Notes under the pieces: generated by a model
What the model was told of the DNA's origin: nothing
What the model saw: the letters and a program-made list of their open reading frames with translations, nothing else
Databases searched by the model: none
Position numbers and translations under genes: made by a program
Part shown: positions 1 to 64,000 of the stretch, piece after piece
How positions within the stretch are numbered: position 1 is the stretch's first letter
Layout of the letters: every line of letters starts with the position of its first letter
Origin: Halorientalis persicus
Lineage (GTDB): Archaea > Halobacteriota > Halobacteria > Halobacteriales > Haloarculaceae
Reading direction: 5' to 3'
DNA length: 64,000 nucleotides
Assembly: GCF_900110215.1 (NCBI RefSeq)
Contig: NZ_FOCX01000004.1
Coordinates: forward strand, 1 to 64,000

Positions 1-276
1 CGATGCCCGTTTGAACGCCTTACACAGCGTCGAAGGCGCGGGAAACTCCCCGCGTTGAAGGTTCAATACCGCTCGAACACGCTCCATCTCTTCGGCCCAG
101 TCGAGGACTTCCTTGTATTCTGCACTCATATGTTCGCGCAGATAGAGCAAGACTGCGTGCTTCCAGCCGGCAAACCCGTTGCCGGCTGGATCACTCAGTT
201 CCATCAGCGCAGCGTCAGTAAGCTTTTGAGCGAGTGAAGCCACTTGCCTCACGAAGCGGAAGAGGGTGTTGGGCAT
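1..276 (-). CDS. IS5-family transposase, N-terminal 92 residues (partial)
   Basis: Minus-strand reading from ATG at 276 gives 92 open codons to the edge. The start MPNTLFRFVRQVASLAQKLT and the later segment PAPSTLCKAFKRA match the pattern of haloarchaeal IS5-group transposases, which begin with a short helical region ending in a STL-x-KAF motif before the DDE catalytic domain. The catalytic residues would lie outside the window, so activity cannot be judged. Its codon choice is less G+C-rich than the chromosomal genes to the right. Confidence 0.75.
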   Translation of the reverse strand, partial: MPNTLFRFVRQVASLAQKLTDAALMELSDPAGNGFAGWKHAVLLYLREHMSAEYKEVLDWAEEMERVRAVLNLQRGEFPAPSTLCKAFKRAS

Positions 277-320
277 AACATTACTCTCCCGCTTCATACC
301 CGTGATTCTAACGACCTATC
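1..320 (-). mobile_element. IS5-type insertion sequence, 5' portion, cut by window edge
   Basis: The transposase gene enters from the left edge and reads on the minus strand. Its upstream flank (about 277-320) separates it from a kinase gene that has lost its 5' part. Reading upstream in the kinase frame, a TAA stop occurs at 309-311 and recognisable PAS sequence begins only near 330, so the element end probably lies between about 300 and 330. I cannot define the terminal inverted repeat or target duplication because the other end is outside the window. Confidence 0.7.
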
Positions 321-332
321 CCGGCGCCGTCT

Positions 333-1184
333 GTGGATTCAATTGAGCCGTTCAAACACCCCGACGGCTCCTGGCCCGTCCTCGAATCCCGGGGCCGTAA
401 CCTGCTGGACGACCCCGACGTGCAGGGTTTCGTCGTCAACTCCCGGGAGATCACCGAACTCCGTGAACACGAACAGGAGCTGAAACGACAGAACGACCAG
501 CTGGAGGTGATCCGCAGCGTCGTCTCCCACGATCTGAAGAATCCGCTGAACGTCGCCAAGACGACGCGGGACCTGGCCGCCGAGGACTTCGAGGACCCGG
601 ACCGTCGCGAGGACGTGCCCGAGCATCTCGACCGCCTCGGCCGCGCCCTCGATCGGATGGACGCGATCATCAGCGATATGTTGACCATGGCCCAGCAGGG
701 CCAGCGCGTCGCCGAGACCGAACCGGTCGACCTGGAATCCACCGCCCGGGCCGCCTGGGAGATGGCCGGCGGCGACGACGCCACGCTCGACATCGCCGAC
801 GCACCGACGATCCGGGCCGACGAGAGCCGCCTCCAGCAACTCCTGGAGAACCTCTTTCACAATTCGACACAGCACACCGAGTCCGGTGTGACGGTCACGG
901 TCGGGACGACAGCCGTGGTCGACACCGACGACGACACGTCGGTCGTCGGCCTCTACGTCGAGGACGACGGCCCGGGGATTCCCGAGGACGAACGGGAGAA
1001 GGTGTTCGAGTCCGGCTACTCGACCGCCGAGGAGGGCAGTGGCTTCGGGCTGGCTATCGTCGAGCAGATCGCCAAGGCCCACGGCTGGGAGGTCGAGATC
1101 ACCGATCCCGGCGGGGCTCGCGAGAACGGCGACGCTCCCGACACCGGCATCCGCGTCCTGCTCAGCGGCGTCCAGGTCGCGTGA
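333..1184 (+). pseudogene. Histidine kinase 3' remnant (truncated PAS, HisKA, HATPase)
   Basis: About 283 codons are open from a GTG at 333. The product begins in the middle of a PAS fold (HPDGSWPVLESRGRN, then VVNSREITE), followed by a HisKA H-box SHDLKNPLN near residue 67, an N-box ENLFHNSTQH, a G1 box DDGPGIP and a G2 box GSGFGLAI. The kinase core therefore looks complete and the sensory N-terminus is missing. The cut coincides with the neighbouring transposase, so insertion is the likely cause. The GTG is only a possible restart: no promoter is evident and the gene is probably silent or unregulated. Confidence 0.75.
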
Positions 1185-1187
1185 CGA

Positions 1188-1760
1188 TCAGAGCACCGGT
1201 GCGAGGGACAGCCCGACGGCCATCGCCCCCGCGGCGACCAGCGGAATGGTCAGATTATCGTCGATCACGTACCCGCGAATCACGGGTTTGACGCCGTCGG
1301 CCAGCATCGCCGCCAGTCCACCGAGTACCGCCGCCACCGGCGGGACGAACGGGAGCGCCAGGCCACTGGAGACCAGAAACATCGTGACGAGAACGCGGGG
1401 TCGCTTGATCGTCCGGAGCTCGTCGGACCCGAGCAGGCCGGAGATCGGGTCGCCGAGCGTGAGCATCAGGATCGCGGGGACGGCGATGGTCGGGCCGAAG
1501 ACGAGGCCGGTGGTCGAGCCGCTGAAGACGTACAGGGCGTATCCAGCGACGTTCTCCTGCTCGTACTCCCGGGTCAGCACGTCGAAGACGACCCACTCGA
1601 ACCCGAGGCCGAGGCGGGCCGTCTCCAGCAGGGCGGTGAAGATCAGCCCGCCCACCAGCAGGTAGCGCAGTTCTGGCCAGGTGAGCAGGTCCAGCAGGTA
1701 GAGTCCGGGCACCCCCGCGCCGCTCGCGTGAACGAGCCGGCGGGCCACCTCGTTGGCCAT
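1188..1760 (-). CDS. Dolichol/polyprenol kinase-like membrane protein
   Basis: A 190-residue, mostly hydrophobic protein with roughly six to seven membrane segments. It carries a C-terminal pattern GDPISGLLGSDE followed by KRPRV and a long hydrophobic stretch, as in the SEC59/dolichol kinase family of CTP-dependent polyprenol kinases. In archaea this would supply dolichyl phosphate for protein glycosylation. Its start codon overlaps the glyS stop by one base (TGATG), so it is translated from the same minus-strand transcript. The substrate is inferred from the family only. Confidence 0.7.
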   Translation of the reverse strand: MANEVARRLVHASGAGVPGLYLLDLLTWPELRYLLVGGLIFTALLETARLGLGFEWVVFDVLTREYEQENVAGYALYVFSGSTTGLVFGPTIAVPAILMLTLGDPISGLLGSDELRTIKRPRVLVTMFLVSSGLALPFVPPVAAVLGGLAAMLADGVKPVIRGYVIDDNLTIPLVAAGAMAVGLSLAPVL

Positions 1761-3529
1761 CAGAGATCGCCGACGGTCGTCTCGCCGGCCCGCAGGTCCG
1801 CGACCACGCCTGGCAGGTCGTCGACCCCGACGCGGGTCTGTGCCGTCGTGTCCCGGTCGCGGATCGTCACCGTGTCGCCCTCCAGCGTGTCGTAGTCGAC
1901 GGTCACGCAGTAGGGCGTCCCCACTTCGTCCTGTCGGCGGTAGCGCCGGCCGATGGAGCCGGAGGCGTCCTCGGCGACCTCGAAGCCGGCCCGACGGAGT
2001 CGTTCGGCGATCTCGCCGGCCCGCTCGCCCAGCCCGTCCTTGTCCATCAGCGGGAACACCGCCACCGTCGTCGGCGCGAGTTCCGGCGGCAGCGTCAGGA
2101 CGGTCCGCTCCTCGTCCTCGTCCTCGTCGGCACCGCTCTCGCCGGCATCGTCCTGCGTCAGACTGTGGGCCAGCACCGTGTAGACCAGCCGGTCCACACC
2201 GAAGGACGGCTCGACGACGTGTGGCGTGACGTGTTCCCCGGCCTCGGTGATCTCATCGACGGAAAAGCCGGTCTTCTCGACCGGCACCGTGTACTCCTCG
2301 CCCGCGACTGCGACGGTCACCTCGTCACCTTCGAAGGCACTCCGGTCCCGTTCGGCCAGGTCTTCGAGGGCCTCACCGACGGCGGCCGCGTCGCCGCCGA
2401 ACTCGGGCCCGAGGTAGCTCATGTCCGGATCGACCGTGGCGCGCTCGACGGTGATCGGATCGTCGTACTGCTTGAAGATCGTGAAGTCGTCGTCGGCGTA
2501 CTCGCCGTGTTTCGAGAGGTCGTAGTCGCCCCGGTAGGCGAAGCCGGTGATCTCGATCCAGTCACCACCGATCTCGGCTTCGGCGTCCCAGCAGTCCGCG
2601 GCGTAGTGGGCGAGTTCGCCCGAGCGGTGCTGGCGGAAGCGGAACCGATCCATGTCGACGCCGATGCGCTCGTACCAGCCCTGTGCGACGCCCAGATAGT
2701 AGCCCACCCAGTCGCTCCCGACGACGCCCTCCGCGACGGCCTCGCCGACGGTCATCTCGACCGGTTCGCCGTCCGCGTCGTCCTGGCGGGCTTCCGAATA
2801 GAGTGTGACCTCCACGTCGGCCACCGATTCCAGGTCGGGTTCGTCGGTCTCGGGGTCGACGAAGTGTTCGAGTTCGGCCTGGGCGAACTCCCGGAGCCGG
2901 ACCAGTCCCTTTCGGGGGCTGATCTCGTTGCGGTAGGCCGCGCCGATCTGGGCGACGCCGAAGGGCAACTGGCCGCGGGCGTACTCCTTCAGCCGCGGGA
3001 ACTCCACGAAGATGCCCTGGGCGGTTTCGGGACGCAGGTACCCCGGCGAGGACGAACCCGGTCCGATGTTCGTCTCGAACATGAGGTTGAAATCGTCGAC
3101 GGGTTCGCCCGCGAGTTCGGTGCCACACGAGGGACAGACCAGGTCGTTCTCGGCGATGATCTCCTCGATGTCTTCGATGGCGATGGACTCGGCTTCCTCG
3201 ATGTCGGTGTTGTCCTCGACGATGTGGTCGGCGCGGTGGGAGGCCCCGCACTCGGGGCACTCGACGATCATGTCGTCGAAGCCGTCGAGGTGGCCTGAGG
3301 CCTCGAAGACGGGTTCGGGCATCACGTTGGGGGCTTCGATCTCCATGTGGCCCTCGCGGCGGACGAAGCGGTCGCGCCAGGCGTCTTCGAGGTTCTCTTT
3401 CAGCGTCGCGCCTTCGGGACCGTAGACGTAGAAGCCGGAGACGCCGCCGTAGGCCTCGCTGGACTGGAAGAAAAAGCCCCGTCGCTTGGCCAGTTCCGTG
3501 AGTCGGTCGGTTGCGGTGTCGTCGGTCAT
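1760..3529 (-). CDS. glyS: Glycyl-tRNA synthetase, archaeal/eukaryotic type
   Basis: A 589-residue class II synthetase that charges tRNA-Gly. The N-terminus has the characteristic GGVSGFYVYGPEGA segment (about residues 28-42). Two Cys pairs, CPEC at 91-94 and CPSC at 132-135, look like a zinc-binding insertion. Motif 2 is seen as AYRNEISPRKG and motif 3 as EPSFGVDRL. An acidic insertion (DESGADEDEDEE type) near residue 470 is normal for halophiles. It is the middle gene of a three-gene minus-strand operon, overlapping the CBS gene by ATGA and the dolichol kinase gene by one base. Confidence 0.95.
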   Translation of the reverse strand: MTDDTATDRLTELAKRRGFFFQSSEAYGGVSGFYVYGPEGATLKENLEDAWRDRFVRREGHMEIEAPNVMPEPVFEASGHLDGFDDMIVECPECGASHRADHIVEDNTDIEEAESIAIEDIEEIIAENDLVCPSCGTELAGEPVDDFNLMFETNIGPGSSSPGYLRPETAQGIFVEFPRLKEYARGQLPFGVAQIGAAYRNEISPRKGLVRLREFAQAELEHFVDPETDEPDLESVADVEVTLYSEARQDDADGEPVEMTVGEAVAEGVVGSDWVGYYLGVAQGWYERIGVDMDRFRFRQHRSGELAHYAADCWDAEAEIGGDWIEITGFAYRGDYDLSKHGEYADDDFTIFKQYDDPITVERATVDPDMSYLGPEFGGDAAAVGEALEDLAERDRSAFEGDEVTVAVAGEEYTVPVEKTGFSVDEITEAGEHVTPHVVEPSFGVDRLVYTVLAHSLTQDDAGESGADEDEDEERTVLTLPPELAPTTVAVFPLMDKDGLGERAGEIAERLRRAGFEVAEDASGSIGRRYRRQDEVGTPYCVTVDYDTLEGDTVTIRDRDTTAQTRVGVDDLPGVVADLRAGETTVGDL

Positions 3530-4377
3530 CGGTAGAGTGCGCGAAGCAGGTCCACGTCCTGGACGACGCCGGCGAGGGCGTCACCCGAGACGAGCGGGAT
3601 CTGCTCGATGTCGTTGTCGATCATCAGCTGGGCGGCGTCTTTGGCCGTCTTGCGCTTCGAGACGGTGACCACGCCGTCGCTCATGAACTCCCGGACGGGT
3701 TTGGCGGGGATCTCGACGTTGCGGGTCGGCATATAGCTGTTGCCGACGGCCTTGACCGACTCCCACTTCCAGTCGTCGTCGTCGTCGGCGATGGACTCGC
3801 CGGTGTCGGCCTCGCCCTCGACGACGCGAGCCACGTCGAGGATGTCGACTTCGGTGATGATGCCGTCCATGTCACCGTCCTCGTCGAGGACGACAGCGTA
3901 GGGGACGCCCGCGTGGGAGAGCTCGCGCTCGGCGACGGGCAGGGGCGTCTCGACGTAGACGCAGTTGATCTTCCGGGTCGCGAGCTCGCCGACCTCCGTG
4001 TCGCCGTCGACCTCGCCCTCGGCGATGGCGTGGATCACGTCGGTGACGGTGACGATCCCTTCGAGTTGTCCGTCGACGACGGGCACGCGGCGCGCGCCTT
4101 CGGTGACCATCAGCTCCGCGACCTCGGTGAGATCGGCGTCCTGAGTGGTCGTAGGGACTTCTTCGACCAGCAGCGCGAGCTGGTCCTCGTCGGGCCGTTC
4201 GATCAGCGCGTCCCGGGAGACCAGCCCCCGGAACTCCTCGCCGTCGTCTCCCTCTTTGATCACGGGGACCGACGAGAACGCCCGCTCCTGCAGATACTCG
4301 AGGACGTCGTCACGCGTCCCTGGCAACTCGACCGTGACGACCGCCGAACGGGGCGTCATGGCGTCTGCGACCTTCAT
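3526..4377 (-). CDS. Four-CBS-domain protein
   Basis: A 283-residue soluble protein made of about four CBS modules. Characteristic segments are MKVADAMTPRSAVV at the start, a second module with RRVPVVDGQLEGIVTVTDV, a third ending GIITEVDIL, and a fourth beginning VREFMSDGVVTV and ending GVVQDVDLL. CBS pairs bind adenosine nucleotides and usually act as energy sensors. The start at 4377 is preferred over an upstream in-frame one because the CBS fold begins directly at MKVADAM. It leads the operon with glyS (ATGA overlap). The regulated target is unknown. Confidence 0.85.
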   Translation of the reverse strand: MKVADAMTPRSAVVTVELPGTRDDVLEYLQERAFSSVPVIKEGDDGEEFRGLVSRDALIERPDEDQLALLVEEVPTTTQDADLTEVAELMVTEGARRVPVVDGQLEGIVTVTDVIHAIAEGEVDGDTEVGELATRKINCVYVETPLPVAERELSHAGVPYAVVLDEDGDMDGIITEVDILDVARVVEGEADTGESIADDDDDWKWESVKAVGNSYMPTRNVEIPAKPVREFMSDGVVTVSKRKTAKDAAQLMIDNDIEQIPLVSGDALAGVVQDVDLLRALYR

Positions 4378-4536
4378 ATTGGGTCCAAGTCCTGCCTGCA
4401 CCTACAAAGGCCTTCACATTGACCCCGCCCGCGCCCGCGTCCCCACCGAATCACACCCGGGCGTCGGCCCGTGCCACCCGGACTGACCGGGCTAAACCGA
4501 CGACAACTGAAAAAGCAGACCGTAATAATCCGGCAG

Positions 4537-4546
4537 CTTTTTATTG
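4537..4546 (+). promoter_or_regulatory. TATA-like box of the small DUF7556-type gene
   Basis: CTTTTTATTG sits about 26 bases before the ATG at 4568, the spacing expected for a leaderless haloarchaeal transcript. It is the only strong AT-rich core in this stretch on the plus strand. Confidence 0.5.
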
Positions 4547-4567
4547 TCGTGTGTAAGACTCTCATGC

Positions 4568-4732
4568 ATGGCACAGGATGGCGCTGCCAGGGAATCGGTC
4601 GCAGACTGTGAAGCGATGGGCTCGGTCGACAGCGGCGAGGTCGATCAGTTCATTATCGCGTACCCGTGTCAGGACGACGCCTGGGCGTCCATCCCACTTA
4701 CAGACGCTGCCTCGCTCGACGAGTGGTGTTGA
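4568..4732 (+). CDS. Small haloarchaeal protein, DUF7556-like
   Basis: A 54-residue acidic protein with the pattern QFIIAYPCQDDAWASIP followed by DAASLDEWC at the C-terminus. I recognise this as the type of very small protein grouped as DUF7556 in haloarchaea. No function is known. An ATG directly downstream of a well-placed TATA box supports the start. It stands alone, between the divergent CBS operon and the PPC-domain gene. Confidence 0.65.
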   Translation: MAQDGAARESVADCEAMGSVDSGEVDQFIIAYPCQDDAWASIPLTDAASLDEWC

Positions 4733-4837
4733 GGCCACTCGCACTCGTTTTCGACCGCCGGCACCGACCACTCACAGCGGCGGGGCCGTCGCCGCGAACG
4801 GTGAAGATTTTTGCCCCCTCGCGTCCTCCGAGTCGGT

Positions 4838-5260
4838 ATGGATTATCGTGAAGTCGAGGGTGCCCGGGAGTACGTTGCCCGGCTCGACCACGGCGTCGGC
4901 TGGCGCAGTCAGATCGAGGAGTTCGCCGCCGAGGAGGGCATCGACGCGGCCTTCTTCATCGGTCTGGGCGCGGTGCAGGACGCGACACTGCTGTTCTACG
5001 ATCAGGAGGTCCAGGAGTACTACGATGTCGAGTTCGACGAGCCGTTCGAGGTCGTGCCCGCCGTCGGGAACATCTCCTGGCTGGAGGGCGAGCGCTTCGC
5101 GCACACCCACATGACCCTCTCGCGCGAGGACGGCTCGGTCGTGGCCGGGCACCTGGACGAGGCGACGACGTTCGCGGGCGAACTCTACGTGCGCGAGTTC
5201 GACACGAAACTGGACCGCGAGCACGACGAGACGACCGACCTCGACCTCTGGCCGCTGTAA
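4838..5260 (+). CDS. PPC (DUF296) domain protein
   Basis: A 140-residue single-domain protein of the PPC/DUF296 family, known from plant AT-hook proteins and from free-standing prokaryotic versions that form trimers. Family features are the GVGWRSQIEEFAAEEGI opening, FFIGLGAVQDA, and the metal-site-like HTHMTLS segment near residue 88. The start at 4838 follows a TATA-like AGATTTTTGCC about 28 bases upstream. Its TAA overlaps the polC ATG by one base, so the two are almost certainly co-transcribed. Whether it touches DNA or the polymerase is unknown. Confidence 0.8.
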   Translation: MDYREVEGAREYVARLDHGVGWRSQIEEFAAEEGIDAAFFIGLGAVQDATLLFYDQEVQEYYDVEFDEPFEVVPAVGNISWLEGERFAHTHMTLSREDGSVVAGHLDEATTFAGELYVREFDTKLDREHDETTDLDLWPL

Positions 5261-8200
5261 TGCGGGAGGCAGACGAGCGGTACTTCGACCGGCTGGAAGC
5301 CGACCTCGACGACGCCTTCGAGGTCGCCACCGCGGCCCGCGAGCGCGGCGGCGACCCCACGAAAGACGTGGAGATTCCGACCGCGCGGGACATGGCCGAC
5401 CGCGTCGAGAACATCCTCGGGATCGACGGCGTCGCCGAACGGGTGCGAGAGCTCGAAGGCGAGATGAGCCGCGAGGAGGCCGCGCTCGAACTCGTCGAGG
5501 ACTTCGTGGACGGCTCCGTCGGCGACTACGACACCGACGCAGGCAAGATCGAGGGCGCGGTCCGGACGGCGGTCGCCCTGCTCACCGAGGGGGTCGTCGC
5601 CGCACCGATCGAGGGGATCGACCGCGTCGAAGTGCTGGAGAACGACGACGGGACGGAGTTCGTCAACGTCTACTACGCCGGCCCGATCCGGTCTGCGGGC
5701 GGGACCGCGCAAGCGCTCTCCGTGCTGGTCGCCGACTACGCTCGCTCGTTGCTGGGCATGGACGAGTTCAAGGCCCGGAAAGACGAGATCGGCCGGTACG
5801 CCGAGGAGGTCGACCTCTACGATCAGGAGACGGGCCTGCAGTACTCCCCCAAAGAGAAGGAAAGCAAGTTCATCGCCGAGCATATGCCGATCATGCTGGA
5901 CGGGGAAGCGACCGGCGACGACGAGGTCTCGGGCTACCGCGACCTCGAACGAATCGATACCAACTCCGCCCGCGGCGGGATGTGTCTGGTCTTCGCCGAG
6001 GGGATCGCCCTGAAGGCCCCGAAGATCCAGCGCTACACCCGGAATTTAGAGGAAGTCGAGTGGCCCTGGCTTCAGGACCTCATCGACGGCACGATCGGCA
6101 AAGACGACGGGAGCGAGACCGACCAGGGGGAGACCTCGGACGACGCGAGCGGCGAAGCCGCGAGCGACGCCGACGACGCCGACGACACGGCCGAGGACGA
6201 GGCCGACGAGCCGGCGGGGCCGCCCCGCGTCGACCCCTCCGAGAAGTTCCTGCGGGACCTCATCGCCGGCCGGCCGGTGTTCACCCACCCGAGCGAACCC
6301 GGCGGCTTCCGCCTGCGCTACGGCCGTTCACGCAACCACGGGTTCGCGACCGCCGGCGTCCACCCCGCCACGATGCATCTGGTCGACGACTTCCTCGCGA
6401 CCGGGACCCAGATCAAGACCGAACGCCCCGGCAAGGCGGCGGGCGTCGTCCCCGTCGACACCATCGAGGGCCCCACCGTTCGGCTGGCCAACGGCGACGT
6501 CCGCCGCATCGACGACCCCGCGGAGGCGCTGGAAGTCCGCAACGGCGTCGAGGCCATCCTCGACCTCGGAGAGTATCTGGTCAACTACGGCGAGTTCGTC
6601 GAGAACAACCATCCACTGGCCCCCGCGTCCTACACCGTCGAGTGGTGGGAACAGGACTTCGCCGCCTCTGACGCCGACGTACAGGCCATGCGCGATTCGG
6701 TTCGGGTCGATCTGGACGACCCCAGCGCCGAGGAGGCCATCGAGTGGGCCACGGAGTACGACGCGCCGCTCCACCCGAAGTACACCTACTGCTGGCACGA
6801 CGTGTCGGTCGCCGAGTTCGAGCGACTGACCGCCGCGGTCGCGGACGCTGAGGTCGCCAAAACCGACGGTGCAGTTCTGTCGGACGACGGCGCTGGTGAC
6901 CCTGCCGAGGGCGACCTGATCGTCCCCCGCCCCGAAGCCGAGGACGCCGACGTGGCCGGCGTCCTCGAAAGCCTCCTCGTCGAACACCGCCAGTACGAGG
7001 ACCGGCTGGTCGTCCCGGACTGGAAACCGCTCGTCCTGTCGCTGGGCCTCACCGAACGCCTCGAACGGGAGTGGGCGCCCGCCGATCTCCCGACCGCGGC
7101 CCGCGAGTACGCCGACGGCGACAACGCCATCCGCGCCGTCAACGCCGTCGCACCCTTCGAGATTCGGGAACGGGCCCCGACCCGTATCGGCAACCGGATG
7201 GGTCGTCCCGAGAAATCCGAATCTCGCGAACTCTCGCCCGCGGTCCACACCCTCTTCCCCATCGGCGAGGCTGGTGGGAGCCAGCGCGACGTGTCCAAGG
7301 CCGCCGACGCCGGCGACGCCGTCGAGGGCACCCAGGGGGAGATCGAGGTGCAGGTCGGCCGCCGGGAGTGTACCGACTGTGGCACCCGGACTTACGAGGC
7401 GCGCTGTCCCGACTGCAACGGCGTCACCGACGCCGTCTACGTCTGCCGGGACTGTGACATCGAAGTCGAACCCGACGAGTCGGGCCGCGCGGAGTGTCAC
7501 CGCTGTGAGAGCCTCGCCTCGCCCGTCCAGACCGAGACCATCAGCGTCCGCGAGCAGTTCCGCGATGCGCTCGACGAGGTCGGGCTGCGCGAGAACGCGT
7601 TCGACATCGTCAAAGGCGTCAAGGGACTCTCCTCGAAGACCAAGACCCCCGAACCCATCGAGAAGGGCATCCTCCGGGCCAAACACGGCGTCTCGGCGTT
7701 CAAGGACGGCACCGTCCGCTACGACATGACCGACCTGCCCGTGACCGCCGTCCGCCCCGCCGAACTCGACGTGACCGCCGACCAGTTCCGTGAACTCGGC
7801 TACGAGGAGGATATGCAGGGCGAACCCCTGCGCCACGACGATCAACTGGTCGAACTCAAAGTGCAGGACATCGTCCTCTCGGACGGCGCGGCCGAACATA
7901 TGCTCAAGACCGCCGACTTCGTCGACGACCTGCTGGAGAGCTACTACGGCCTCGACCCCTTCTACGACGTGGACGACCGCCAGGAACTCGTCGGGGAGTT
8001 GGTCTTCGGGATGGCGCCGCACACGAGTGCGGCGACAGTCGGACGAATTATCGGATTCACGTCAGCTGCGGTTGGGTACGCTCACCCCTATTTCCACGCC
8101 GCGAAGCGCCGGAATTGCTTCCATCCCGACACCGAAATCCGGTACGAGGACGACCGCGAGCGACTCCGGGAGGTGCCCATCGAGACGTTCGTCGAGCGAC

Positions 8201-10980
8201 GACTCGACGATCCGGAACCCGACGAGTTCGGGGTCGAGTACACGGAACTCGACGAGACCGTCCGCGTCCAGTCACTCGACGACGACGGCAACTGGGTACG
8301 CAAACGCGTCGAAGCCGTCTCGAAACACCCCGCACCCGATCATCTGGTCGAGATCGAAACCCAGACCGGACGGTCGATCACCGTCACGCCGGACCACGAG
8401 ATGGTCCGATGGACGGGCGGCATCGAGTCCGTTCGCGCGCACGAACTCGAACCCGGAGACGCGATTCCGGTGGACGAGCACGATCAGCAAAAACCAGCGA
8501 CCGCGACGCCCCAGGCGGTCGGTGACGGCGGCACGAACGTTGAAATAGTAGACCGGGTCCAGTTCCGCGCGTCCGATGTCGAACACACGTATTGCCTCAC
8601 GGTCGCGGAGACGAACCGGGTCGTCGCGAACGGCATCCTCACCGGCCAGTGTGACGGCGACGAGGACTGTGTGATGCTCCTGCTCGACGGCCTCCTGAAT
8701 TTCAGCAAGAAGTACCTGCCCGACAAGCGTGGCGGGAGCGTCGCCGAGGACTCCCGACTCGTCGCCGTCGACCCCGACGACGACGTCCGGTTCCTGACCT
8801 TCGAGGAGTTCTGGAACGAACTCGAATCGCCGCTTGAGGTCGACGGGAAGTTCCGCAAGCGGACCTGCTACGCCGAGGGCTGGCGGACCTACGCGTTCGA
8901 CGAGAACCACGAGGCGACCCTGCAACCCATCGAGAAAGCGATCAGATACCAGGCGGACGAGAACGAGTCGCTGGTCGAGATCGAGACGCAGTTCGGTCGA
9001 TCACTGGAGATCACCGACCACCACAGCCTGTTCCGGTACGACGACGGAATCGAGGAGGTAGCCGGTGGGGACCTCGAAGAAGGGGACCTCGTCGTCGCGC
9101 CCCGCGAATTCGATGTCGAGGCGCAGCGTACAACCATCGACGTAGCCGAATGCGTCGACGAGCCGTACGTCGCCATCGACGACCACGTCGAAGACCTCCT
9201 CCGGACAGTCTGGGAATCGGGAGAGACTGGAAGTGACGAACGGGAGGCGTTTCTCACCGGTCTCAACCACCGGCCACCCGCTGGTGGATTGGATTACCGA
9301 CTCTCCAAGGAGAAGATCCCCCTCGAGGCCTTGAAGACCATTCTAGAGGCTGGCGGGTTCGAACTACCGGAGACGACGGAAATCGGTCGACCAGGATCTT
9401 CGGACGGTATCTCTCGAACTGTCGCGGTCGACGGAGACTTCGCGTGGTTGCTCGGCCTGTTCGTCGCTGAAGGATCCACTTCGAGCGTCTGTCCCACGAT
9501 CCACAACGCCGACGAGAGTCTCATCGACCGTGCGGCGGGGATTATCGAGGACACGCTCGGACACGAACCCGGCAGACGGTGGTCGAACCGGGCGTACGAA
9601 CTCCGGTTCCCGACCGTATTCCGCGAAGTACTGTACGACCTCGGGTTCGAGGACGTCGATTCCTACGACTCTAGCGAGAAGGTCGTGCCCGACTGTATTC
9701 TCCACGCACCGCGCGAAGTCGTCCTCTCGTTCCTTCGTGGGTTCATCGCCGGCGATGGCAGTGACAGCACGGACGAGAACGTAACGACGGTCGGCTTCCA
9801 CACCACGAGCGACGATGTGAAGGACGGCATCGTGTTCCTCCTGCACCGCCTCGGACTCGTCGCCAACATCTCCGAACGTACGAATCGTGAGGGCAACCGC
9901 CAGGACATCTACACGATCACCGTCTCGGGCGGTGCGACCGACAATCCACTCCATCGGATTCTCGACGGTGAGGAACCCTACTATCCGAAGAGTCTGGTCG
10001 TCTCGATTCCTGATGCCCTGATGGAGGTTCGGGAGATGGACATCGAGGGGATCAAACAACTGATCCCGAAGTACCTCAAGCGCCGGGACAACATCTCACT
10101 CGAAAAACTCCGCGAGATCGTCCGCGAACTCGAATCGCGGGATCTCCCCACCGATGCAGCGGAGCGACTCGACGATCTGCGCCCACTCGTCGACGGCGAT
10201 CTCTCGTACCTGCGGGTCGAAAACGTCGACCGCGTCGATTACGACGGCTATCTCTACGATCTACAGGTGGGTGGTGAGCCGATCTTCACCGCCAACTGGC
10301 TGTACGCCCACAACTCCATGGACGCACCTCTCGTCATGTCCTCCCGGATCGACCCCACCGAGATCGACGACGAGGCCCACAACATGGACGTGATGGACCA
10401 GTACCCCCGCGAATTCTACGAGGCCACCCGCGAGATGGCCGACCCCGAGGACGTCGAGGACATCATGACCATCGCCGAGGAGAACCTGGGGACCGACCGC
10501 GAGTACACCGACTTCCGGCACACCCACGACACCAGTAACATCGCGCTCGGGCCGGATCTGTCGGCGTACAAGACGCTGGACGACATGATGAAGAAGATGA
10601 ACGCCCAGCTGGAGCTCTCCCGGAAACTCCGGGCCGTCGACGAGACCGACGTGGCCGAGCGGGTCATCGAGTACCACTTCCTGCCCGACATCATCGGGAA
10701 CCTCAGAGCCTTCTCCCAGCAGGAGACCCGCTGTCTAGACTGTGGCGAGAAGTACCGGCGCGTCCCGCTGACCGGCGACTGCCGGAACTGCGGTGGCGAC
10801 ATGACCCTCACCGTCCACCACGGGTCGGTCAACAAGTACATCGACACGGCCCTGGAAGTCGCCGAGGAGTACGGGACTCGCGAGTACACCACCCAGCGCC
10901 TGGAGATCCTGAAAAAGTCCATCAAGCGCATCTTCGAGAACGACAACAACAAACAGAGCGGGATTGGCGACTTCATGTAA
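5260..10980 (+). CDS. polC: DNA polymerase D large subunit DP2 with two inteins
   Basis: A 1906-codon precursor of the catalytic subunit of the archaeal replicative polymerase PolD. Removing the two inteins leaves about 1202 residues, a normal DP2 length. Seen in order: an acidic linker (about residues 285-325), a zinc-finger region with CTDC, CPDC, CRDC and CHRC pairs (about 700-750), the active-site motif CDGDEDC (residues 1131-1137), VMSSRIDP, and a C-terminal zinc finger CLDC...CRNC. The last nine residues, KQSGIGDFM, contain a PCNA-binding pattern QxxIxxF. Known PolD structures place catalytic Asp residues in the DGD motif, and the first intein is inserted immediately in front of it. The gene is translationally coupled to the PPC gene. 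The partner subunit DP1 is not in the window. Confidence 0.97.
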   Translation: MREADERYFDRLEADLDDAFEVATAARERGGDPTKDVEIPTARDMADRVENILGIDGVAERVRELEGEMSREEAALELVEDFVDGSVGDYDTDAGKIEGAVRTAVALLTEGVVAAPIEGIDRVEVLENDDGTEFVNVYYAGPIRSAGGTAQALSVLVADYARSLLGMDEFKARKDEIGRYAEEVDLYDQETGLQYSPKEKESKFIAEHMPIMLDGEATGDDEVSGYRDLERIDTNSARGGMCLVFAEGIALKAPKIQRYTRNLEEVEWPWLQDLIDGTIGKDDGSETDQGETSDDASGEAASDADDADDTAEDEADEPAGPPRVDPSEKFLRDLIAGRPVFTHPSEPGGFRLRYGRSRNHGFATAGVHPATMHLVDDFLATGTQIKTERPGKAAGVVPVDTIEGPTVRLANGDVRRIDDPAEALEVRNGVEAILDLGEYLVNYGEFVENNHPLAPASYTVEWWEQDFAASDADVQAMRDSVRVDLDDPSAEEAIEWATEYDAPLHPKYTYCWHDVSVAEFERLTAAVADAEVAKTDGAVLSDDGAGDPAEGDLIVPRPEAEDADVAGVLESLLVEHRQYEDRLVVPDWKPLVLSLGLTERLEREWAPADLPTAAREYADGDNAIRAVNAVAPFEIRERAPTRIGNRMGRPEKSESRELSPAVHTLFPIGEAGGSQRDVSKAADAGDAVEGTQGEIEVQVGRRECTDCGTRTYEARCPDCNGVTDAVYVCRDCDIEVEPDESGRAECHRCESLASPVQTETISVREQFRDALDEVGLRENAFDIVKGVKGLSSKTKTPEPIEKGILRAKHGVSAFKDGTVRYDMTDLPVTAVRPAELDVTADQFRELGYEEDMQGEPLRHDDQLVELKVQDIVLSDGAAEHMLKTADFVDDLLESYYGLDPFYDVDDRQELVGELVFGMAPHTSAATVGRIIGFTSAAVGYAHPYFHAAKRRNCFHPDTEIRYEDDRERLREVPIETFVERRLDDPEPDEFGVEYTELDETVRVQSLDDDGNWVRKRVEAVSKHPAPDHLVEIETQTGRSITVTPDHEMVRWTGGIESVRAHELEPGDAIPVDEHDQQKPATATPQAVGDGGTNVEIVDRVQFRASDVEHTYCLTVAETNRVVANGILTGQCDGDEDCVMLLLDGLLNFSKKYLPDKRGGSVAEDSRLVAVDPDDDVRFLTFEEFWNELESPLEVDGKFRKRTCYAEGWRTYAFDENHEATLQPIEKAIRYQADENESLVEIETQFGRSLEITDHHSLFRYDDGIEEVAGGDLEEGDLVVAPREFDVEAQRTTIDVAECVDEPYVAIDDHVEDLLRTVWESGETGSDEREAFLTGLNHRPPAGGLDYRLSKEKIPLEALKTILEAGGFELPETTEIGRPGSSDGISRTVAVDGDFAWLLGLFVAEGSTSSVCPTIHNADESLIDRAAGIIEDTLGHEPGRRWSNRAYELRFPTVFREVLYDLGFEDVDSYDSSEKVVPDCILHAPREVVLSFLRGFIAGDGSDSTDENVTTVGFHTTSDDVKDGIVFLLHRLGLVANISERTNREGNRQDIYTITVSGGATDNPLHRILDGEEPYYPKSLVVSIPDALMEVREMDIEGIKQLIPKYLKRRDNISLEKLREIVRELESRDLPTDAAERLDDLRPLVDGDLSYLRVENVDRVDYDGYLYDLQVGGEPIFTANWLYAHNSMDAPLVMSSRIDPTEIDDEAHNMDVMDQYPREFYEATREMADPEDVEDIMTIAEENLGTDREYTDFRHTHDTSNIALGPDLSAYKTLDDMMKKMNAQLELSRKLRAVDETDVAERVIEYHFLPDIIGNLRAFSQQETRCLDCGEKYRRVPLTGDCRNCGGDMTLTVHHGSVNKYIDTALEVAEEYGTREYTTQRLEILKKSIKRIFENDNNKQSGIGDFM
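8116..8649 (+). other. Intein 1 of polC (mini-intein, 178 residues, C-terminal Gln)
   Basis: It occupies precursor residues 953-1130. It begins with Cys (CFHPDTEIRYEDD) after RRN and ends VVANGILTGQ before the extein Cys of CDGDED. Block B is seen as TVTPDHEMV, and the C-terminal block as YCLTVAETNRVVANG. There is no LAGLIDADG endonuclease between them, so this is a mini-intein. The last residue is Gln, not the usual Asn. The DP2 intein of Pyrococcus abyssi at this site is known to splice with Gln. The host protein has no intact DGD active site until it is removed. Confidence 0.93.
8737..10314 (+). other. Intein 2 of polC (526 residues, LAGLIDADG homing endonuclease)
   Basis: It occupies precursor residues 1160-1685, from SVAEDSRLVAVD after KRGG to LYAHN before SMDAPLV. 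Block B is seen as LEITDHHSLFR. Two dodecapeptide motifs, WLLGLFVAEGS and FLRGFIAGDGS, mark an endonuclease of the LAGLIDADG type, each with an acidic residue. The splice junctions are Ser at position 1, His-Asn at the end, and Ser as the first C-extein residue. Codon choice is visibly less G+C-rich than in the exteins, consistent with horizontal entry. Confidence 0.95.
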
Positions 10981-10987
10981 GACCACC

Positions 10988-11028
10988 TTTTTGGCGAGGG
11001 GGTCGCCCTGCGACCCCCTCGCCAAAAA
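10988..11028 (+). terminator. Perfect 19-bp hairpin after polC
   Basis: The left arm 10988-11006 (TTTTTGGCGAGGGGGTCGC) pairs perfectly with 11010-11028 around a three-base loop. It lies eight bases after the polC stop and starts with a T-tract, so it probably ends that transcript. The arms resemble copies at 44.65 kb and 58.1 kb (see findings). Confidence 0.7.
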
Positions 11029-11042
11029 CGTGGGCGAAAAAG

Positions 11043-11118
11043 CGGAACTCGCGCCGTGCGCGAGTTCCGGTGCTGTGCTGGCGGTTTCCGCGACCGCACC
11101 GCGACCGCACTGCGACCG
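11043..11118. repeat. Intergenic hairpin plus GCGACCGCAC repeat, copy 1
   Basis: A second hairpin (CGGAACTCGCG at 11043-11053 with CGCGAGTTCCG at 11059-11069) is followed by TGCTGGCGGT at 11076 and repeated GACCGCACC units to 11118. The latter part recurs in inverted orientation at 50337-50374. It is non-coding as far as I can see. Confidence 0.6.
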
Positions 11119-11199
11119 CCTCCGCGGCCGTACCACTCCCCTCCATCTTCGCAGTGTCGGCCGTAGATTTAACCCCGGGCCCGACGAATCGTCACGGGT

Positions 11200-11499
11200 A
11201 TGAGCGACAGTCCGGAGGGCACCACGCCGTCGTTCGGCCAGAGCGTCTACGACGACGAAGGCAACGAACTTGGCCGTATCCGCGGATTCGACGAACACGG
11301 GTTCTACGTGACGCTGGACGAGGGCATCGAGGGCTTCTCGGAGGAACACGTCACCTCCGGCCACGAGTGGGGCGAGGCCGAGTTGATGTGGCGCTGCTGG
11401 GGATGTGGCGAGATGGGCGACATCGAGGAAGACATCCCCGAGGCCTGTCCCACCTGTGGCGCGCCCAAAGAGGACATCTATTACTGGACCGAGGACTGA
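11200..11499 (+). CDS. Rubredoxin-like zinc-ribbon protein, DUF7130-type
   Basis: A 99-residue protein in two parts. The N-terminal half (FGQSVYDDEGNELGRIRGFD, residues 12-31) looks like a small PRC/beta-barrel-like fold. The C-terminal half holds WRCWGCGEMG and CPTCGAPKEDIYYW, two Cys pairs arranged as in rubredoxin. It may bind Zn or Fe, and redox activity is only a guess. A TATA-like GATTTAACC lies about 30 bases before the ATG. panE follows nine bases after its stop, so they are likely co-transcribed. Confidence 0.75.
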   Translation: MSDSPEGTTPSFGQSVYDDEGNELGRIRGFDEHGFYVTLDEGIEGFSEEHVTSGHEWGEAELMWRCWGCGEMGDIEEDIPEACPTCGAPKEDIYYWTED

Positions 11500-11508
11500 C
11501 CGGCGACC

Positions 11509-12396
11509 GTGGACGTCCTCGTGTTCGGGGCCGGGAGCCTCGGCTCGCTCGTCGGCGGCCTGCTCGCCCGCCAGCACCGCGTGACCCTGGTCGGGCGTGA
11601 CCCCCACGTCGGGACCGTCGCCACCGAGGGTCTGACCGTCGACGGCGAGATCGAGTGTCACGTCGAACCGGACGGGGTGACTGCAGTCCCGTCCGACGCC
11701 GCCCCCGATCTTGCGCTCGTGACCGTCAAAGCCTACGACACCGACGCCGCCGCCGAGGCGCTGGCGGACGCCGACGTGGGGGCAACGCTCTCCCTCCAGA
11801 ACGGTCTCGACAACGAAACGGTGCTGGCCGACCGTCTCGACTGCCCGGTGCTGGCAGGGACCTGCACCTACGGCGCGATGCTCGCGGAACCGGGCCGGGT
11901 CACCTGCACCGGCGTCGGCGAGGTCGTACTGGGACCGCGTGACGGCGGCGAGTCCGACCCCGCGGATCGAGTCGGTGCGGCCTTCGAGACGGCCGGGATC
12001 GAGACCACTGTCGCGGCAGATATGCCGCGCCGAATCTGGGAGAAACTGGCGGTCAACGCGGGGATCAACGCCACCACGGCGCTGGCCCGGATCGAGAACG
12101 GCGCGGTGCTTTCCGGGCCGGCGAGCGAGGTGGCTGCCGAGGCCGCCCGCGAGACCGCCCGCGCGGCACGCGAGGCGGGAGTCGATCTCGCCGACGAGGC
12201 CGCCGTCGATGCCGTCCGGGCGGTCGCCGAGGCGACGGCCGACAACACGTCCTCGATGCAGCAGGACGTGCTGGCCGAGCGCCGGACGGAGGTCGACGCG
12301 ATCAACGGGGCCGTCGCCGAGCGGATCGACGCGCCGGTCAACCGGACGCTCGCGGGACTGCTCCGGGCCTGGGGGCGGGCACGCGACCTTCGATAA
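11509..12396 (+). CDS. panE: Ketopantoate reductase (2-dehydropantoate 2-reductase)
   Basis: A 295-residue NADPH-dependent enzyme that makes pantoate for coenzyme A synthesis. The N-terminus has the Rossmann motif VFGAGSLGSLVG (residues 5-16). SLQNGLDNE near residue 95 and the catalytic-region segment EKLAVNAGINATTAL near residue 180 are family hallmarks. TSSMQQDVLAERRTEVDAIN near residue 250 matches the conserved C-terminal substrate region. The start is a GTG nine bases after the preceding gene, and its position directly before the Rossmann strand supports it. Confidence 0.92.
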   Translation: MDVLVFGAGSLGSLVGGLLARQHRVTLVGRDPHVGTVATEGLTVDGEIECHVEPDGVTAVPSDAAPDLALVTVKAYDTDAAAEALADADVGATLSLQNGLDNETVLADRLDCPVLAGTCTYGAMLAEPGRVTCTGVGEVVLGPRDGGESDPADRVGAAFETAGIETTVAADMPRRIWEKLAVNAGINATTALARIENGAVLSGPASEVAAEAARETARAAREAGVDLADEAAVDAVRAVAEATADNTSSMQQDVLAERRTEVDAINGAVAERIDAPVNRTLAGLLRAWGRARDLR

Positions 12397-12437
12397 GTTG
12401 CAAAGGTTTAGTGGGTCGCCGTCCGGAGCCACTGGTG

Positions 12438-13802
12438 ATGGAAATCTTCGGGTCCAGCGGCGTTCGCGGGGTGGCAAACGAGTACCTCAACCCCGAGTTC
12501 GTCTGCAACATCGCGCAAGCGGCCGGCTCGGTCTGGGACGCCGACGCCGTCGCGCTGGCCCGGGACACGCGAACCACCGGCGAGATGCTGGCCAACGCCG
12601 CCGCCAGCGGGCTGGCCAGCGTGGGAGCGGACGTGCACCGACTCGGGGTCGTCCCGACACCTGGACTGCAGGCCTACTGCGAGCGGGTCGGCGTCCCCGG
12701 CGTGATGATCACCGCCTCGCACAACCCGCCCCAGTACAACGGCGTGAAACTCGTCGGAGCCGACGGGATCGAACTCTCGCGGGGGACCCTCGAACGCGTC
12801 GAGGAGCGCCTGCTCACCGAGGACTTCGATTCGGTCCCCTGGGACGAGACGGGCCGGGAGGAGCGGATCGACGACGCCCGTGACCGCTACGTCGAGCAAC
12901 TGCTTGCCGCCGTCGACCGCGAGCGCATCGCCGACGCCGACCTGACGGTCGCGCTCGATCCCGGGCACGGCGCGGGGGCGCTCACCAGCCCCCGAATCTT
13001 CCGGGAACTGGGCTGTGACGTGGTTACGGTCAACGCCCAGGTCGACGGCCACTTCCCCGGGCGGGACCCCGAACCGGTCGCGGAGAACCTGGCCGATCTC
13101 GGACGGCTGGTCCGGGCGGCCGACGCCGACGTGGGGGTCGCACACGACGGGGACGCCGACCGGGCGATCTTCTTCGACGAACACGGCGAGTTCATCGAGG
13201 GTGACGGGGCGCTGGCGGCGCTCGCGGCGGCGGAACTCGACGCCGGTGACACGGCCGTCTCGGCGGTCAACGTCTCCCAGCGGCTGGTCGACGTGGCCGA
13301 CCGCGCCGGGGCGGCCCTGTCGCTGACGGCCATCGGCAGTACGAACATCATCACGCGCATCCGCAACCTCCAGGCCGACGGCGAGTCGGTCCCCGTCGCC
13401 GGCGAGGGCAACGGCGGCATCCTCTTTCCCGACTACCGGATCACCCGCGACGGGGCCTACACGGCCGCGCGCTTCCTCGAACTTCTCGCCGAACGACCGG
13501 CCAGCGAGGTGGTCGCACCCTACGACGACTACCAGTTGCTCCGGACAGACGTGAAATACGAGACCGACGACGAGCGCCGCCGCCTGCTCGACGCCGTCGA
13601 AGCCGTCGCACGGGACGCCGACGCCACGCTCGACACGACCGACGGCTACCGGCTCGACTACGGCGACAGCTGGGTGCTGGCCCGGCCCAGCGGAACCGAG
13701 CCAGTGATCCGCGTCTACGCCGAGTCACGGGACCCTGCCCGGTCGGCCGACCTGGTCGAACGGATGCACGAGGCCATGGTCGCCGCCCGCGACGAGGACT
13801 AA
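12438..13802 (+). CDS. glmM: Phosphoglucosamine mutase family protein
   Basis: A 454-residue alpha-D-phosphohexomutase. It starts MEIFGSSGVRGVANE. The phosphoserine loop is TASHNPPQY with Ser94, the Mg-binding loop is DGDADR (residues 237-242), and the C-terminal phosphate-binding loop is RPSGTEP. These are all four landmarks of the family. Haloarchaeal members make glucosamine-1-phosphate for UDP-GlcNAc, though phosphomannomutase activity cannot be excluded from sequence. The start at 12438 follows a TATA-like AGGTTTAGTG by about 28 bases. Its stop overlaps that of the convergent gene by four bases (CTAA). Confidence 0.9.
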   Translation: MEIFGSSGVRGVANEYLNPEFVCNIAQAAGSVWDADAVALARDTRTTGEMLANAAASGLASVGADVHRLGVVPTPGLQAYCERVGVPGVMITASHNPPQYNGVKLVGADGIELSRGTLERVEERLLTEDFDSVPWDETGREERIDDARDRYVEQLLAAVDRERIADADLTVALDPGHGAGALTSPRIFRELGCDVVTVNAQVDGHFPGRDPEPVAENLADLGRLVRAADADVGVAHDGDADRAIFFDEHGEFIEGDGALAALAAAELDAGDTAVSAVNVSQRLVDVADRAGAALSLTAIGSTNIITRIRNLQADGESVPVAGEGNGGILFPDYRITRDGAYTAARFLELLAERPASEVVAPYDDYQLLRTDVKYETDDERRRLLDAVEAVARDADATLDTTDGYRLDYGDSWVLARPSGTEPVIRVYAESRDPARSADLVERMHEAMVAARDED

Positions 13803-14935
13803 CCGGGCAGTTCCTCGAGTGTCGCCGCCAGTTCCTCGCGTGCTTCTCGCGTCGCGTCCAGGTCCGCCTGGACCGCGCCCGACTGGAGCCGCTGGCGTTC
13901 GGCGTCGTCGAGTTGCTCGCGGGCCTGTGCGCTCGTCCGGAGCCGGTCGTAGTCCTCGCGCTCGGTCAGCGCCCGCACGGTGCGGACCTTCGCGACCACG
14001 TCCTCCGGCGCGAACCGGCCCGTGACCTGGATCAGCTCCCGGGCGAGAAAGCGCAGTTCCGCGGCGGCCGGCGGCGGCCACGAGACGGTCAGGGGCTCGG
14101 CGTCGAGTCGCCGGAGGTACGTCTGACTCGCCCCGATGGCCGTCTTCAGCGCCGTCGCGTCGTCGACGTAGTGGTCGAGCTTGGACTTGGAGTAATCGGC
14201 GTACTCGAGCAGGGTGGGGATCGGTTCGGTCCCCGGCTGGTGAGTCTCGATGTAGTCGGTCAGCTTCGAAGGCGGCTGGCGGTACTCCACGAGCGGGAAC
14301 GACGCCGTCGCCTCGACGAACCCCAGCACGTCTCGGGCGCTCGCCTCCCGTTTGAACTCGCGGAAGGCCGCCTCGACGGCGTCGTTGTAGGACGCGATGG
14401 GTTCGCGCAGTCGCTCGACCGGGGCGTCGAGGTCGGCCTCGCCCATCGCCACGAGGGCGTCGAGGTCGGCGATCCGCTCGTCCAGTTCCCGCACGCGGCG
14501 CTCGGCGCGGGTGCGCAGTTCCGCGTACCGATTCCGGGTCGCCTCGCGCTCTTCCAGCAGGGCGGCGTCGTCGGCGGCCGGCGAGAGCGCCTCCCGCGCC
14601 CGTGCGAAGTCCGATTCCGTGAGCCGGCGCTGCTGCATGATGTCGTCGACTTCCTCGAAGCACTCCCGATGGGGCAACTCCTCGGGGAGGCCGTCGACGA
14701 ACTTCTCCATCTCTTCCTGGAACTCGATGAAGACTCTGAAATCGCCGTCGCCGGTCGCTTCCTCCTCGTAGTCGTCGAACAGCCGCTGGAGCCGGTCGTA
14801 CTGCTCGGCGACGGCTTCGAGGTCGCCCTCGCCGCGCTCCTCGACGCGGGCCTGTGCGCTCTCGGCCGCGCGGTGGGCCGATTCGAGGTCCGCGATCAGG
14901 TCCGCTACGTCGTCGGGGCCCGCGCCGTCACTCAT
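13799..14935 (-). CDS. Coiled-coil haloarchaeal protein, DUF7118-like
   Basis: A 378-residue soluble, acidic, strongly helical protein with long heptad-like stretches at residues 15-60 and 140-180. The middle carries [21 protein letters not shown] and a conserved-looking segment [18 protein letters not shown] recognise it as a haloarchaeal conserved protein without known function. Its start overlaps the hisI stop by eight bases (ATGAGTGA), so it is translated after hisI from the same message. Confidence 0.7.
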
Positions 14936-15302
14936 CGTACACGTCGTCGGGATCGAACACCCGGTCTCCGACGACTTCGCCGTCGATGGTGCGGTAGAAA
15001 CACGAGCGATACCCGGTGTGACACGCGCCGCCCTCCTGTTCGACCAGGTACAGCAGCGAGTCGCCGTCGCAGTCGACCAGAATCTCTTCCACAGTTTGGA
15101 TGTGGCCGCTGGTCGCGCCCTTCTCCCAGAGTTCGTCGCGGCTTCGCGAGTAGTAGTGGGCCCGCCCGGTCTCGCGGGTCCGCTCGACGGCCGCCCGGGT
15201 GACGAACGCGAGCATGAGAACCTCGCCCGAATCCGCGTCCTGAGCGACCGCCGGGAGCAAATCCTGCTCGTCGAAGGCTAACTCGACGTCGGCGTTGTCC
15301 AT
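14928..15302 (-). CDS. hisI: Phosphoribosyl-AMP cyclohydrolase
   Basis: A 124-residue enzyme of histidine synthesis (third step). It shows the family signature [34 protein letters not shown] and the metal-binding [14 protein letters not shown] and [13 protein letters not shown]. The start is set at [10 protein letters not shown] (15302) because the conserved fold begins there, and the longer upstream reading has no similarity. hisA and hisB lie 3.6 and 5.6 kb away on the other strand. Here hisI is paired with a coiled-coil gene instead. Confidence 0.93.
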
Positions 15303-15377
15303 ACTCCCCTCTGTGACCGTGGCACCGATATGCTTTGTGTCGCCGTCGCCGTCCGTCGATATCATCTCTGAAGCCGA

Positions 15378-15391
15378 ACCGATTTCGGTTT
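15378..15391. promoter_or_regulatory. 14-bp perfect palindrome between hisI and a lipoprotein gene
   Basis: AACCGATTTCGGTT is its own reverse complement. It lies in the 200-base divergent spacer between hisI (start 15302) and the lipoprotein gene (start 15500), next to an AT-rich ACTTATTATCAC. It could be an operator or a chance hairpin. Nothing else marks this spacer. Confidence 0.3.
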
Positions 15392-15499
15392 CAGAACTTA
15401 TTATCACGTCGAAAAACGCAGGATTACTTGCTCTCTGCGTTCTCAGAAACTGTAATCGGGTCTGAGGATTGAAGCCGCTGTGGCACAGAGCCTGTGTCG

Positions 15500-16015
15500 A
15501 TGGAGCGCCGGAAATTCTTACGACGCGGGGCGGTCGGCGTGACCCTCGGGACCGTCGGCTGTCTCGGCATGGGTGGCGAGGTCGTCGTGACAGTCTCCCG
15601 TGACGTGTCCGTCCAGCCCGGGACCGGCTGGATCCGGGAGATTCCGGACGTGTCCGACCCCGGCGGCTCGATCTCGTATATCTCCCGGTCACAGGCTCCC
15701 TTCGACGTGTACTTTTTCACCAGCGAGAAACAGATGCGCCAGTACGACGCCTACACCAGCGGCGAGGACCCCGAGACCAAGCCGACCGGCGACCGCGACA
15801 TCGGGCGCACGGCCACGGAAACTACAGGCGGCGAGTACAAGGCCAGTACGGAAAACGACGGCGGCCGCCAATCCATCGACGCGACCGGGCCGTACTACTT
15901 CGTCCTCGATCACTCCGATTACCCGGCCGCTGGCGGTGCCTGGCCGAGCGATATGCCGGAGCGCCGGACGATCTACCTGGATCTGACCGTCACGGAAAAA
16001 CGGTTCGGGTTCTAG
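15500..16015 (+). CDS. Tat-exported lipoprotein of unknown function
   Basis: A 171-residue protein with a twin-arginine signal [15 protein letters not shown] and a lipobox TVGC (Cys at about residue 21), so it is exported folded and lipid-anchored as is usual in haloarchaea. The mature part has a beta-rich look ([44 protein letters not shown]), suggesting a small extracellular domain. I do not recognise a family. The ATG at 15500 is preferred to a GTG two codons upstream because the Tat motif follows directly. It shares a CTAG stop with the convergent prepilin peptidase gene. Confidence 0.7.
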
Positions 16016-17064
16016 AAGACGCCGAGCCCTTCGATCACCGCGTACAGCACGTCCCCGTAGGTCAGCCCCAGCACGAGCCCGAGGAACATCGGGACGAGGA
16101 AGGGGATGCCGGGCGTGATCCACACCTCGTCGTCGCTGGTCAGTACTGTGAGCCCTTCCCGCAACTGTTCGGGCGTCGTCCCGTACGCGCTTCCCTCGAT
16201 CTCCTCGAAGAACTGCTCTGCCCCCCAGGGATCGGCAATCTCCGTCTCCTCGGCTGGGTCCTCGTCGTCGGCGTCGACGGACGGATCATCGGCCGCGGCG
16301 TCGTCCTCCGGAGTCGGCCGGCCGCCGTCGGTCACCGTGATCGCGCCGTCGCCGGGTGGATTCGTCTCCGCCGGGATGGTCGCCGGGTCGCGGAACGCGT
16401 CGGGATCGGCCCGTAGCTCCGCGAAGCTCGCGCCCCGCCAGGACAGATACATCCGGAGCGCGTCCAGGTCGAGCCCACGCCGGGTGAAGCCGTCGGGCGT
16501 CTGGAGCAGGCGGCCGTACTCCTCGGTGACCCGCTCGGTGGCGACCGGGCGGCCGATCACCATCGCCTTGGCGACGTGGCCGCCGGCCGCGTTGCGCAAC
16601 GTGAGCGCGACCGGGTAGAAGAGGCCGACGACGACGGTGTTCGAGAGGACCGACATCGCGAACACGCCCAGCGTCGGGACGACGACCGGGAGCGCGAAGT
16701 CGGGAAACAGGTACGTCGGGAAAGTCGGAAAGAGCACGGCGAGCGTGATCAGCGCCTTGGCGTCGGCCCCGCCGAAGCCACCGATCCACCAGAAGCCGTA
16801 GGCGAGTGGCACCACGAACCCGATGCTGATCATCACCCGCAGGAAGTACGCTCGCTGGTTGACGTATCCTACCGTCGCGCCCGTCCAGACCTGCCAGACC
16901 TCGACGGCGAGCGCGAGCAGCGCGACCCCGAGCAACGGAAGCCACGCCTGGTTGGGGACCCGTCGGGTCTTGATGTCCCGCCACGCGGCCCACCCCAGCG
17001 CCGGCACCGCCACCAGCCGGAGCAGATCCGGGATCGACGCCGTCACGATATCGGTCGCTACCAC
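16012..17064 (-). CDS. pibD: Type IV prepilin peptidase, A24 family
   Basis: A 350-residue membrane aspartic protease that would cleave archaellin and pilin precursors. The two catalytic Asp are visible: WRDIKTRRVPN (Asp30) and the GxGD-type GGFGGADAKAL (Asp101). About six to seven membrane segments are interrupted by a long acidic cytoplasmic region (about residues 230-310), and the length matches haloarchaeal PibD. No pilin genes are adjacent. The stop is shared as CTAG with the lipoprotein gene. Confidence 0.88.
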   Translation of the reverse strand: MVATDIVTASIPDLLRLVAVPALGWAAWRDIKTRRVPNQAWLPLLGVALLALAVEVWQVWTGATVGYVNQRAYFLRVMISIGFVVPLAYGFWWIGGFGGADAKALITLAVLFPTFPTYLFPDFALPVVVPTLGVFAMSVLSNTVVVGLFYPVALTLRNAAGGHVAKAMVIGRPVATERVTEEYGRLLQTPDGFTRRGLDLDALRMYLSWRGASFAELRADPDAFRDPATIPAETNPPGDGAITVTDGGRPTPEDDAAADDPSVDADDEDPAEETEIADPWGAEQFFEEIEGSAYGTTPEQLREGLTVLTSDDEVWITPGIPFLVPMFLGLVLGLTYGDVLYAVIEGLGVF

Positions 17065-17129
17065 ACCCGGGGCCAGCCACGGCTAGACAATAGCGTTTGC
17101 GAACGGCTCGAAACGGAGAAGGGGCCGCG

Positions 17130-17519
17130 TTAGATGACGCGGTTCTGCAGGTAGTCGAGGTGTTTCGCGTTGTAGACGATCCGGACCTCGTCGGCGTCGG
17201 GGCTGCCGATGCAGGTCAGACGGACGTTCTTGTCTTCGACCTCCTCGTCGCTGAGGATCTGCTGCATATCCATGTCGATCTCGCCTTCGACCACGATGGC
17301 GGCGCAGTTTGCACACGCGCCGGCGCGACAGGAGAAAGGCCAGTCGTAGCCCTGGGACTCGGCCGATTCGAGGATGTACTCGCCCTCGTTGACCTCGAGC
17401 GTGCCGTAGTCCTCGTCGTCGAGGTCGGCCTCGGCGGCCTTGTCGAACGTCTCGCTGTCGTACATGTCCCAACCGTGATCGTCCAGTACTTCGTAATTAA
17501 GGTACTCTACCGTGGGCAT
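17130..17519 (-). CDS. fer: 2Fe-2S ferredoxin, halobacterial plant type
   Basis: A 129-residue soluble electron carrier. The [2Fe-2S] ligands are Cys64, Cys69, Cys72 and Cys103 in the pattern CRAGACANC...LTC. The acidic N-terminal insert (about residues 12-45) is characteristic of the haloarchaeal protein, which accepts electrons from 2-oxoacid:ferredoxin oxidoreductases. The start ATG at 17519 gives [10 protein letters not shown], the usual N-terminus, and an in-frame TTG one codon upstream is ignored. Confidence 0.96.
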
Positions 17520-17610
17520 CAACTCTGTCGTTCGGCCCCCTGACTGTTAGACTTTGCTGTTTTCGGGTTCCCCCGATGAACAATTATGCCGAATGTTTCC
17601 GGCCAGCCGG

Positions 17611-18822
17611 TCAAAAGATGGGCACGAACCGGAAGAGCAGGTACGACGCGACCGTCGCGATGGCCGGGACGATGTTCTGGAGCAAGATTACTCGCGCCGT
17701 CGTCGCCGGCTCGAACAGGTCCGAGGCTCTCGGCAGGTCCTCGGGTTCTTCCTCGCCGATGGCTTTCCGGTCGCCGCTCTCGGGCGTGCCGCCCTCCCCG
17801 CCGACCGTCGGCGCGTCCTCTGCCTCGGCCGCCAGTGCACCCGGTGAGACCGCGGGCTGATCGCCCCCGCCCCGGACCGCGTCGCCGATGGTCGCCGTCC
17901 GGGTCGCCCGCCCCCAGCCGAGGCCGACGATGCTCATCGTCGCGATGATGACGAAACTGGCCGGCACGCCGAATGCCGACAGCATCGTCACCAGCGTGGA
18001 ACTGACGACGGCGACGACCAGCGCCGCCAGGATCGGCAGATCCGTCAGGTCGTTGCCCACCGTGTCCATCGTCCGCCGGGCGATGGTGAACGCACCCAGC
18101 CCGATGGCCGCCCCACCCAGCAAGACGCCGTCGTAGAGCCCGAGCGAGCCGCTCCCGACCAGCGGTGCGACCGCGTTGGCGACGTTCGAGGCCCCCGCCG
18201 AGAACGCCATGTAACAGCCGATACCGACGACGGACAGCGTCCCCACGAACTCCCGACGAGTCGTCCCCGGCCCCAGCGTGGGCCACGGGACCGTTCCCGA
18301 CCGATCCAGCACGAGTAGCGAGCCCTCCGACTGGGAGATGGCGAACGACTCGACCAGCCGCGGGTAGAAGTACCGCCCGATGACGCCACAGACCCAGAAC
18401 GCGAGCACCGGCGCGAACAGCCACCAGGAGACGATCTCGCCCATCTCCGCCCAGTTGAGGGTGCTCTGGGCCAGTCCGAGCCCCGCGATCGCGCCGACCG
18501 CCGTCATCGATGTGGAGGCCGGCACGCCCACGACATTCGAGAGAAAGAGTGCGAACCCGATGAAAAACAGAACGGCGATGGAGGTCGACAGCGTGAACGC
18601 GCTCTCGGGGACGATCTGTCCGCCGAGTGTCTCGACCACCTCCGTCCCGACGGTGACCCCGCCCAGCAGCGCGAATACCGTCATCAGCCCTGCAGCCCCG
18701 ATCTTCGAGACCGTTCCCGCGCCGACGGCGGGGCCGAACGCCACGCCCGTCGAGGATCCACCGATGTTGAATCCGACGAATACGGCCACCAGAAGTCCGA
18801 GCGCGAGGAGGGCCGATACCAT
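17611..18822 (-). CDS. PiT-family inorganic phosphate transporter (first copy)
   Basis: A 403-residue protein with about ten membrane segments and the duplicated PiT architecture: an N-terminal GFNIGGSSTGVAFGPAVGAG repeat and a second, related repeat AFSAGASNVANAVAPLVG near residue 215, each with the conserved Asn/Gly region. A charged cytoplasmic loop (about residues 310-365) precedes the last segment. It likely imports phosphate with Na+ or H+. A distinct paralogue is at 33.2 kb. No phoU-like gene is adjacent here. Confidence 0.88.
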   Translation of the reverse strand: MVSALLALGLLVAVFVGFNIGGSSTGVAFGPAVGAGTVSKIGAAGLMTVFALLGGVTVGTEVVETLGGQIVPESAFTLSTSIAVLFFIGFALFLSNVVGVPASTSMTAVGAIAGLGLAQSTLNWAEMGEIVSWWLFAPVLAFWVCGVIGRYFYPRLVESFAISQSEGSLLVLDRSGTVPWPTLGPGTTRREFVGTLSVVGIGCYMAFSAGASNVANAVAPLVGSGSLGLYDGVLLGGAAIGLGAFTIARRTMDTVGNDLTDLPILAALVVAVVSSTLVTMLSAFGVPASFVIIATMSIVGLGWGRATRTATIGDAVRGGGDQPAVSPGALAAEAEDAPTVGGEGGTPESGDRKAIGEEEPEDLPRASDLFEPATTARVILLQNIVPAIATVASYLLFRFVPIF

Positions 18823-18950
18823 GTGCGCTCCTGCGAGTGCCGCAGATTAAACGATGGCGCTTTCGACGATACCCGCCGCCGTCGGTGGAACCCGTCCATC
18901 GGCCGCCTGCGACCGACACCCTTTCCGCAGTCGCCCGCGGAGTCGGGTAT

Positions 18951-19673
18951 ATGTTTCCCGAGTTCGAGGTCGTCCCCGCCGTAGATATGCAGGACGGCCA
19001 GGTCGTCCAGCTCGTCGGCGGCGAGCGCGGCACCGGCACGGAGTACGGCGACCCCGTCGAGGCCGCCCGCCGCTGGGTCGACGCGGGCGCACGCACCCTC
19101 CACCTCGTCGACCTCGACGGCGCGTTCGAGGGCGAGCGCGAGAACGCCTCCGCCGTCGACGCCATCCTCGACGACGTAGACGTCGACGTGCAACTGGGCG
19201 GCGGCATCCGTACCGTCGCCGACGCCACCGACCTGCTGGACCGTGGCGTCGACCGCGTCATCCTCGGCACCGCGGCCGTCGAGACCCCCGAGATCGTCGA
19301 AGGGATCAGCGACGAACACCCCGGGAGCGTCACGGTGAGTCTGGACGCGAAGGACGGCGAGGTCGTCGTCTCGGGCTGGACCGAGGGCACCGGCCTCGAC
19401 CCGGCCGAGGCCGCGACCCGGTACGAGGATCTCGGCGCGGGTGCGATCCTGTTCACCGACGTGGACGTGGAAGGGCAACTCGAGGGGGTCCGCACCGACC
19501 CCGTCCGGCGGGTCGTCGAGGCCGTCGACATCCCCGTGATCGCCAGCGGCGGCGTCGCGACGCTAGAGGACGTTCGCGACCTGCAGGCGGCCGGCGCGAG
19601 CGCCGTCGTGGTCGGGAGCGCCCTCTACGAGGGGCAGTTCACGCTGGAAGACGCGATGGCGGCCGGTGAGTAG
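18951..19673 (+). CDS. hisA: ProFAR isomerase (HisA)
   Basis: A 240-residue TIM-barrel enzyme of histidine synthesis (fourth step). Seen are EVVPAVDMQDGQVVQLVGG with the first catalytic Asp, LHLVDLDGAF, QLGGGIRT, VSLDAKDGEVVVSGW, FTDVDVEGQLEG with the second Asp region, and IASGGVATLEDV. ATG at 18951 places the barrel start in register with the family. The stop abuts the stop of the convergent rhodanese gene with no gap. Confidence 0.95.
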   Translation: MFPEFEVVPAVDMQDGQVVQLVGGERGTGTEYGDPVEAARRWVDAGARTLHLVDLDGAFEGERENASAVDAILDDVDVDVQLGGGIRTVADATDLLDRGVDRVILGTAAVETPEIVEGISDEHPGSVTVSLDAKDGEVVVSGWTEGTGLDPAEAATRYEDLGAGAILFTDVDVEGQLEGVRTDPVRRVVEAVDIPVIASGGVATLEDVRDLQAAGASAVVVGSALYEGQFTLEDAMAAGE

Positions 19674-20519
19674 TCAGGCCTGCGTGCCGCCGGTGACCCG
19701 CCCCGCCGCGGTGACGCCGCCGCTCGTCAACTCCCCGAGGGGCTCGGTGAGGCTGTATGCGGGCGTCTCGACGGTGATCTCGGTACTGTCGGTGACGCCC
19801 GAGAAGTGCAAGACGAGTTCGTAGTCACCGTCCGATCCGATCGGGTTGGCTTCCTCCTGGCTTCCGTCGACCGTCCGCGCCCAGGCGTACTCGCCGGCGT
19901 GTGCGGGGTCGGCAGTCCCCTCGATCACGTGGCCGTAGGGCTGATACTCGACGTTCTCGCCGGCCATCGGGTAGTCCAGCTGGTGCCACTCCCAGAACCC
20001 CTCGTCGATGGCGTACACTTCCTCGTAGCCGTTCTGATACAGCTGGGCCGCTCGCATCGACGAGAGGTGGTGTGGACAGCCACAGTAGGTCACGATCCGG
20101 TCGCCCTCGGGCCAGGCCGTCGCGGGGTCGTCCTGGCGGCCGCTCGCCGGGCTGAGGACCGCGCCGGTGACGTGTGAAGTCGCGTACTGTCGCTCGCCGC
20201 GGGCGTCCGCGAACCGCGCCTCGCGCCGGCGGTACCAGTCGTAGGCCACGTCGATGGGCACCAGCGGCACCTCGATCCCCTGCTCGTAGGCGATGGTCTC
20301 GAACGACGACGTGTCCGCGTTCGGCGGCGGTGGCGTCTCGTCGATCACCGACGGATCGGGATATCCGTCCGCCGCGGCCGAGATCGACTCCGGCGTCCCG
20401 CTGTCGGTCCCAGCACTTCCGGTTGCGCTGTCGCTCGGCGTCCCGTCCGACGATCCCCCCATACAACCCGTCAGTCCGGCGGCGGCCCCCACCGCCCACA
20501 GAAATCGACGGCGATCCAT
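19674..20519 (-). CDS. Tat lipoprotein with rhodanese-like domain
   Basis: A 281-residue protein with a Tat signal RRRFLWAVGAAAGLTGC (lipid-modified Cys about residue 19), a Ser/Thr/Gly-rich linker, and a rhodanese-type domain (about residues 85-185). The active-site loop is TYCGCPHHLSSM, whose first Cys would carry persulfide, preceded by the ATSHVTGAVLSP segment typical of rhodaneses. A beta-rich C-terminal domain (about 195-281) follows. It is probably extracellular and membrane-anchored; sulfur transfer or a redox role is inferred. ATG at 20519 is chosen because the Tat motif starts there. Confidence 0.75.
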   Translation of the reverse strand: MDRRRFLWAVGAAAGLTGCMGGSSDGTPSDSATGSAGTDSGTPESISAAADGYPDPSVIDETPPPPNADTSSFETIAYEQGIEVPLVPIDVAYDWYRRREARFADARGERQYATSHVTGAVLSPASGRQDDPATAWPEGDRIVTYCGCPHHLSSMRAAQLYQNGYEEVYAIDEGFWEWHQLDYPMAGENVEYQPYGHVIEGTADPAHAGEYAWARTVDGSQEEANPIGSDGDYELVLHFSGVTDSTEITVETPAYSLTEPLGELTSGGVTAAGRVTGGTQA

Positions 20520-20573
20520 GTCAGTACGCCAGCACCGACGGGGCAAAACGATAACGCCTGCCGCGCTCGCCGA

Positions 20574-20759
20574 TCAGGTCCGCCCCTGCCGACCGCCGGG
20601 GCGGTCGACGCGGCCACCGGGGCCGGAAAACCGCGGGACAGCGAGCAGGTACGCGCCCACCGCCAGCAGGACGACGGCGACGGGCAGCGTCGGGCCACTC
20701 CCGACGAACAACAGTCCTGTCGCCGCCACGAGCACGCCGAGCGCGTCGCGCTTGTGCAT
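20574..20759 (-). CDS. Small two-segment membrane protein
   Basis: A 61-residue peptide with two hydrophobic stretches ([16 protein letters not shown] and [17 protein letters not shown]) and a basic, Gly/Arg-rich tail. No family is recognised. The start MHKRDALG fits the usual position of small haloarchaeal membrane proteins. It lies 54 bases upstream of the rhodanese lipoprotein on the same strand and may share its transcript. Confidence 0.5.
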
Positions 20760-20884
20760 ACTCGTGTGGTGAACAGTCACACGCACAAATAGCTCAGTCA
20801 GACGGCCGTCATCGGCGCGTCAGCGCTGCCGGCCGCGGCTCACGGCCCGAAACCACCTTATGCCCGGCCCGTCTCCCTCGACGT

Positions 20885-21472
20885 ATGAGCGACCGGACGG
20901 CGGCGGTGACCCGTGAGACCGCCGAAACCGAGATCGAGGTGACCCTCGACGTGGACGGCGACGGTGATGCGACGGTCGACACCGGCATCGGCTTCTTCGA
21001 CCATATGCTGGAAGCCCTCGCCAAACACGGTCTGTTCGATCTCACCGTCGACTGCGACGGCGACCTGGAGATCGACGACCACCACACCGTCGAGGACGTG
21101 GCGATCACCCTTGGCCAGGCCTTCGAGGAAGCGCTAGGGGACAAGCGCGGCATCCGCCGCTACGCCGACCGGAAGGTCCCGCTGGACGAGGCCGTCGCCG
21201 AGGTCGTCGTCGACGTGTCGGGCCGCCCCTTCTTCGAGTTCGACGGCGCGTTCGCACAGGCACAGGTCGGCGAGTTCACCAGCCACATGGGCCAGCACTT
21301 CCTGCGCTCGCTCGCGACGAACGCCGGGTTGACCCTGCACGCCTCGGTCACCGGCGAGAACGCCCACCATCAGGTCGAGGCGCTGTTCAAAGCGCTGGCG
21401 CGGGCGCTGGACGATGCGACCCGCATCGACGAGCGCCGCAGCGACACGCCGAGTACGAAAGGCGAACTCTAG
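20885..21472 (+). CDS. hisB: Imidazoleglycerol-phosphate dehydratase
   Basis: A 195-residue Mn-dependent enzyme of histidine synthesis (sixth step). The two metal-binding repeats are clear: [14 protein letters not shown] with [11 protein letters not shown] in the first half, and [12 protein letters not shown] with [14 protein letters not shown] in the second. The C-terminus [12 protein letters not shown] is typical. A short AT-rich CCTTATGCCC lies about 25 bases before ATG. The stop is a CTAG shared with the convergent HTH regulator. Confidence 0.96.
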
Positions 21473-22131
21473 ACTGACTCCAGCAGCGCGTCCAGCAGGA
21501 CCGACTCGGCACGTCGGAGCAGTTCGTTCGCGGTACTGGGCGCACAGCCCAGTTCGTCGGCGACCGCCTCGAAGGAGGTGGCTCTCGGTGTCTCGTAGTA
21601 CCCCAGTTCGTGTGCGACCAGCACCGCCTCGCGCTGGCGGTCGGTCAGCCGGCCGAGATAGCCCGGTTCGTCCGGCGTGTACTCGCCGGTCCACTCGATT
21701 TCGACGGCGATCCGGTCGGTCACCTCGGCGAAGGCGGCCTGGAGCGCCGCCTCCGTGCCCGCCACCGTGACCCGGACGCCCCGGTCTGTGTACCGGAAGG
21801 GTGGGTCCAGTATGAGGGCGTGGGACTCGGCGATGGCGAGCAACTCGCTCAGCGTCTCGCGCTCGCTGACGTGGACGAACGCGAACAGCTGTCCGTCACC
21901 CCCGTCGATTACGTCGTAGTCGTACACGTCCGCGCGGTCGCGGAACACCGCGTCGAGCGCCGCGGCGTCGTCGCCGGCCAGCCGGTACAGGAGCGCGTAG
22001 GTCCCGTCGCTGTGCCACTCCAGGGCCACGAGCGCCTCCCGCTGGACGCCGTCGACGCCCGCGATGGCCGCGTCGACGCCCGGGAACGCCTGCCCCTCGG
22101 GGAGGACCTGTCCTTCGACGGCGCGCATCAC
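21469..22131 (-). CDS. Bacterioopsin-activator-type HTH regulator
   Basis: A 220-residue protein with an N-terminal bacterioopsin-activator sensor-like region (about 1-150) and a C-terminal HTH_10 domain. The HTH starts [22 protein letters not shown] and continues [24 protein letters not shown]. This family contains Bat and many haloarchaeal transcription regulators. The targets are unknown. The first two codons are both ATG, so the start could be 22131 or 22128. It shares its stop with hisB. Confidence 0.82.
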
Positions 22132-22173
22132 GTTTGCCTCACGGTGGCGGGGCTGAAGGTTCTGTCTCCCGGC

Positions 22174-22605
22174 TCAGTACTCGAACTCGGTGTCGATGGC
22201 CGCGGCTTCTTCGGTCATCACGACGGCCGCGTCGCTGTACTGGAGGGTCCGCTGCATATCGCCGTCCAGCTCGAACTCGCCGCTCATCAGCCCGTCGATG
22301 GCTCCCAGGTTCTCCCGGAGCAGTTCCTTCCAGGTGCCGTACTCGCCACGGAAGGCAAAGCCCCAGTCGACGCCGTCGGGGTCGTCGGTCCGGAACGCGT
22401 CGGTACAGACGCCGTCTTCCAGCCCGACGAAGAAGTACAGGTCCTCGCCGTCGTAGGTGTCGTCGGGCCGGATGTGAAAGAGGAAGTCGCCGTTGAAATC
22501 GACGCCCCAGCCCGCGCCGACCTCGCTGTACTCCGCCGAGCCGTTCAGTCGTTCGCCCCACGCCTCGATCCACTCGTCAGCGTCACTCGGCAGTGTGAGT
22601 GCCAT
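22174..22605 (-). CDS. SCP2 sterol-binding domain-like protein
   Basis: A 143-residue acidic protein whose C-terminal part (FRGEYGTWKELL, GAIDGLMSGEFELDGDM, LQYSDAAVVM) has the layout of the SCP2 domain, where a hydrophobic pocket holds lipids or other ligands. The natural ligand in archaea is unknown. It is preceded by a TATA box that overlaps the end of a broken SDR gene, and by an element also found before the enolase-superfamily operon. The two may therefore be co-regulated. Confidence 0.65.
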   Translation of the reverse strand: MALTLPSDADEWIEAWGERLNGSAEYSEVGAGWGVDFNGDFLFHIRPDDTYDGEDLYFFVGLEDGVCTDAFRTDDPDGVDWGFAFRGEYGTWKELLRENLGAIDGLMSGEFELDGDMQRTLQYSDAAVVMTEEAAAIDTEFEY

Positions 22606-22628
22606 ACTCGCTGATTTAGCGCCCCGCC

Positions 22629-22665
22629 CGTAGCGATTGCCGCGAATCGAGCCGTATATTTATAA
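22629..22665 (-). promoter_or_regulatory. Promoter with CTCGATTCG element, copy A (SCP2-like gene)
   Basis: On the minus strand TTATAAATATA (22665-22655) is followed by CGGCTCGATTCGCGG, about 50-60 bases before the ATG at 22605. My hand alignment with 23867-23903 gives 27 identical positions of 37, including the TATA core and CTCGATTCG. The element lies between the TATA box and the expected transcription start, where a repressor would act. Confidence 0.5.
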
Positions 22666-22740
22666 CGGGCCAGCCATCCCCGCCGCGCCGGTCACCGGCG
22701 CGACCGACCCGTCCAGCCGGAACTCGTCGAGGACCCCCAT
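22660..22740 (-). pseudogene. Short-chain dehydrogenase gene remnant (first 26 codons)
   Basis: The ATG at 22740 overlaps the enolase-family stop (TGATG), as expected for a second operon gene. The product opens MGVLDEFRLDGSVAPVTGAA, the start of an SDR with the VTGA part of its cofactor motif, but then reads GMAGPL and stops. A real SDR would run for about 250 residues. The stop codon TAA is part of the TATA box of the next gene, so the remainder was lost by deletion or rearrangement. Confidence 0.6.
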
Positions 22741-23840
22741 CACTCGCCCTCCAGCAGGTCCCGATCCAGTTCGATACCCAGGCCCGGTCCCTTCGGCGGC
22801 GTGACAGTGCCGTCCGTGGCGGTGAACTCGCCGTGGATCGGTGCCGCCCACGCCTCGGGCGTCCACGGCGGGTCGTGGGGGAACTCACACCAGTCGGCCC
22901 CGATCGCCGCCATCACGTGCAGGTTCGCGGCGAAGCCGATGGCGTTGGTCCAGGTGTGTGGGACGAACCGAACACCTCGATTCCGGGCGGCCCCGGCGAC
23001 CTCGACGGCCCGCTTGATCCCGGTCACCAGCGCCGCGTCGGGCTGGAGGACGTCCACGGCGTCGCGGTCGAGGAACTCGTACAGCTCCTGGGGCCCGCCG
23101 TTGAACTCCCCGCCGGCGATGGGAACCGCGGCGGCGTCGCGCAGGCGCGCGTACCCGTCGTAGTCGTGGCGGGGCAGGGGCTCCTCGAACCACGCGATCC
23201 CGCCGATGTCGGCCAACTCGCGGGCGACCGCCTCGGCCTCGGCCACCGACCACTGGGTCTCGTCTTCCATCACCCGGACCGCCCACCCCTTGTTCGCGTC
23301 GACCATCAGCGTGAGGTCGGGGAACGCCTCCCGGACCGCCCGCACCACGTCGAGGTCGGCCCGCTCGGCGATCCGGAGCTTGACGGCCTCGAACCCCTCG
23401 TCGACGCGGTCCTCGACGTACCCGATGCGTTCCTCTGCCGGCTGGACCTCACCGGTGCTGGCGTAGGCCCGGATCGGGTCGTCGCACCCGCCGAGCAACT
23501 CGTAGACGGGCTTGCCGGCGTCCTTGCCGATGATATCCCACAGCGCGAGTTCGAGGTGCCACGGCCGCGGCCCGATCAGATCGACCGTCTCCAGTTTGCG
23601 CATGATGCCCTCGACGTCGTGTGGGTCCTCGCCCTGCAGGAACAGCGAGAGCGGTGTCGCGTAGTCGAGGCCGCCGGCGAAACTCGGGCTCGCGGTGACG
23701 CCCGTGATGCCGGCGTCGGTCTCGATCTCGAACACTTCGGCCTCGTGGCTCCCCTGTGGGTAGCCCGGGATCCAGTTCGGTCGGAAACTGTCCGCCAGCT
23801 GGTGGCTGACGTGGTGTTGCGTGACTCCGGTTATCTGCAT
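22740..23840 (-). CDS. Enolase-superfamily enzyme, mandelate racemase/muconate lactonizing type
   Basis: A 366-residue enzyme with the N-terminal capping domain and C-terminal barrel of the superfamily. Putative metal ligands are Asp181 (VDANKGW), Glu219/Glu220 (WFEEPLP) and Glu245 (AGGEFNG). The acid/base set is Lys154 with Arg156 (AVKLRI), and His295 (VPHTW) with Asp268 (LQPDAA), which points to the mandelate racemase subgroup of acid-sugar dehydratases rather than muconate cycloisomerases. The substrate is unknown. It heads an operon whose second gene, an SDR, is broken, hinting at a decayed sugar-acid pathway. Confidence 0.78.
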   Translation of the reverse strand: MQITGVTQHHVSHQLADSFRPNWIPGYPQGSHEAEVFEIETDAGITGVTASPSFAGGLDYATPLSLFLQGEDPHDVEGIMRKLETVDLIGPRPWHLELALWDIIGKDAGKPVYELLGGCDDPIRAYASTGEVQPAEERIGYVEDRVDEGFEAVKLRIAERADLDVVRAVREAFPDLTLMVDANKGWAVRVMEDETQWSVAEAEAVARELADIGGIAWFEEPLPRHDYDGYARLRDAAAVPIAGGEFNGGPQELYEFLDRDAVDVLQPDAALVTGIKRAVEVAGAARNRGVRFVPHTWTNAIGFAANLHVMAAIGADWCEFPHDPPWTPEAWAAPIHGEFTATDGTVTPPKGPGLGIELDRDLLEGE

Positions 23841-23866
23841 CTCGTTGCCCAGTCGTCGCCCTCCCT

Positions 23867-23903
23867 GGTAGCAGTTCTCACGAATCGAGACGGGTGTTTA
23901 TAA
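23867..23903 (-). promoter_or_regulatory. Promoter with CTCGATTCG element, copy B (enolase-family operon)
   Basis: The minus strand reads TTATAAACACCCGTCTCGATTCG (23903 downward, broken here as TATA box TTATAAAC and element CTCGATTCG), about 55-60 bases before the ATG at 23840. It is related to the element at 22629-22665 in sequence, order and distance to the start codon. Confidence 0.5.
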
Positions 23904-23974
23904 GACAGAGGTCTCGGGCCCCGACAGCTGACCGATGCCAAGACATACTACGGTCGGCGGTCGTGTTGGGGAGT

Positions 23975-24478
23975 ATGTTCGCGGAGATCATGGAGAAATT
24001 CGAGGGCAGCCCCTCCCAGCAGGCGGTGATTCGACTCCTCCTCGAACGGGGCTTCTCGGTCAACGACGACGGCCGGGTCGTCTCGGGCGGCATCGAGATT
24101 CCCAACACCGGCATCGCCCGGGAGATCGACGTGGATCGGCGGGTCGTGGACTCGACGACCGACGCCATCCTCGACGACGAACAGCTGCGGCGCATCTTCC
24201 AGAACATTTCCCAGATCCCCAGCCTGATGGACCTGGCCCCGGTGCTTGACCTGCACGTCCTGACCGTCGACGTGTACGACACCGAACAGCCCGGCATCGT
24301 CGCCGAGATCGCCGGCATGATCGCCGAGGAGGGCATCTCGATGCGCCAGACCGTCTCCGAAGATCCCGAGTTCGCTGTCGACCCCAAACTCTACATCGTG
24401 ACCGAGGAGGCCCTGCCCGGCGACCTCCTCAACGAGATCCGCGACCGCGACTACGTGCGCAAGATCGAGTTACAGTGA
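23975..24478 (+). CDS. ACT-domain protein, putative regulator of amino acid metabolism
   Basis: A 167-residue protein. The N-terminal half (EIMEKFEGSPSQQAVIRLLLERGFSV) looks like a short helical winged-helix-like region. The C-terminal half contains an ACT domain with VLTVDVYDTEQPGIVAEIAGMI and YIVTEEALPGDLLNEI. ACT domains bind amino acids. The start at 23975 (MFAEIMEKF) is preferred because the upstream in-frame reading overlaps the promoter of the divergent operon. Confidence 0.8.
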   Translation: MFAEIMEKFEGSPSQQAVIRLLLERGFSVNDDGRVVSGGIEIPNTGIAREIDVDRRVVDSTTDAILDDEQLRRIFQNISQIPSLMDLAPVLDLHVLTVDVYDTEQPGIVAEIAGMIAEEGISMRQTVSEDPEFAVDPKLYIVTEEALPGDLLNEIRDRDYVRKIELQ

Positions 24479-24510
24479 GTCGACGGGTCCCTGCGGGGCC
24501 GGGCTGCCAC

Positions 24511-24520
24511 AAATAATTTT
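24511..24520 (+). promoter_or_regulatory. TATA-like box of the PAS kinase gene
   Basis: AAATAATTTT lies 26-35 bases before the ATG at 24546 and is the only AT-rich block in the surrounding G+C-rich sequence. It overlaps an in-frame TTG at 24519, arguing that ATG 24546 is the true start. Confidence 0.5.
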
Positions 24521-24545
24521 GAGGATCCTCCTGAAAGACGATGAC

Positions 24546-25937
24546 ATGGCCCCGTCGCCGGACGCCGAGGCGTTGCTCGACCTCGCACAGGACAAGATCG
24601 TCGTCCTCGATGCGGCGGGGTGGTTCGAGTACGCCAACGCGGCGGTCGAGCGGCTCCTCGGGTACGCGCCGGACGAGCTGGTCGGCACCTGCGTGTTCGA
24701 CTACGTTCACCCCGCGGACACGGCGGCGGTCAGGGAGTGTTTCGATCGGGTCGTCGAGGCGGACGACGAACTGGTCGAACAGGCCACCTACCGGTTCCAG
24801 CACGCGGACGACTCGTGGGTGTGGCTGGAGAGTCGCGTCTCGAACGCCCGGCGGCCGGAGATCGACGGTTACGTCGTCACCTCGCGTGACGTGACCGAGC
24901 GCAAGCGACTGGCCGACAGACGGCGCGAGTCCGAGCGCCGTCTCCGCCAGCTCAGCGAGAACACGAGCGACGCCCTCTGGATGTACACCAGCGACTGGGA
25001 GGAACTGCTGTTCATCAACTCCGCCTACGAGGACATCTGGGGGATGTCACCCGACGAACTCCGGGCCGACCCGACGAAGTTCATGGCGGCCGTCCATCCC
25101 GAGGACCGGGAGGCGGTCAGACACGAGATGGAACGGCTCTCGGCCGGCGAGCCGGCCGAACTGGAGTGTCGGGTCAACGCCGACCGGGACTACCAGCGGT
25201 GGGTGTGGATCCAGGCGACGCCCGTGACCGTCGACGGCGAGGTCACCCGGATCGTCGGGTTCACCCGCGACATCACCGACCGGCGGCGACGGACCCGGCA
25301 GATGCAGGTCCTCGACAGACAGTTGCGCCACAACCTCCGCAACGACATGAACGTCATCATGGGCCGGACGGAGGCCGCACGCGAGGCCGACGCCGACGTG
25401 GACGCGCACCTCGACACCATCGAGCGCACGGCCGGACGGATCGTCGACGCCGCCGAAAAACAGCGCGCGATCATCGACGTCCTCGAAGCGGGCGCGGTCC
25501 ACGAGCCGGTCGCGTTCGCCGCGGCCGTCCGGAAGACCGTCGAGCACGTTGCCGACGCCCACCCGGCCGCCACGGTCGAGTACGACCTGCCCGCGTCGGT
25601 CACGGTGTCGGCGGTTCCACAGATCGTCGGGGGCGTCCGCGAACTCGTCGAGAACGCCATCGAACACACGACGCATCCGTCCCCGACGGTGACTGTCACG
25701 CTCACCGCCGACGAGGACGTCGCCGAACTCTCGGTGGCCGACGAGGCCCCGCCTATCCCCGAACGCGAGTACGCCAGCCTGACCGAGGACTACGAGGACG
25801 ACGCCTTGCTCCACAGCAGCGGCCTCGGGCTCTGGCTCGCGTACTGGACTGTCGACCTCTCGGACGGCCGGCTCACCTTCGAGACCGACGACGACGGCAA
25901 CGTCGTGACGATGCACCTCCCCCGCCACGCCGGGTAG
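24546..25937 (+). CDS. Two-PAS-domain histidine kinase-like protein
   Basis: A 463-residue soluble sensor. PAS 1 (about residues 10-120) has VVLDAAGWFEYANAAVERLLGY; PAS 2 (about 140-245) has ALWMYTSDWEELLFINSAYEDIWG. A HisKA-like H-box RQLRHNLRNDMNVIMG follows (about 262-277), then an N-box ELVENAIEHTTH and a C-terminal GLGLWLAYWTVDL. The G1 box reads DEAPPIPE instead of DxGxG, so ATP binding may be weakened. There are no membrane segments and no response regulator nearby. It is tail-to-tail with a KaiC-like gene, 20 bases apart. Confidence 0.82.
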   Translation: MAPSPDAEALLDLAQDKIVVLDAAGWFEYANAAVERLLGYAPDELVGTCVFDYVHPADTAAVRECFDRVVEADDELVEQATYRFQHADDSWVWLESRVSNARRPEIDGYVVTSRDVTERKRLADRRRESERRLRQLSENTSDALWMYTSDWEELLFINSAYEDIWGMSPDELRADPTKFMAAVHPEDREAVRHEMERLSAGEPAELECRVNADRDYQRWVWIQATPVTVDGEVTRIVGFTRDITDRRRRTRQMQVLDRQLRHNLRNDMNVIMGRTEAAREADADVDAHLDTIERTAGRIVDAAEKQRAIIDVLEAGAVHEPVAFAAAVRKTVEHVADAHPAATVEYDLPASVTVSAVPQIVGGVRELVENAIEHTTHPSPTVTVTLTADEDVAELSVADEAPPIPEREYASLTEDYEDDALLHSSGLGLWLAYWTVDLSDGRLTFETDDDGNVVTMHLPRHAG

Positions 25938-25957
25938 CCGGCGCGACCGCGAGGCGG

Positions 25958-27337
25958 TCAGCGCAACCGGACGTACGGCGGGACTTCGAGCGGTTCGACG
26001 ACGCGCGTGTGGCCGGGCGTCCCGGCGGGCGATTTGGGCACCGAGAGGTACTGGAGTTCGTCGTTCCCTCGCCAGGTGCGTATCACCTGATCCGCGACCC
26101 CCGAGAAGAAGGCGGTGAGCCGGTCGCCGGCCACCGCGCGGTCGCCGGTCAACACCAGCGTGAGGTCGTACTCGCCGTTCATCAGGTTGCCGTCGGCCCA
26201 GTAGTAGAGTTGCCGGGACTCGTTTTCCGTGACGAGGTGGGCCATCGCCGAGTGTTCGATGATCGCCACGGCCTCCTCCACCCGACCACCCAGTGCCGCG
26301 ACCAGCGTCCGGAACGCCTCCTGGATACTGCCCTCCTCCTCCTGCAGGACGACGTTGTCGGTGTCGAGACCGGCGACGGCCGGCTCGTTCGGGCTCCGAC
26401 TGATGGGATCGATCAGGTACAGCAGGTTCCGGTCCATCAGTTCCGTGACCGGCGCGACCGCGTCGGAGAGCAGGCCGTCCACGCGGTTGACCAGCGTGCC
26501 GGGCGCCGTCACCAGCACGACCGGCGCGTCCTGCTCGACGGCGCGGGCGACCAGTGCGGCGGTAAAGGGCCAGTGATCGGCCGTCCCGTCGTGTTCGAAG
26601 AGGGTGGTGCCGTTGCGGACGAAGCCGCCGGTGAGGTCGTCCAGCGTCGGGATGCCGGTCCGGAACGGGTCCTCGTGGGTCGCCCACTCCCTGGCGGTGA
26701 CCGTGACGCCGTCGTCGTCGTGGGCGAGTGCGTGCCGGCGGGTGTCGTGGTCCCGGCTCCGGAGTTTCTCGACCCGGCAGAACGGTCGGGCGTCGCCCTC
26801 GATCTCCTCGCGCCAGCAGTCGACGACACCGTGGGCCAGGCGAGCGACCGATCCCGGTTCGTCGTCCGTGGCGGTCAACACCGCCGTCGTCGCGTGGTCG
26901 TCGAGCCGTTCGAGCAGGTGAAAGCGGCCGTGGCGGCCGCGCTCGCGGTCGGGTGCGAGCTCGACCAGTCCGCCAGCCCCGTCGACCACCAATCGGTCCC
27001 ACTCGTCGCCCGAGAGGCGCTCGATCAGCGAGCCGAAGGGGATCGTGTCGGCACCGTCGGCGGTGACGAAGCGGACGCCGCCGCCGCTGGTGTCGCGGTG
27101 GACGGCCGCCAGCGAGACGCTCTCGGCCGGGTCCAGCGACGACCGGACCACCCCCAGGGGCTCGTCGGTGGTCACGTACAGGCAGTCCTCGCCCTCGCGG
27201 GCACCCGCGTCGAGAAACTGCATCGCCAGCCGGCTCTTCCCTACGCCCGACGGGCCACGGAACAACAGCGTCCGACCCTCGGGCACGCCCCCACCGAGCA
27301 TCTCGTCGAGCATCGCATCCCCGGTCGACCGTGACAT
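25958..27337 (-). CDS. KaiC/RadA-like double-domain ATPase (RecA superfamily)
   Basis: A 459-residue protein with two KaiC-type domains. The first (about 1-215) has Walker A GPSGVGKS (28-35) and a Walker B ending LVVDGAGG. The second (about 225-459) keeps the fold pattern (GIPTLDDLTGGFVRNGTTLF; LYLIDPISRS), but its Walker A position reads EHDGTADHW and lacks the GK[S/T] core. Haloarchaea have many such KaiC-like signalling ATPases, and a specific role cannot be assigned. The TATA-like CCTTATTTGT lies about 26 bases before ATG 27337, supporting that start over one nine codons upstream. Confidence 0.8.
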   Translation of the reverse strand: MSRSTGDAMLDEMLGGGVPEGRTLLFRGPSGVGKSRLAMQFLDAGAREGEDCLYVTTDEPLGVVRSSLDPAESVSLAAVHRDTSGGGVRFVTADGADTIPFGSLIERLSGDEWDRLVVDGAGGLVELAPDRERGRHGRFHLLERLDDHATTAVLTATDDEPGSVARLAHGVVDCWREEIEGDARPFCRVEKLRSRDHDTRRHALAHDDDGVTVTAREWATHEDPFRTGIPTLDDLTGGFVRNGTTLFEHDGTADHWPFTAALVARAVEQDAPVVLVTAPGTLVNRVDGLLSDAVAPVTELMDRNLLYLIDPISRSPNEPAVAGLDTDNVVLQEEEGSIQEAFRTLVAALGGRVEEAVAIIEHSAMAHLVTENESRQLYYWADGNLMNGEYDLTLVLTGDRAVAGDRLTAFFSGVADQVIRTWRGNDELQYLSVPKSPAGTPGHTRVVEPLEVPPYVRLR

Positions 27338-27436
27338 ACCCCCAACAGTGTACCGAACCGACAAATAAGGTCGGCACGGCTCGGCCCCGAAAACGACGGC
27401 GGAAGCGGTTTGGGCCCCGCCCCGCTATCCCCGCCC

Positions 27437-28039
27437 GTGACCGACCGCTACCGGACCCTCGCCGGCCGCGGGCAGGCCGCCTTCGAGAGCAAGGGCTCGG
27501 AGTTTATCGGCCACGCCGCGCCCGCGACCAGCGTCGAGGCCGCCGAGGCCTTCGTCGCGGAGATCCGTGAGACGTACGCCGACGCGACCCACAACGTCCC
27601 GGCCTACCGCGTCCGGACCGACCCGCTCACCGAGTGGGCCTCCGACGCCGACGAACCCTCCGGCTCGGCCGGCAAACCCGCGCTGAACGTCCTGCAGGGC
27701 GAGGACCTGGAGAACGTCGTCGCCGTCGTCACCCGCTACTACGGCGGGACGAAACTCGGCGTGGGCGGCCTGGCCCGCGCCTACTCAGAGGGGGTCAAGG
27801 TCGCCGTCGAGGACGCCGGAATCACCGAGCGCCGCCCCCACGAGTCGTTCTCGATCACCGTCGAATACGACGACTCCGGCACCGTCCGGGGGATTCTCGA
27901 ATCCGAGGGCGTCGAGTTCGACGCCGACTACGAGGCCGACGTGACCTTCGACGTTCGCGTCCCGGTCGCCGACGCCGCCGCCCTCCGGGACCGGATCCGG
28001 AGTGCGACCAGCGGCCGTGCCGTCATCGAGAACGTATAA
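27437..28039 (+). CDS. IMPACT/YigZ (UPF0029) family protein
   Basis: A 200-residue protein. The conserved block runs from KGSEFIGHAAPATSVEAA through HNVPAYRVR, EPSGSAGKPALNVL and TRYYGGTKLGVGGLARAYSE, which is diagnostic of the family. The C-terminal part (about 135-200) is the ferredoxin-like UPF0029 domain. Bacterial and eukaryotic members are linked to translation control, but the archaeal role is unknown. A GTG start at 27437 is used because the motif KGSEF normally falls about 20 residues from the N-terminus. Confidence 0.88.
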   Translation: MTDRYRTLAGRGQAAFESKGSEFIGHAAPATSVEAAEAFVAEIRETYADATHNVPAYRVRTDPLTEWASDADEPSGSAGKPALNVLQGEDLENVVAVVTRYYGGTKLGVGGLARAYSEGVKVAVEDAGITERRPHESFSITVEYDDSGTVRGILESEGVEFDADYEADVTFDVRVPVADAAALRDRIRSATSGRAVIENV

Positions 28040-28148
28040 ACGACCCAACCTGTGTTCGGATGCAAGTTACAGTTCGACTGCAGTCTTGTGGTTTTCCAGG
28101 TGAAACGGGGGGGTTTCGACGTGCGTCGACATTCCCCACACTGACGAG

Positions 28149-28823
28149 TCAGGTCGTGCGGAACGCGCGGTCGCCGGCGTCGCCCAGCCCGGGGACGATG
28201 AAGCCGTCGTCGTCGAGGTGGTCGTCGATGCTGACGGTCAGCAGGTCGACCTCGGGGAACTGCTCGGCGACGCGGGTGACGCCGGCGGGGGCGCTGACCG
28301 CCGAGAGGACGAACAGGTTGTCGGGGTCGCCAGCGGCCGTGACCCGTTCCAGCACGGCGGTCATGGTCGAGCCCGTCGCCAGCATCGGATCCGCGACGAT
28401 CACCGTGTCGGCCTCGGTGATCTCGGGCATCTTCTCGTAGTCCACGTCGATGGGGAACTGGCCGTCCTCGTCCATCCCGGCGCTCTCGTCGCGGCCGGCG
28501 CTGATGACCCCCTGTTTCGCGTGCGGGAAGGCTTTCAGGAGTCCCTCGACGAAGGGTGTGGCCGCCCGGAGGACGTTGACGATCACCACGTCGTCGAGGC
28601 CGGTGACGCGCTCGCCCATCGTGTCGGTCAGGGGTGTCTCGATCTCGACGTACTCCGTACTCATCGCGCCGTCGATGATCTCGTAGCCACAGATCCGTCC
28701 GAGCTTCACGAGTCCCTTCCGGAAGGCGACCTGTTCGGTCTCGACGCTGCGCAGATCCGAGAGCGTGTGCTTGGCGAGCGCGTGCGTCACGAGATACGCG
28801 TCGCCGCGTCGTTCGATTGCCAT
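28149..28823 (-). CDS. upp: Uracil phosphoribosyltransferase
   Basis: A 224-residue pyrimidine salvage enzyme making UMP from uracil and PRPP. The PRPP-binding motif is [19 protein letters not shown] (about 135-153), and the uracil-binding region [16 protein letters not shown] is at the C-terminus, as in all UPRTs. A TATA-like GATTTTATGC is about 27 bases before ATG. pyrE, the de novo counterpart, lies at 56.6 kb. Confidence 0.94.
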
Positions 28824-28843
28824 ACTGGCGGTGTCAGCCCCGA

Positions 28844-28856
28844 CAGCATAAAATCG
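28844..28856 (-). promoter_or_regulatory. TATA box of upp (leaderless spacing)
   Basis: The minus strand reads CGATTTTATGCTG, with its centre about 27 bases upstream of the start codon at 28823. The spacing implies transcription beginning at or next to the ATG. Confidence 0.5.
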
Positions 28857-28893
28857 GACTGATCGCGGCCGCTGTGTCGCCGGCCAGCCGCCG

Positions 28894-29580
28894 TCAGTGC
28901 TCGACGCCCATCTCGGAAAGTAGCGTCACCGCGGCCGCGTGCGAGGACGGCGGGCCGCGTGCGGTCACGAGGTCGCCGTCGACGACGACCGCGGTGTCGT
29001 CGTCGAGCTTGGGGTCGAAGTTCCCGCCCGCTGTGCGCACTTCGTCCTCGACCCAGTAGGGGAGTTTTCGCCCGTCGGGCATATTGTCGTTCTCGTCGAC
29101 GATTCCCTCCTCCCAGGCGTTGGGGAAGCCGGTCACGTCGCGACCCTCGACCAGGAACTCGCCGTCGGAATCGCGGGTGAACGCCATGATGCCGGCGGCG
29201 TGACAGACGACCAGCGCCTTGCTGTCGCCCTCTTCGACGGCCGTCCGGAGCGCGGCCCGGGCGTGGCGGTCCTGGTTCACGTCCCACGCGGTGCCGTGGC
29301 CGCCGGGGAACACGACCGCGTCGAAATCGGCGGGGTCGACCTGTGCCAGCGGCGTCGGGTCGGCGAGTCGCTCGTCGGACTCGGCCACCTCGCGGACGTG
29401 CTCGGCGGTCGCCTCGCCGACCTCCTCGGGGTCGATCGAGCGTTCGTCGATCACCGGCTCGCTGCCGCTCGGGGTGGCGACTGTGATGTCGACCCCGGCG
29501 TCGGTGAGCGTGGTGAGCGGCTCGATACATTCCTCGCCCCAGTAGCCCTCTTCGCTGACGACGAACAGTGCGGATGGCAT
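28894..29580 (-). CDS. DJ-1/PfpI family protein (Hsp31-like)
   Basis: A 228-residue protein with the class I glutamine-amidotransferase-like fold. The nucleophile elbow is VVCHAAG with Cys126 followed by His127, and the accompanying acidic residue is in [11 protein letters not shown] near residue 11. PGGHGTAWD and [12 protein letters not shown] support the Hsp31/chaperone-like subgroup, members of which act as glyoxalases or protein deglycases. The actual substrate is unknown. The promoter GAACTTTTCC lies about 25 bases upstream of ATG. Confidence 0.85.
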
Positions 29581-29690
29581 GGAACCCAGTATAGCAGTTT
29601 CGGACGGAAAAGTTCGTTTTCCGCTCCGTTGACGACTGCCGAGGATGGGGGAAAAGGTATATCCCGCCGTGCCTTACCTGTGGGAAACCG

Positions 29691-30416
29691 ATGGAAGAGA
29701 GTGTCTCGGGGTTCAAACAGCGCGGTCGCTGGGTCGACGTGGTGGAACACGGCGAACGGCTCATGCGCGCGCTGACGGACCTCGCGGAAGACCCCGATGT
29801 CGACGCCGTCGACGAGGATGCACTGGCGGAGTTCGACGACTGGCGACCCAAGACCGACGAACGCCTCGACGAGGACGTCAACGAGAAGACCGCCGAACAG
29901 GCGAGCGTCGGCGAGGGCGAGGGCGAAAAGGCCGGCAAGGACCCGGACGAAGACCTCCAGAAAGCCGGCGAGAAACTCACCGAGTCCTACGAGAAACTCG
30001 ACGAGGAACCCGACGAGGCCGTCAACAAGTGGGGCGAGTCGATCGACTACGTGGCCCGCGCGGCCGACTCCGCGGGTCGGAAGGCCCTGCGGGCCGTCGA
30101 AGGAGCCGTCTACAAGAACGTGATGACCCAGATCGCGCCCTACTACTTCGACAACGAACTCGTCTCCGCCAACCTCCAGCGGTCGGGTCGCGGCGAGGCG
30201 CCCGAGTACGTCTTCGAGGTCAACGTCAACGACGACGACCTGAAGATCCGGGTGTCGAACAAACTCGCCGACTACGAGTCTTCGGTCGACCGCTGGCACG
30301 TCGACACGCCCAAAGACACCGACACCGTCGCCGCCGCCGAAGGCGTCGACCCGCCCGAACCCAGCGACGACCTCGTCGCCGAGTCCAACGAGCCCGCCCC
30401 CGACGACGGGGAGTGA
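29691..30416 (+). CDS. Haloarchaeal conserved protein, DUF5828-like
   Basis: A 241-residue very acidic soluble protein. The N-terminus MEESVSGFKQRGRWVDVVEHG and the segment GRKALRAVEGAVYKNVMTQ followed by APYYFDNELVSANLQR are the most ordered-looking parts. The tail is disordered and acidic. I recognise it as DUF5828, without known function. A TATA-like AAGGTATATCCC lies about 30 bases upstream of ATG. Confidence 0.7.
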   Translation: MEESVSGFKQRGRWVDVVEHGERLMRALTDLAEDPDVDAVDEDALAEFDDWRPKTDERLDEDVNEKTAEQASVGEGEGEKAGKDPDEDLQKAGEKLTESYEKLDEEPDEAVNKWGESIDYVARAADSAGRKALRAVEGAVYKNVMTQIAPYYFDNELVSANLQRSGRGEAPEYVFEVNVNDDDLKIRVSNKLADYESSVDRWHVDTPKDTDTVAAAEGVDPPEPSDDLVAESNEPAPDDGE

Positions 30417-30478
30417 GCTCCCGGAGCGCGACGCCGCCGGGGCGCTCCTTCCGATCCGGGCAATATTTTTTCCGATGA

Positions 30479-32734
<2,256 letters not shown>

Positions 32735-32894
32735 CGGGCTCGACCCTGCACCGACCGCTTTTTCCGCCGCGACTCCGACCCGAGCGGCGGCGCTCCTCGC
32801 TCCTGGACGCGGGCAGTCGTCACGCGATCAGTTGCCCCCGCGGGCCACTCAACCGACGCCCGAACTACTGCGGGGAACGACCCCCGCACCAGGA

Positions 32895-33029
32895 TCACCA
32901 GTCGCGTTCGATCGAGAAGCCGCCACAGTCCGGGCAGACCTGTCGCCGGGCCTCGTACTGTGAGCCACAGCGTCGACACTCGTACTCCCCGTTCCGTCCG
33001 GTGAACCGCCGCAGTCGTTTCAGTACCAC
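32895..33029 (-). CDS. Tiny zinc-ribbon protein (44 residues)
   Basis: A short minus-strand frame with strong character: VLKRLRRFTGRNGEYECRRC, then GSQYEARRQVCPDCGGFSIERDW. Two Cys pairs (CRRC and CPDC) spaced 11 residues apart form a zinc ribbon. Haloarchaea encode many such zinc-finger microproteins. The start may be GTG 33029 or GTG 33038 (adding MGA). An in-frame stop immediately upstream limits it. It is divergent from the PiT gene at 33169. Confidence 0.6.
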   Translation of the reverse strand: MVLKRLRRFTGRNGEYECRRCGSQYEARRQVCPDCGGFSIERDW

Positions 33030-33168
33030 TGCCCCCACCTATCATCCACTGTTTACGCCATCACGTATAATTATTCGGCAACTACCGCGCAAAAAACGAT
33101 AGTTAACACCGCGCTGGCCGCCGGATGGCGGCAGGTTATTACGCTTGCCGGCAGTAGCCGTGTATCGA
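33030..33168. promoter_or_regulatory. AT-rich divergent promoter region of the zinc-ribbon and PiT genes
   Basis: This spacer holds the strongest AT-rich blocks in its neighbourhood: ACGTATAATTATTCGG (33063-33078) and CGCAAAAAACGATAGTTAAC (33089-33108). A GCCGG...CCGGC arrangement surrounds GGTTATTACG further right (about 33118-33151). It could bind a regulator of phosphate uptake, but no known operator is recognised. Confidence 0.35.
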
Positions 33169-34356
33169 ATGGTTGCTGGAGGCACGCTCGCGACGTTTCT
33201 GGTCGCTGGAGCGGCGAGTCTGTTCATGGCGTGGGCCATCGGCGCGGGCTCGTCGGGGTCGACGCCGTTCGCCCCGGCGGTCGGTGCCAACGCCATCTCG
33301 GTCATGCGCGCCGGCTTCATCGTCGGACTGCTCGGTCTGGGGGGGGCCGTCCTCCAGGGCGCGAACGTCACCGAGGCAGTCGGTCGGGAACTCATCCTGA
33401 ACGTCGCGATCACGCCGCCCGCGGCCGTCGTCGCGCTCATCACCGCGGCGGTGCTGGTCGCCATCGGCGTGTTCGCCGGCTACCCCATCGCCACCGCCTT
33501 CACCGTCACCGGCGCGGTCGTCGGCGTCGGGCTGGCGCTGGGCGGCGACCCCGCCTGGGCCAAGTACACCGAGATCGTCGCGCTGTGGGTCGCCGTCCCC
33601 TTCGTCGGCGGTGGTATCGCCTACGGCACCGCCAAGACGCTCCGGGACGAGCGCGTCCCCGAGTCCATCGCCGTCCCTCTGCTGGCCGGCGTCGTCGGCG
33701 CGATCCTCGCGAACGTCCGGTTCGTCGTCCTCGGCCCGGCCGGCGAGGCCGCCTCGCTCACCGACGTCGCCGCCACGTCCCTCTCCGAGTTCCCGTCGCT
33801 CGTCGTCTACGCTGGCGTCACCCTCGCGGCTGCGACACTCGTCGCCGTCGTCCTCTGGTGGGACCTCCGCGGGAACCCCGCGGCCGGCCAGCGCCACTTC
33901 CTGCTCGCGCTGGGCGGCCTGGTCGCGTTCTCGGCCGGTGGCAGTCAGGTGGGCCTGGCGCTCGGTCCCCTCCTGCCCCTGCTCGACCCGTTCGAGATCC
34001 CGCTCGTCGCGGTCCTGCTGGGCGGCGGGTTCGGCCTCCTGCTCGGTTCCTGGACCGGCGCACCGAGGATGATAAAGGCCCTCGCACAGGACTACTCGGC
34101 GCTGGGGCCGCGCCGCTCCATCGCCGCGCTCATCCCCTCCTTCGCCATCGCACAGACCGCCGTCTTCTTCGGCATCCCCGTCTCGTTCAACGAGATCATC
34201 GTCAGCGCCATCATCGGCAGCGGCTTCGCCGCCGGCGGCAGCGGAGTCAGCGGGAAGAAGATGGGCTACACCGTGCTGGCCTGGATCGGCTCGCTCGTTC
34301 TCGCCTTTACCCTGGGCTATGGCGTGTTCACCGCCGTCGACCTACTGCTGGCCTGA
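33169..34356 (+). CDS. PiT-family inorganic phosphate transporter (second copy)
   Basis: A 395-residue membrane protein, about ten segments, with the two PiT repeats: AIGAGSSGSTPFAPAVGANA near residue 25 and AFSAGGSQVGLALGPLLPLL near residue 265. The segment IAQTAVFFGIPVSFNEIIVS near the C-terminus recurs in a broken form 1.2 kb downstream. The start is taken as ATG 33169 because the first membrane segment begins there. It differs from the copy at 17.6 kb in its loops, so the two may differ in regulation or affinity. Confidence 0.87.
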   Translation: MVAGGTLATFLVAGAASLFMAWAIGAGSSGSTPFAPAVGANAISVMRAGFIVGLLGLGGAVLQGANVTEAVGRELILNVAITPPAAVVALITAAVLVAIGVFAGYPIATAFTVTGAVVGVGLALGGDPAWAKYTEIVALWVAVPFVGGGIAYGTAKTLRDERVPESIAVPLLAGVVGAILANVRFVVLGPAGEAASLTDVAATSLSEFPSLVVYAGVTLAAATLVAVVLWWDLRGNPAAGQRHFLLALGGLVAFSAGGSQVGLALGPLLPLLDPFEIPLVAVLLGGGFGLLLGSWTGAPRMIKALAQDYSALGPRRSIAALIPSFAIAQTAVFFGIPVSFNEIIVSAIIGSGFAAGGSGVSGKKMGYTVLAWIGSLVLAFTLGYGVFTAVDLLLA

Positions 34357-34564
34357 CCGTTCCCGCCGGCTATCGGCCGAGCGTCCCCTCACACCCGCTC
34401 GATGGACTCGTCGTCGAGGCGGCGAAACTCGTCGCGAAACGTTGCCGTCACTTTCGGCGTCGTTCGGTTCAGCAGGAACGGGATCTGTGTAGCGGTTTGT
34501 GCGTTTTCTTCGGTCCACCGCTGGCGGAGACAGCTTCTTTGACCGGCAGTCCCAACAAGCGACC

Positions 34565-34774
34565 GTGATTCCCTACTGCGACACGCCGGGTCAGTCCGTC
34601 GCGGCCGCCATCGTCGGGGGAGTGGTCGGGACTGCCCTCGCGCTGGCGGCTGGCCTCGACCTCGCTGCCAGCGTGGTTCTGGCGGGCCTGCTGGGCGGCA
34701 TCGCGGACCTGACCGCCCACGTCGTCCGCGGCGACGACCAGTTCCGAGCTGCCATCGCGCAGTTGCGTGGCTAG
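34565..34774 (+). CDS. Small membrane protein of unknown function
   Basis: A 69-residue protein with one long hydrophobic hairpin (SVAAAIVGGVVGTALALAAG then LAASVVLAGLLGGIADLTAH) and a short polar tail. No family is recognised. A GTG start at 34565 is chosen; an upstream GTG at 34499 would add 22 polar residues. It shares a CTAG stop with the convergent membrane protein gene. Confidence 0.5.
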   Translation: MIPYCDTPGQSVAAAIVGGVVGTALALAAGLDLAASVVLAGLLGGIADLTAHVVRGDDQFRAAIAQLRG

Positions 34775-35259
34775 CCCTCTTCGACGGGAAGTCCGGCTTC
34801 ACGGAACGCTGCGCTCGCCCGCTCGAACGCCTCATCGCCGTAGTCGAGCCACAGCGACGGCATCATGACGTGCCGCTTCTTGCGCTTTCCGTCTCGGTCG
34901 TAGTGGACCACGAACCGCGGGCGGGTGAACCCCTTCGACCCCTTCGTGGCCGTGACGCGAACCACGTCGCCGAGGGGAATCGCCTCGTCGCTCGTGAACC
35001 CGCGGAGGTAGTTACTGGTGCGAGCGATCACGACCACGAGGGCCACGCCGCCGAGAATCAGCCAGAGATTCTGGTACTCACCCGAGAGGACCAGCGAGAG
35101 CGGCGTCCCGACCGCGACCAGCATGGCGACGACGTACGCCCAGAACAGGAGCCGGTTCCCCTCGCGGAGCCGACGGGCGTACCCACGGAAACTCGACTCG
35201 AGACGCAGGGTCTCCCCATCGAGGTGGCACCGACCGCGCTTCGTCCGGAAGGAGGGCAT
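34771..35259 (-). CDS. Two-segment membrane protein with PH-like C-terminal region
   Basis: A 162-residue protein. The N-terminal part MPSFRTKRGRCHLDGETLRL is polar. Two membrane segments follow (LLFWAYVVAMLVAVGTPLSL and LWLILGGVALVVVIA), then a basic beta-rich tail VVRVTATKGSKGFTRPRFVV resembling bacterial-PH-type domains. Function unknown. The minus-strand TATA-like GCTTATTTTGAT (35292-35281) is about 27 bases before ATG 35259, fixing the start. Confidence 0.6.
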   Translation of the reverse strand: MPSFRTKRGRCHLDGETLRLESSFRGYARRLREGNRLLFWAYVVAMLVAVGTPLSLVLSGEYQNLWLILGGVALVVVIARTSNYLRGFTSDEAIPLGDVVRVTATKGSKGFTRPRFVVHYDRDGKRKKRHVMMPSLWLDYGDEAFERASAAFREAGLPVEEG

Positions 35260-35320
35260 ATCGAGACGTTGTGGCAACGAATCAAAATAAGCTGTGCTGG
35301 TCACACCGCAGGGCACTTCG

Positions 35321-35431
35321 GTCGCCCCCTCACTCGCCGCGCTCATTCCCGCCTTCGCCATCGCTCAGACCGCCGTCTTCTTCGGCATCCCCGTCTCGTT
35401 CAACGAGATCGCCGTCTCGGCGGTCGTGTGA
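35321..35431 (+). pseudogene. Relic of a PiT transporter gene 3' region
   Basis: In the frame ending at TGA 35429-35431 the sequence reads SLAALIPAFAIAQTAVFFGI then PVSFNEIAVSAVV and stops. It matches the segment SIAALIPSFAIAQTAVFFGI then PVSFNEIIVSAII of the intact transporter 1.2 kb upstream, with long runs of identical DNA around the PVSFNEI codons. There is no start codon or membrane-protein context before it. It is a leftover of a second copy or of an older allele. Confidence 0.8.
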
Positions 35432-35456
35432 CGGCAGTGGCGCTCTCGGTGTCCCG

Positions 35457-37184
35457 TCAGTGAGCTAGCTCCTGGGACTCCGTCACGTCGTCGCCCCCGA
35501 CGGTCGCGGCCTGCAGAGTGACCGTGACGGTCGTCCCGCGGTCGGTCACCGCGAAATCGAGGTCGCCGTCGGATTTCGTCACGATCCAGTTGACCAGCCA
35601 GAGGCCCGCCCCGTTGCTGTGTTCGAGGGCGGTCTCAGTGAGCCGGTCGAGGACGCTGATCTCGTGTTCGGGGATGCCCGGCCCGTCGTCGGTGACGGTG
35701 AGCTCGACCGTCTCGCCGGTTCGTGCCACCGCGATCTCGACGTTCGGCGTCCCCTCGTTGTGGACGATGGCGTTCTCGACGAGATTCCCCACGGCCACCT
35801 CGAGATCCTCGTGGGCGCTGACCCAGGCTTCGGCCGGGCCGCTCGTCTCGATCGACGCCGACGGGTACTGCTCGCGCATCTCCGCCGCGATGCCGTCGAC
35901 GAGCGTCCGGCCCTCGACGGTCAGCAGGTGGCTATCGGCCTCGATGATGCGCATGATGCGGCGGGCCTTCTCGCTCGTCTCGATGAGTTCGTCGCTCCGG
36001 TCGCGGATCGTCTCGGCGAACTCGGTCAGCTGGCCGTCGCCTCGCCGGGCGATCTCCTCGGCGTTTCCCCTGATGACCGTGAGCTCGTTCCGGAGGTTGT
36101 GCCGCACGATGCGGTTGTAGACCTGCCTGTGGCGGTCGAGCTCCTGTTCGCGGCGCTTCAGCGCGCTCACGTCCCGCAGCACGATCACCGTCCCGGTTCG
36201 TTGCCCTCGCTCGACGATGGGCGTCGTCGTCGCCGAGAAGTGCCTGACGGTCCCCTCGTCGAGGATCTGCACGTCCGTCGTCCGCTCCTCGCAATCGCGG
36301 TAGTGTTCGAGGAGCCTTGGATAGTCGGCGAACACGGCCGAGACCGGCTTCCGGATGGGATCCGTGGCCAGCAGGGACCGGGCGGCGGGGTTCGCATCGA
36401 CGATTCGCCCCTCGACGTCGGCCGTCAGCACCGCGTCCGGCATCGTCTCGACGGCCGTCTGCCGGCCGACGGGCACCAGTTCGAACAGGTCGTGACGGAA
36501 CAGCGCCAGCCCCCAGACGGCGCTCCCAACCAGGAACCCAACCGGCGTGATGTCGACGTACGGCGCGAACGGCCACGGCCCGACGTTCTTGAGGAAGAAA
36601 TCGAACGTGCCGAGCGTGCCGACGAGCCACCCCAGAAACAGCAACGTCACTTGCCGCCGGTGGAACCCGCTCGAACCGGGCAGTTCGCGGAACAACACCA
36701 CCGCGGCACCGATACTCAGCGACAGGACGTAGACGACGTGGATCGGATACCACGGCCCGAGTCCGAACTGGCGAAAGCCCGCCGCCGTCACGACCGTCCC
36801 GCTCGTGTACACCAGGTGGTGCCAGGGACTGGTCACGGCGAGTGCGACCGTACAGGCGGGGATCACGAGCGCCGCCGCGACCGGCTTCGACCACAGTCCG
36901 ATCCGGCGCCGGCGGACGAACTCCGCGACCAGCAACGCCCAGCCGAGGATCGTCACGTTCACAGCCGTGAGTTGCCCGACGACCGAGACGAACTGGACGC
37001 CCGGGTCGCCGACCAGCGCGCGAAGGCCGCTCGCCAGCGACCAGCAGCCGATGCCGACGACCGCCACGACGAATCCCCGCACCCCCGGCTTGCTCCTGTG
37101 CTTGCTCGCGCCGGCGATCAGTGCGAACGCCGGAATCGCGACGCTCGCGAGCCCCACGCCGACCACGTCCGCAGCCCCAACCAT
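35457..37184 (-). CDS. Histidine kinase with N-terminal 7TM sensor and PAS domain
   Basis: A 575-residue membrane kinase. About seven hydrophobic segments (residues 5-230) form the 7TM histidine-kinase sensor module. A PAS domain follows (about 240-350: AVLTADVEGRIVDANPAARSLL), then the H-box YNRIVRHNLRNELTVIRGNA (about 357-376), the N-box GNLVENAIVHNEG, a G1 box DDGPGIPEHE and a G2 box SNGAGLWLVNWIV. All catalytic boxes look intact. No response regulator is adjacent. It follows the PiT relic with 25 bases between. Confidence 0.88.
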   Translation of the reverse strand: MVGAADVVGVGLASVAIPAFALIAGASKHRSKPGVRGFVVAVVGIGCWSLASGLRALVGDPGVQFVSVVGQLTAVNVTILGWALLVAEFVRRRRIGLWSKPVAAALVIPACTVALAVTSPWHHLVYTSGTVVTAAGFRQFGLGPWYPIHVVYVLSLSIGAAVVLFRELPGSSGFHRRQVTLLFLGWLVGTLGTFDFFLKNVGPWPFAPYVDITPVGFLVGSAVWGLALFRHDLFELVPVGRQTAVETMPDAVLTADVEGRIVDANPAARSLLATDPIRKPVSAVFADYPRLLEHYRDCEERTTDVQILDEGTVRHFSATTTPIVERGQRTGTVIVLRDVSALKRREQELDRHRQVYNRIVRHNLRNELTVIRGNAEEIARRGDGQLTEFAETIRDRSDELIETSEKARRIMRIIEADSHLLTVEGRTLVDGIAAEMREQYPSASIETSGPAEAWVSAHEDLEVAVGNLVENAIVHNEGTPNVEIAVARTGETVELTVTDDGPGIPEHEISVLDRLTETALEHSNGAGLWLVNWIVTKSDGDLDFAVTDRGTTVTVTLQAATVGGDDVTESQELAH

Positions 37185-37248
37185 CGTGTCCCGATAGGTA
37201 TCTCTCTACTGATGAGTGCTGGGTGGATATCGAGCGCGGAAACGGGCG

Positions 37249-38658
37249 TCACTCGGGCTGGGTTTCGGGTTGGGGTTCGTCGTCCGTCTCGTCGACGTCC
37301 GGTTCGCCGGGCTGGTGCTTGCGAGTGACCAGCGCTTTCATGATCCGGGTGTTCTCGACCTGCTCGACGCGGATCTCGACGCCGTCGTACTCGATCTCCT
37401 CACCCTCCTCGACGAGGCGGCCGGCGAGGTTGAAGATGAAACCGGCGATGGTCTCGAACTCCTCGCCCTCCGGGATGTCGATGTCGAGGGCTTCGTTGAC
37501 CTCCTCGATGTTGACCTCGCCTTTGACGATGGCGCTGTCGTCGTCGACGAACTCGATGGGTTCCTCCTCCTCGCCTTCGAGGATCTCGCCGACGATCTCC
37601 TCGGTGAGGTCCTCCATCGTCACGATCCCCTCGGTCGTCCCAAACTCGTCGATGACGACGACCATGTGGAGGCGCTCGTCGCGCATCTCGGCCAGCAGGT
37701 CGTCGACGTTTTTCGACTCGGGGACGTGCAGGGTCGGCTCGATCAGGTCTTCCAGTTCGAGGTCCCCGTCTGCCGCGCCCCCGTAGTTGCGATCCCGGAC
37801 CAGATCGCGGATGTGGACGACGCCGATGACGTTGTCGAGGCTCCCCTCGTAGACCGGGAGGCGGGCGTGACCCGACTGGACACACTGCTCCATCGCCTCC
37901 TCGACGGTGGCGTCTTTCGAGATGGCGTCGACGTCCAGCCGCGGCGTCATGACCTCCTTGGCGATGGTGTTGTTGAACCGGAGCGTGCGCTGGAGCATCT
38001 CCCGCTCTTCCTCGTCCAGCACGCCCTCGCGCTCGCCGGTCTCGATCATGTCGCGGATCTCCTGGCGGGTGACGTACGAGGTCTCGATAGCGGTCTGGCC
38101 GCCAGTGACGCGGTTGACCTGCTGGGTGAGGAAGTCGAAGACGACGATCAGCGGCCACAGCACGCGCTCGGCGGCCTTCAGCGGGCGGGAGATCCGTAGC
38201 GCCCACGACTCGGTGTTCTCGACGGCGTACGACTTCGGTGCGCTCTCACCGAACAGCAAGACGAGCGCCGTGATCCCGAACGTCGAGACGACGACGACGA
38301 GTGCCTGGTTGTCGACGTACAGTGCCAGCAACCCGGTCGTGATCGAGGTCATCGCGATGTTGACCAGGTTGTTCCCGACCAGGATCGTCACGAGCAAGCG
38401 GTGGGGGTCGGCCTTGAGGTCCCTGAGTGTCTTCGCGCTGGGGACGCCGTCCTCGACGAGCGCGTCCACGCGGTGGGCCGCCAGCGAGAACATGGCGATC
38501 TCCGACGAGGAGAAAAACGCCGACAGCACGAGCAGGAGGAAGACGACGACGATCCCACCGATGGGGACGAGGCTGTCGGGCAGCGGTACGCCAAGTACCT
38601 GCGTCGTGAGCGGTCTCGTCGGTGCGAACAGCGGCGCGACGGCCGAGGTTGCGCCCAT
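37249..38658 (-). CDS. CNNM/HlyC-CorC family membrane protein with CBS pair
   Basis: A 469-residue protein in three parts. It has a DUF21/CNNM transmembrane domain (about 1-215, with SAFFSSSEIAMFSLAAHRV), a pair of CBS domains (about 230-365: VMTPRLDVDAISKDATVEEA and VIDEFGTTEGIVTMEDLTEE), and a C-terminal CorC_HlyC domain (about 380-450). Relatives are linked to Mg2+ or cobalt transport. The ion is not deducible here. A TATA-like GTCTTAATCC lies about 27 bases upstream of ATG. Confidence 0.88.
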   Translation of the reverse strand: MGATSAVAPLFAPTRPLTTQVLGVPLPDSLVPIGGIVVVFLLLVLSAFFSSSEIAMFSLAAHRVDALVEDGVPSAKTLRDLKADPHRLLVTILVGNNLVNIAMTSITTGLLALYVDNQALVVVVSTFGITALVLLFGESAPKSYAVENTESWALRISRPLKAAERVLWPLIVVFDFLTQQVNRVTGGQTAIETSYVTRQEIRDMIETGEREGVLDEEEREMLQRTLRFNNTIAKEVMTPRLDVDAISKDATVEEAMEQCVQSGHARLPVYEGSLDNVIGVVHIRDLVRDRNYGGAADGDLELEDLIEPTLHVPESKNVDDLLAEMRDERLHMVVVIDEFGTTEGIVTMEDLTEEIVGEILEGEEEEPIEFVDDDSAIVKGEVNIEEVNEALDIDIPEGEEFETIAGFIFNLAGRLVEEGEEIEYDGVEIRVEQVENTRIMKALVTRKHQPGEPDVDETDDEPQPETQPE

Positions 38659-38830
38659 TACCCGCTGACTTTGCCGTCGGCGGGATTAAGACTTGTCATC
38701 GCCGTAATGCGCGCCATCCCTCGATTACGTCGCTATCGACTCCCGATTCCGGACGGTCCGCCGAGCGTCCGTGCAGTCGCGGCGCGAACCCCCGAAGGGC
38801 TTACCCGGGCCTCGTCCCAATGAGCCACCG

Positions 38831-39106
38831 ATGAGCAACCCGGAGATCACACTCTACCGGCTCCAGGCGTGTCCGTTCTGTGAACGCGTCGTCCGCAAAC
38901 TGGAGGCCTACGACCTCGACTACCGGTCGCGGTTCGTCGAACCGATGCACTCCGACCGGGACGTTGTCAAACGCATCTCGGGCAAGCGAACCGTCCCCGC
39001 CATGGTCGACGAGGCAACCGGGGTCACGATGTCCGAAAGCGCCAACATCGTCGACTACCTCGACCGTACCTACGGCGACGCCGACGAGACCGGAGGTGCC
39101 GCCTGA
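38831..39106 (+). CDS. Glutaredoxin/GST N-terminal-like thiol protein
   Basis: A 91-residue thioredoxin-fold protein with a CPFC active site (Cys14, Cys17) and the cis-Pro region RTVPAMVDE, followed by ESANIVDYLDR as in GST N-terminal domains. Haloarchaea use gamma-glutamylcysteine rather than glutathione, so its thiol partner may differ. The start at 38831 follows upstream non-coding sequence directly. Its TGA overlaps the ATG of the redoxin gene, so the two are translated together. Confidence 0.85.
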   Translation: MSNPEITLYRLQACPFCERVVRKLEAYDLDYRSRFVEPMHSDRDVVKRISGKRTVPAMVDEATGVTMSESANIVDYLDRTYGDADETGGAA

Positions 39107-39645
39107 TGGCGATGGGACTCGACTTCGATGTCGTCGCCCTCCCCGACGCCGACCACCCCGAAGAAGGTGAGCAGGCCCCCGACTTCGAGCGCCCCCTGGT
39201 CAACCACGAGTACTGGGAGGACTGTGCGCTGTCGGACCTCACCGCCGACGGTCCGGTCCTCCTGCTCTTTCACACCATGGACGGGGCCTTCCCGACGACC
39301 TATCTGTGGAACGAGATTCGGGACCGCGAGTGGGGCGAGCGCGAGGCGGACGACGACCTGACCGTCGTCGGGCTCTCGGTCTCCTCGCCGTACGAACACA
39401 AGACGACCATCGCCGAACGCGGCATCGAGAACACCGACTATCGGCTCTTCTCGGACCCGCAGAACGGCGTGGCCGAGCAGTACGACATCGCCCACGACCT
39501 CGACGGGATGGCCGGCGTCAGCGAACCCCGGCCCGCGGTCTTCCTGCTCGACACAGAGCGGGTGATCCAGTACGCCTGGGTCGCCGACGAGTGGCCCGAG
39601 TTCCCCGACTACGACGAGATCGAGGCCGCCATCGACGACCTGTAG
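39106..39645 (+). CDS. Redoxin-domain protein without the peroxidatic Cys
   Basis: A 179-residue protein of the AhpC/TSA-like fold (PDFERPLVNHEYW, DGPVLLLFHTMDGAFPTTYL, VVGLSVSSPYEHKTT, YRLFSDPQNGVAEQYDI, RPAVFLLDTERVIQYAWVAD). Where active peroxiredoxins have a Cys in PxxxT/S-x-x-C, this one reads DGAFPTTYL. The only Cys is in EDCALSD, about 20 residues earlier. It may be inactive as a peroxidase or work with the adjacent CPFC protein, to which it is translationally coupled. Confidence 0.78.
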   Translation: MAMGLDFDVVALPDADHPEEGEQAPDFERPLVNHEYWEDCALSDLTADGPVLLLFHTMDGAFPTTYLWNEIRDREWGEREADDDLTVVGLSVSSPYEHKTTIAERGIENTDYRLFSDPQNGVAEQYDIAHDLDGMAGVSEPRPAVFLLDTERVIQYAWVADEWPEFPDYDEIEAAIDDL

Positions 39646-39682
39646 CGACCGACTTTTGCCCGTCGCCGGCCCATCCTCTCCC

Positions 39683-40261
39683 ATGACCGACGGAGCCATC
39701 GAGCGTGCCGCCGACGCCCTGCGCAACGGCGATCTCGTCGTCTACCCCACCGAGACCGTCTACGGCCTCGGCGCGGACGCCACCGACGCCGACGCCGTCG
39801 AAGCCGTCTTCGAGGCGAAGGGCCGGGACCGTGACAAGCCCGTGTCGCTGGCCGTCCCCGACATCGAGACCGCCCTGGAGTACACCGCGCCGACCGCCGA
39901 CGAGCGTGCGTTCATGCACGAGTTCCTGCCCGGGCCCGTGACGGTGCTGGTCGACCGCACAGACGTGGTGCCGGACGTGCTGACCGCCGGCAGCGGGACA
40001 GTTGGCGTTCGCGTGCCCGACCACGAGCTGGCACTCGAACTGCTGGACGCCTTCCACCCGATCACCGCCACCAGCGCCAACGTCAGCGGAACCGGCAGCG
40101 TCCGCGAACTCGACGAACTGGGCGACCAGATTCGGGACACGGCCACCGTCCTGCTCGACGGCGGGGAGACCCCTGGCGGCGGAAGTACAGTCGTCGATGT
40201 CGAGGCCGGCAAGATTCACAGGCGGGGTCCGCTGGCCGACGAGATCGAGGGCTGGCTCTAG
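39683..40261 (+). CDS. Sua5/YciO/YrdC family threonylcarbamoyl-AMP synthase
   Basis: A 192-residue YrdC-fold enzyme that makes threonylcarbamoyl-AMP for t6A at position 37 of ANN-decoding tRNAs. Seen are VVYPTETVYGLGADATD, the nucleotide-binding KGRDRDKPVSLAV, GPVTVLVD, VGVRVPDHE and ITATSANVSGTGS. The C-terminal Sua5 domain of longer homologues is absent. The ATG at 39683 is chosen since the YrdC fold starts about ten residues later. It shares a CTAG stop with the convergent membrane protein gene. Confidence 0.88.
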   Translation: MTDGAIERAADALRNGDLVVYPTETVYGLGADATDADAVEAVFEAKGRDRDKPVSLAVPDIETALEYTAPTADERAFMHEFLPGPVTVLVDRTDVVPDVLTAGSGTVGVRVPDHELALELLDAFHPITATSANVSGTGSVRELDELGDQIRDTATVLLDGGETPGGGSTVVDVEAGKIHRRGPLADEIEGWL

Positions 40262-40665
40262 ACGGACGACCATACCGCGTCACCGGCCGCGTAACTGACG
40301 AGGGCGACACCCCACCCGAGCAGTCCCCACAGGAACCAGCGCCCGACCCAGGCCGGCACGACCGGGACCAGAACGTACTCGAAGACGGCGATCCCCCCGA
40401 TACTCGCCAGAAACGACACCACCAGTTGCCGGCGGGCCGACAGCTGGTCCGCCGGCTTCGCTTCCCGTCCGGCGGGCAGTCGCCGAACCACAAACGGCGT
40501 CAGCATCCCGGCCGCTACGCCGCCCACGAGCGGCACCGGCCGGAACTGGCCGGCGGCGTAGCCAGCCCAGACGACCCAGCACAGGCCCGCCAGGAGCGGG
40601 ATCGTGAGCATGAGCCTGATCTCTGGGACGTGCCAGTCGGATGCGGGTGCTGACGTATCGCTCAC
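40258..40665 (-). CDS. Multi-pass membrane protein of unknown function
   Basis: A 135-residue protein with about four hydrophobic segments (LMLTIPLLAGLCWVVWAGYA, LVGGVAAGMLTPFVV, LVVSFLASIGGIAVFEYVLV, WFLWGLLGWGVALVSYAAG). No family is recognised. A GTG start at 40665 is preferred; an upstream TTG would fall inside an AT-rich GGGAATAATTTTTG that looks like the promoter. Confidence 0.55.
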   Translation of the reverse strand: MSDTSAPASDWHVPEIRLMLTIPLLAGLCWVVWAGYAAGQFRPVPLVGGVAAGMLTPFVVRRLPAGREAKPADQLSARRQLVVSFLASIGGIAVFEYVLVPVVPAWVGRWFLWGLLGWGVALVSYAAGDAVWSSV

Positions 40666-40825
40666 GGGATTGCACTCACGATCGAACGACAAAAATTATT
40701 CCCGCTCGCGGCTCCCGAAGGTCGCCGCTCCCGTATCGGCGGTCTCTCTCTCTCTCCGGTCGCCCTCCTGTGCCTCGCGGGTCCACCGCTCGCGTACCGG
40801 AGACGCTCCTTCCAGTCGCGTCTCC

Positions 40826-40903
40826 CTATCGCTCGTCGACCGGGACGAACTCCTCGGTCGTGGTGCCGGTGTAGCGACCGCGCGGCCGGATCAGCCGATC
40901 GTA
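40826..40903 (-). pseudogene. Relic of a citrate synthase gene 3' end
   Basis: Reading from 40908 down to a TAG at 40828-40826, the minus strand gives YDRLIRPRGRYTGTTTEEF then VPVDER and stop. The intact citrate synthase just upstream ends YDDNRLIRPRGRYIGSTDEE then FVPVEER. The relic is therefore the last 25 or so codons of a diverged second citrate synthase. Nothing recognisable precedes it. Confidence 0.85.
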
Positions 40904-41089
40904 CCACGACCTTTTTCCTTCGTCGGGTATCCTCGCTCGCTTCGCTCGCTGTGGTACCGCTCCTCGCAAAAAGCTCGGGCAAAAAAGGACCGCTCACTCA
41001 CTGCCTCGCGGGCGTCGCCCGCTTGGCTCTCTGGGGTGCGCCCTCCGGTCACACCTCGCACCGTTCGTGACGGGTGCTGCGCTCGTGCT
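40904..41089. other. Non-coding spacer between citrate synthase and its relic
   Basis: No gene is evident. It contains CGACCTTTTTCCTTCG, a CGCTCGCTTCGCTCGC palindromic tract within an imperfect GGTAYC...GGTACC arrangement (about 40929-40961), CAAAAAGCTCGGGCAAAAAA, and GCGGGCGTCGCCCGC (about 41007-41021). These are typical haloarchaeal terminator-like elements and would serve the citrate synthase transcript. Confidence 0.5.
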
Positions 41090-42226
41090 CTACCGCTCCT
41101 CGACCGGCACGAACTCCTCGTCGGTCGAGCCGATGTAGCGACCGCGCGGGCGGATCAGCCGGTTGTCGTCGTACTGTTCGAGGACGTGCGCGATCCAGCC
41201 GCCGACGCGGCTCATCGCGAAGATGGGCGTGAAGATGTCGACCGGGATGCCCATCTGGTAGTACGTCGACGCCGAGTAGAAGTCGACGTTCGGGGCGAGT
41301 CCTTTTTCGTCTTTCATCCAGTCCTCGATCGAGGTGGAGTACTCGAACCACTTCAGCGAGCCAGCGGCCTCGCCGAGGGCCTTGGACTTGTCCGAGAGGA
41401 TGCGGGCCCGGGGGTCCTTGACGTTGTAGACACGGTGGCCGAAGCCAGGGACGCGCTCGCCGGCTTCGAGCTTGTCTTTGGCCCACTCGACCGGCTCCTT
41501 GCCGGACTCGTCGAGTTCGAGCAGGGCCTCCATGACGTCCTGGTTCGCGCCGCCGTGGAGCGAGCCAGAGAGCGCGCCGATCCCGCCGGGGATCGCAGAG
41601 TGCAGGTCCGCGAGCGTCGAGGAGATTACCATCGAAGAGAACGTCGAGGCGTTCAGTCCGTGGTCGACGTGGAGCACGAGCGCCATGTCGAACGTCTCGG
41701 CGAGCACCTCGTCGGGCTCCTCGCCGTTGAGCATATACAGGAAGTTCTCGGCGTGGGTGAGGTCCTCGCGGGGTTCGACGGGCTCCTCGCCGTCGCGGAT
41801 CCGGGTGAACGCCGCGATGATCGTCGGAATCTTCGCGGTGATGCGCCGCCCCTTTCGGAGGTTTGCCTCCCGATCCTGGGGATCGGCTTCGGCGTCGGGA
41901 TCGTGTGCCGAGAGGCTGGAGACGGCCGTCCGCAGCGCGGCCATCGGGTTCTCGTCGGCCTCGGCCAGCGAGCGCACCAGGTCGAGCACGTCGTCGTGCA
42001 GTTCCCGCTCGGCGCTCATCGCCTCGGTAAACTCGGCGAGTTCCTCGCTGTTCGGGAGGTGGCCGTGCCACAGCAGGTACAGCACTTCCTCGTAGCTCGC
42101 GTCACGCGCCAGATCGTCGATCGAGTAGCCCCGGTAGATGAGTTCGCCGGCATCGCCGTCGATGTAACTCAGTTCCGACTCGGCGACCAGGACACCCTCA
42201 AGCCCTTTCTTGAGCTCGTCGGACAT
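41090..42226 (-). CDS. citZ: Citrate synthase
   Basis: A 378-residue enzyme condensing acetyl-CoA and oxaloacetate. Catalytic regions are visible: VDHGLNASTFSSMV (first His), GFGHRVYNVKDPRA (second His) and NVDFYSASTYY (Asp). The start MSDELKKGLEGVLVAESELS at 42226 is the usual N-terminus, and the longer upstream reading is non-coding. Length is typical of the archaeal short type. A 3' relic of a second copy lies about 190 bases past its stop. Confidence 0.95.
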   Translation of the reverse strand: MSDELKKGLEGVLVAESELSYIDGDAGELIYRGYSIDDLARDASYEEVLYLLWHGHLPNSEELAEFTEAMSAERELHDDVLDLVRSLAEADENPMAALRTAVSSLSAHDPDAEADPQDREANLRKGRRITAKIPTIIAAFTRIRDGEEPVEPREDLTHAENFLYMLNGEEPDEVLAETFDMALVLHVDHGLNASTFSSMVISSTLADLHSAIPGGIGALSGSLHGGANQDVMEALLELDESGKEPVEWAKDKLEAGERVPGFGHRVYNVKDPRARILSDKSKALGEAAGSLKWFEYSTSIEDWMKDEKGLAPNVDFYSASTYYQMGIPVDIFTPIFAMSRVGGWIAHVLEQYDDNRLIRPRGRYIGSTDEEFVPVEER

Positions 42227-42250
42227 ACGTCGGCGTTCTCTACCTGCCGG

Positions 42251-42270
42251 GAAAAGCATTATCTTTTGGC
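42251..42270 (-). promoter_or_regulatory. Promoter core of citrate synthase
   Basis: The minus strand reads GCCAAAAGATAATGCTTTTC, 25-44 bases before the ATG at 42226. The GATAATGCTTTT portion is correctly placed for a TATA box with a leaderless or very short leader. Confidence 0.45.
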
Positions 42271-42501
42271 TGGGACACGAAATCCGCCCGCCGGCTACGG
42301 AGTGGACGAGCGAATAAAATACGGGCTGAAATATTAAAACTATCCACCTCGGAACGCTAACGTTGGGTGATTGGACTGTGACCAGCACGGGCCGGCCGGT
42401 CGGGGTGTGCCCGCACGCTCTGGACTGATTACGTTTCTGATACCGGGCGCGACGGCTGTCGCCGGGCAACGCTTTTCACTTGGCGACGAGGACCCTCGGG
42501 T

Positions 42502-43734
42502 ATGGCAGTCGACGACGTCGAGTACGAGCCGGTCAGCGTCAAGGAACTGCTGGCCGAGATGAAAGACACTGCGGAACTGCTGATCGACCTCTCGTACTCG
42601 GCGGTCCTGCTCGGCTCCGACGAGGTGGCCGAGGAGGTGCTGGAACTGGAAGCCAAGATGGACGTGCTCCAGCTACGTGCGCGGATGGGGTTGCTCATGG
42701 CCGCCCGCAACCCCGAGGACGCCGAGGCGCTCGCGCCGGTGCTGGGCGTCGTTGGGGCCGCCGAGAAGGTCTCCGACGCCGCCGGCGACATCGCCAAGAT
42801 CGTGCTGGAGGACATCGGCCTCCCCGACGCGATGCGGGCCACCCTCCCCGAAGCCGTCGAGACGGTCGTCCGGGCCGTGATCGTCCCCGACTCGCCCTTT
42901 GCCGACCGCACGCTCGTGGACATCAACCTCGAAACCGAGACGGGCGTGCGTGCCATCGCGATCCGTCGGGACGGCGAGTGGCTGTTCAACCCCGGTCCCG
43001 AGACCACGCTCCGGCCCGACGACGTGGTCATCTTCCGGGGTTCCGAGGAGGACATCGCTGGCGTCTACGAAGACGCCAGCGGCCGGGCGTACGCCCCGCC
43101 CGAACCCCCAGAGCCAGGTATCGACGACCTCGAACGCGCCGTGGACTCCATCGTCCACATGAAAAACATGAGCGAACTCGCCGTCGATCTGGCCTACGGC
43201 GCAGTGCTGTTCGACTCCGACGAGGTGGCCGAGGAAGTGCTGGAACTCGAAGCCGAGGTCGACGCCCTCCAGTCCCGCTTCGAGGCCTGGACGCTCCGGG
43301 CCGCCGGCCGGGTCGACGACCCCGTGGACCTGCGGGGGCTGGTCCAGCTCGCCAGCGCGACCGAGGTCATCAGCGACGCGGCCCTGGAGATCAGCGAGGG
43401 CGTGTTGCGGGGACTCGGAACCCACCCAGTCGTCGCCGAGGCCGTCCGCGAGTCCGACGAGGTGATCGTCCGCCTGACCGTCGCCCCCGACAGCGACCTC
43501 GCGGGCACGACGCTGGGCGAGAAGATGGTCAAGACCGAGACCGGTATGCGCGTCATCGCCGTCCGCCGCGGGCGTGCCGAGAGTGAACGCACCGGCCGCG
43601 AGGGCGGGAGTTGGGTCATCTCACCCGGCCCGGAGACGGAACTCAACCCCGGTGACGTGCTGATCGCGAAGGGGACCCGGTCAGGAAGCGACCGGCTGGC
43701 CGATCTCACCGGCGACGACTTCGCCGACGGCTAG
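42502..43734 (+). CDS. Tandem PhoU/TrkA_C (RCK_C) regulatory protein
   Basis: A 410-residue soluble protein with a clear internal duplication. Each half has a PhoU-like helical region (VKELLAEMKDTAELLIDLSY and SIVHMKNMSELAVDLAYGAV, each followed by SDEVAEEVLELEA) and a TrkA_C domain (ETVVRAVIVPDSPFADRTLV and DEVIVRLTVAPDSDLAGTTL). TrkA_C binds nucleotides or ligands in potassium transport regulators. There is no membrane segment and no channel gene adjacent, so it is a free-standing regulator. The promoter GCTTTTCACT is about 27 bases upstream. Confidence 0.85.
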   Translation: MAVDDVEYEPVSVKELLAEMKDTAELLIDLSYSAVLLGSDEVAEEVLELEAKMDVLQLRARMGLLMAARNPEDAEALAPVLGVVGAAEKVSDAAGDIAKIVLEDIGLPDAMRATLPEAVETVVRAVIVPDSPFADRTLVDINLETETGVRAIAIRRDGEWLFNPGPETTLRPDDVVIFRGSEEDIAGVYEDASGRAYAPPEPPEPGIDDLERAVDSIVHMKNMSELAVDLAYGAVLFDSDEVAEEVLELEAEVDALQSRFEAWTLRAAGRVDDPVDLRGLVQLASATEVISDAALEISEGVLRGLGTHPVVAEAVRESDEVIVRLTVAPDSDLAGTTLGEKMVKTETGMRVIAVRRGRAESERTGREGGSWVISPGPETELNPGDVLIAKGTRSGSDRLADLTGDDFADG

Positions 43735-44609
43735 GGTGCCGCGAGGTTCGACTCGGTCCCGCCGGGAACGTCCTCGTCACGGACACCCCGGAACCACACA
43801 CCGATCAGGAGCCACGGCAGCCCGAACCCGACAGCGAGCGCGACGAGGCCCGTCGTCGCCGGGAGCGTGACCGTGGCGACGCCGAGTCCCGCCGCCGACC
43901 CGCCACCGAGCAGGACCGGCACCCGTCCACCGGCGTCGGCGAGCACCGTCGCGACCGCCTGTAACCCCTGCGCCACGACCAGCAGCGACGCCGGGAGCAG
44001 GAGAGCCTGTCCGGTGTCGGGTGCCCTCACGGTCACGGCGAGCCCGAGCGCCCCCGGAATCGCGAGCCACGCACCCGCCGTCGCCAGGGGTCGAACCAGC
44101 GTCGCGCGCTTGTATCGCGTGTGGACCGCCCAGACCCCGAACAGCGCGACCACCGGTGCGGTCGACAGGAGGAGACCCGTCAGGCCGGCCGGCGAGCCAC
44201 CGAGCGCGAGGTCCGCGGCCGCCAGCAACCAGAGCACCCCCGCGAGGACGCCACCGCGGGCGCTCCACCGGACGATCCCCGCCGGCGTCGCCGTCAGGTG
44301 GAGTGCCCGCCGCCCGACCAGCGTCGCGACCGCCAGCATCCACGTGGTCAGAAACAGGACGAACGCCAGCGCGGCGTAGTACAGCGCCGACCGGTCGACA
44401 CCGGGGATCACGACGAAAAAGCCGAAGATCGCGACGGTGACGACCAGTCCGACTACCAGCCCGCGCCGGGCCTTCGCTCGGACGTGCAGCGCCTCGACCA
44501 GCGCCGTCTTTCCGCCCGGACGGTCGGGGCGTGGGTCACCGCCAGTGCCGCCGCCAGCGTCGGTCGCCGTCCCGCCGTCCGAACTCGCGTCCCCGCTCTC
44601 GTCTGTCAC
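43731..44609 (-). CDS. Multi-pass membrane protein of unknown function
   Basis: A 292-residue protein with a disordered acidic/Gly-rich N-terminus (about 1-30) and seven or eight hydrophobic segments. The segment ALHVRAKARRGLVVGLVVT leads into the first one. I do not recognise a characterised family. The GTG at 44609 is chosen as start because the reading upstream lacks coding character. It shares a CTAG stop with the PhoU/TrkA_C gene. Confidence 0.6.
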   Translation of the reverse strand: MTDESGDASSDGGTATDAGGGTGGDPRPDRPGGKTALVEALHVRAKARRGLVVGLVVTVAIFGFFVVIPGVDRSALYYAALAFVLFLTTWMLAVATLVGRRALHLTATPAGIVRWSARGGVLAGVLWLLAAADLALGGSPAGLTGLLLSTAPVVALFGVWAVHTRYKRATLVRPLATAGAWLAIPGALGLAVTVRAPDTGQALLLPASLLVVAQGLQAVATVLADAGGRVPVLLGGGSAAGLGVATVTLPATTGLVALAVGFGLPWLLIGVWFRGVRDEDVPGGTESNLAAP

Positions 44610-44646
44610 ACTCCGACTAGTGACTCCCGGGCAAAAATCGCGTCGG

Positions 44647-44730
44647 TCCACCTGTCCTCCTCGGGGTCGATCCCGGTAGTCGCGACCCGCTCGGGCAAAG
44701 ACGTCCCCAGACACCGGAGATTTCTGGCGG
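44647..44730. repeat. Dispersed intergenic element, copy C
   Basis: It contains CTCGGGGTCG, then CGCGACCCGCTCGGGCAAAG, then ACGTCCCCAGACACC and GGAGATTTCTGGCGG. The last 36 bases match 58125-58160 at 33 of 36 positions by eye. It sits between the starts of two divergent genes. Confidence 0.55.
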
Positions 44731-44883
44731 CCAGCAAGTCGCCGGATGCTGGACGATGAACCGTCTCGAATTGCTCGGCGAATCCACGGTTCGTCCCGTG
44801 ACGAAATCGAACTCGCCCCCGGTTCCGGCAGGGCGTGGAACATATCGAATCTCCTAAGACCGTGCAACCGCGCTGTGGTGATA

Positions 44884-45840
44884 ATGACCAGCCTCGGCAC
44901 GGCGACTGCGGCCCCCGGCGAGATCGACACCGGGCGGCTGTTCGTCGGCGAGACCCGTGACGGCACCGAGGTCGGACTGCCGGTCGCGGTCGTCAACGGT
45001 GCCGACAGCGGGAAGACGCTCTACGTGCAGGCCGCAAGCGACGGCGACGAACTCAACGGCGTCGGCGTGATCCAGCGCCTCGTCCCCCAGCTCGACCCCG
45101 ACGAGATCGCCGGCACCATCCTGATCGTCGGGATCGTCAACTACCACGCCTTCCAGGTCGCCGAACACCGCAACCCGGTCGACGACACGAAGATGAACCG
45201 GACCTACCCCGGCGACGAACGGGGCACCTCCAGCGAGCGCATCGCCGCCGCCACCTTCGACGCCGCCACTCGCGCCGACCTCATTCTCGATCTCCACCAG
45301 GGCTCGACCTCCCGGATGATCGACGAGTGCCGCGTCCGGTGTGGCCCGCGCCACCGCCTCCACGAGGAGTGTCTCGAACTCGCCAAAGTCTTCGGCTGTG
45401 GCTACATCCTCGACCAGAAAGGCCCCGACGGCCAACTGGCCCGCGCCGGTCCCGACGACGGCATCCCCACTATCGACCCAGAGCTGGGGGGCTGTGTCGG
45501 CTGGGACGAGACCTCCATCGAAATCGGCGTCCAGGGCGTCCAGAACGTGCTCGCGTACTACGGCTTCACCGACGAGACCCACGTCCCCGACCCCCAGACC
45601 CGCGCCAGCGGCTTCGAGCAGTACGGCGCGCCCGCCGGCGGCCTCGTCTCCTTCGAGAAGGATCTCGGCGATCGTGTCTCCCGCAACGATACTCTGTTCG
45701 AGATCACCGACGTGTTCGGCCAGCCCAAGGCCGAAGTCACCGCCGACTCTCAGGGCGTGTTCTGGCGCACTCGCCGCCTCCCGCAGGTCGCGACCGGCGA
45801 GTACGTCTGTTCAGTCGGGACGGACGTGGACAGCTATTGA
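44884..45840 (+). CDS. Aspartoacylase/succinylglutamate desuccinylase family protein
   Basis: A 318-residue zinc-carboxypeptidase-like hydrolase. The second Zn-ligand region is DLILDLHQGSTSRMIDE, and RNPVDDTKMNRTYPGDE is the substrate-binding Asn-Arg region. The usual first ligand motif HGxExxG is replaced by AASDGDELNG. A beta-rich C-terminal domain (about 235-318) has GAPAGGLVSFEKDLGDRVS. The substrate is unknown. The start at 44884 is taken as ATG; upstream reading is non-coding. Confidence 0.78.
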   Translation: MTSLGTATAAPGEIDTGRLFVGETRDGTEVGLPVAVVNGADSGKTLYVQAASDGDELNGVGVIQRLVPQLDPDEIAGTILIVGIVNYHAFQVAEHRNPVDDTKMNRTYPGDERGTSSERIAAATFDAATRADLILDLHQGSTSRMIDECRVRCGPRHRLHEECLELAKVFGCGYILDQKGPDGQLARAGPDDGIPTIDPELGGCVGWDETSIEIGVQGVQNVLAYYGFTDETHVPDPQTRASGFEQYGAPAGGLVSFEKDLGDRVSRNDTLFEITDVFGQPKAEVTADSQGVFWRTRRLPQVATGEYVCSVGTDVDSY

Positions 45841-45903
45841 TTCTCGTCCGCCGTTCTGTGTGCTACCAAAATAGCGAACTGGAAGGCGTGTCTGGTATCG
45901 GCC

Positions 45904-46413
45904 ATGTTACCGGAAATGCGTAGCGACGCGACGTGGTCCTTCCGCGAAGGTCGAGCTATAATCGAACAGAAAGGGCTACTCGATGACCTACCGACTATCG
46001 CAGGGGCGTTCGATGCGCACGGCGGGGGAAACCAGAATTACACCGCTCGGGCCGACGAACTCAATCCGCTGGGTTGGGAACAGGAGGTATCCGCGCAGTT
46101 CGAGGCGTTCACGGCCGACGGAACCGCCTCCCGTCGTGCGAGTTTCGACGCGTACAAGGACGGTGTGTTACTCGAACACGAGCGCGGTGAGCAGATGCGT
46201 GCGAACTGGCATCTGCTCAAAATGGAGGCGGCGTACCGGGACCCCCGTGGGTTCGACGACAGATACCACGCAGACGTTGCCGTCCTTCTCATTCCCGATT
46301 ACGTTAATTTCCCGACGCTAGAGCGAACTGAAAACGACGTGCAGGCTGTTTTGGCGAACTACTTCGGATTCTCCATCCCGCTGTTCGTCTGGCAGTACCC
46401 AACAGAGGACTGA
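45904..46413 (+). CDS. Orphan protein with possible PD-(D/E)XK nuclease-like core
   Basis: A 169-residue soluble protein of unknown function. The segment RASFDAYKDGVLLEHERGEQ followed by MRANWHLLKMEAAYRD and YHADVAVLLIP resembles the layout of BglII/BstYI-type restriction enzymes, where an Asp, an acidic ExE/ExK pair and a hydrophobic strand form the active site. The resemblance is by eye only. No methyltransferase is adjacent. Codon use is less G+C-biased than in its neighbours, suggesting recent acquisition. The start could be ATG 45904 or ATG 45916. Confidence 0.5.
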   Translation: MLPEMRSDATWSFREGRAIIEQKGLLDDLPTIAGAFDAHGGGNQNYTARADELNPLGWEQEVSAQFEAFTADGTASRRASFDAYKDGVLLEHERGEQMRANWHLLKMEAAYRDPRGFDDRYHADVAVLLIPDYVNFPTLERTENDVQAVLANYFGFSIPLFVWQYPTED

Positions 46414-46518
46414 CTACCGTATCCTCGTCTAGTAGCTTCCGGATAATCTCCACACCTCGGTCAGAGATCACTGGATGCTGTTACTCATCCCCGACCGCAC
46501 CACGACCGCTTCCACACT

Positions 46519-46560
46519 CCACAGAAAGTACTTACCGCTGACAGCTACAGCACCCGCATG
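46519..46560 (+). repeat. 42-base upstream element, copy 1
   Basis: CCACAGAAAGTACTTACCGC continues through TGACAGCTACAGCACCCGC to the ATG at 46558. It is identical to 47112-47153 except for one base (G versus A). GAAAGTACTTACC lies about 30 bases before ATG and could be the promoter core. Confidence 0.75.
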
Positions 46561-47043
46561 GACTGGGACCGGGGGACGTGGCTGGTCGCCGTTGGAATTC
46601 TCATGCTCGCCGTCGCGGCTGTCGGCGGCTTCGTCGTCTTCGATTCCGACTACGTCCACGAACTCCAGAACGACTCTGCGGCGTTCGACGCCTCGACGGA
46701 GGGGCACCTCCACTACGCGAACCTCTCCGAACGCGGGCAGGAAGCCGTCGACCGGACCATCGAACGGGGCGAATACGTCGTCGAAAGCGAGGCCGAGACC
46801 GCACCCGAGTTCATGTATATCGATGATGGCGATGGCCGGTACGTCGTCCAGCGCGACGGCCGTGCCTACGAGATCACGACGCACCGGGAGGGGCCCGGGA
46901 TGGGACTCCTCTGGTTCCCTGCGATGCTCCTCTTGCTTCCGCTGGGGATGGCGGGGGCCGCTTGCATCGTGGCCGGGATAACTCTCGTCGCGTTCGATGC
47001 GTACCGACGGCGAACCGCGGACAGACCGCCTGACGAGAACTGA
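46558..47043 (+). CDS. Membrane protein of a tandem pair (first)
   Basis: A 161-residue protein with an N-terminal membrane segment (LVAVGILMLAVAAVGGFVVF), an extracytoplasmic domain (about 27-115), and a C-terminal membrane hairpin (LLWFPAMLLLLPLGMAGAAC). The central motif HYANLSERGQEAVDRTIERG then EYVVESEAETAPEF is nearly the same in the next gene. Function unknown. Each gene of the pair has its own copy of the same upstream element. Confidence 0.65.
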   Translation: MDWDRGTWLVAVGILMLAVAAVGGFVVFDSDYVHELQNDSAAFDASTEGHLHYANLSERGQEAVDRTIERGEYVVESEAETAPEFMYIDDGDGRYVVQRDGRAYEITTHREGPGMGLLWFPAMLLLLPLGMAGAACIVAGITLVAFDAYRRRTADRPPDEN

Positions 47044-47111
47044 ACTCTTTCACCACCCGGGGTGCGTTGGCCCGTCCTCCTGCCAGCAGCACTGCGTCCG
47101 CATCTGCACCG

Positions 47112-47153
47112 CCACAGAAAGTACTTACCGCTGACAGCTACAGCACCCACATG
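47112..47153 (+). repeat. 42-base upstream element, copy 2
   Basis: This is the second copy of the element at 46519-46560, 41 of 42 bases identical, again ending at the ATG (47151) of its gene. Both copies keep the same distance to the start codon, which points to promoter function. Confidence 0.75.
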
Positions 47154-47606
47154 GACCTCGGCCGCGGGCGACTCATGGTGTTCGTCGGTGTCGTCTTGAT
47201 CGTCGCCGTCGCCGCCGGTGGATTCGTCCTGTGGGATACCGACTTCGTCCACCGTGGCGAACCCGCCTCGGACGAGTTCAACGCGTCTCAGAAGGGCCAC
47301 CTCCGCTACGCGAATCTCTCGGAACGCGGACGGACAATCGTCGACCGAACCGTCGAACGCGGCGAATACGTCGTCGAAAGCGAGGGCGAGACTGCGCCCG
47401 ATTTCAGATATACGACTGATCACTCGGGTCCAGGGATAGGTTGGTACCTCGTCCAGCGCGACGGTCGAGTCCACGAGATCACGACGTACCGGGACAGCCC
47501 GGGCTTCGTGGCTCCGGTTCTGACCATGGTGGTACTGTTTCCCCTCGCCATGCTCGGGAGCGCGCTCCTGGCGTTCGGTGCGTGGCGGCAGCGAAACGAC
47601 GACTGA
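47151..47606 (+). CDS. Membrane protein of a tandem pair (second)
   Basis: A 151-residue paralogue of the preceding gene with the same plan: an N-terminal membrane segment, a domain containing RYANLSERGRTIVDRTVERG then EYVVESEGETAPDF, and a C-terminal hydrophobic hairpin ending in a basic tail. Conservation is highest in the central motif and lower at both membrane ends. No family function is known. Confidence 0.65.
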   Translation: MDLGRGRLMVFVGVVLIVAVAAGGFVLWDTDFVHRGEPASDEFNASQKGHLRYANLSERGRTIVDRTVERGEYVVESEGETAPDFRYTTDHSGPGIGWYLVQRDGRVHEITTYRDSPGFVAPVLTMVVLFPLAMLGSALLAFGAWRQRNDD

Positions 47607-47612
47607 CGCGAC

Positions 47613-48920
47613 CTATCGCTCGGGATGCGTTTCCCCGTCGAACCCACCTCTCACTAACGGCTTCGCGATATGCCGTCGCGCACACGGCGGGACCTCGTAC
47701 CACCCGCGTTCGAGGTCGCGCGCTATCGACTGTTCGACCTTCCCGTCGGCGCTGGTCCCGCAGTCCCGACAGCGATACCCCGCGTTCGCGCCCGCACTCT
47801 TCATCGACCGCCCGCACTCGGGACAGTCCGGGGTGACCAGTGCCGTGGTATTCAGGTCGCGAACGGCGAACTTCTCCAGCTTGCAGGTCCCCTCGCTGAC
47901 CTCCCCACAGACGGTCAGACGGTCGCCCACGCGGAGCGCGCGCACGCGGTCACGAAACCGCTTGGTCGGCTCGAACGCCGCACACCGGAGCGTATCGACC
48001 GCCGCGTCCGGGAACCCGAGCGTGAAGAAGACGTGCCCGCCCTCCCAGGTTTCGGGCCCCTCGACGACCTCCCCGGTGACGCGGACGGCCTGATCCTCGG
48101 CGATGCTGTCCGGCTCGACGCTCCGGAGGTGCTGATCGGTCCCCTGATTCGTGACGAACGTCGCCCGGCGCGCGACGGGTTCGCTCTCGATGGCTTCGGC
48201 GGCCGCCTCGACGCTCTCGCGGTCGTCACCGCGGATGCCGTACAGCACCGGGCCCGGTGTATTCGGGACACAGACCGCTTCCCCCTCGCCGCGGTCCACG
48301 GTGTCCCAGATGTCGGGGTAGAACTCTTCGGCCACCGAAAAGACCGATTCGGGGTCCACGTCCCGCTCGCTCCCCCAGCGCTCGCGCTCGCGGTAGGTCA
48401 GGCACTCGTAGGTCCAGTCCGCGGGCTGGGCCACGGGACCTCTATCGCTCAGTCCCGCCCACGCGCCGGCGGCCGCGCTCGCACCGACGAGCCCGCGACC
48501 GTTCCCCCAGCCCCGGTAGCGGTAGCCACCCGCGTCGAGGGGGTCGCGCACATCGGTCTCGGGGTCCAGAACCTCCTGGATCGCCCGCCTGGGGAGCGTT
48601 CGGAGCCAGTCAGACTTCGCGCCGAGGTCGTCCTCGGTCACCACGACGCCGGGATTGGTCCGGTCGTCGGCGGTCTCGGCGGTCTCGTCCACGAGGGTCG
48701 TCGCCAGCTCGAAGGCCTCGTCGACGCCGAGATCACAGTGGACTGCCAGCGCGGCGTTGCCCCGCGTCTTGTACTCGACGGCCGGGTTGAGTCGGATCAA
48801 GAGCAGGCGCTCGACGTTGCCGCCCGCCCGGCGCACCCGCTCGGCCAGCACGGCGGCGGCGTAGGTCGTACACATCCCCTGGGTCCGGGAGTCGGTGTCG
48901 TCCAGGCCGACGATGGTCAC
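47613..48920 (-). CDS. tiaS: tRNA-Ile2 agmatinylcytidine synthetase
   Basis: A 435-residue archaeal enzyme that puts agmatine on C34 of the AUA-reading tRNA-Ile. The N-terminus is MTIVGLDDTDSRTQGMCTTY with the ATP/Mg-binding DDTD. RLNPAVEYKTRGNAALAV and GLVGASAAAGAW belong to the catalytic part. An OB-fold region (about 270-355) and a C-terminal zinc ribbon (CPECGRS...CRDCGTS, about 368-393) follow. All parts of the family are present. It is divergent from the HTH regulator gene. Confidence 0.92.
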   Translation of the reverse strand: MTIVGLDDTDSRTQGMCTTYAAAVLAERVRRAGGNVERLLLIRLNPAVEYKTRGNAALAVHCDLGVDEAFELATTLVDETAETADDRTNPGVVVTEDDLGAKSDWLRTLPRRAIQEVLDPETDVRDPLDAGGYRYRGWGNGRGLVGASAAAGAWAGLSDRGPVAQPADWTYECLTYRERERWGSERDVDPESVFSVAEEFYPDIWDTVDRGEGEAVCVPNTPGPVLYGIRGDDRESVEAAAEAIESEPVARRATFVTNQGTDQHLRSVEPDSIAEDQAVRVTGEVVEGPETWEGGHVFFTLGFPDAAVDTLRCAAFEPTKRFRDRVRALRVGDRLTVCGEVSEGTCKLEKFAVRDLNTTALVTPDCPECGRSMKSAGANAGYRCRDCGTSADGKVEQSIARDLERGWYEVPPCARRHIAKPLVRGGFDGETHPER

Positions 48921-49030
48921 GGCCGCCCCTTCCGGGCCGCCGGAGTAACGCGTTTCGGACCCATCACACTATATGAATCTATCGGCGAAGAACCTCGAAA
49001 ACCGCCGGACGGGGCGTGTCCCGCCGTCAC

Positions 49031-49042
49031 AAACGTTTTATG
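49031..49042 (+). promoter_or_regulatory. TATA box of the HTH regulator gene
   Basis: AAACGTTTTATG lies 25-36 bases before ATG 49067. An AT-rich ACACTATATGAATCTATC (48967-48984) further left may serve the divergent tiaS gene. Confidence 0.45.
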
Positions 49043-49066
49043 CGAGGGATTACTAAAGTATCGCTG

Positions 49067-50029
49067 ATGTCACGATCCGCACTGGTCGGTAACGTCACCG
49101 CGATGTTGCGGGACGCGGGGTTTCTCGTCAGCGACCGGTGTGCGATCCGGCCCAAGAGCTTCGACGTCGCGGCCCGCCGCGGTGAGGACACGGTACTGGT
49201 CAAGATCCTCGGCAACATCGACGCCTTCGACGCCAAGACCGGCGCGGAGATGCGTCGGCTCGGCGAGTACCTGCGCGCGACGCCCGTGGTGATCGGACTC
49301 CGGACACGCGACGAGGACCTCAAGCCCGGCGTCGTCTACTTCCGCCACGGCGTCCCGGTCCTCTCGCCCGACACCGCGATGGACCTGTTCGTCGAGGAAG
49401 TGCCGCCGCTGATCTACGCCGCGCCCGGCGGCCTCTACGTCAACATCGACAGCGAGGTGCTGGCCGACGCCCGCGAGGAACGAGACTGGTCGCTGGGCCG
49501 TCTCGCCCAGGAACTCGGCGTCTCCCGTCGGACCGTCTCGAAGTACGAGGACGGCATGGACGCCTCTGTCGACGTGGCCACCCAGCTCGAAGACCTGTTT
49601 GAGGCTCCCCTCACCTCGCCCGTCGACGTGATCGACGGGGCCGACGAGGTCCGCGAGGACGAACCGATGCCCGAGGACCCCGAGGTCGACCCCGACGACG
49701 CACCCGTCGTGGCCGTCCTCACCCGCGTCGGCTTCGACGTCCACCCGACCGACCGCGCGCCGTTCAAGACGATCAGCGAGGAGAAAGACCGCGAACAGCG
49801 GATGCTTACCGGCCACTCGGAGTTCACCGAGACCGCCGAGAAGCGCGCCCGGATCATGTCCTCGGTGGGCCGGGTCACCCGGACCACCTCGATCTACGTC
49901 GTCGACCGCGCTCGCCAGGAGTCCGTCGACGGCACCGCCCTCATCGAACGCGAGGAGATCGAGAACATCCGGGACGTGGAAGACCTGAAGGATCTGATCA
50001 AGGAACGGGCCGACGAGACGCCGGCCTGA
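49067..50029 (+). CDS. Archaeal XRE-type HTH transcriptional regulator (COG1395-like)
   Basis: A 320-residue protein. The N-terminal domain (about 1-120) has [20 protein letters not shown] and a nuclease-fold-like core ([24 protein letters not shown]). An XRE helix-turn-helix (about 138-192) reads [20 protein letters not shown] then [10 protein letters not shown]-terminal domain (about 215-320) follows. This architecture is that of the archaeal putative regulator family COG1395. Targets are unknown. The start at 49067 is fixed by the TATA box spacing. Confidence 0.82.
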
Positions 50030-50075
50030 TCCCGCGGAGCGCACCGCTTTTGTGACACCGAGTTGAACGGTCGGT

Positions 50076-50330
50076 ATGGGACTGTTCGATGCCGACGAGC
50101 AGGGGTCCGACTACGACGCATCGGAGTTCGAGGTGACCGACGAGTCGCCGTTCGAGGGCGATTCCGACGCGGGGCCGGACCTCGCCCTGGCCCGGATTCA
50201 CGACGAGAACCTCGACGGCACGCTCAAACGCGTCATCGACCACAAGGCCGGCGTGATCGTCTACGCCTACGACAACGGTCTGGCGGCCGTCCCGATCAGT
50301 CAGACGGATCTGCAGATCGAACGGAAGTAG
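50076..50330 (+). CDS. Small acidic haloarchaeal protein of unknown function
   Basis: An 84-residue acidic protein with a disordered N-terminal third and a more structured end (LDGTLKRVIDHKAGVIVYAY then DNGLAAVPISQTDLQ). No family is recognised with confidence. It follows the HTH regulator by 46 bases on the same strand and may be co-transcribed. A strong hairpin block lies after its stop. Confidence 0.6.
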   Translation: MGLFDADEQGSDYDASEFEVTDESPFEGDSDAGPDLALARIHDENLDGTLKRVIDHKAGVIVYAYDNGLAAVPISQTDLQIERK

Positions 50331-50336
50331 CGGAAT

Positions 50337-50374
50337 GCTGTCGCGGTGCGGTCGCGGTGCGGTCACCGCCAGCA
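50337..50374. repeat. GCGACCGCAC intergenic repeat, copy 2 (inverted)
   Basis: Its reverse complement begins TGCTGGCGGTGACCGCACCG and continues with a second GACCGCACC unit. It matches 11076-11118 apart from a six-base gap after TGCTGGCGGT. As in copy 1, it stands next to perfect G+C-rich hairpins. Confidence 0.6.
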
Positions 50375-50375
50375 T

Positions 50376-50503
50376 CCGGCGCGCGGAGCGCGCCGGTTCG
50401 CCGAACGCGAGCCTGAGGCTCGCGTTCGGGTAGTTTTTATACTAAATTTTTGCGAGGAGCGGTTGCGCGCCGGGGGCGCGCAACCCGACGAAGTAAAAAT
50501 TTA
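50376..50503. terminator. Three consecutive perfect hairpins, bidirectional terminator
   Basis: Hairpin 1 spans 50376-50396 (8-bp stem). Hairpin 2 spans 50401-50429 (13-bp stem, loop TGA). Hairpin 3 spans 50461-50485 (11-bp stem, loop GGG). T-rich GTAGTTTTTATACTAAATTTTTG separates 2 and 3 (50430-50452 region), and AAGTAAAAATTTA follows 3. TAAATTTTT (50443-50451) and AAAAATTTA (50495-50503) form an outer inverted repeat. The block separates two convergent genes and offers T-tracts on both strands. Confidence 0.75.
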
Positions 50504-50746
50504 GGCGTACGTGTTCTCGAGATACTCCACGATGTCGTCGGACTCGGGCATCCCGTCGACGCCGTTGTCGGGATCGACGAGGACGGGGACGCCGGTCTGG
50601 CCGCTGATCTCTTCGACTTCGGTGCGCTCGCTGTGGCTGCGCGGGACCATGTGGGACTCGTAGTCCAGATCCAGTTCGTCCAGTTTCTTCGTGACCTTCG
50701 CACAGTACGGACACCCCTCGAGTTCGTAGAGTTCCAGGTTTGCCAT
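50501..50746 (-). CDS. Glutaredoxin-like protein
   Basis: An 81-residue thioredoxin-fold protein with a CPYC active site (Cys12, Cys15), the cis-Pro segment GVPVLVDPD and an ESDDIVEYLENTYA end. It resembles the CPFC protein at 38.8 kb but is shorter and classical in spacing. It probably reduces disulfides with gamma-glutamylcysteine or thioredoxin as partner. The stop codon lies inside the terminal A/T repeat of the adjacent terminator. Confidence 0.88.
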   Translation of the reverse strand: MANLELYELEGCPYCAKVTKKLDELDLDYESHMVPRSHSERTEVEEISGQTGVPVLVDPDNGVDGMPESDDIVEYLENTYA

Positions 50747-50867
50747 CGACCGAATTACGGGGTACAGCCTCAAAGGCCCAACGGTGCTGTGCGGGTCACA
50801 CATAACCCCGTTGGCCGCTGTCGGCGGTCCAAAAACGGTTTTGCTGTGGGTCCTGAATAGTGTTGGC

Positions 50868-51866
50868 ATGGCAACACGACGGTCCCTGCTTGCCAGATGC
50901 GGACAGGCAACGGCGGTCGGTACCCTCCTCGGCGTCGCGGGCTGTGTCGAGCGCTCGGTGTCCGGGAGCGGTGGCGACCCGGACCCGGAGACCGAGACGA
51001 ACCCGGAGACAGAGACGGAAGAACCCGCGGCGACCGAGTCCGACGACCAGTCGAGCGACGAACGGCCCGACTTCGGCGGGCACCTCGACGACGCAAACGG
51101 CTTCGACGGGACGGTGGTGGACCGGACCGGCCAGGAGACGGTGACGGTGACGGTCGGCGTGGGCGAGCACACGTACGCGTTCGACCCGCCGGCGGTCCAC
51201 GTCGACAACGGGACGACGGTGCGATGGGAGTGGACCGGCGACGGCGGCGCACACAACGTCGTCTCGGCCGACGACGGACCACTCGACTCCGGGGCCGTGG
51301 TCGGCGACTCGGGCGTCCAATACGAGTTCACGTTCTCCGAAGACGGTGTCTACAACTACACCTGCCTGCCCCACCGGGGCGTCGGGATGCTCGGCTCGGT
51401 CGTCGTCGGCACCGACTACCCGACGACCGACGAACCTCTCCCTGCCGAGGACGACCACGACACCACCGACGAGCAGGGCCACTACCTCGACGATGCGAAC
51501 GGGTACGACGGTGGCAGACCTGCCGACAGACGGGCACAGGGCGTCGTGACGATCGACGCCGGAGCCGGCGAAGATGGGTTCGCGTTCGACCCCGTAGACG
51601 TCGTCGTCGACGTGGGGACGACGGTGCGATGGGAGTGGACCGGCGACGGCGGCGCACACAACGTCGTCGCCCGGGACGGCACGTTCGACTCCGGATCGCC
51701 CGAGGCCGGCGACACCGCCGCCTTCGAGTACACGTTCACCGACGTGGGGAGTCACATGTACGCCTGCAAGCCCCACGAGGCGCTCGGGATGAAAGGCGTC
51801 ATCACGGTCGCGCCGGCGCGAGAGGCCAGCGACACGGCGACGACAGTAACTCCTGACGGAGAATAG
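50868..51866 (+). CDS. Halocyanin with two blue-copper domains
   Basis: A 332-residue Tat lipoprotein: RRSLLARCGQATAVGTLLGV then AGC, an acidic Glu/Thr-rich linker, then two cupredoxin domains (about 65-180 and 205-315). Each has type 1 copper ligands: GAHNVV His, then YTCLPHRGVGM (domain 1) and YACKPHEALGM (domain 2) giving Cys, His and Met. Halocyanins are membrane-anchored extracellular electron carriers. A 54-base segment is identical in both domains. It is convergent with the second copper-protein gene. Confidence 0.9.
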   Translation: MATRRSLLARCGQATAVGTLLGVAGCVERSVSGSGGDPDPETETNPETETEEPAATESDDQSSDERPDFGGHLDDANGFDGTVVDRTGQETVTVTVGVGEHTYAFDPPAVHVDNGTTVRWEWTGDGGAHNVVSADDGPLDSGAVVGDSGVQYEFTFSEDGVYNYTCLPHRGVGMLGSVVVGTDYPTTDEPLPAEDDHDTTDEQGHYLDDANGYDGGRPADRRAQGVVTIDAGAGEDGFAFDPVDVVVDVGTTVRWEWTGDGGAHNVVARDGTFDSGSPEAGDTAAFEYTFTDVGSHMYACKPHEALGMKGVITVAPAREASDTATTVTPDGE

Positions 51867-51872
51867 GGCGGC

Positions 51873-52631
51873 TCAAATCCGATTGTCGGCGTTCTCGACG
51901 CTGTAGCGGTCGGACTCGCGGTCGTACTTCGAGAGCAGATACGCGAAGACGGTCCCGAACACGCCGGCACCGGCCCAGAACTGCCAGGGCAGCGGCTCCA
52001 GTCCACCGGGGACGAACGGGTAGGCAATCGAGCCCTCCTCGACGATCTTCTTGCTGTCGGGCATGACACCGCTGCCCGGCGAGTCGGGGATCGAGCCCTC
52101 GGTCGCGGGGCCACCCGGTTCGCCACAGACGATACGGCCGACCATGCCCAGCGTCTTGTGGGGCGAGCAGTAGTAGTCGTAGGTGCCCTCGGTGGCGAAG
52201 GTGTAGCTGAAGGTTGCGCCCTGTTCCTCGAAGACGCCGCTGTTGAAGCTTCGAGCGCCCTCGGGGATGCGCCGGGTCTCGGCGCGGTCGTTGTCCGTCG
52301 AGTAGGTGGCCGCGCTGTGGGACCCGGAGGCGTTGACGAAGGTGACGGTGTCGCCGGGCTGGACGTGCAACCCGACGGGATCGAAGTAGTAGCTCCCGCT
52401 CTCGGTGATCATCTGGACCTCGTAGGTCTCCCCGTCGGCGGGGACTGCCGCTTGGCCGCCACCGGCGTCGGTCCCGTTCCCGGCGGTTCCGTTCTCGACC
52501 GTCCCGTCGGTCGCGGTCTGGTTTCCGGCACTGGTTTCGTTCTCCTGGGTCGTGGCGGCCGCCGGAGCCGTGAGGGCGGTCCCCGCCAGACCGCTGGCCC
52601 CGAGCCGTCGGAGGTAGGTGCGTCGATTCAT
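51873..52631 (-). CDS. Halocyanin-like copper protein with C-terminal membrane anchor
   Basis: A 252-residue protein with a Tat signal (RRTYLRRLGASGLAGTALT) but no lipobox Cys, an Asn/Thr/Gly-rich linker with several possible N-glycosylation sites, one cupredoxin domain (about 68-168: VQPGDTVTFVNASGSHSAAT; YDYYCSPHKTLGM), and a C-terminal membrane segment (LPWQFWAGAGVFGTVFAYLL). Ligands His, Cys, His and Met are present. It is divergent from the bc-type cluster and is the likely electron acceptor fixed to the membrane beside it. Confidence 0.88.
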   Translation of the reverse strand: MNRRTYLRRLGASGLAGTALTAPAAATTQENETSAGNQTATDGTVENGTAGNGTDAGGGQAAVPADGETYEVQMITESGSYYFDPVGLHVQPGDTVTFVNASGSHSAATYSTDNDRAETRRIPEGARSFNSGVFEEQGATFSYTFATEGTYDYYCSPHKTLGMVGRIVCGEPGGPATEGSIPDSPGSGVMPDSKKIVEEGSIAYPFVPGGLEPLPWQFWAGAGVFGTVFAYLLSKYDRESDRYSVENADNRI

Positions 52632-52948
52632 GGTTCGGGCCGAACCGTTCGTCCGAACGTCCCGGCGTCCGAGTAGTATGTCTGTCGGAATCGGGCCGCG
52701 GAAACCCCGAACAACGGGGAACAACTCGCGACAACGGGTCGAACGCGAACAGAAGGGACATAAACCAGACTCGAACATCTTCGAATTGGTAATGATTCGG
52801 CCCGCACTGGCGGCGGCGACGGCTCCGGACGGGGCTCGTCGCCACGGTGTGTGGGTCGGTGGCACGGCAGTCCTCCGCTACTCATGAGTCACACAGTACA
52901 CACTGGCACGTTCCAGACTGTCCGTCGGCCCGTCGCCGGTGATCGCAG
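52632..52948. promoter_or_regulatory. 317-base divergent spacer between the copper protein and the bc-type cluster
   Basis: No coding sequence is credible here. On the minus strand TCTGGTTTATGTCC lies near 52765, and ACATACTACTCGG lies near 52680, closer to the copper-protein start. Repeated ACAACGGG units occur at about 52709-52740. For the plus-strand cluster, CACAGTACACACTGG (about 52890-52904) is the only weak candidate. The promoters are not certain. Confidence 0.35.
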
Positions 52949-53614
52949 ATGAGACGCGAGACGGTACTCATCGTTCTGTTGATCGCGTCGGTGTTGCTCC
53001 CGATGTGGTACGTCGCGCTCACCAGCGGCACCGAAGGCAGTGGTATCGGTCTCGGGAAAGGGGAGGACCCGGTCCCGGTCAACCAGTCGGCGGATATCAA
53101 CCCGACCGGGAAGTTCCTCCCCACGCCCGTCGAGGTCGGTCCCAACCAGTCCGGGGTCGTCACCTGGGTCGCCCTCCTCGTGACCGTCGCCGGGATGGCC
53201 GGTGCGGCCCGGTTCATGGACCGACTCGGACACACGCGCGAGTCGGTCGCCGGGAGCGACGTGGAAACCGACGGTGGGCACGCGAGCGATGCGAGCGGCC
53301 CCTCCTCAGACTCCCGGTCGGACGGTGGGAAGCCGGTCGTCACGGTCCCGCCCTACCTCCAGACCGACACGCGCTGGATCGTCGACTACTGGCCCGCGCC
53401 GGCCGACCGGACGGGCCTGATCGCACTCGCGGGGCTGTCCTGGAGTACCCTCGTCTTCGCGGCACTGCTGGGACTCGAGGGCCTCGGCCAGGCGCGCAAC
53501 CAGTTCATCGGGGTCTACGCCGGGATGCTGTTCCTCTCGCTGGCGGCCACGGTGCTGGTCTACGCCGTCTTCTTCACCCCCTCGATCACCGTCGCCGAAC
53601 GGAGGGATCACTAA
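52949..53614 (+). CDS. Membrane subunit of the haloarchaeal bc-type complex (unknown family)
   Basis: A 221-residue protein with an N-terminal membrane segment ([20 protein letters not shown]), a second near residue 70 ([20 protein letters not shown]), an acidic loop, and two C-terminal segments ([40 protein letters not shown]). It has no heme or metal motif. It lies one base before the Rieske gene and heads the cluster, so a structural role in the complex is inferred from position only. Confidence 0.65.
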
Positions 53615-53615
53615 T

Positions 53616-54236
53616 ATGTCATCGGACACACCGCCGGAGGAGCCACACGAGGAGATCGAGATCGAACGCCGGCAGGTCGCGAAGGTGCTCGCCGCGGTAA
53701 GCGGTGCCGGCGCGGTCGGCGCGTTCAGCGTCTCTGCCCTCGCCGGTCTCGGCGAATCGGGGAAGATCGAACCGCCGGAACCGCTGTTCGTCGAGGGCGT
53801 CCGACTGGTCGACGCGGACGGCAACCCCCTCACGACCGCGGACGCGATTCCGCAAACCGAGACACTGGAGCCGACGACGGTCTACCCCGAGAAAGAGGGC
53901 GGCGGCGCGATCACGGAGGATCGGGCCGCGGTCTTGCTCGTCCGGTTCCCCGAGGACAGCTATCAAGAACCGACGAACCTCGACGGCACCGTCTCGGGCT
54001 ACGCGGCCTACTCGAAGGTGTGTACACACCTGGGCTGTGCCGTCAACGGGACGGAAGGCAACCAGTTTTACTGCCAGTGTCACGGGTCACAGTTCGACCC
54101 CTTGCAGGGCGCGAAGGTGACCGGCGGCCCGGCACCGAGTCCCCTCCCACAGCTCCCCATCGGCGTCGAAGACGGACAGGACGGCCAACTGCTCCTCGCG
54201 ACCGGCCCCTTCGAGGGTCCGGTCGGTCCCCAGTAA
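53616..54236 (+). CDS. Rieske 2Fe-2S protein of the bc-type complex
   Basis: A 206-residue membrane-anchored protein. A hydrophobic N-terminal segment ([20 protein letters not shown], 21-40) precedes the extracytoplasmic domain. The cluster-binding boxes are CTHLGC (136-141) and CQCHGS (153-158), giving two Cys and two His ligands plus the structural disulfide pair. It would take one electron from quinol and pass it to a halocyanin. The gene starts one base after the previous stop and ends one base before the cytochrome b ATG. Confidence 0.93.
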
Positions 54237-54237
54237 C

Positions 54238-56043
54238 ATGACACGCGACAGCCCAGACGACGACACGGCTTCGGACGACGCGGTGGCCGACGGTGGCGAG
54301 CGGTCGGACTCCCCGCCGGCCCCACAGACGGACGGTGCCGGTCACGCGGGCGGGTACGACGGCACGACCGGCGGCGAGCCCGTCCACGGCCGCGAGATCG
54401 AGACCAGACAGAAGTACCCGAACAACCGCCTGTTCACCTGGCTCGACGACCGCCTCGAACTGAACCACGAGATCCTCGGAAAAGCCTTCCCCGAAGACAA
54501 GTACGGATCCTTCCTGCTGGGCGAGATCGCCCTCTTTTCGTTCATCTTCCTCGCGCTGACCGGCTCGTTCCTCGGACTGATGTACGAACCGGTCGCCTCG
54601 GAGGTCACCTACGAGGGCAACGCGGCGGAGTGGGCGGGACAGGAGGTTCCGGGCGCGTTCGCGAGTGTCCTCACGATCACCTACGACACGCCGTTCGGGA
54701 TGTTCCTGCGGATGGCCCACCACTGGGCGGCGTACATCTTCATCGCCGCCATCGCCCTGCATATGTTCCGGGTGTTCTTCAGCGGTGCCTACCGCAATCC
54801 CCACGAACCCAACTGGTTCGTCGGGAGCGTCCTGCTGTTGCTCGCGCTGGCGGAGGGATTCTTCGGCTACGCCCTCCCATTGGACGGGTTCAGCAAGGCC
54901 GCGACGACCATCGGGTTCAACATGACGGGTGCGGTGCCGGTTATCGGTGAGTGGTTACAGGCGCTGGCCTTCGGCGGTGCCTTCCCGAGTCAGGTCGGGC
55001 AGGTCATCCCGCACATGTACTTCCTGCACGTCTTCCTGTTCCCGGCACTGCTCGTCGGGATCATCGGCCTGCACATGATGATCCTGATGCGCCAGAAACA
55101 CACCGAACACGCGCCCAGTTCCCGGGGTGGCGACCGCACGCCCGCGGCCGACGACGATTCGTTCGTCGTCGGGTCGCCGTTGTTCCCCCAGCAGTTCCTG
55201 CTCTCGGTCGTCGTCCTGCTGTTGACGGCCGCGACGATCTCCTTCCTGGCGGCGCTGTTTCCCGTCCAGCGGATCGCCGCCATCGGGCTGGACTCCCCGA
55301 GCAGTCCGAGCCCCGACTGGTTTTTCATGTGGGTGTTCGGCTCGCTGAAGATGATCCCCGCGGAACTGTCACTCGCCGGGACGACGATCGTCCTCGGCGG
55401 GTGGGCCGAGTTTATCGGCGGCATCCTGATCCCGATGGTGATCATCGGCGTCATGATCGTCTGGCCGCTGATCGACAACACTGACGAACCCCAGCACTTC
55501 ACCGTCGATCCGCTCGACCGCCCCGCCCAGACCGCCCTCGGTGTCGGTGCGATCATGCTGACTATCGTGCTCTCGATCGACGGGATGCGCGGGACCTTCT
55601 CCGAGGTCATCGGCGCTCCCTCCAGCACGCTCTACCCGTATCTGGTCCTCATGACCTTCGCCATCCCCCTCCTGTTCACGGTTCGCGTCTACGTCTGGTT
55701 GACCCGTCGCCAGCGTCGGCTGGGTCGCCCGACCGGCCCAGGTGTCTCGCTCCCGTACTCGGCGACTGCCGTTCGGTGGCTCGACCGGGGACTGACCGTC
55801 CTCGCCCTGGGCTTTCTGGCGGTGGGGATCGAACTGGTGACGGGGTCGGCTACCCTGGCGTCGTCGTTCACCGGTCTGCCGGTGATCGAACAGCTGTTCT
55901 GGCTGGCTCGCGTGTTCGCGGGACTGTTGTTGCTGTTGCCGGTGCCCCCCGTGTACCTCGCGCTGGCGCTCGTCCTGATGGGGCTGGCCCTCGGTGTCGC
56001 CCCGGCGTTCGCAAAACCGGCCTCGCGATCGACCCGACTCTGA
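54238..56043 (+). CDS. Cytochrome b, long form with extra C-terminal segments
   Basis: A 601-residue protein. After an acidic tail (1-60) come the cytochrome b segments, with heme-ligand candidates in RMAHHWAAYIFIAAIALHMF and IPHMYFLHVFLFPALL then VGIIGLHMM. SPSPDWFFMWVFGSLKMIPA represents the quinol-site PDWY/W region of subunit IV. The cytochrome b and subunit IV parts are thus fused, and two further hydrophobic segments (about 520-590) extend beyond a normal cytochrome b. It oxidises quinol together with the Rieske protein. Confidence 0.92.
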   Translation: MTRDSPDDDTASDDAVADGGERSDSPPAPQTDGAGHAGGYDGTTGGEPVHGREIETRQKYPNNRLFTWLDDRLELNHEILGKAFPEDKYGSFLLGEIALFSFIFLALTGSFLGLMYEPVASEVTYEGNAAEWAGQEVPGAFASVLTITYDTPFGMFLRMAHHWAAYIFIAAIALHMFRVFFSGAYRNPHEPNWFVGSVLLLLALAEGFFGYALPLDGFSKAATTIGFNMTGAVPVIGEWLQALAFGGAFPSQVGQVIPHMYFLHVFLFPALLVGIIGLHMMILMRQKHTEHAPSSRGGDRTPAADDDSFVVGSPLFPQQFLLSVVVLLLTAATISFLAALFPVQRIAAIGLDSPSSPSPDWFFMWVFGSLKMIPAELSLAGTTIVLGGWAEFIGGILIPMVIIGVMIVWPLIDNTDEPQHFTVDPLDRPAQTALGVGAIMLTIVLSIDGMRGTFSEVIGAPSSTLYPYLVLMTFAIPLLFTVRVYVWLTRRQRRLGRPTGPGVSLPYSATAVRWLDRGLTVLALGFLAVGIELVTGSATLASSFTGLPVIEQLFWLARVFAGLLLLLPVPPVYLALALVLMGLALGVAPAFAKPASRSTRL

Positions 56044-56111
56044 GGGCGACGCTCGCGGCCGGCGTCGGTCATCACCACGTATAACCCTCCAGCGTACCGA
56101 TCCGTCGATAG

Positions 56112-56288
56112 ATGCAGGTCCCGCTCTCCCCGCACGGCCTCCGCTGGCTCGACCGCGTGAGCAAGCTTGCCGGGCTCGTTTTGCTCGCGGCCGCCTTCGA
56201 GGGCGCGCTCGGCGAGTGGTCACTCGTGGGCGGGCTCGCCGGCCTCCTGATCGGCGGCGGGACGATCTTTCTGGAACCCACCGAGTGA
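56112..56288 (+). CDS. Small membrane protein (58 residues) downstream of cytochrome b
   Basis: ATG at 56112 gives MQVPLSPHGLRWLDRVSKLA, a hydrophobic hairpin (GLVLLAAAFEGALGEW; LVGGLAGLLIGGGTIFLEP) and a stop at 56288. The start sits after GTATAACCC (about 56080), properly spaced for a TATA box. I recall similar tiny proteins next to haloarchaeal bc clusters but cannot name a function. A role as an accessory subunit is a guess from position. Confidence 0.65.
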   Translation: MQVPLSPHGLRWLDRVSKLAGLVLLAAAFEGALGEWSLVGGLAGLLIGGGTIFLEPTE

Positions 56289-56304
56289 ACTCGACGGACC
56301 GGAC

Positions 56305-56589
56305 TCACCGCCCGCCCTGCCACTCTCTGCGAACGAAAAACCCTGCGAGGACGAGCGTACAGATCCCGAGGACGATGATGCCGAGCGTCCCGATCACGCC
56401 CGAGTAGAGAAAGAGGAAGACTTCGTACTGGTCGCCCGGGATGCGGTTGCCCGCCAGGCCACCCGCGGCCAGCAAGAAGGCGAGGATCCAGAGGCCAAAG
56501 CCCAGCGTCGCCGCTCGCGCCAGCCACGGGTGGACGAACCGGTCGAAGAAGCCGTCGGCCCCCTCCGGGCCAGGGGGTTCCTCGCGCAT
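56305..56589 (-). CDS. Two-segment membrane protein beside the bc cluster
   Basis: A 94-residue protein with an acidic N-terminus, the segment GFFDRFVHPWLARAATLGFG and two hydrophobic stretches (ILAFLLAAGGLAG and GVIGTLGIIVLGICTLVLAG), ending in a basic tail. It is convergent with the 58-residue protein and seven bases after pyrE on the same strand, so it is transcribed with pyrE. A family relation to the bc cluster is possible but unproved. Confidence 0.6.
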   Translation of the reverse strand: MREEPPGPEGADGFFDRFVHPWLARAATLGFGLWILAFLLAAGGLAGNRIPGDQYEVFLFLYSGVIGTLGIIVLGICTLVLAGFFVRREWQGGR

Positions 56590-56596
56590 ACTCCCC

Positions 56597-57136
56597 TCAA
56601 CCGTCGATCTCGTCGGGTGCGTCCTCGAGCAGGTCGTCGGCGGTCAACAGCGACTCCAGTTCGATGTCGTGGTCGGCCAGATGGTCGGCCGCGCCCTCCT
56701 GCCGGTCGACGACGACGAGGACCCGATCGACGACCGCGCCCGCCTCCCGGAGCGCCTCCACGGCGTCGACGGCGCTCTGGCCGGTCGTGGCGATGTCTTC
56801 GAGGACGACGACCTCCTCGCCCTCCGAAAGCTCGCCCTCGATACGGTTGCCGGTGCCGTACTCTTTGGCCTGCTTGCGCGCGATGACGTAGGGCTGGCCG
56901 GTCTCGACGCTCGTGACCGCCACCAGCGGGACCGCGCCCAGCGCGACGCCGGCGAGTTTCGAGTCGCCCACGCGGTCGGCGAAGGCCTCGGCGATCAGTT
57001 CCAGACACCGGGGGTCGGTCTCGAAGACGTACTTGTCGACGTAGTAACTGGACGTGCCGCCGTGGGACAGCTCGAATTCGCCGAACTTCACGGCGTCGGC
57101 GTCCCTGAGCGCGTCGATGAGCTGCTGATTGGCCAT
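56597..57136 (-). CDS. pyrE: Orotate phosphoribosyltransferase
   Basis: A 179-residue enzyme of de novo pyrimidine synthesis. The PRPP-binding motif is [20 protein letters not shown] (about 108-127). [20 protein letters not shown] and [12 protein letters not shown] are characteristic, as is [16 protein letters not shown] for the flexible loop. A TATA-like GGGTATTAGT lies about 28 bases before ATG. The salvage gene upp is at 28.1 kb. Confidence 0.94.
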
Positions 57137-57176
57137 ATCTCGACTCCCGGCCCGACGGGACTAATACCCGCCGGAA

Positions 57177-57569
57177 CTAGCCGGGTGGCTCGCCGACGCC
57201 GACGCTGATTCGGAACAGCCCGTACACCGCCGGGACCACGCCCAGCGCCGCCAGCGCGAGTCCGTAGGGTGGTCCGGTGAGGTCCACCAGCAGCGGTAGC
57301 GAACTCCCCACGAGCAAGGAGAGCGACCCGGTGGCGACGCCCCCGGGACTTCTGAGCGATTGTCGGCCAGTCGCCTCGCCGTACAGCAGTCGCGCGCCAC
57401 CCAGCGCGAGCACGCCACCGAGGGAACCCCCGGCGACGAGTAGCGCGAGTGGGAGCGCCTCGATGCCCCGGACGAGCCGGTAGCCACCGGCGGCCGCCAG
57501 TCCGAGCGCGCCCACGGTCTGCACGAGTGCACCGAGTACGAGCGCGTTCTCGCGCGTCGTTCGTGGCAT
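57177..57569 (-). CDS. Four-segment membrane protein of unknown function
   Basis: A 130-residue protein with four or so hydrophobic segments (ALVQTVGALGLAAAGGYRLV; ALPLALLVAGGSLGGVLALG; GSLSLLVGSSLPLLVDL; ALAALGVVPAVYGLF). No motif or family is recognised. It lies 40 bases upstream of pyrE on the same strand and may be co-transcribed with it. Confidence 0.5.
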   Translation of the reverse strand: MPRTTRENALVLGALVQTVGALGLAAAGGYRLVRGIEALPLALLVAGGSLGGVLALGGARLLYGEATGRQSLRSPGGVATGSLSLLVGSSLPLLVDLTGPPYGLALAALGVVPAVYGLFRISVGVGEPPG

Positions 57570-57665
57570 GGCCGTGTCAGGGGCCGCCCGGGGGGAGTAG
57601 CTTGTGATACCGGATGCCGACCGGTCACTCTTCGCCGGTCGTGTGACGAAAAAAGTAGCCTGGTT

Positions 57666-58040
57666 TCAGAACGGCGCTTCGGGGCCTTCGTCGTCGCTGT
57701 CGTCGCCGCTACTGGACTCGTGGCCCGGGAACGAGGGGCTGGTGGAACCGCCGGCCATACCCTCGTTACCGCCCATGCCGCCGCCGGTGTTGGCGTGGAC
57801 CGTCTCGATCTCGGGGATCTCCTTGGTCATCCGGGTCTTGATCGCCTGGATCGTCATGGGGGAGATGCCACAGCCCGAACACGCGCCGCCGAGCTGGATG
57901 GAGACCTCGCCGGTCTCCCGGTCGATGCTCTCGATCGCCGCGCTCCCGCCGTGCATCTGGATCTGCGGGAAGTTCCGGCGCAGGAAGTTCGAGATCTGCT
58001 CTCGAAGGTCGTCGTCGCCGCCCTCGGTTTCGGTACTCAT
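57666..58040 (-). CDS. NifU C-terminal-type Fe-S scaffold protein
   Basis: A 124-residue protein with a NifU-like domain (about 11-85) bearing the cluster-binding pair CSGC (Cys54, Cys57) in LGGACSGCGISPMTIQAIKT. A Gly/Ser/Asp-rich disordered tail (about 88-124) is unusual for the family but common in halophiles. It would hold or transfer Fe-S clusters. The start at 58040 is MSTETEGGDDD; an upstream in-frame ATG would add 16 unconserved residues. Confidence 0.85.
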   Translation of the reverse strand: MSTETEGGDDDLREQISNFLRRNFPQIQMHGGSAAIESIDRETGEVSIQLGGACSGCGISPMTIQAIKTRMTKEIPEIETVHANTGGGMGGNEGMAGGSTSPSFPGHESSSGDDSDDEGPEAPF

Positions 58041-58083
58041 GGTATCTCCGATTACGTTTTCACCGTGCTTAGGCTTTTGGTCT

Positions 58084-58160
58084 CCCACCTTTTTCCGCTC
58101 GGGGTCGCAAAGCGACCCACTCGCGCAAAGACGTCTCCAGAAATCGGAGATTTCTGGCGG
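58084..58160. repeat. Dispersed intergenic element, copy B, with two hairpins
   Basis: It begins CCCACCTTTTTCCGCTCGGG. It contains GGGTCGC AAA GCGACCC (58102-58118 region) and a perfect 9-bp hairpin CCAGAAATC GGA GATTTCTGG (58137-58157). It lies between the 3' end of the NCS2 gene and the start of the NifU-like gene, so it probably terminates the NCS2 transcript. It is related to 44647-44730 and, in its first half, to 10984-11031. Confidence 0.6.
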
Positions 58161-58178
58161 GCTCGCGAACCGCTGTGG

Positions 58179-59660
58179 TCAGGCGACCGTCGTCAGCACG
58201 CCGCTGGTCCGGACGGCGAAGTAGACGACGAAGGCAGCGGCCAGCAGCCACTGGCCGACGTGCACGTCACGCCACTCGCCCTGTGCGGCTTTCACGAGGG
58301 GATAGCTGATGATCCCCGCGGCGATCCCGTAGGAGATCGAGTAGGTCAGCGGCATGATCAGGATGATCATGCCCGCCGGCACGGCGTGGGAGAGGTCGTC
58401 CCACTGGATGTCCGTGACGTTCTGGAGCATCAGCAGGGCGACGACCACCAGCGCGATGTGGGAGGCGTAGAGCGGAATCGCCGCCGCGAGCGGGACGACG
58501 ATCAGCGCCGCGAGGAAGAGCAGGCCGACCACGAGCGCGGTCATGCCGGTCCGGCCGCCCTCCTCCACGCCGGTCGAGGACTCGATGTAGGTCGTCACGG
58601 TCGAGGTGCCGAGGATGCCGCCCACGGTCGTCCCGATGGCGTCGGCCATCAGCGGCTTCTCGATCTCGGGGAGGTTCCCCTTGTCGTCGAGAAAGCCCGC
58701 GACCTGTGAGACGCCGGTCAGCGTGCCGGCGGTGTCGAAAAAGTCCACGAAGAAGAAGGTGAACACGACCAGAGAGAACGCGAAGGCGTCGACGTTCGCG
58801 AACCCGTCGAGGAAGGCGCCGAACAGCGGCGTGATGTCGTACTGGGCCGCGGTCATCTGACTCATGTCGAGGCCGCCGTTGCGGACGAAGTCCGCGGCCG
58901 CCACGCCCGGTTCGACGAGGCCGGCCAGCGTCGCGACCGCACCCATGATCGCCGTCGCCAGGATGCCGATGACGATCGCACCCTTCAGACCGCGCACGTA
59001 CAGCATCAGCGTCAGGAACAGGCCGATCACCGAGAGGATCGCGACAGGATCGGTGGCGATGGGCCCCAGCGTCACGAGCGTCTCGGGGTCGTCCACGACG
59101 ATCCGCATCGCTTCCAGGCCGATGATCGCAAGAAAGAGTCCGATCCCGGTCCCGACGGCGAACTTCACGGGTTCGGGGAACAACTCGATGATGTATTTGC
59201 GCGCGCCGACCGCCGTCAGGAGGATGAACAGCACCCCTTCGGTCACGACCGCGGCGAGCGCGGTCTGCCAGGGGACCCCCATCGCACCGACGACCGTGAA
59301 CGCGAAGAAGGCGTTCAGACCGAGGCCAGGGGCCTGTCCGAACGGCCTGTTGGCGTAGAAGGCCATCACGAAGATCGCCGCTGCCGCCGCGAGGATCGTC
59401 ACGACGGCGAGCATCTGCTGGACCTCGCCTGGCGTATACCCCTCGATGGCGATCCCGGGCTTGCCGTTCGGCCCCGGGAACTGCGTCATGATCGCCGGGT
59501 TCACCACGACGATGTAACTCATCGTCAGGAAGGTCGTGATCCCCGCGACGATCTCGGTCCGCAGGTCCGTGCCGTGTTCTGCGAACCCGAAGTAGTTCGC
59601 GAACCAGGAGTTCTGGCCCCCGTCCGTCGCCACGTCGTCGGCCGCCGGTCCGTCGGACAT
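58179..59660 (-). CDS. NCS2-family purine permease (AzgA-like)
   Basis: A 493-residue transporter with about 12-14 membrane segments. The start YFGFAEHGTDLRTEIVAGITTFLTMSYIVVVNP is characteristic of the AzgA/guanine-hypoxanthine branch (seen in pieces at residues 24-56). PGLGLNAFFAF and GTSTVTTYIESSTGVEEGGR carry the conserved substrate-site regions. It likely imports purine bases. ATAATACAT-like sequence (59695-59705, minus strand GTAATACATAAC) is the promoter candidate about 40 bases upstream. Confidence 0.9.
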   Translation of the reverse strand: MSDGPAADDVATDGGQNSWFANYFGFAEHGTDLRTEIVAGITTFLTMSYIVVVNPAIMTQFPGPNGKPGIAIEGYTPGEVQQMLAVVTILAAAAAIFVMAFYANRPFGQAPGLGLNAFFAFTVVGAMGVPWQTALAAVVTEGVLFILLTAVGARKYIIELFPEPVKFAVGTGIGLFLAIIGLEAMRIVVDDPETLVTLGPIATDPVAILSVIGLFLTLMLYVRGLKGAIVIGILATAIMGAVATLAGLVEPGVAAADFVRNGGLDMSQMTAAQYDITPLFGAFLDGFANVDAFAFSLVVFTFFFVDFFDTAGTLTGVSQVAGFLDDKGNLPEIEKPLMADAIGTTVGGILGTSTVTTYIESSTGVEEGGRTGMTALVVGLLFLAALIVVPLAAAIPLYASHIALVVVALLMLQNVTDIQWDDLSHAVPAGMIILIMPLTYSISYGIAAGIISYPLVKAAQGEWRDVHVGQWLLAAAFVVYFAVRTSGVLTTVA

Positions 59661-59736
59661 ACTGTGTTGTCGCCAAGGAAAATCTCCAGGGTGTTATGTA
59701 TTACTTCTGAGGTAGTGTTCGGGAGTCAACACCTCT

Positions 59737-60141
59737 CTACCGCCGGTCTCGGGTCGAGCCGACGACGGCCTCGGCCTCGATCTCCACCGCGAGGTCGGGA
59801 TCGATCAGGCCGTCGACCTGGACCATCGTCGCGGCGGGACGGGCCTCACCGAACGCCTCCCTGTGGGCCCGCCCGACCGCCGGCCAGTCGTCGGCGTCGA
59901 CGACGTACAGCCGCGTGCGGATCACCTCGTCGAGGCTCGCGCCGGCCTCGGCCAGCGCCGATTCGACGATCTCGAGGGCTCGTTTCGTCTGTCCGTACGG
60001 GTCACCCACGGCGACGGGCTCGCCGTCGTCGTCGGTCGCGGTCGTCCCCGAGACGACCACTCTGTCACCCGTGCGGACGGCCCGCGAGTAGCCCACCTGC
60101 TCCTCCCACTCGGTGCCCGACGAGACGCGCTGCCGGTCCAT
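59737..60141 (-). CDS. RidA (YjgF/UK114) family protein
   Basis: A 134-residue protein with the RidA layout: WEEQVGYSRAVRTGDRVVVS then GTTA, QTKRALEIVESALAEAGASL, VIRTRLYVVDADDWPAVGRA and a C-terminal VDGLIDPDLAVEIEAEAVV. The active-site Arg is in IRTRLYV. Members deaminate reactive enamine/imine intermediates. The usual Cys/Arg/Glu end is replaced by acidic residues, so it may be a RidA subfamily member. A promoter AGCTATTTTG lies about 26 bases upstream. Confidence 0.85.
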   Translation of the reverse strand: MDRQRVSSGTEWEEQVGYSRAVRTGDRVVVSGTTATDDDGEPVAVGDPYGQTKRALEIVESALAEAGASLDEVIRTRLYVVDADDWPAVGRAHREAFGEARPAATMVQVDGLIDPDLAVEIEAEAVVGSTRDRR

Positions 60142-60183
60142 ACTGAGCCGTCGCCCGCCACCACAAAATAGCTACCCGACCGC

Positions 60184-60510
60184 TCACTCGCTCGTGTCGA
60201 ACCCGAACACGCGCTGGAGCTCCGTCTCGATCTCGTCGAGATACCGATCCATGATCTCCTCGAACTTCTCCTCGCCGACGACGACGCCCTGGAGCCGGTC
60301 GTAGGGATCCTCGGGCAACTCGATCCGGAACTGGCCCTCGCCCTCGTAGAACGGCTCGCTCTCCGAGAGGACGAACTGGTCGATCCCGTGGATCAACTCC
60401 GAATCGAAGCGGTCGTTCATGGTCTGGAAGGCGTTCTTGTAGGCCCGCTGGAGCTCCGTGAAGTAGTTCGCGTACTTGTCCTCGAACTGCTCGGGGTCGA
60501 ACTCGGCCAT
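60184..60510 (-). CDS. Conserved haloarchaeal protein, DUF5783-like
   Basis: A 108-residue acidic helical protein (FDPEQFEDKYANYFTELQRA; FQTMNDRFDSELIHGIDQFV; EEKFEEIMDRYLDEIETELQ). I recognise it as DUF5783. No function is known. It stands between RidA and a small membrane protein, all on the minus strand, with its own TATA-like CGTTTTAGGG about 27 bases upstream of ATG. Confidence 0.75.
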   Translation of the reverse strand: MAEFDPEQFEDKYANYFTELQRAYKNAFQTMNDRFDSELIHGIDQFVLSESEPFYEGEGQFRIELPEDPYDRLQGVVVGEEKFEEIMDRYLDEIETELQRVFGFDTSE

Positions 60511-60546
60511 ACCTGTCTCTGGGTGAGCCAGCCCTAAAACGATCCG

Positions 60547-60837
60547 TTACTCGCCGTCGGCGTCGCCGAACAGCGTGACCCCGGCCAGCCCGAACCCGTG
60601 TTCGGGGAGCGCGAAGGTGTACAGCGCGACGCCGGCCACCGCCGCGAGCAGGACCGCCGCGACGATCGGGAGCAGGACCGCCGACGTGAGCAGGCTCGCC
60701 AGCCCGACCGGCCGTGGGACGACCGTCGCGACCACGACCGCCAGAATCGACATGGTGAACATCACGCCGAAGGCAAAGCCCGCGCCGAAGATGAGCCGCT
60801 CCCGTTCGGTGGCCTCGTCGGCGTCTGAATCGGTCAT
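60547..60837 (-). CDS. Two- or three-segment membrane protein of unknown function
   Basis: A 96-residue protein with an acidic N-terminus (about 1-15) and hydrophobic segments FGAGFAFGVMFTMSILAVVV, LLTSAVLLPIVAAVLLAAVA and GVALYTFALPEHGFG. No family is recognised. ACCTAAGCC lies about 25 bases upstream of ATG and may be its promoter. Confidence 0.55.
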   Translation of the reverse strand: MTDSDADEATERERLIFGAGFAFGVMFTMSILAVVVATVVPRPVGLASLLTSAVLLPIVAAVLLAAVAGVALYTFALPEHGFGLAGVTLFGDADGE

Positions 60838-60907
60838 GGCACCTTAGTGGTGGTTGGACTGGCTTAGGTCTGGTGGCCGTTACCATGCCCCGTCGTCGAC
60901 CGCGGAA

Positions 60908-61603
60908 TCAGCTGTTCGCGTCGCTGGTGCGGCCGTCGGCCAGTTGCTCGGGCACCGTCGCCGAGACGAGCTGTTGCTCGATCCGGCGGAGATGCTGGCC
61001 GACGACGCTGGCCGAGCAATCCAGTTCCGCCGCGATGTCCTCGTGGGTCGCCTCCCGCGGGGTCCGGTAGTAGCCACACTCGACGGCGGCGACCAGCACC
61101 TCACGCTGGCGGTCGGTCAGTCCCCCGAACCGGCGTGCTGTCTGGGGCTCGTGGCGACGGACGTACTCGACGTGCACGTCGGCCAACTCGCGCGTCTTCG
61201 CCAGTCGCTCCCGTAACACCGTCTGTGGCCCCGTCTCGACCAGTTCCAGTATCGAAGGCTCGTGGTCGACGAACTGGATGGGGAACTCGACGGAGGCACC
61301 GAACGACCGGTGGACCGCAAGCAGTTCCGCGAACGTCTCATCGGGGTAGAAGTGCACCTGCGCGACCAGTGTGTCACCCTCCGCCGTAATCGTCGCGTCG
61401 CGGACCTTCTCCGGAACCGCGTCGAGACACCGACGCAACGTCTCCGCGTCCCCGTCGACCTCGTAGACCACGACCACCGACTCGTCGGACAGGAACTCGA
61501 ACGAGCGGATGGCCTCGAAGTACACGTCGACGTCCCACAGCGCCCGCTCCCCGCGGTCGAAGTACCCCCGTTCCGGCGTCAATCTGAACGCGACTTCCTG
61601 CAT
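60908..61603 (-). CDS. Bacterioopsin-activator-type HTH regulator (second copy)
   Basis: A 231-residue protein with an N-terminal sensor-like region (about 1-150, FRLTPERGYFDRGERALWDV) and a C-terminal HTH_10 domain (FGGLTDRQREVLVAAVECGY; THEDIAAELDCSASVVGQHL). It is related to the regulator at 21.5 kb in domain order and the LTDRQRE core. The TATA-like TTTTTATATG (about 61640-61650) lies about 40 bases before ATG 61603; a GTG at 61615 is an alternative start. Targets are unknown. Confidence 0.8.
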   Translation of the reverse strand: MQEVAFRLTPERGYFDRGERALWDVDVYFEAIRSFEFLSDESVVVVYEVDGDAETLRRCLDAVPEKVRDATITAEGDTLVAQVHFYPDETFAELLAVHRSFGASVEFPIQFVDHEPSILELVETGPQTVLRERLAKTRELADVHVEYVRRHEPQTARRFGGLTDRQREVLVAAVECGYYRTPREATHEDIAAELDCSASVVGQHLRRIEQQLVSATVPEQLADGRTSDANS

Positions 61604-62008
61604 GATCTCCCCCACTGTTTCACCGTCGAGTACGTCCACGACATATAAAAATATGAGCATGACCGTGAGAACACACATCTCCAAGCCACACCTCCGTCCG
61701 TATGCGGTGCGGACGCGGCGGTAGCGCCAGGGGGGATGGCGACGGCCGTGACGAACCCGGCTTTCCGGTGTTTTCGGGACGGCCGATGGGACGGCTGTGC
61801 GGTAGCGCGTCCAACCCGCGTCGGTATCCGTCTCGTTGACCAAACCGAGTGACCACCGACCGCCCAACTCTCCCGGCCTCCTGCACCGCTACCCCTCTCT
61901 TGCCGACGATTACGACCGTTACCGATAGTTCTCGCCGTCTTCACGACGGTGGCGCTGGGCTGCAGTAATACAGCCGATGTCGCTATATCAAATTCGCCGG
62001 TTGGCGAC
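61604..62008. other. 405-base spacer, promoter on its left end, otherwise empty
   Basis: The left end holds the TATA box of the HTH gene. The rest has no credible gene on either strand: the open frames lack coding character and recognisable motifs. GCAGTAATACAGCC and CGCTATATCAAATTCGCC (about 61961-62000) just past the end of the DHH gene are AT-rich and could mark transcript termination. I see no RNA gene. Confidence 0.5.
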
Positions 62009-63421
62009 CTACCCGAGCTGGTCGCCGACGATTTCGTCGGCCACTTCGACGAACTCCTGCTCTCGACCCGTGGGGACGGTCGCGCCGGCGGCCACGTCGT
62101 GACCACCCCCGCCGCCGCCGACGGCCTCGCTGGCCTCGCCCATCACCGCCGAGAGGTCCAGTCCCTGGGCCACGAGGCGGCCGGTCCCTCGCGCCGACAC
62201 CTTCGTCTCCTCGTCGTTATTCCGGGCGAAGGCGACGATGGGGCGGTTCCGATCGACGCCGTCGACGCCGACGGCCATTCCAGCCACGATGCCGACGATG
62301 GTCTCGCGGATCTCCTCGCCCGCGTCGAACCACTGGAGGTTCTCCTCCTGGGTGACGCCGGTCTCTTTGACCCACTGGAGCCCTTCCGAGAGGTTCCGGC
62401 GGTGGTTCCGCAGGAGTTTGCGCGCTCGGTCGAGGCCGTCGGCGCGGTCGCCGAGACAGACCGCCAGGCCCACGTCGGCCCGCTCGTAGCGAGCGGTCGC
62501 GTTCAGGAGAGTGGAAAACTCGCTGGCGTCGCGCAACTCGGTCCCCTCGGGTTCGGCCAGCAGCGTGTAGGTCGTCCCCACGAGGCCGTCGACCTTGTCG
62601 GCCGGGACGCCCTTCTTGAGCGCCTGCTGGACGAGCGAACTGGCGACGGTCCGGCGCTCCTCGTGGTCGAGATCGACCCAGCGCCGCCACTCGCCGTCGC
62701 GTTTCAGGTCCAACCCCAGTCCGTCGAGAAACCGGATTGCCCCGTTCCCGTCGTTGGAGATCCCCGGAATCCTGACTTCGCTGGCGTATTCGAGCAGCTT
62801 GGGGAGTGGGCGGGTCTGTTTCCCGTAAAAGGCGAGGTCGGTCCCCTCTTCGAGGACGCCCGCCTCGACGCCCTCGGCGACGATCTCGCGGTTGGCTCCC
62901 ACCAGTTCGCCACCGACTGCCTGCATATCGCCGACGGCACCGACGACCGCCAGACGGGCCAGATCGCGGTTGTCCACGTCCTCGCCCTCCAGCGCCCGCG
63001 CGAGGACGTAACTCGCGCCCGCCCCGGAGAGTTCCGAGGCCCCGTCGAGTCCCTCGAGGAGCGGATTCAGGTGGTACTCGGTGTCGCTCTCGGCGGGCTG
63101 GTGGTGATCGGCGATCACGGGCGTGAAATCGCCCGCGGCCTCGTGGGCGGCGATGGCGTCGAGCTGGCCGCTCCCGAAGTCGGTAAAGAGGACAGTCTCT
63201 TCCTCGCGGGCCGCGATGGTCGCGATCTCGTTGTCGTCGAGCTGTTTCTTGAAGACGACCTCGAACTCGATCCCGGCCCGTTCCAGAGCCGTCGCGGCGA
63301 TTCCCGCGCTCGTCAGTCCGTCCGCGTCGATGTGTGAGGCGAGCAACACCCGTTCGGCGGACTGCAGGCGGTCTGCACACGCCACGGCGCGATCTTCGAG
63401 CGCTTGCACTGGGCCGGCCAT
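62009..63421 (-). CDS. DHH-family phosphoesterase, archaeal RecJ-like (GAN-type)
   Basis: A 470-residue protein. Motif I is LLASHIDADGLTSAGIA (about 28-44), motif II FTDFGSGQL (about 79-87), and the DHH motif VIADHHQPAES (about 102-112), with a further Asp in VGAVGDMQAV. The C-terminal DHHA1 domain has GGGGGGHDVAAGA. These are features of RecJ-type nucleases. Archaeal members associate with the replisome or with RNA turnover. Which applies here is not evident. The TATA box GGTTTAAACC is about 30 bases upstream. Confidence 0.88.
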   Translation of the reverse strand: MAGPVQALEDRAVACADRLQSAERVLLASHIDADGLTSAGIAATALERAGIEFEVVFKKQLDDNEIATIAAREEETVLFTDFGSGQLDAIAAHEAAGDFTPVIADHHQPAESDTEYHLNPLLEGLDGASELSGAGASYVLARALEGEDVDNRDLARLAVVGAVGDMQAVGGELVGANREIVAEGVEAGVLEEGTDLAFYGKQTRPLPKLLEYASEVRIPGISNDGNGAIRFLDGLGLDLKRDGEWRRWVDLDHEERRTVASSLVQQALKKGVPADKVDGLVGTTYTLLAEPEGTELRDASEFSTLLNATARYERADVGLAVCLGDRADGLDRARKLLRNHRRNLSEGLQWVKETGVTQEENLQWFDAGEEIRETIVGIVAGMAVGVDGVDRNRPIVAFARNNDEETKVSARGTGRLVAQGLDLSAVMGEASEAVGGGGGGHDVAAGATVPTGREQEFVEVADEIVGDQLG

Positions 63422-63445
63422 CGCGCGTTTCTTATCGCGGTCTCC

Positions 63446-63455
63446 GGTTTAAACC
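63446..63455 (-). promoter_or_regulatory. Palindromic TATA box GGTTTAAACC of the DHH gene
   Basis: GGTTTAAACC is centred about 29 bases before ATG 63421 and is the same on both strands. The divergent HEAT-repeat gene has its own candidate (AGACTTAGGC, about 63523-63532). Confidence 0.45.
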
Positions 63456-63565
63456 TCCGGTCCGCGACCCGACCTATCGGCCATGGATCGGACTGCTGTC
63501 CGGTGGTTTCCCCGGTTTCCGGAAGACTTAGGCTCGTGTGGCGGGACCACGTACCACGGATTGGC

Positions 63566-64000
63566 ATGACCACCGACCTCCCGTTGCGGGCGTTGAGCGA
63601 GGGTAGCGAGACCGAGCGGCGGCTCGCGGCCCGGACGATCAGGGAGGCGGCCGCCGAGCAACCGTTGCGGTTGCAGGGCTCGCTCGCGCGGCTCGTCGAC
63701 GCGCTCGGCGACGAGCAGGAGTCGGTGCGCCGGGACGTGGCCAACGCGCTGTTCGAGGTCGGCGTCGCCGAACCGACCGCTATCGCGCCCGTGGTCGACC
63801 CGCTGGTCGGGGCATTGGACGACGAAGTGACCGCCGTGCGGGCCTGCGTCGCCCGCCCGCTGGCGGAACTGGCCGCCGAACGCCCACGACGCGTCCGGTT
63901 TGCCGTCCCCGCGCTGATCGCACCGCTCTCCGACGTGAAAAGCGTCCGGAGCAACGTGGCCTGGGCCCTGTCCTCGCTGGCGCCGTCCTATCCCGAACTG
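63566..64000 (+). CDS. HEAT-repeat protein, N-terminal part (cut by window edge)
   Basis: 145 codons are open from ATG 63566 to the edge. Helical pairs of about 35-40 residues recur: RRLAARTIREAAAEQPLRLQ, then LVDALGDEQESVRRDVANAL, then LVGALDDEVTAVRACVARPL, then LIAPLSDVKSVRSNVAWALS. This is the HEAT/PBS-lyase-like repeat pattern, giving a binding surface for other proteins. The partner is unknown and the C-terminus is not seen. Confidence 0.8.
   Translation, partial: MTTDLPLRALSEGSETERRLAARTIREAAAEQPLRLQGSLARLVDALGDEQESVRRDVANALFEVGVAEPTAIAPVVDPLVGALDDEVTAVRACVARPLAELAAERPRRVRFAVPALIAPLSDVKSVRSNVAWALSSLAPSYPEL

Follow-up and report, generated by a model that had tools for sequence, protein, structure and literature searches.

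Integrative elements use the 3' ends of protein-coding genes, such as icd in E. coli, where the original gene end is pushed downstream and a duplicate takes over in its place. A similar outcome is found in haloarchaea where a short hairpin element, here called E, lies between a gene and a copy of the 3' end of that gene, with the difference that E has no integrase, a tiny payload and many unrelated targets. The insertion sequences IS1634 and IS1549 are flanked by direct repeats of 8-514 bp, the mechanism behind which is not known, and the IS1634 family is found preferentially among Euryarchaeota (PMC2266710). Elements of this type come to lie between long target direct repeats of variable length (PMC2266710), an arrangement that E would share, but E has neither a transposase nor a defined left end and its repeats nearly always hold a stop codon. 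The resemblance of E to IS1634, which lies only in the long variable repeats, is an analogy and not membership of the family. Small mobile repeats of haloarchaea, among them MITEs and PATEs, are, like E, short, non-coding, hairpin-rich and intergenic and present in several copies per genome (PMC3119063), whereas gene-end copies are not described for them in the available part of that account. For E, no pair of termini enclosed by a short target duplication could be made out. Archaeal T-tract terminators, of which a T5C tract in Haloferax volcanii stops 95% of transcripts (PMC7237163), resemble E in that their T-tracts stand behind stop codons, often together with a hairpin. E is often located between convergent gene ends. 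Unlike ordinary archaeal terminators, E is accompanied by a copy of the gene 3' end and has conserved non-structural bases. Searches of open-access papers turned up no account of gene-end copies tied to elements of this kind.

The window, which denotes the whole stretch of 64,000 nucleotides that was analysed, lies on contig G000:C62 in a genome of the haloarchaeon Halorientalis. It encodes an intact citrate synthase of 379 amino acids, citZ, at 41093..42229 on the minus strand (PF00285, E-value 1.9e-132; a longer ORF reaches 42469) with its stop codon at 41090-41092 on the same strand, and this is the one full-length copy in the genome, with its nearest kin in H. regularis (98%). The last 72 nt of the gene, from RLIRPR to the stop, form the gene-proximal copy of a direct repeat (41090..41161, minus strand) that serves as the functional 3' end of citZ. 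The downstream copy is the relic (40826..40897, minus strand), which is about 90% identical over the 72 nt including its stop codon TAG and lies 264 nt from the first copy, this distance being the repeat unit; the minus-strand reading at 40826-40903 is YDRLIRPRGRYTGTTTEEFVPVDER followed by a stop. A whole-genome search with citZ recovered the relic independently at G000:C62:40829-40900 (E-value 6e-5, 79% identity over 24 amino acids, open frame), which together with the repeat bears out the earlier note in its claim of a genuine 3'-end relic near intact citZ. Chance is excluded, as 0 of 666 gene ends reached an equal match score in a reverse-complement control. Although the relic differs from intact citZ at 5 of 24 residues, its closest source among the citZ ends compared is the citZ of the window itself (score 95, followed by H. 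regularis with 85) and it contains RPRGRY, which is typical of Halorientalis citZ, so that the diverged homologue proposed in the note as the source is not what the comparison points to. In citZ searches the relic was absent from all seven of the other Halorientalis genomes.

The spacer between the two copies (40898..41089, minus strand) contains E, in the same architecture as the spacers of other relic-bearing genomes. E, placed between the gene and the copy, combines the T-tract pair TTTTT-8nt-TTTTT with a hairpin that varies and the right end AAAAAGGTGG. The copy mostly begins 0-10 nt past AAAAAGGTGG and usually retains its stop codon. In the window the left motif TTTTTTGCCCGAGCTTTTT, a terminator-like double T-tract that follows the pattern TTTTTSSYCSABVTTTTT, is at 40968..40986 and the right end AAAAAGGTCGTGG (consensus AAAAAGGTGG), which adjoins the relic at a junction that is constant in most cases, at 40904..40916, both on the minus strand. 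This E resembles the one that H. regularis has after its citZ (GCCCGAGC..GGTCGT versus GCTCGAGC..GGTCGT). Motif and locus reading identify a second E in the window (10983..11041, minus strand) that has no gene-end copy and whose right end abuts the stop codon of a convergent gene. Certain families have T-tracts that are shorter by one base, with variable bases. Across loci the right end (AAAAAGGTGG) is constant and the left border varies, and a defined left end was not found among the E loci compared; where E lies between convergent genes or beside the end of a tRNA, its right end stands directly at the 3' end of the neighbour. An alignment of 33 E sequences has conserved ends and variable stems, and covariation gives little support either way because the outer pairs are invariant. 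With a T-tract behind a stop codon and a hairpin, E has the sequence make-up of a terminator and probably works as one in both directions, since T-tracts terminate transcription in Haloferax volcanii (PMC7237163). The predicted fold of the window E was no better than that of shuffled sequences (z -0.81), and no Rfam covariance model reached its gathering threshold in seven E loci.

The C-terminus of citZ was sought in 146 genomes from the family and 392 from the order, and the DNA of the matches was then read. Near-full copies of the citZ 3' end directly behind citZ were found in 22 haloarchaeal genomes from five families and about 11 genera, always on the strand of the gene, with a repeat unit of about 170-285 nt and a start that is nearly always (D)RLIRPR. 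Shorter copies with a later start occur in Halarchaeum (L012) and Haloarchaeobius (L006/L182), decayed ones at loci L024, L049 and L063, and two copies in a row in G031, while G256 has a decayed second copy. Among citZ loci fetched by similarity alone, 9 of 80 have a copy. The breakpoint at RLIRPR is constant in most genera, which, on the sequences compared, suggests shared ancestry, transfer of genes or site preference and not random insertion. The copy matches the adjoining citZ best in nearly all species, and mostly with 90-100% identity. A separate second citrate synthase, which the note had taken the relic to be the remainder of, is therefore disfavoured as the source, and only its supposed 3' 72 nt are present in the window.

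The spacer behind citZ is E in all cases except for genomes G075 and G077 (L156, L157; G075:C3, G077:C12), where a Doc/Fic-like gene and a small ORF, possibly a toxin-antitoxin pair, lie between citZ and a longer 3' copy of about 140 nt; other payloads can thus occupy the same type of duplication. The gene-proximal citZ copy in these two genomes has an altered C-terminus, DERER or DERGE. In G115 two contigs (C28 and C19; L160, L161) both end within near-identical copies of the citZ 3' end, and the repeat probably broke the assembly. A decayed citrate synthase pseudogene that keeps its N-terminus is located apart from the intact gene in G138 (L158, G138:C6, ~8305-8376), and no integrase was seen among the ORFs at this isolated citZ end or that of G096 (L159).

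E is also associated with copies of many other gene ends. Six genomes have between 3 and 26 matches each to the motif TTTTTSSYCSABVTTTTT, with 26 in the Halorientalis genome of the window (G000), and the reversed pattern has 0 in all six; as E was found by pattern and in genomes chosen for their citZ relics, these counts are not an overall frequency of E. For genes other than citZ with an E at most 200 nt downstream, a copy of the gene's own last 100 nt was sought further on, genes being identified by a simple rule of composition, which overlooks membrane proteins, and copies judged by local alignment, by which decayed ones can be missed. A direct copy of the gene's own 3' end was present beyond E for 16 of 28 genes with E and for 1 of 604 without it (Fisher p 2e-23), and the sole gene in the latter class (L230) has its E just past the 200-nt limit. 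Of the E loci in the six genomes, 58 had a right end that could be recognised, and direct repeats between left and right flanks (score at least 40) were found at 21 of these, compared with 1.2% of 3296 mismatched flank pairs. The suspicion in the earlier note that a recurring process lies behind such relics is thereby substantiated. Many E are nonetheless without any duplication. Judged by the look of their proteins, the targets are taken to be argF, the genes for a TIGR00300-like enzyme, a SAM methyltransferase, Spt5, ETF alpha (etfA), HisH, glutaredoxin, methionine aminopeptidase and HMG-CoA synthase, and others. The duplicated gene ends are 30-120 bases long. Some targets recur between genera, namely argF (G000, G088), the methyltransferase (G041, G000) and the TIGR00300-like gene (G041 and G088), which has the identical breakpoint TFVPIL in both, a sharing that suggests common descent or a preferred site and not random insertion. 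A hotspot confined to citZ, which made up 12 of 13 matches in a first scan, was rejected because the loci scanned were citZ neighbourhoods and E loci elsewhere hit many genes. At locus L191 (G010:C1:787098-787333) three E follow each other at intervals of 109 nt, and every one has with it the end of one and the same gene, which encodes a protein of 165 amino acids.

The direction of the event can be read from six pairs in which one genome has the relic and its relative does not. In each pair the sequence that follows the gene in the relative matches the flank behind the copy (scores 259-430), and it scores only 43-63 against the spacer behind the gene, where shuffled sequences reach up to 73; the relatives have no E, and three additional pairs are too distant to tell. 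Because the natural flank follows the copy and the relatives lack E, the downstream copy is the one in its natural place and the 3' end together with E is the added unit: the insert stands between direct repeats of which the empty sites have just one. By extension from these six pairs in other species, the relic in the window is presumably followed by the natural downstream flank.

Within Halorientalis a copy of the argF end is present in G005 and G006, twice in G000 and in tandem with loss of the stop codon in G004; it is shortened in G001, where internal pieces are lost, and in G003, and there is none in G007, while argF of G002 is followed by an E-like stretch with no copy detected. The array behind argF of G004 (L259) consists of at least two identical units of E and the argF 3' end, and its stop codon is now CAG. 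The copy of the SAM methyltransferase end is found in G000, G001 and G005 and decayed in G004 (G002 is unreadable), and G003, G006 and G007 have neither copy nor E. From this spread of presence, tandem repetition, decay and absence the copies appear to be long-lived and unconstrained as coding sequence. The methyltransferase relics of G004 and G001 both read TVAQVPE, where the genes themselves read TVATVPE and TVAKVPE respectively, so a copy may preserve an older version of the gene end. The idea in the note of an old 3' end left behind holds to this extent, although not by way of gene replacement.

On balance it is somewhat probable that the relic is the natural 3' end of citZ, displaced when an insertion of E duplicated the adjoining target. 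It is proposed that the short hairpin element inserts at the end of a gene and duplicates the adjacent target, which for citZ would be the last 72 nt with the stop codon, upon which the upstream copy would complete the gene and the downstream copy would be left over. The gene would stay intact because the duplicated stretch includes the stop codon, and survivors would be located at 3' ends because insertions lacking a stop would break genes and be lost. The leftover copy may then decay, be homogenised with the gene by conversion, which would keep the two alike, or multiply in tandem with E. This presupposes that E is mobile and that insertion and duplication happen together, as they may for IS1634-type elements. 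It counts against insertion that no transposase is linked to E, that its left end is undefined, that the breakpoint is constant in citZ of most genera and shared by two genera in the TIGR00300-like gene, that many E have no duplication, that the window E resembles the one of H. regularis citZ and that the E loci were picked by pattern in genomes already known for citZ relics.

The main rival explanation holds that E is resident as a terminator and that stalling at its hairpins leads to the 3' end and E being copied again by slippage or template switching, followed by loss of the second E. Such tandem duplication accounts for the arrays of E and gene 3' ends (the three 109-nt units of L191, argF of G004, L221 and L204) and for the partial or decayed second E behind some downstream copies (L012, L044, L171), and the likeness of the window E to that of H. 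regularis citZ would also fit a local duplication of an older E. However, neighbouring E of one array may differ in type (L204, L221), and in the six empty-site pairs, where the sister is without E, the natural flank stands directly after the copy, which would require a precise loss of the second E time and again. This route is possible but on the whole unlikely.

A selected role for the copy as part of a conserved functional 3' structure, either a terminator or an RNA, would agree with its occurrence at the same place in five families and with the terminator-like character of E, given the efficiency of T5C in Haloferax volcanii (PMC7237163). The earlier note had named a relic conserved over many genera within such an element as the finding that would speak against its reading; the relic does occur in about 11 genera beside a terminator-like element, but it decays and can lose its stop codon and is therefore not a conserved functional part. 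Copies have lost the stop (L027, L174 and argF of G004) or internal pieces (argF of G001) or have decayed (L024, L049, L063), most relatives have no copy, no Rfam model matches in seven E loci and the window E has no better fold than shuffled sequences, which leaves this explanation improbable. Still less probable is site-specific integration, in which integrative elements would use gene 3' ends as att sites and, once reduced to E or to the Doc/Fic-like pair, leave the relics as attR scars. A payload between gene-end repeats with preservation of the gene, as with that pair in G075 and G077, is what integration would produce, but the flanks scanned hold no tyrosine-recombinase motif, a scan of viral contigs yielded no haloarchaeal virus carrying a citZ end and only a chance antisense match in an unrelated integrase gene, those of the listed plasmid matches that have an annotation are genes for citrate or methylcitrate synthase, and the targets are many unrelated genes. 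A diversity-generating retroelement was considered for the gene-end repeat and rejected, as the differences have no adenine bias.

The route envisaged in the earlier note, in which homologous recombination with a diverged citZ replaced the gene and left its old 3' end behind, is scarcely credible, since, against the 5 of 24 residues that differ in the window and the relics that hold states seen in genes of other species, most copies are 90-100% identical to the adjoining gene, the spacer is E, the same pattern and E linkage recur at many genes (16/28 versus 1/604), the comparison with empty sites identifies the 3' end and the element as an insertion, and the window citZ end is nearest to H. 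regularis, which is the nearest relative over the whole protein too. A second scar in the window, a fragment of PiT at 35331..35432 on the plus strand, had been likened to that of citZ. It lies about 1 kb behind intact PiT (33145-34356), from which it is separated by two ORFs, is about 90% identical by eye over about 85 nt and ends within the coding region. As no E is present near it in the window, the PiT scar is of a different kind from the citZ scar and is not part of the E system.

Tentatively, E may belong to a class of haloarchaeal mobile elements not described before. On insertion it would duplicate 30-120 nt or more of its target and so be able to occupy the 3' ends of essential genes while leaving them intact, and it would spread bidirectional terminators in the process. 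For annotation, gene ends of this kind should not be taken for pseudogenes of lost paralogues. The finding ties together intergenic hairpin repeats, transcription terminators and gene-end fragments in compact archaeal genomes. If E is mobile, it would offer a ready system for the study of long target duplications, for which a mechanism is lacking in IS1634-type elements, and would illustrate a way for an element to establish itself in housekeeping genes free of cost.

Follow-up and report, generated by a model that had tools for sequence, protein, structure and literature searches.

A promoter-like element under ordinary constraint precedes both members of a diverged tandem membrane-protein gene pair in Halorientalis persicus

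The window analysed here, a stretch of 64,000 nucleotides at the start of contig NZ_FOCX01000004.1 of Halorientalis persicus, contains two consecutive genes for predicted small membrane proteins, each preceded by nearly the same short piece of DNA. At this locus the closest named relatives are Halorientalis pallida, H. regularis and the Halorientalis MAG LUM.68. Searches of the organism's own genome covered the whole assembly (4,869,758 bases, 121 contigs). The features are as follows, with negative positions counted back from the ATG and G003 denoting another Halorientalis genome.

44884..45840, + strand: AstE/AspA-type deacylase gene (PF24827), a conserved upstream neighbour
45904..46413, + strand: 169-aa orphan gene, occupying the place of the relatives' 3'-end hairpin
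46519..46557, + strand: upstream element of copy 1, 39 nt, abutting the ATG at 46558
46523..46534, + strand: BRE-like AGAAA and TATA-like GTACTTA of copy 1, at -35 to -24 (consensus from PMC4983044)
46558..47043, + strand: copy 1, 161-aa membrane protein; its orthologues in H. pallida, H. regularis and MAG LUM.68 are single-copy genes
47112..47150, + strand: upstream element of copy 2, 39 nt, abutting the ATG at 47151
47116..47127, + strand: BRE/TATA-like core of copy 2, at -35 to -24
47151..47606, + strand: copy 2, 151-aa paralogue; a second copy is also present in G003 and absent in three other species
47613..48920, - strand: TiaS gene, a conserved downstream neighbour

The 169-aa gene at 45904-46413 has protein relatives in 4 of 58 genomes, its own genome counted: G069 has two full-length ones (65% identity), G005 one interrupted by stops and G063 a partial one. 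It matched nothing in Pfam or PADLOC. An Rfam search of 45800-48400 returned Chlorobi-1 at 46174-46233 with E 0.06 and 18.9 bits against a cut-off of 50, and this below-threshold match was set aside as chance.

Both proteins of the pair have a hydrophobic segment at each end and between them an acidic loop of about 80 residues carrying two N-x-S/T sequons, and the motifs YANLSERG and EYVVESE, around which the original prediction had built the family, are found in copy 1 and copy 2 alike. The two terminal hydrophobic segments and the acidic loop make a surface protein plausible; copy 1 has a basic C-terminal tail, which under the positive-inside rule points to a topology with the loop outside, and a structural or binding role at the cell envelope would be a guess. 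Structure prediction for copy 1 (5 sequences) gave a mean pLDDT of 55, with only the two terminal helices fairly confident. Of 293 genomes of the order searched with a profile, 87 contain relatives, representing 34 of 78 genera. Three further family matches lie in the same genome as the pair (contigs C20, C47 and C103), and the core pattern of the family, as read from alignments, is Y-x-(N/D)LS, F-x-Y-x-x-D and Y-x-V-x-x-x-G-x-x-Y. Nothing in Pfam, NCBIfam or PADLOC scored above cut-off for either protein. The two are members of a haloarchaeal family that evolves fast and matches nothing in Pfam or NCBIfam. They resemble other lineage-specific tandem paralogues of small haloarchaeal membrane proteins in lying on the same strand, in having what appear to be their own promoters and in being gained and lost between species, but differ from these in having no Pfam or NCBIfam family above threshold.

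The genes and their upstream elements lie where the original prediction had placed them, and the 42-base stretches that end with the ATGs at 46558 and 47151 are identical apart from a single difference at -2 (G or A). The full element matches nowhere else in the 4.87 Mb assembly: a search with the element recovers copy 2 with E 1.1e-15, the next match having E 0.08. A 20-base core with at most 3 mismatches occurs twice in the window against 0 times in 100 shuffles, and the near-identity at the two places is far beyond chance. Across the coding DNA, by contrast, 31% of the 441 aligned sites (147 codons) differ between the copies, with dS 0.69, dN 0.33 and a protein identity of 56%. At fourfold sites 27 of the 50 shared differ, compared with 1 of 39 upstream positions. 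Fisher's test separates the upstream sites from all coding sites with p 2.6e-5 and from fourfold sites with p 4e-8, both values being uncorrected and the sites not independent. Beyond the 39-mer the likeness ends: the next 41 bases are unrelated, 29 of them differing in an ungapped comparison. Equal similarity across the whole genes, which would have pointed to a simple recent duplication of the pair, was therefore not what we found. Such a duplication would suit genes that are alignable, in tandem and on one strand, but it is refuted, to the point of being very improbable, because the copies are so diverged in dS and protein identity; copy 1 is, besides, nearer to the orthologues of other species than to copy 2.

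Seven genes are preceded by the element, namely copies 1 and 2, the H. pallida, H. regularis and LUM.68 orthologues, and both members (G003a and G003b) of a tandem pair in G003. In H. pallida, H. regularis and LUM.68 the gene is single-copy with tiaS directly after it (read from the translation in LUM.68, whose contig ends there), and the G003 pair is followed by tiaS, also antisense. In a further genome, G004, contig C18 carries two diverged homologues and contig C20 one more; the upstream bases at C18:247478 and C20:153361, the two that were read, lack the full element. A DNA tree unites copy 1 with the H. pallida, H. regularis and LUM.68 genes at 100/100, and G003a joins this group at 85/89. 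Copy 2 and G003b fall outside the copy-1 group, their pairing being without support, and they stand together in a partitioned tree that carries no support values. Judging from these sequences, the simplest history would be a single duplication before the species split, with the second copy lost in three species, and the tandem pairs of H. persicus and G003 would then have a common origin; the duplications in the two genomes may also have been independent. As a separate observation, the C-terminal part of G003a (L013) is like copy 2 at 27 of 37 residues and like copy 1 at 20 of 38, and its first 90 alignment columns are nearer copy 1, a mosaic that hints at possible recombination between paralogues.

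Among the seven sequences, 27 of the 39 element columns are invariant. The corresponding coding figures are 8 of 31 shared fourfold sites and 39, 74 and 84 of 140 third, first and second codon positions, respectively, the element not differing significantly in invariance from first or from second positions. The fitted partition rate of the element is 0.36, compared with 0.81, 0.65 and 1.72 for codon positions 1, 2 and 3, and is thus about one fifth of the rate of third positions. The claim that constraint is stronger on the upstream element than on the coding sequence is borne out by these invariant columns and rates, and most of the similarity between the elements would come from long-term constraint, not from recent duplication or wholesale conversion. 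Selection is needed to account for it and conversion is not, because the species with a single copy keep the element.

Gene conversion between the tandem copies had been offered as the other possible keeper of their equality. The element is equally kept where a single copy has no partner, other species' orthologues carry it, A at -2 unites copy 2 with G003b, and a conversion tract stopping exactly at the ATG would be odd; conversion is not needed for the equality, and we rate it as rather improbable. It would nonetheless suit several details: the elements of copies 1 and 2 differ from each other at 1 of 39 positions and from the G003 copies at 4 to 9, where the fitted tree predicts about 5 to 7 differences between the two (our estimate from branch lengths), and the C-terminal part of G003a, nearer to copy 2, indicates that the paralogues may recombine. 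Copies 1 and 2 also have A at -37 in common where the copy-1 orthologues have G, but G003b has the same A, which may therefore be ancestral. A partial conversion adding to the likeness of the copy 1 and copy 2 elements is possible on these sequences.

The constraint was set against that at other gene starts. Control genes were predicted with a simple GC3 rule in the window plus the next 20 kb and, at the corresponding place, in 80 kb of G002 (H. regularis) and 80 kb of G003, and the upstream 39-mers of reciprocal best hits were compared, with a shared ATG required and no other gene within the last 45 bases; the G003 control (32 starts) leaves out the present pair, and some control starts may be wrong. 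Against G002 (16 starts) the median is 34 of 39 identical, and the 37 of copy 1 is reached by 5 of 16. Against G003 the median is 32 of 39, with copy 1 at 35 (reached by 10 of 32) and copy 2 at 34 (11 of 32). The 39-mer is more conserved than the next 41 bases at 26 of 32 starts against G003 but at only 7 of 16 against G002, where the upstream DNA is largely still similar and the next 41 bases are also conserved (at least 36 identical) in 7 of 16 rows. The constraint on the element is similar to that on other promoters in the genus and is not special; the unusual part is a fast protein beside a normal promoter footprint.

Within the element, AGAAA occupies -35 to -31 and is followed directly by GTACTTA, at -30 to -24. 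A profile of 201 gene starts in 484 kb of the same genome is enriched in A at -34/-33 and in T from -30 to -27, as expected for leaderless genes. With a scoring matrix trained iteratively without the two copies, and compared with the 199 other starts and with shuffles, the elements of copies 1 and 2 rank at the 74th percentile among genes and at the 99th among shuffles. The combination of an A-rich BRE near -34 and a TATA-like core near -28 is found in copies 1 and 2, H. pallida, G003a and G003b (percentiles 74 to 76 among genes and 99 among shuffles). In H. regularis (L008:3962-4000) and LUM.68 (L009:3962-4000) a T to G change at -26 gives GTACGTA (H. regularis variant GTACGTACC), and the core ranks at only the 42nd percentile among genes and the 73rd among shuffles; so low a score is odd, and counts against the TATA box as the point of constraint. 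The genome has three occurrences of AGAAAGTACTTA, all of them 35 or 36 bases ahead of an ATG; the third, at 36 bases, is on a different contig and precedes a short, unrelated leader ORF.

Leaderless transcripts make up 72% of the protein-coding ones in Haloferax volcanii, for which CGAAA and TTWT have been proposed as promoter motifs (PMC4983044). Compared with the haloarchaeal leaderless core promoters (BRE plus TATA) mapped in that species, the element is alike in its position relative to the ATG, in its TATA-like core and in the loss of conservation upstream of about -36, and AGAAA is close to CGAAA. It differs in that GTACTTA, altered in two of the species, fits TTWT poorly, and in that the spacer is more conserved than in most controls. 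A literature search on Halorientalis promoters found no paper. Our preferred reading, to which we give a probability of roughly 0.78, is that the element is an ordinary core promoter of a leaderless transcript, retained after an ancient tandem duplication, the start of transcription and the binding of factors being those that the sequence suggests. An RNA structure within the element was considered and rejected, its folding energy being weaker than that of most shuffles (z +1.2). It is scarcely credible that the element is instead a coding N-terminal extension in frame with the gene: the frame is open through it in all seven copies, yet copy 1 has no upstream in-frame ATG, GTG or TTG, and the changes in the element fall 3, 6 and 3 over the positions of the upstream frame with no third-position excess, as judged by eye.

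The original prediction had proposed a dedicated promoter or regulator site. The promoter-like character of the site is upheld, whereas the dedicated regulator finds no support, the conservation being normal for a promoter and no other gene among 97 genomes carrying the site. Searching other genomes for the element, as had been proposed, gave matches only before this gene or its tandem copy among 97 genomes. With one mismatch allowed, AAAGTACKTACCGYTGACA has 6 matches in 4 of the 97, each exactly 33 bases before this gene or tandem copy, and across the same set the core-plus-spacer pattern stands before no unrelated or dispersed gene, where a regulon operator would be expected. There is no dispersed regulon in these data, because AAAGTACKTACCGYTGACA is limited to this gene and AGAAAGTACTTA is absent from contigs C20, C47 and C103, which hold the other family members in the genome. 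A regulator that binds the spacer (-22 to -6) and controls both copies together is, in our view, unlikely. What speaks for it is that these bases are almost invariant, more so than a bare core promoter needs, with identities over -22 to -1 of 22/22, 20/22 and 19/22 in three orthologue comparisons, and that in H. regularis and LUM.68 the spacer is unchanged, or altered at a single base, despite the changed core. The controls, however, equal 22/22 in 4 of 16 cases (G002) and 20/22 in 8 of 32 (G003), and 19/22 against G003 is reached by 9 of 32, placing the pair in the upper part of the control range; no palindrome or repeat is reported inside the spacer. A more elaborate version, somewhat less likely still, would make the 17-base spacer the operator of a Halorientalis-specific regulator that holds both envelope-protein paralogues under one control and outweighs the TATA box.

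Two observations stand beside these results. In H. pallida, a 3'-end hairpin (L007:3815-3870) lies between the deacylase gene and the copy-1 orthologue. It belongs to a family, absent from the window itself, in which constant flanks, CCACTTTTT...GCAAAAACnTGGGGAAAAA, enclose a variable GC stem (further loci L110, L111, L113, L127-L135, L137-L146 and L151-L170). DNA like the H. pallida hairpin is present in 8 of 8 Halorientalis genomes, with 4 to 28 matches each, and the exact flanks occur in 21 of 77 haloarchaeal genomes and 12 of 46 genera, a reversed-pattern control giving 0. A stop triplet lies in the preceding 14 bases in 21 of the 23 Halorientalis hairpins (from 24 loci, one off-pattern), where chance would give about 4 in 10, and 2 follow tRNA-like 3' ends, as judged by eye. 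Among the hairpins in other genera, 11 of 21 come after an open frame of at least 20 codons ending no more than 30 bases away, and some of the remainder come after tRNA-like ends. The three loci searched gave no Rfam match. The family is possibly a bidirectional transcription terminator, for which it is a candidate, and it is of more interest than the promoter finding; in H. volcanii, a T5C motif terminates at 95% (PMC7237163). The second observation concerns the third genomic AGAAAGTACTTACC (contig C65, L003:1503-1660), which precedes a 12-codon ORF followed by an inverted repeat, CCACGCGTCCGG / CCGGACGCGTGG (fold z -3.2), and then by a 79-aa ORF, an arrangement resembling a structured leader that carries a small upstream ORF.

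Under the core-promoter reading, an ancient tandem duplication within Halorientalis would have taken in both a small membrane-protein gene and its core promoter, and each copy would have a promoter of its own, with TFB and TBP binding AGAAA-GTACTTA about 35 to 24 bases before the ATG. The transcript would start at the ATG or within a few bases of it, which would place the whole promoter in the last ~36 bases. Purifying selection would keep this stretch, as for most genes here, and the protein would meanwhile evolve fast, in its membrane helices and linkers above all. As such the finding is ordinary: the duplicated gene evolves fast, and the core promoter next to it is constrained to the normal degree. 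The locus also draws attention to a family of haloarchaeal membrane proteins that has no match in Pfam or NCBIfam. In these archaea a whole functional promoter would fit within about 36 bases ending at the ATG, and with the promoter so confined, it and the gene can differ widely in their rates of evolution.
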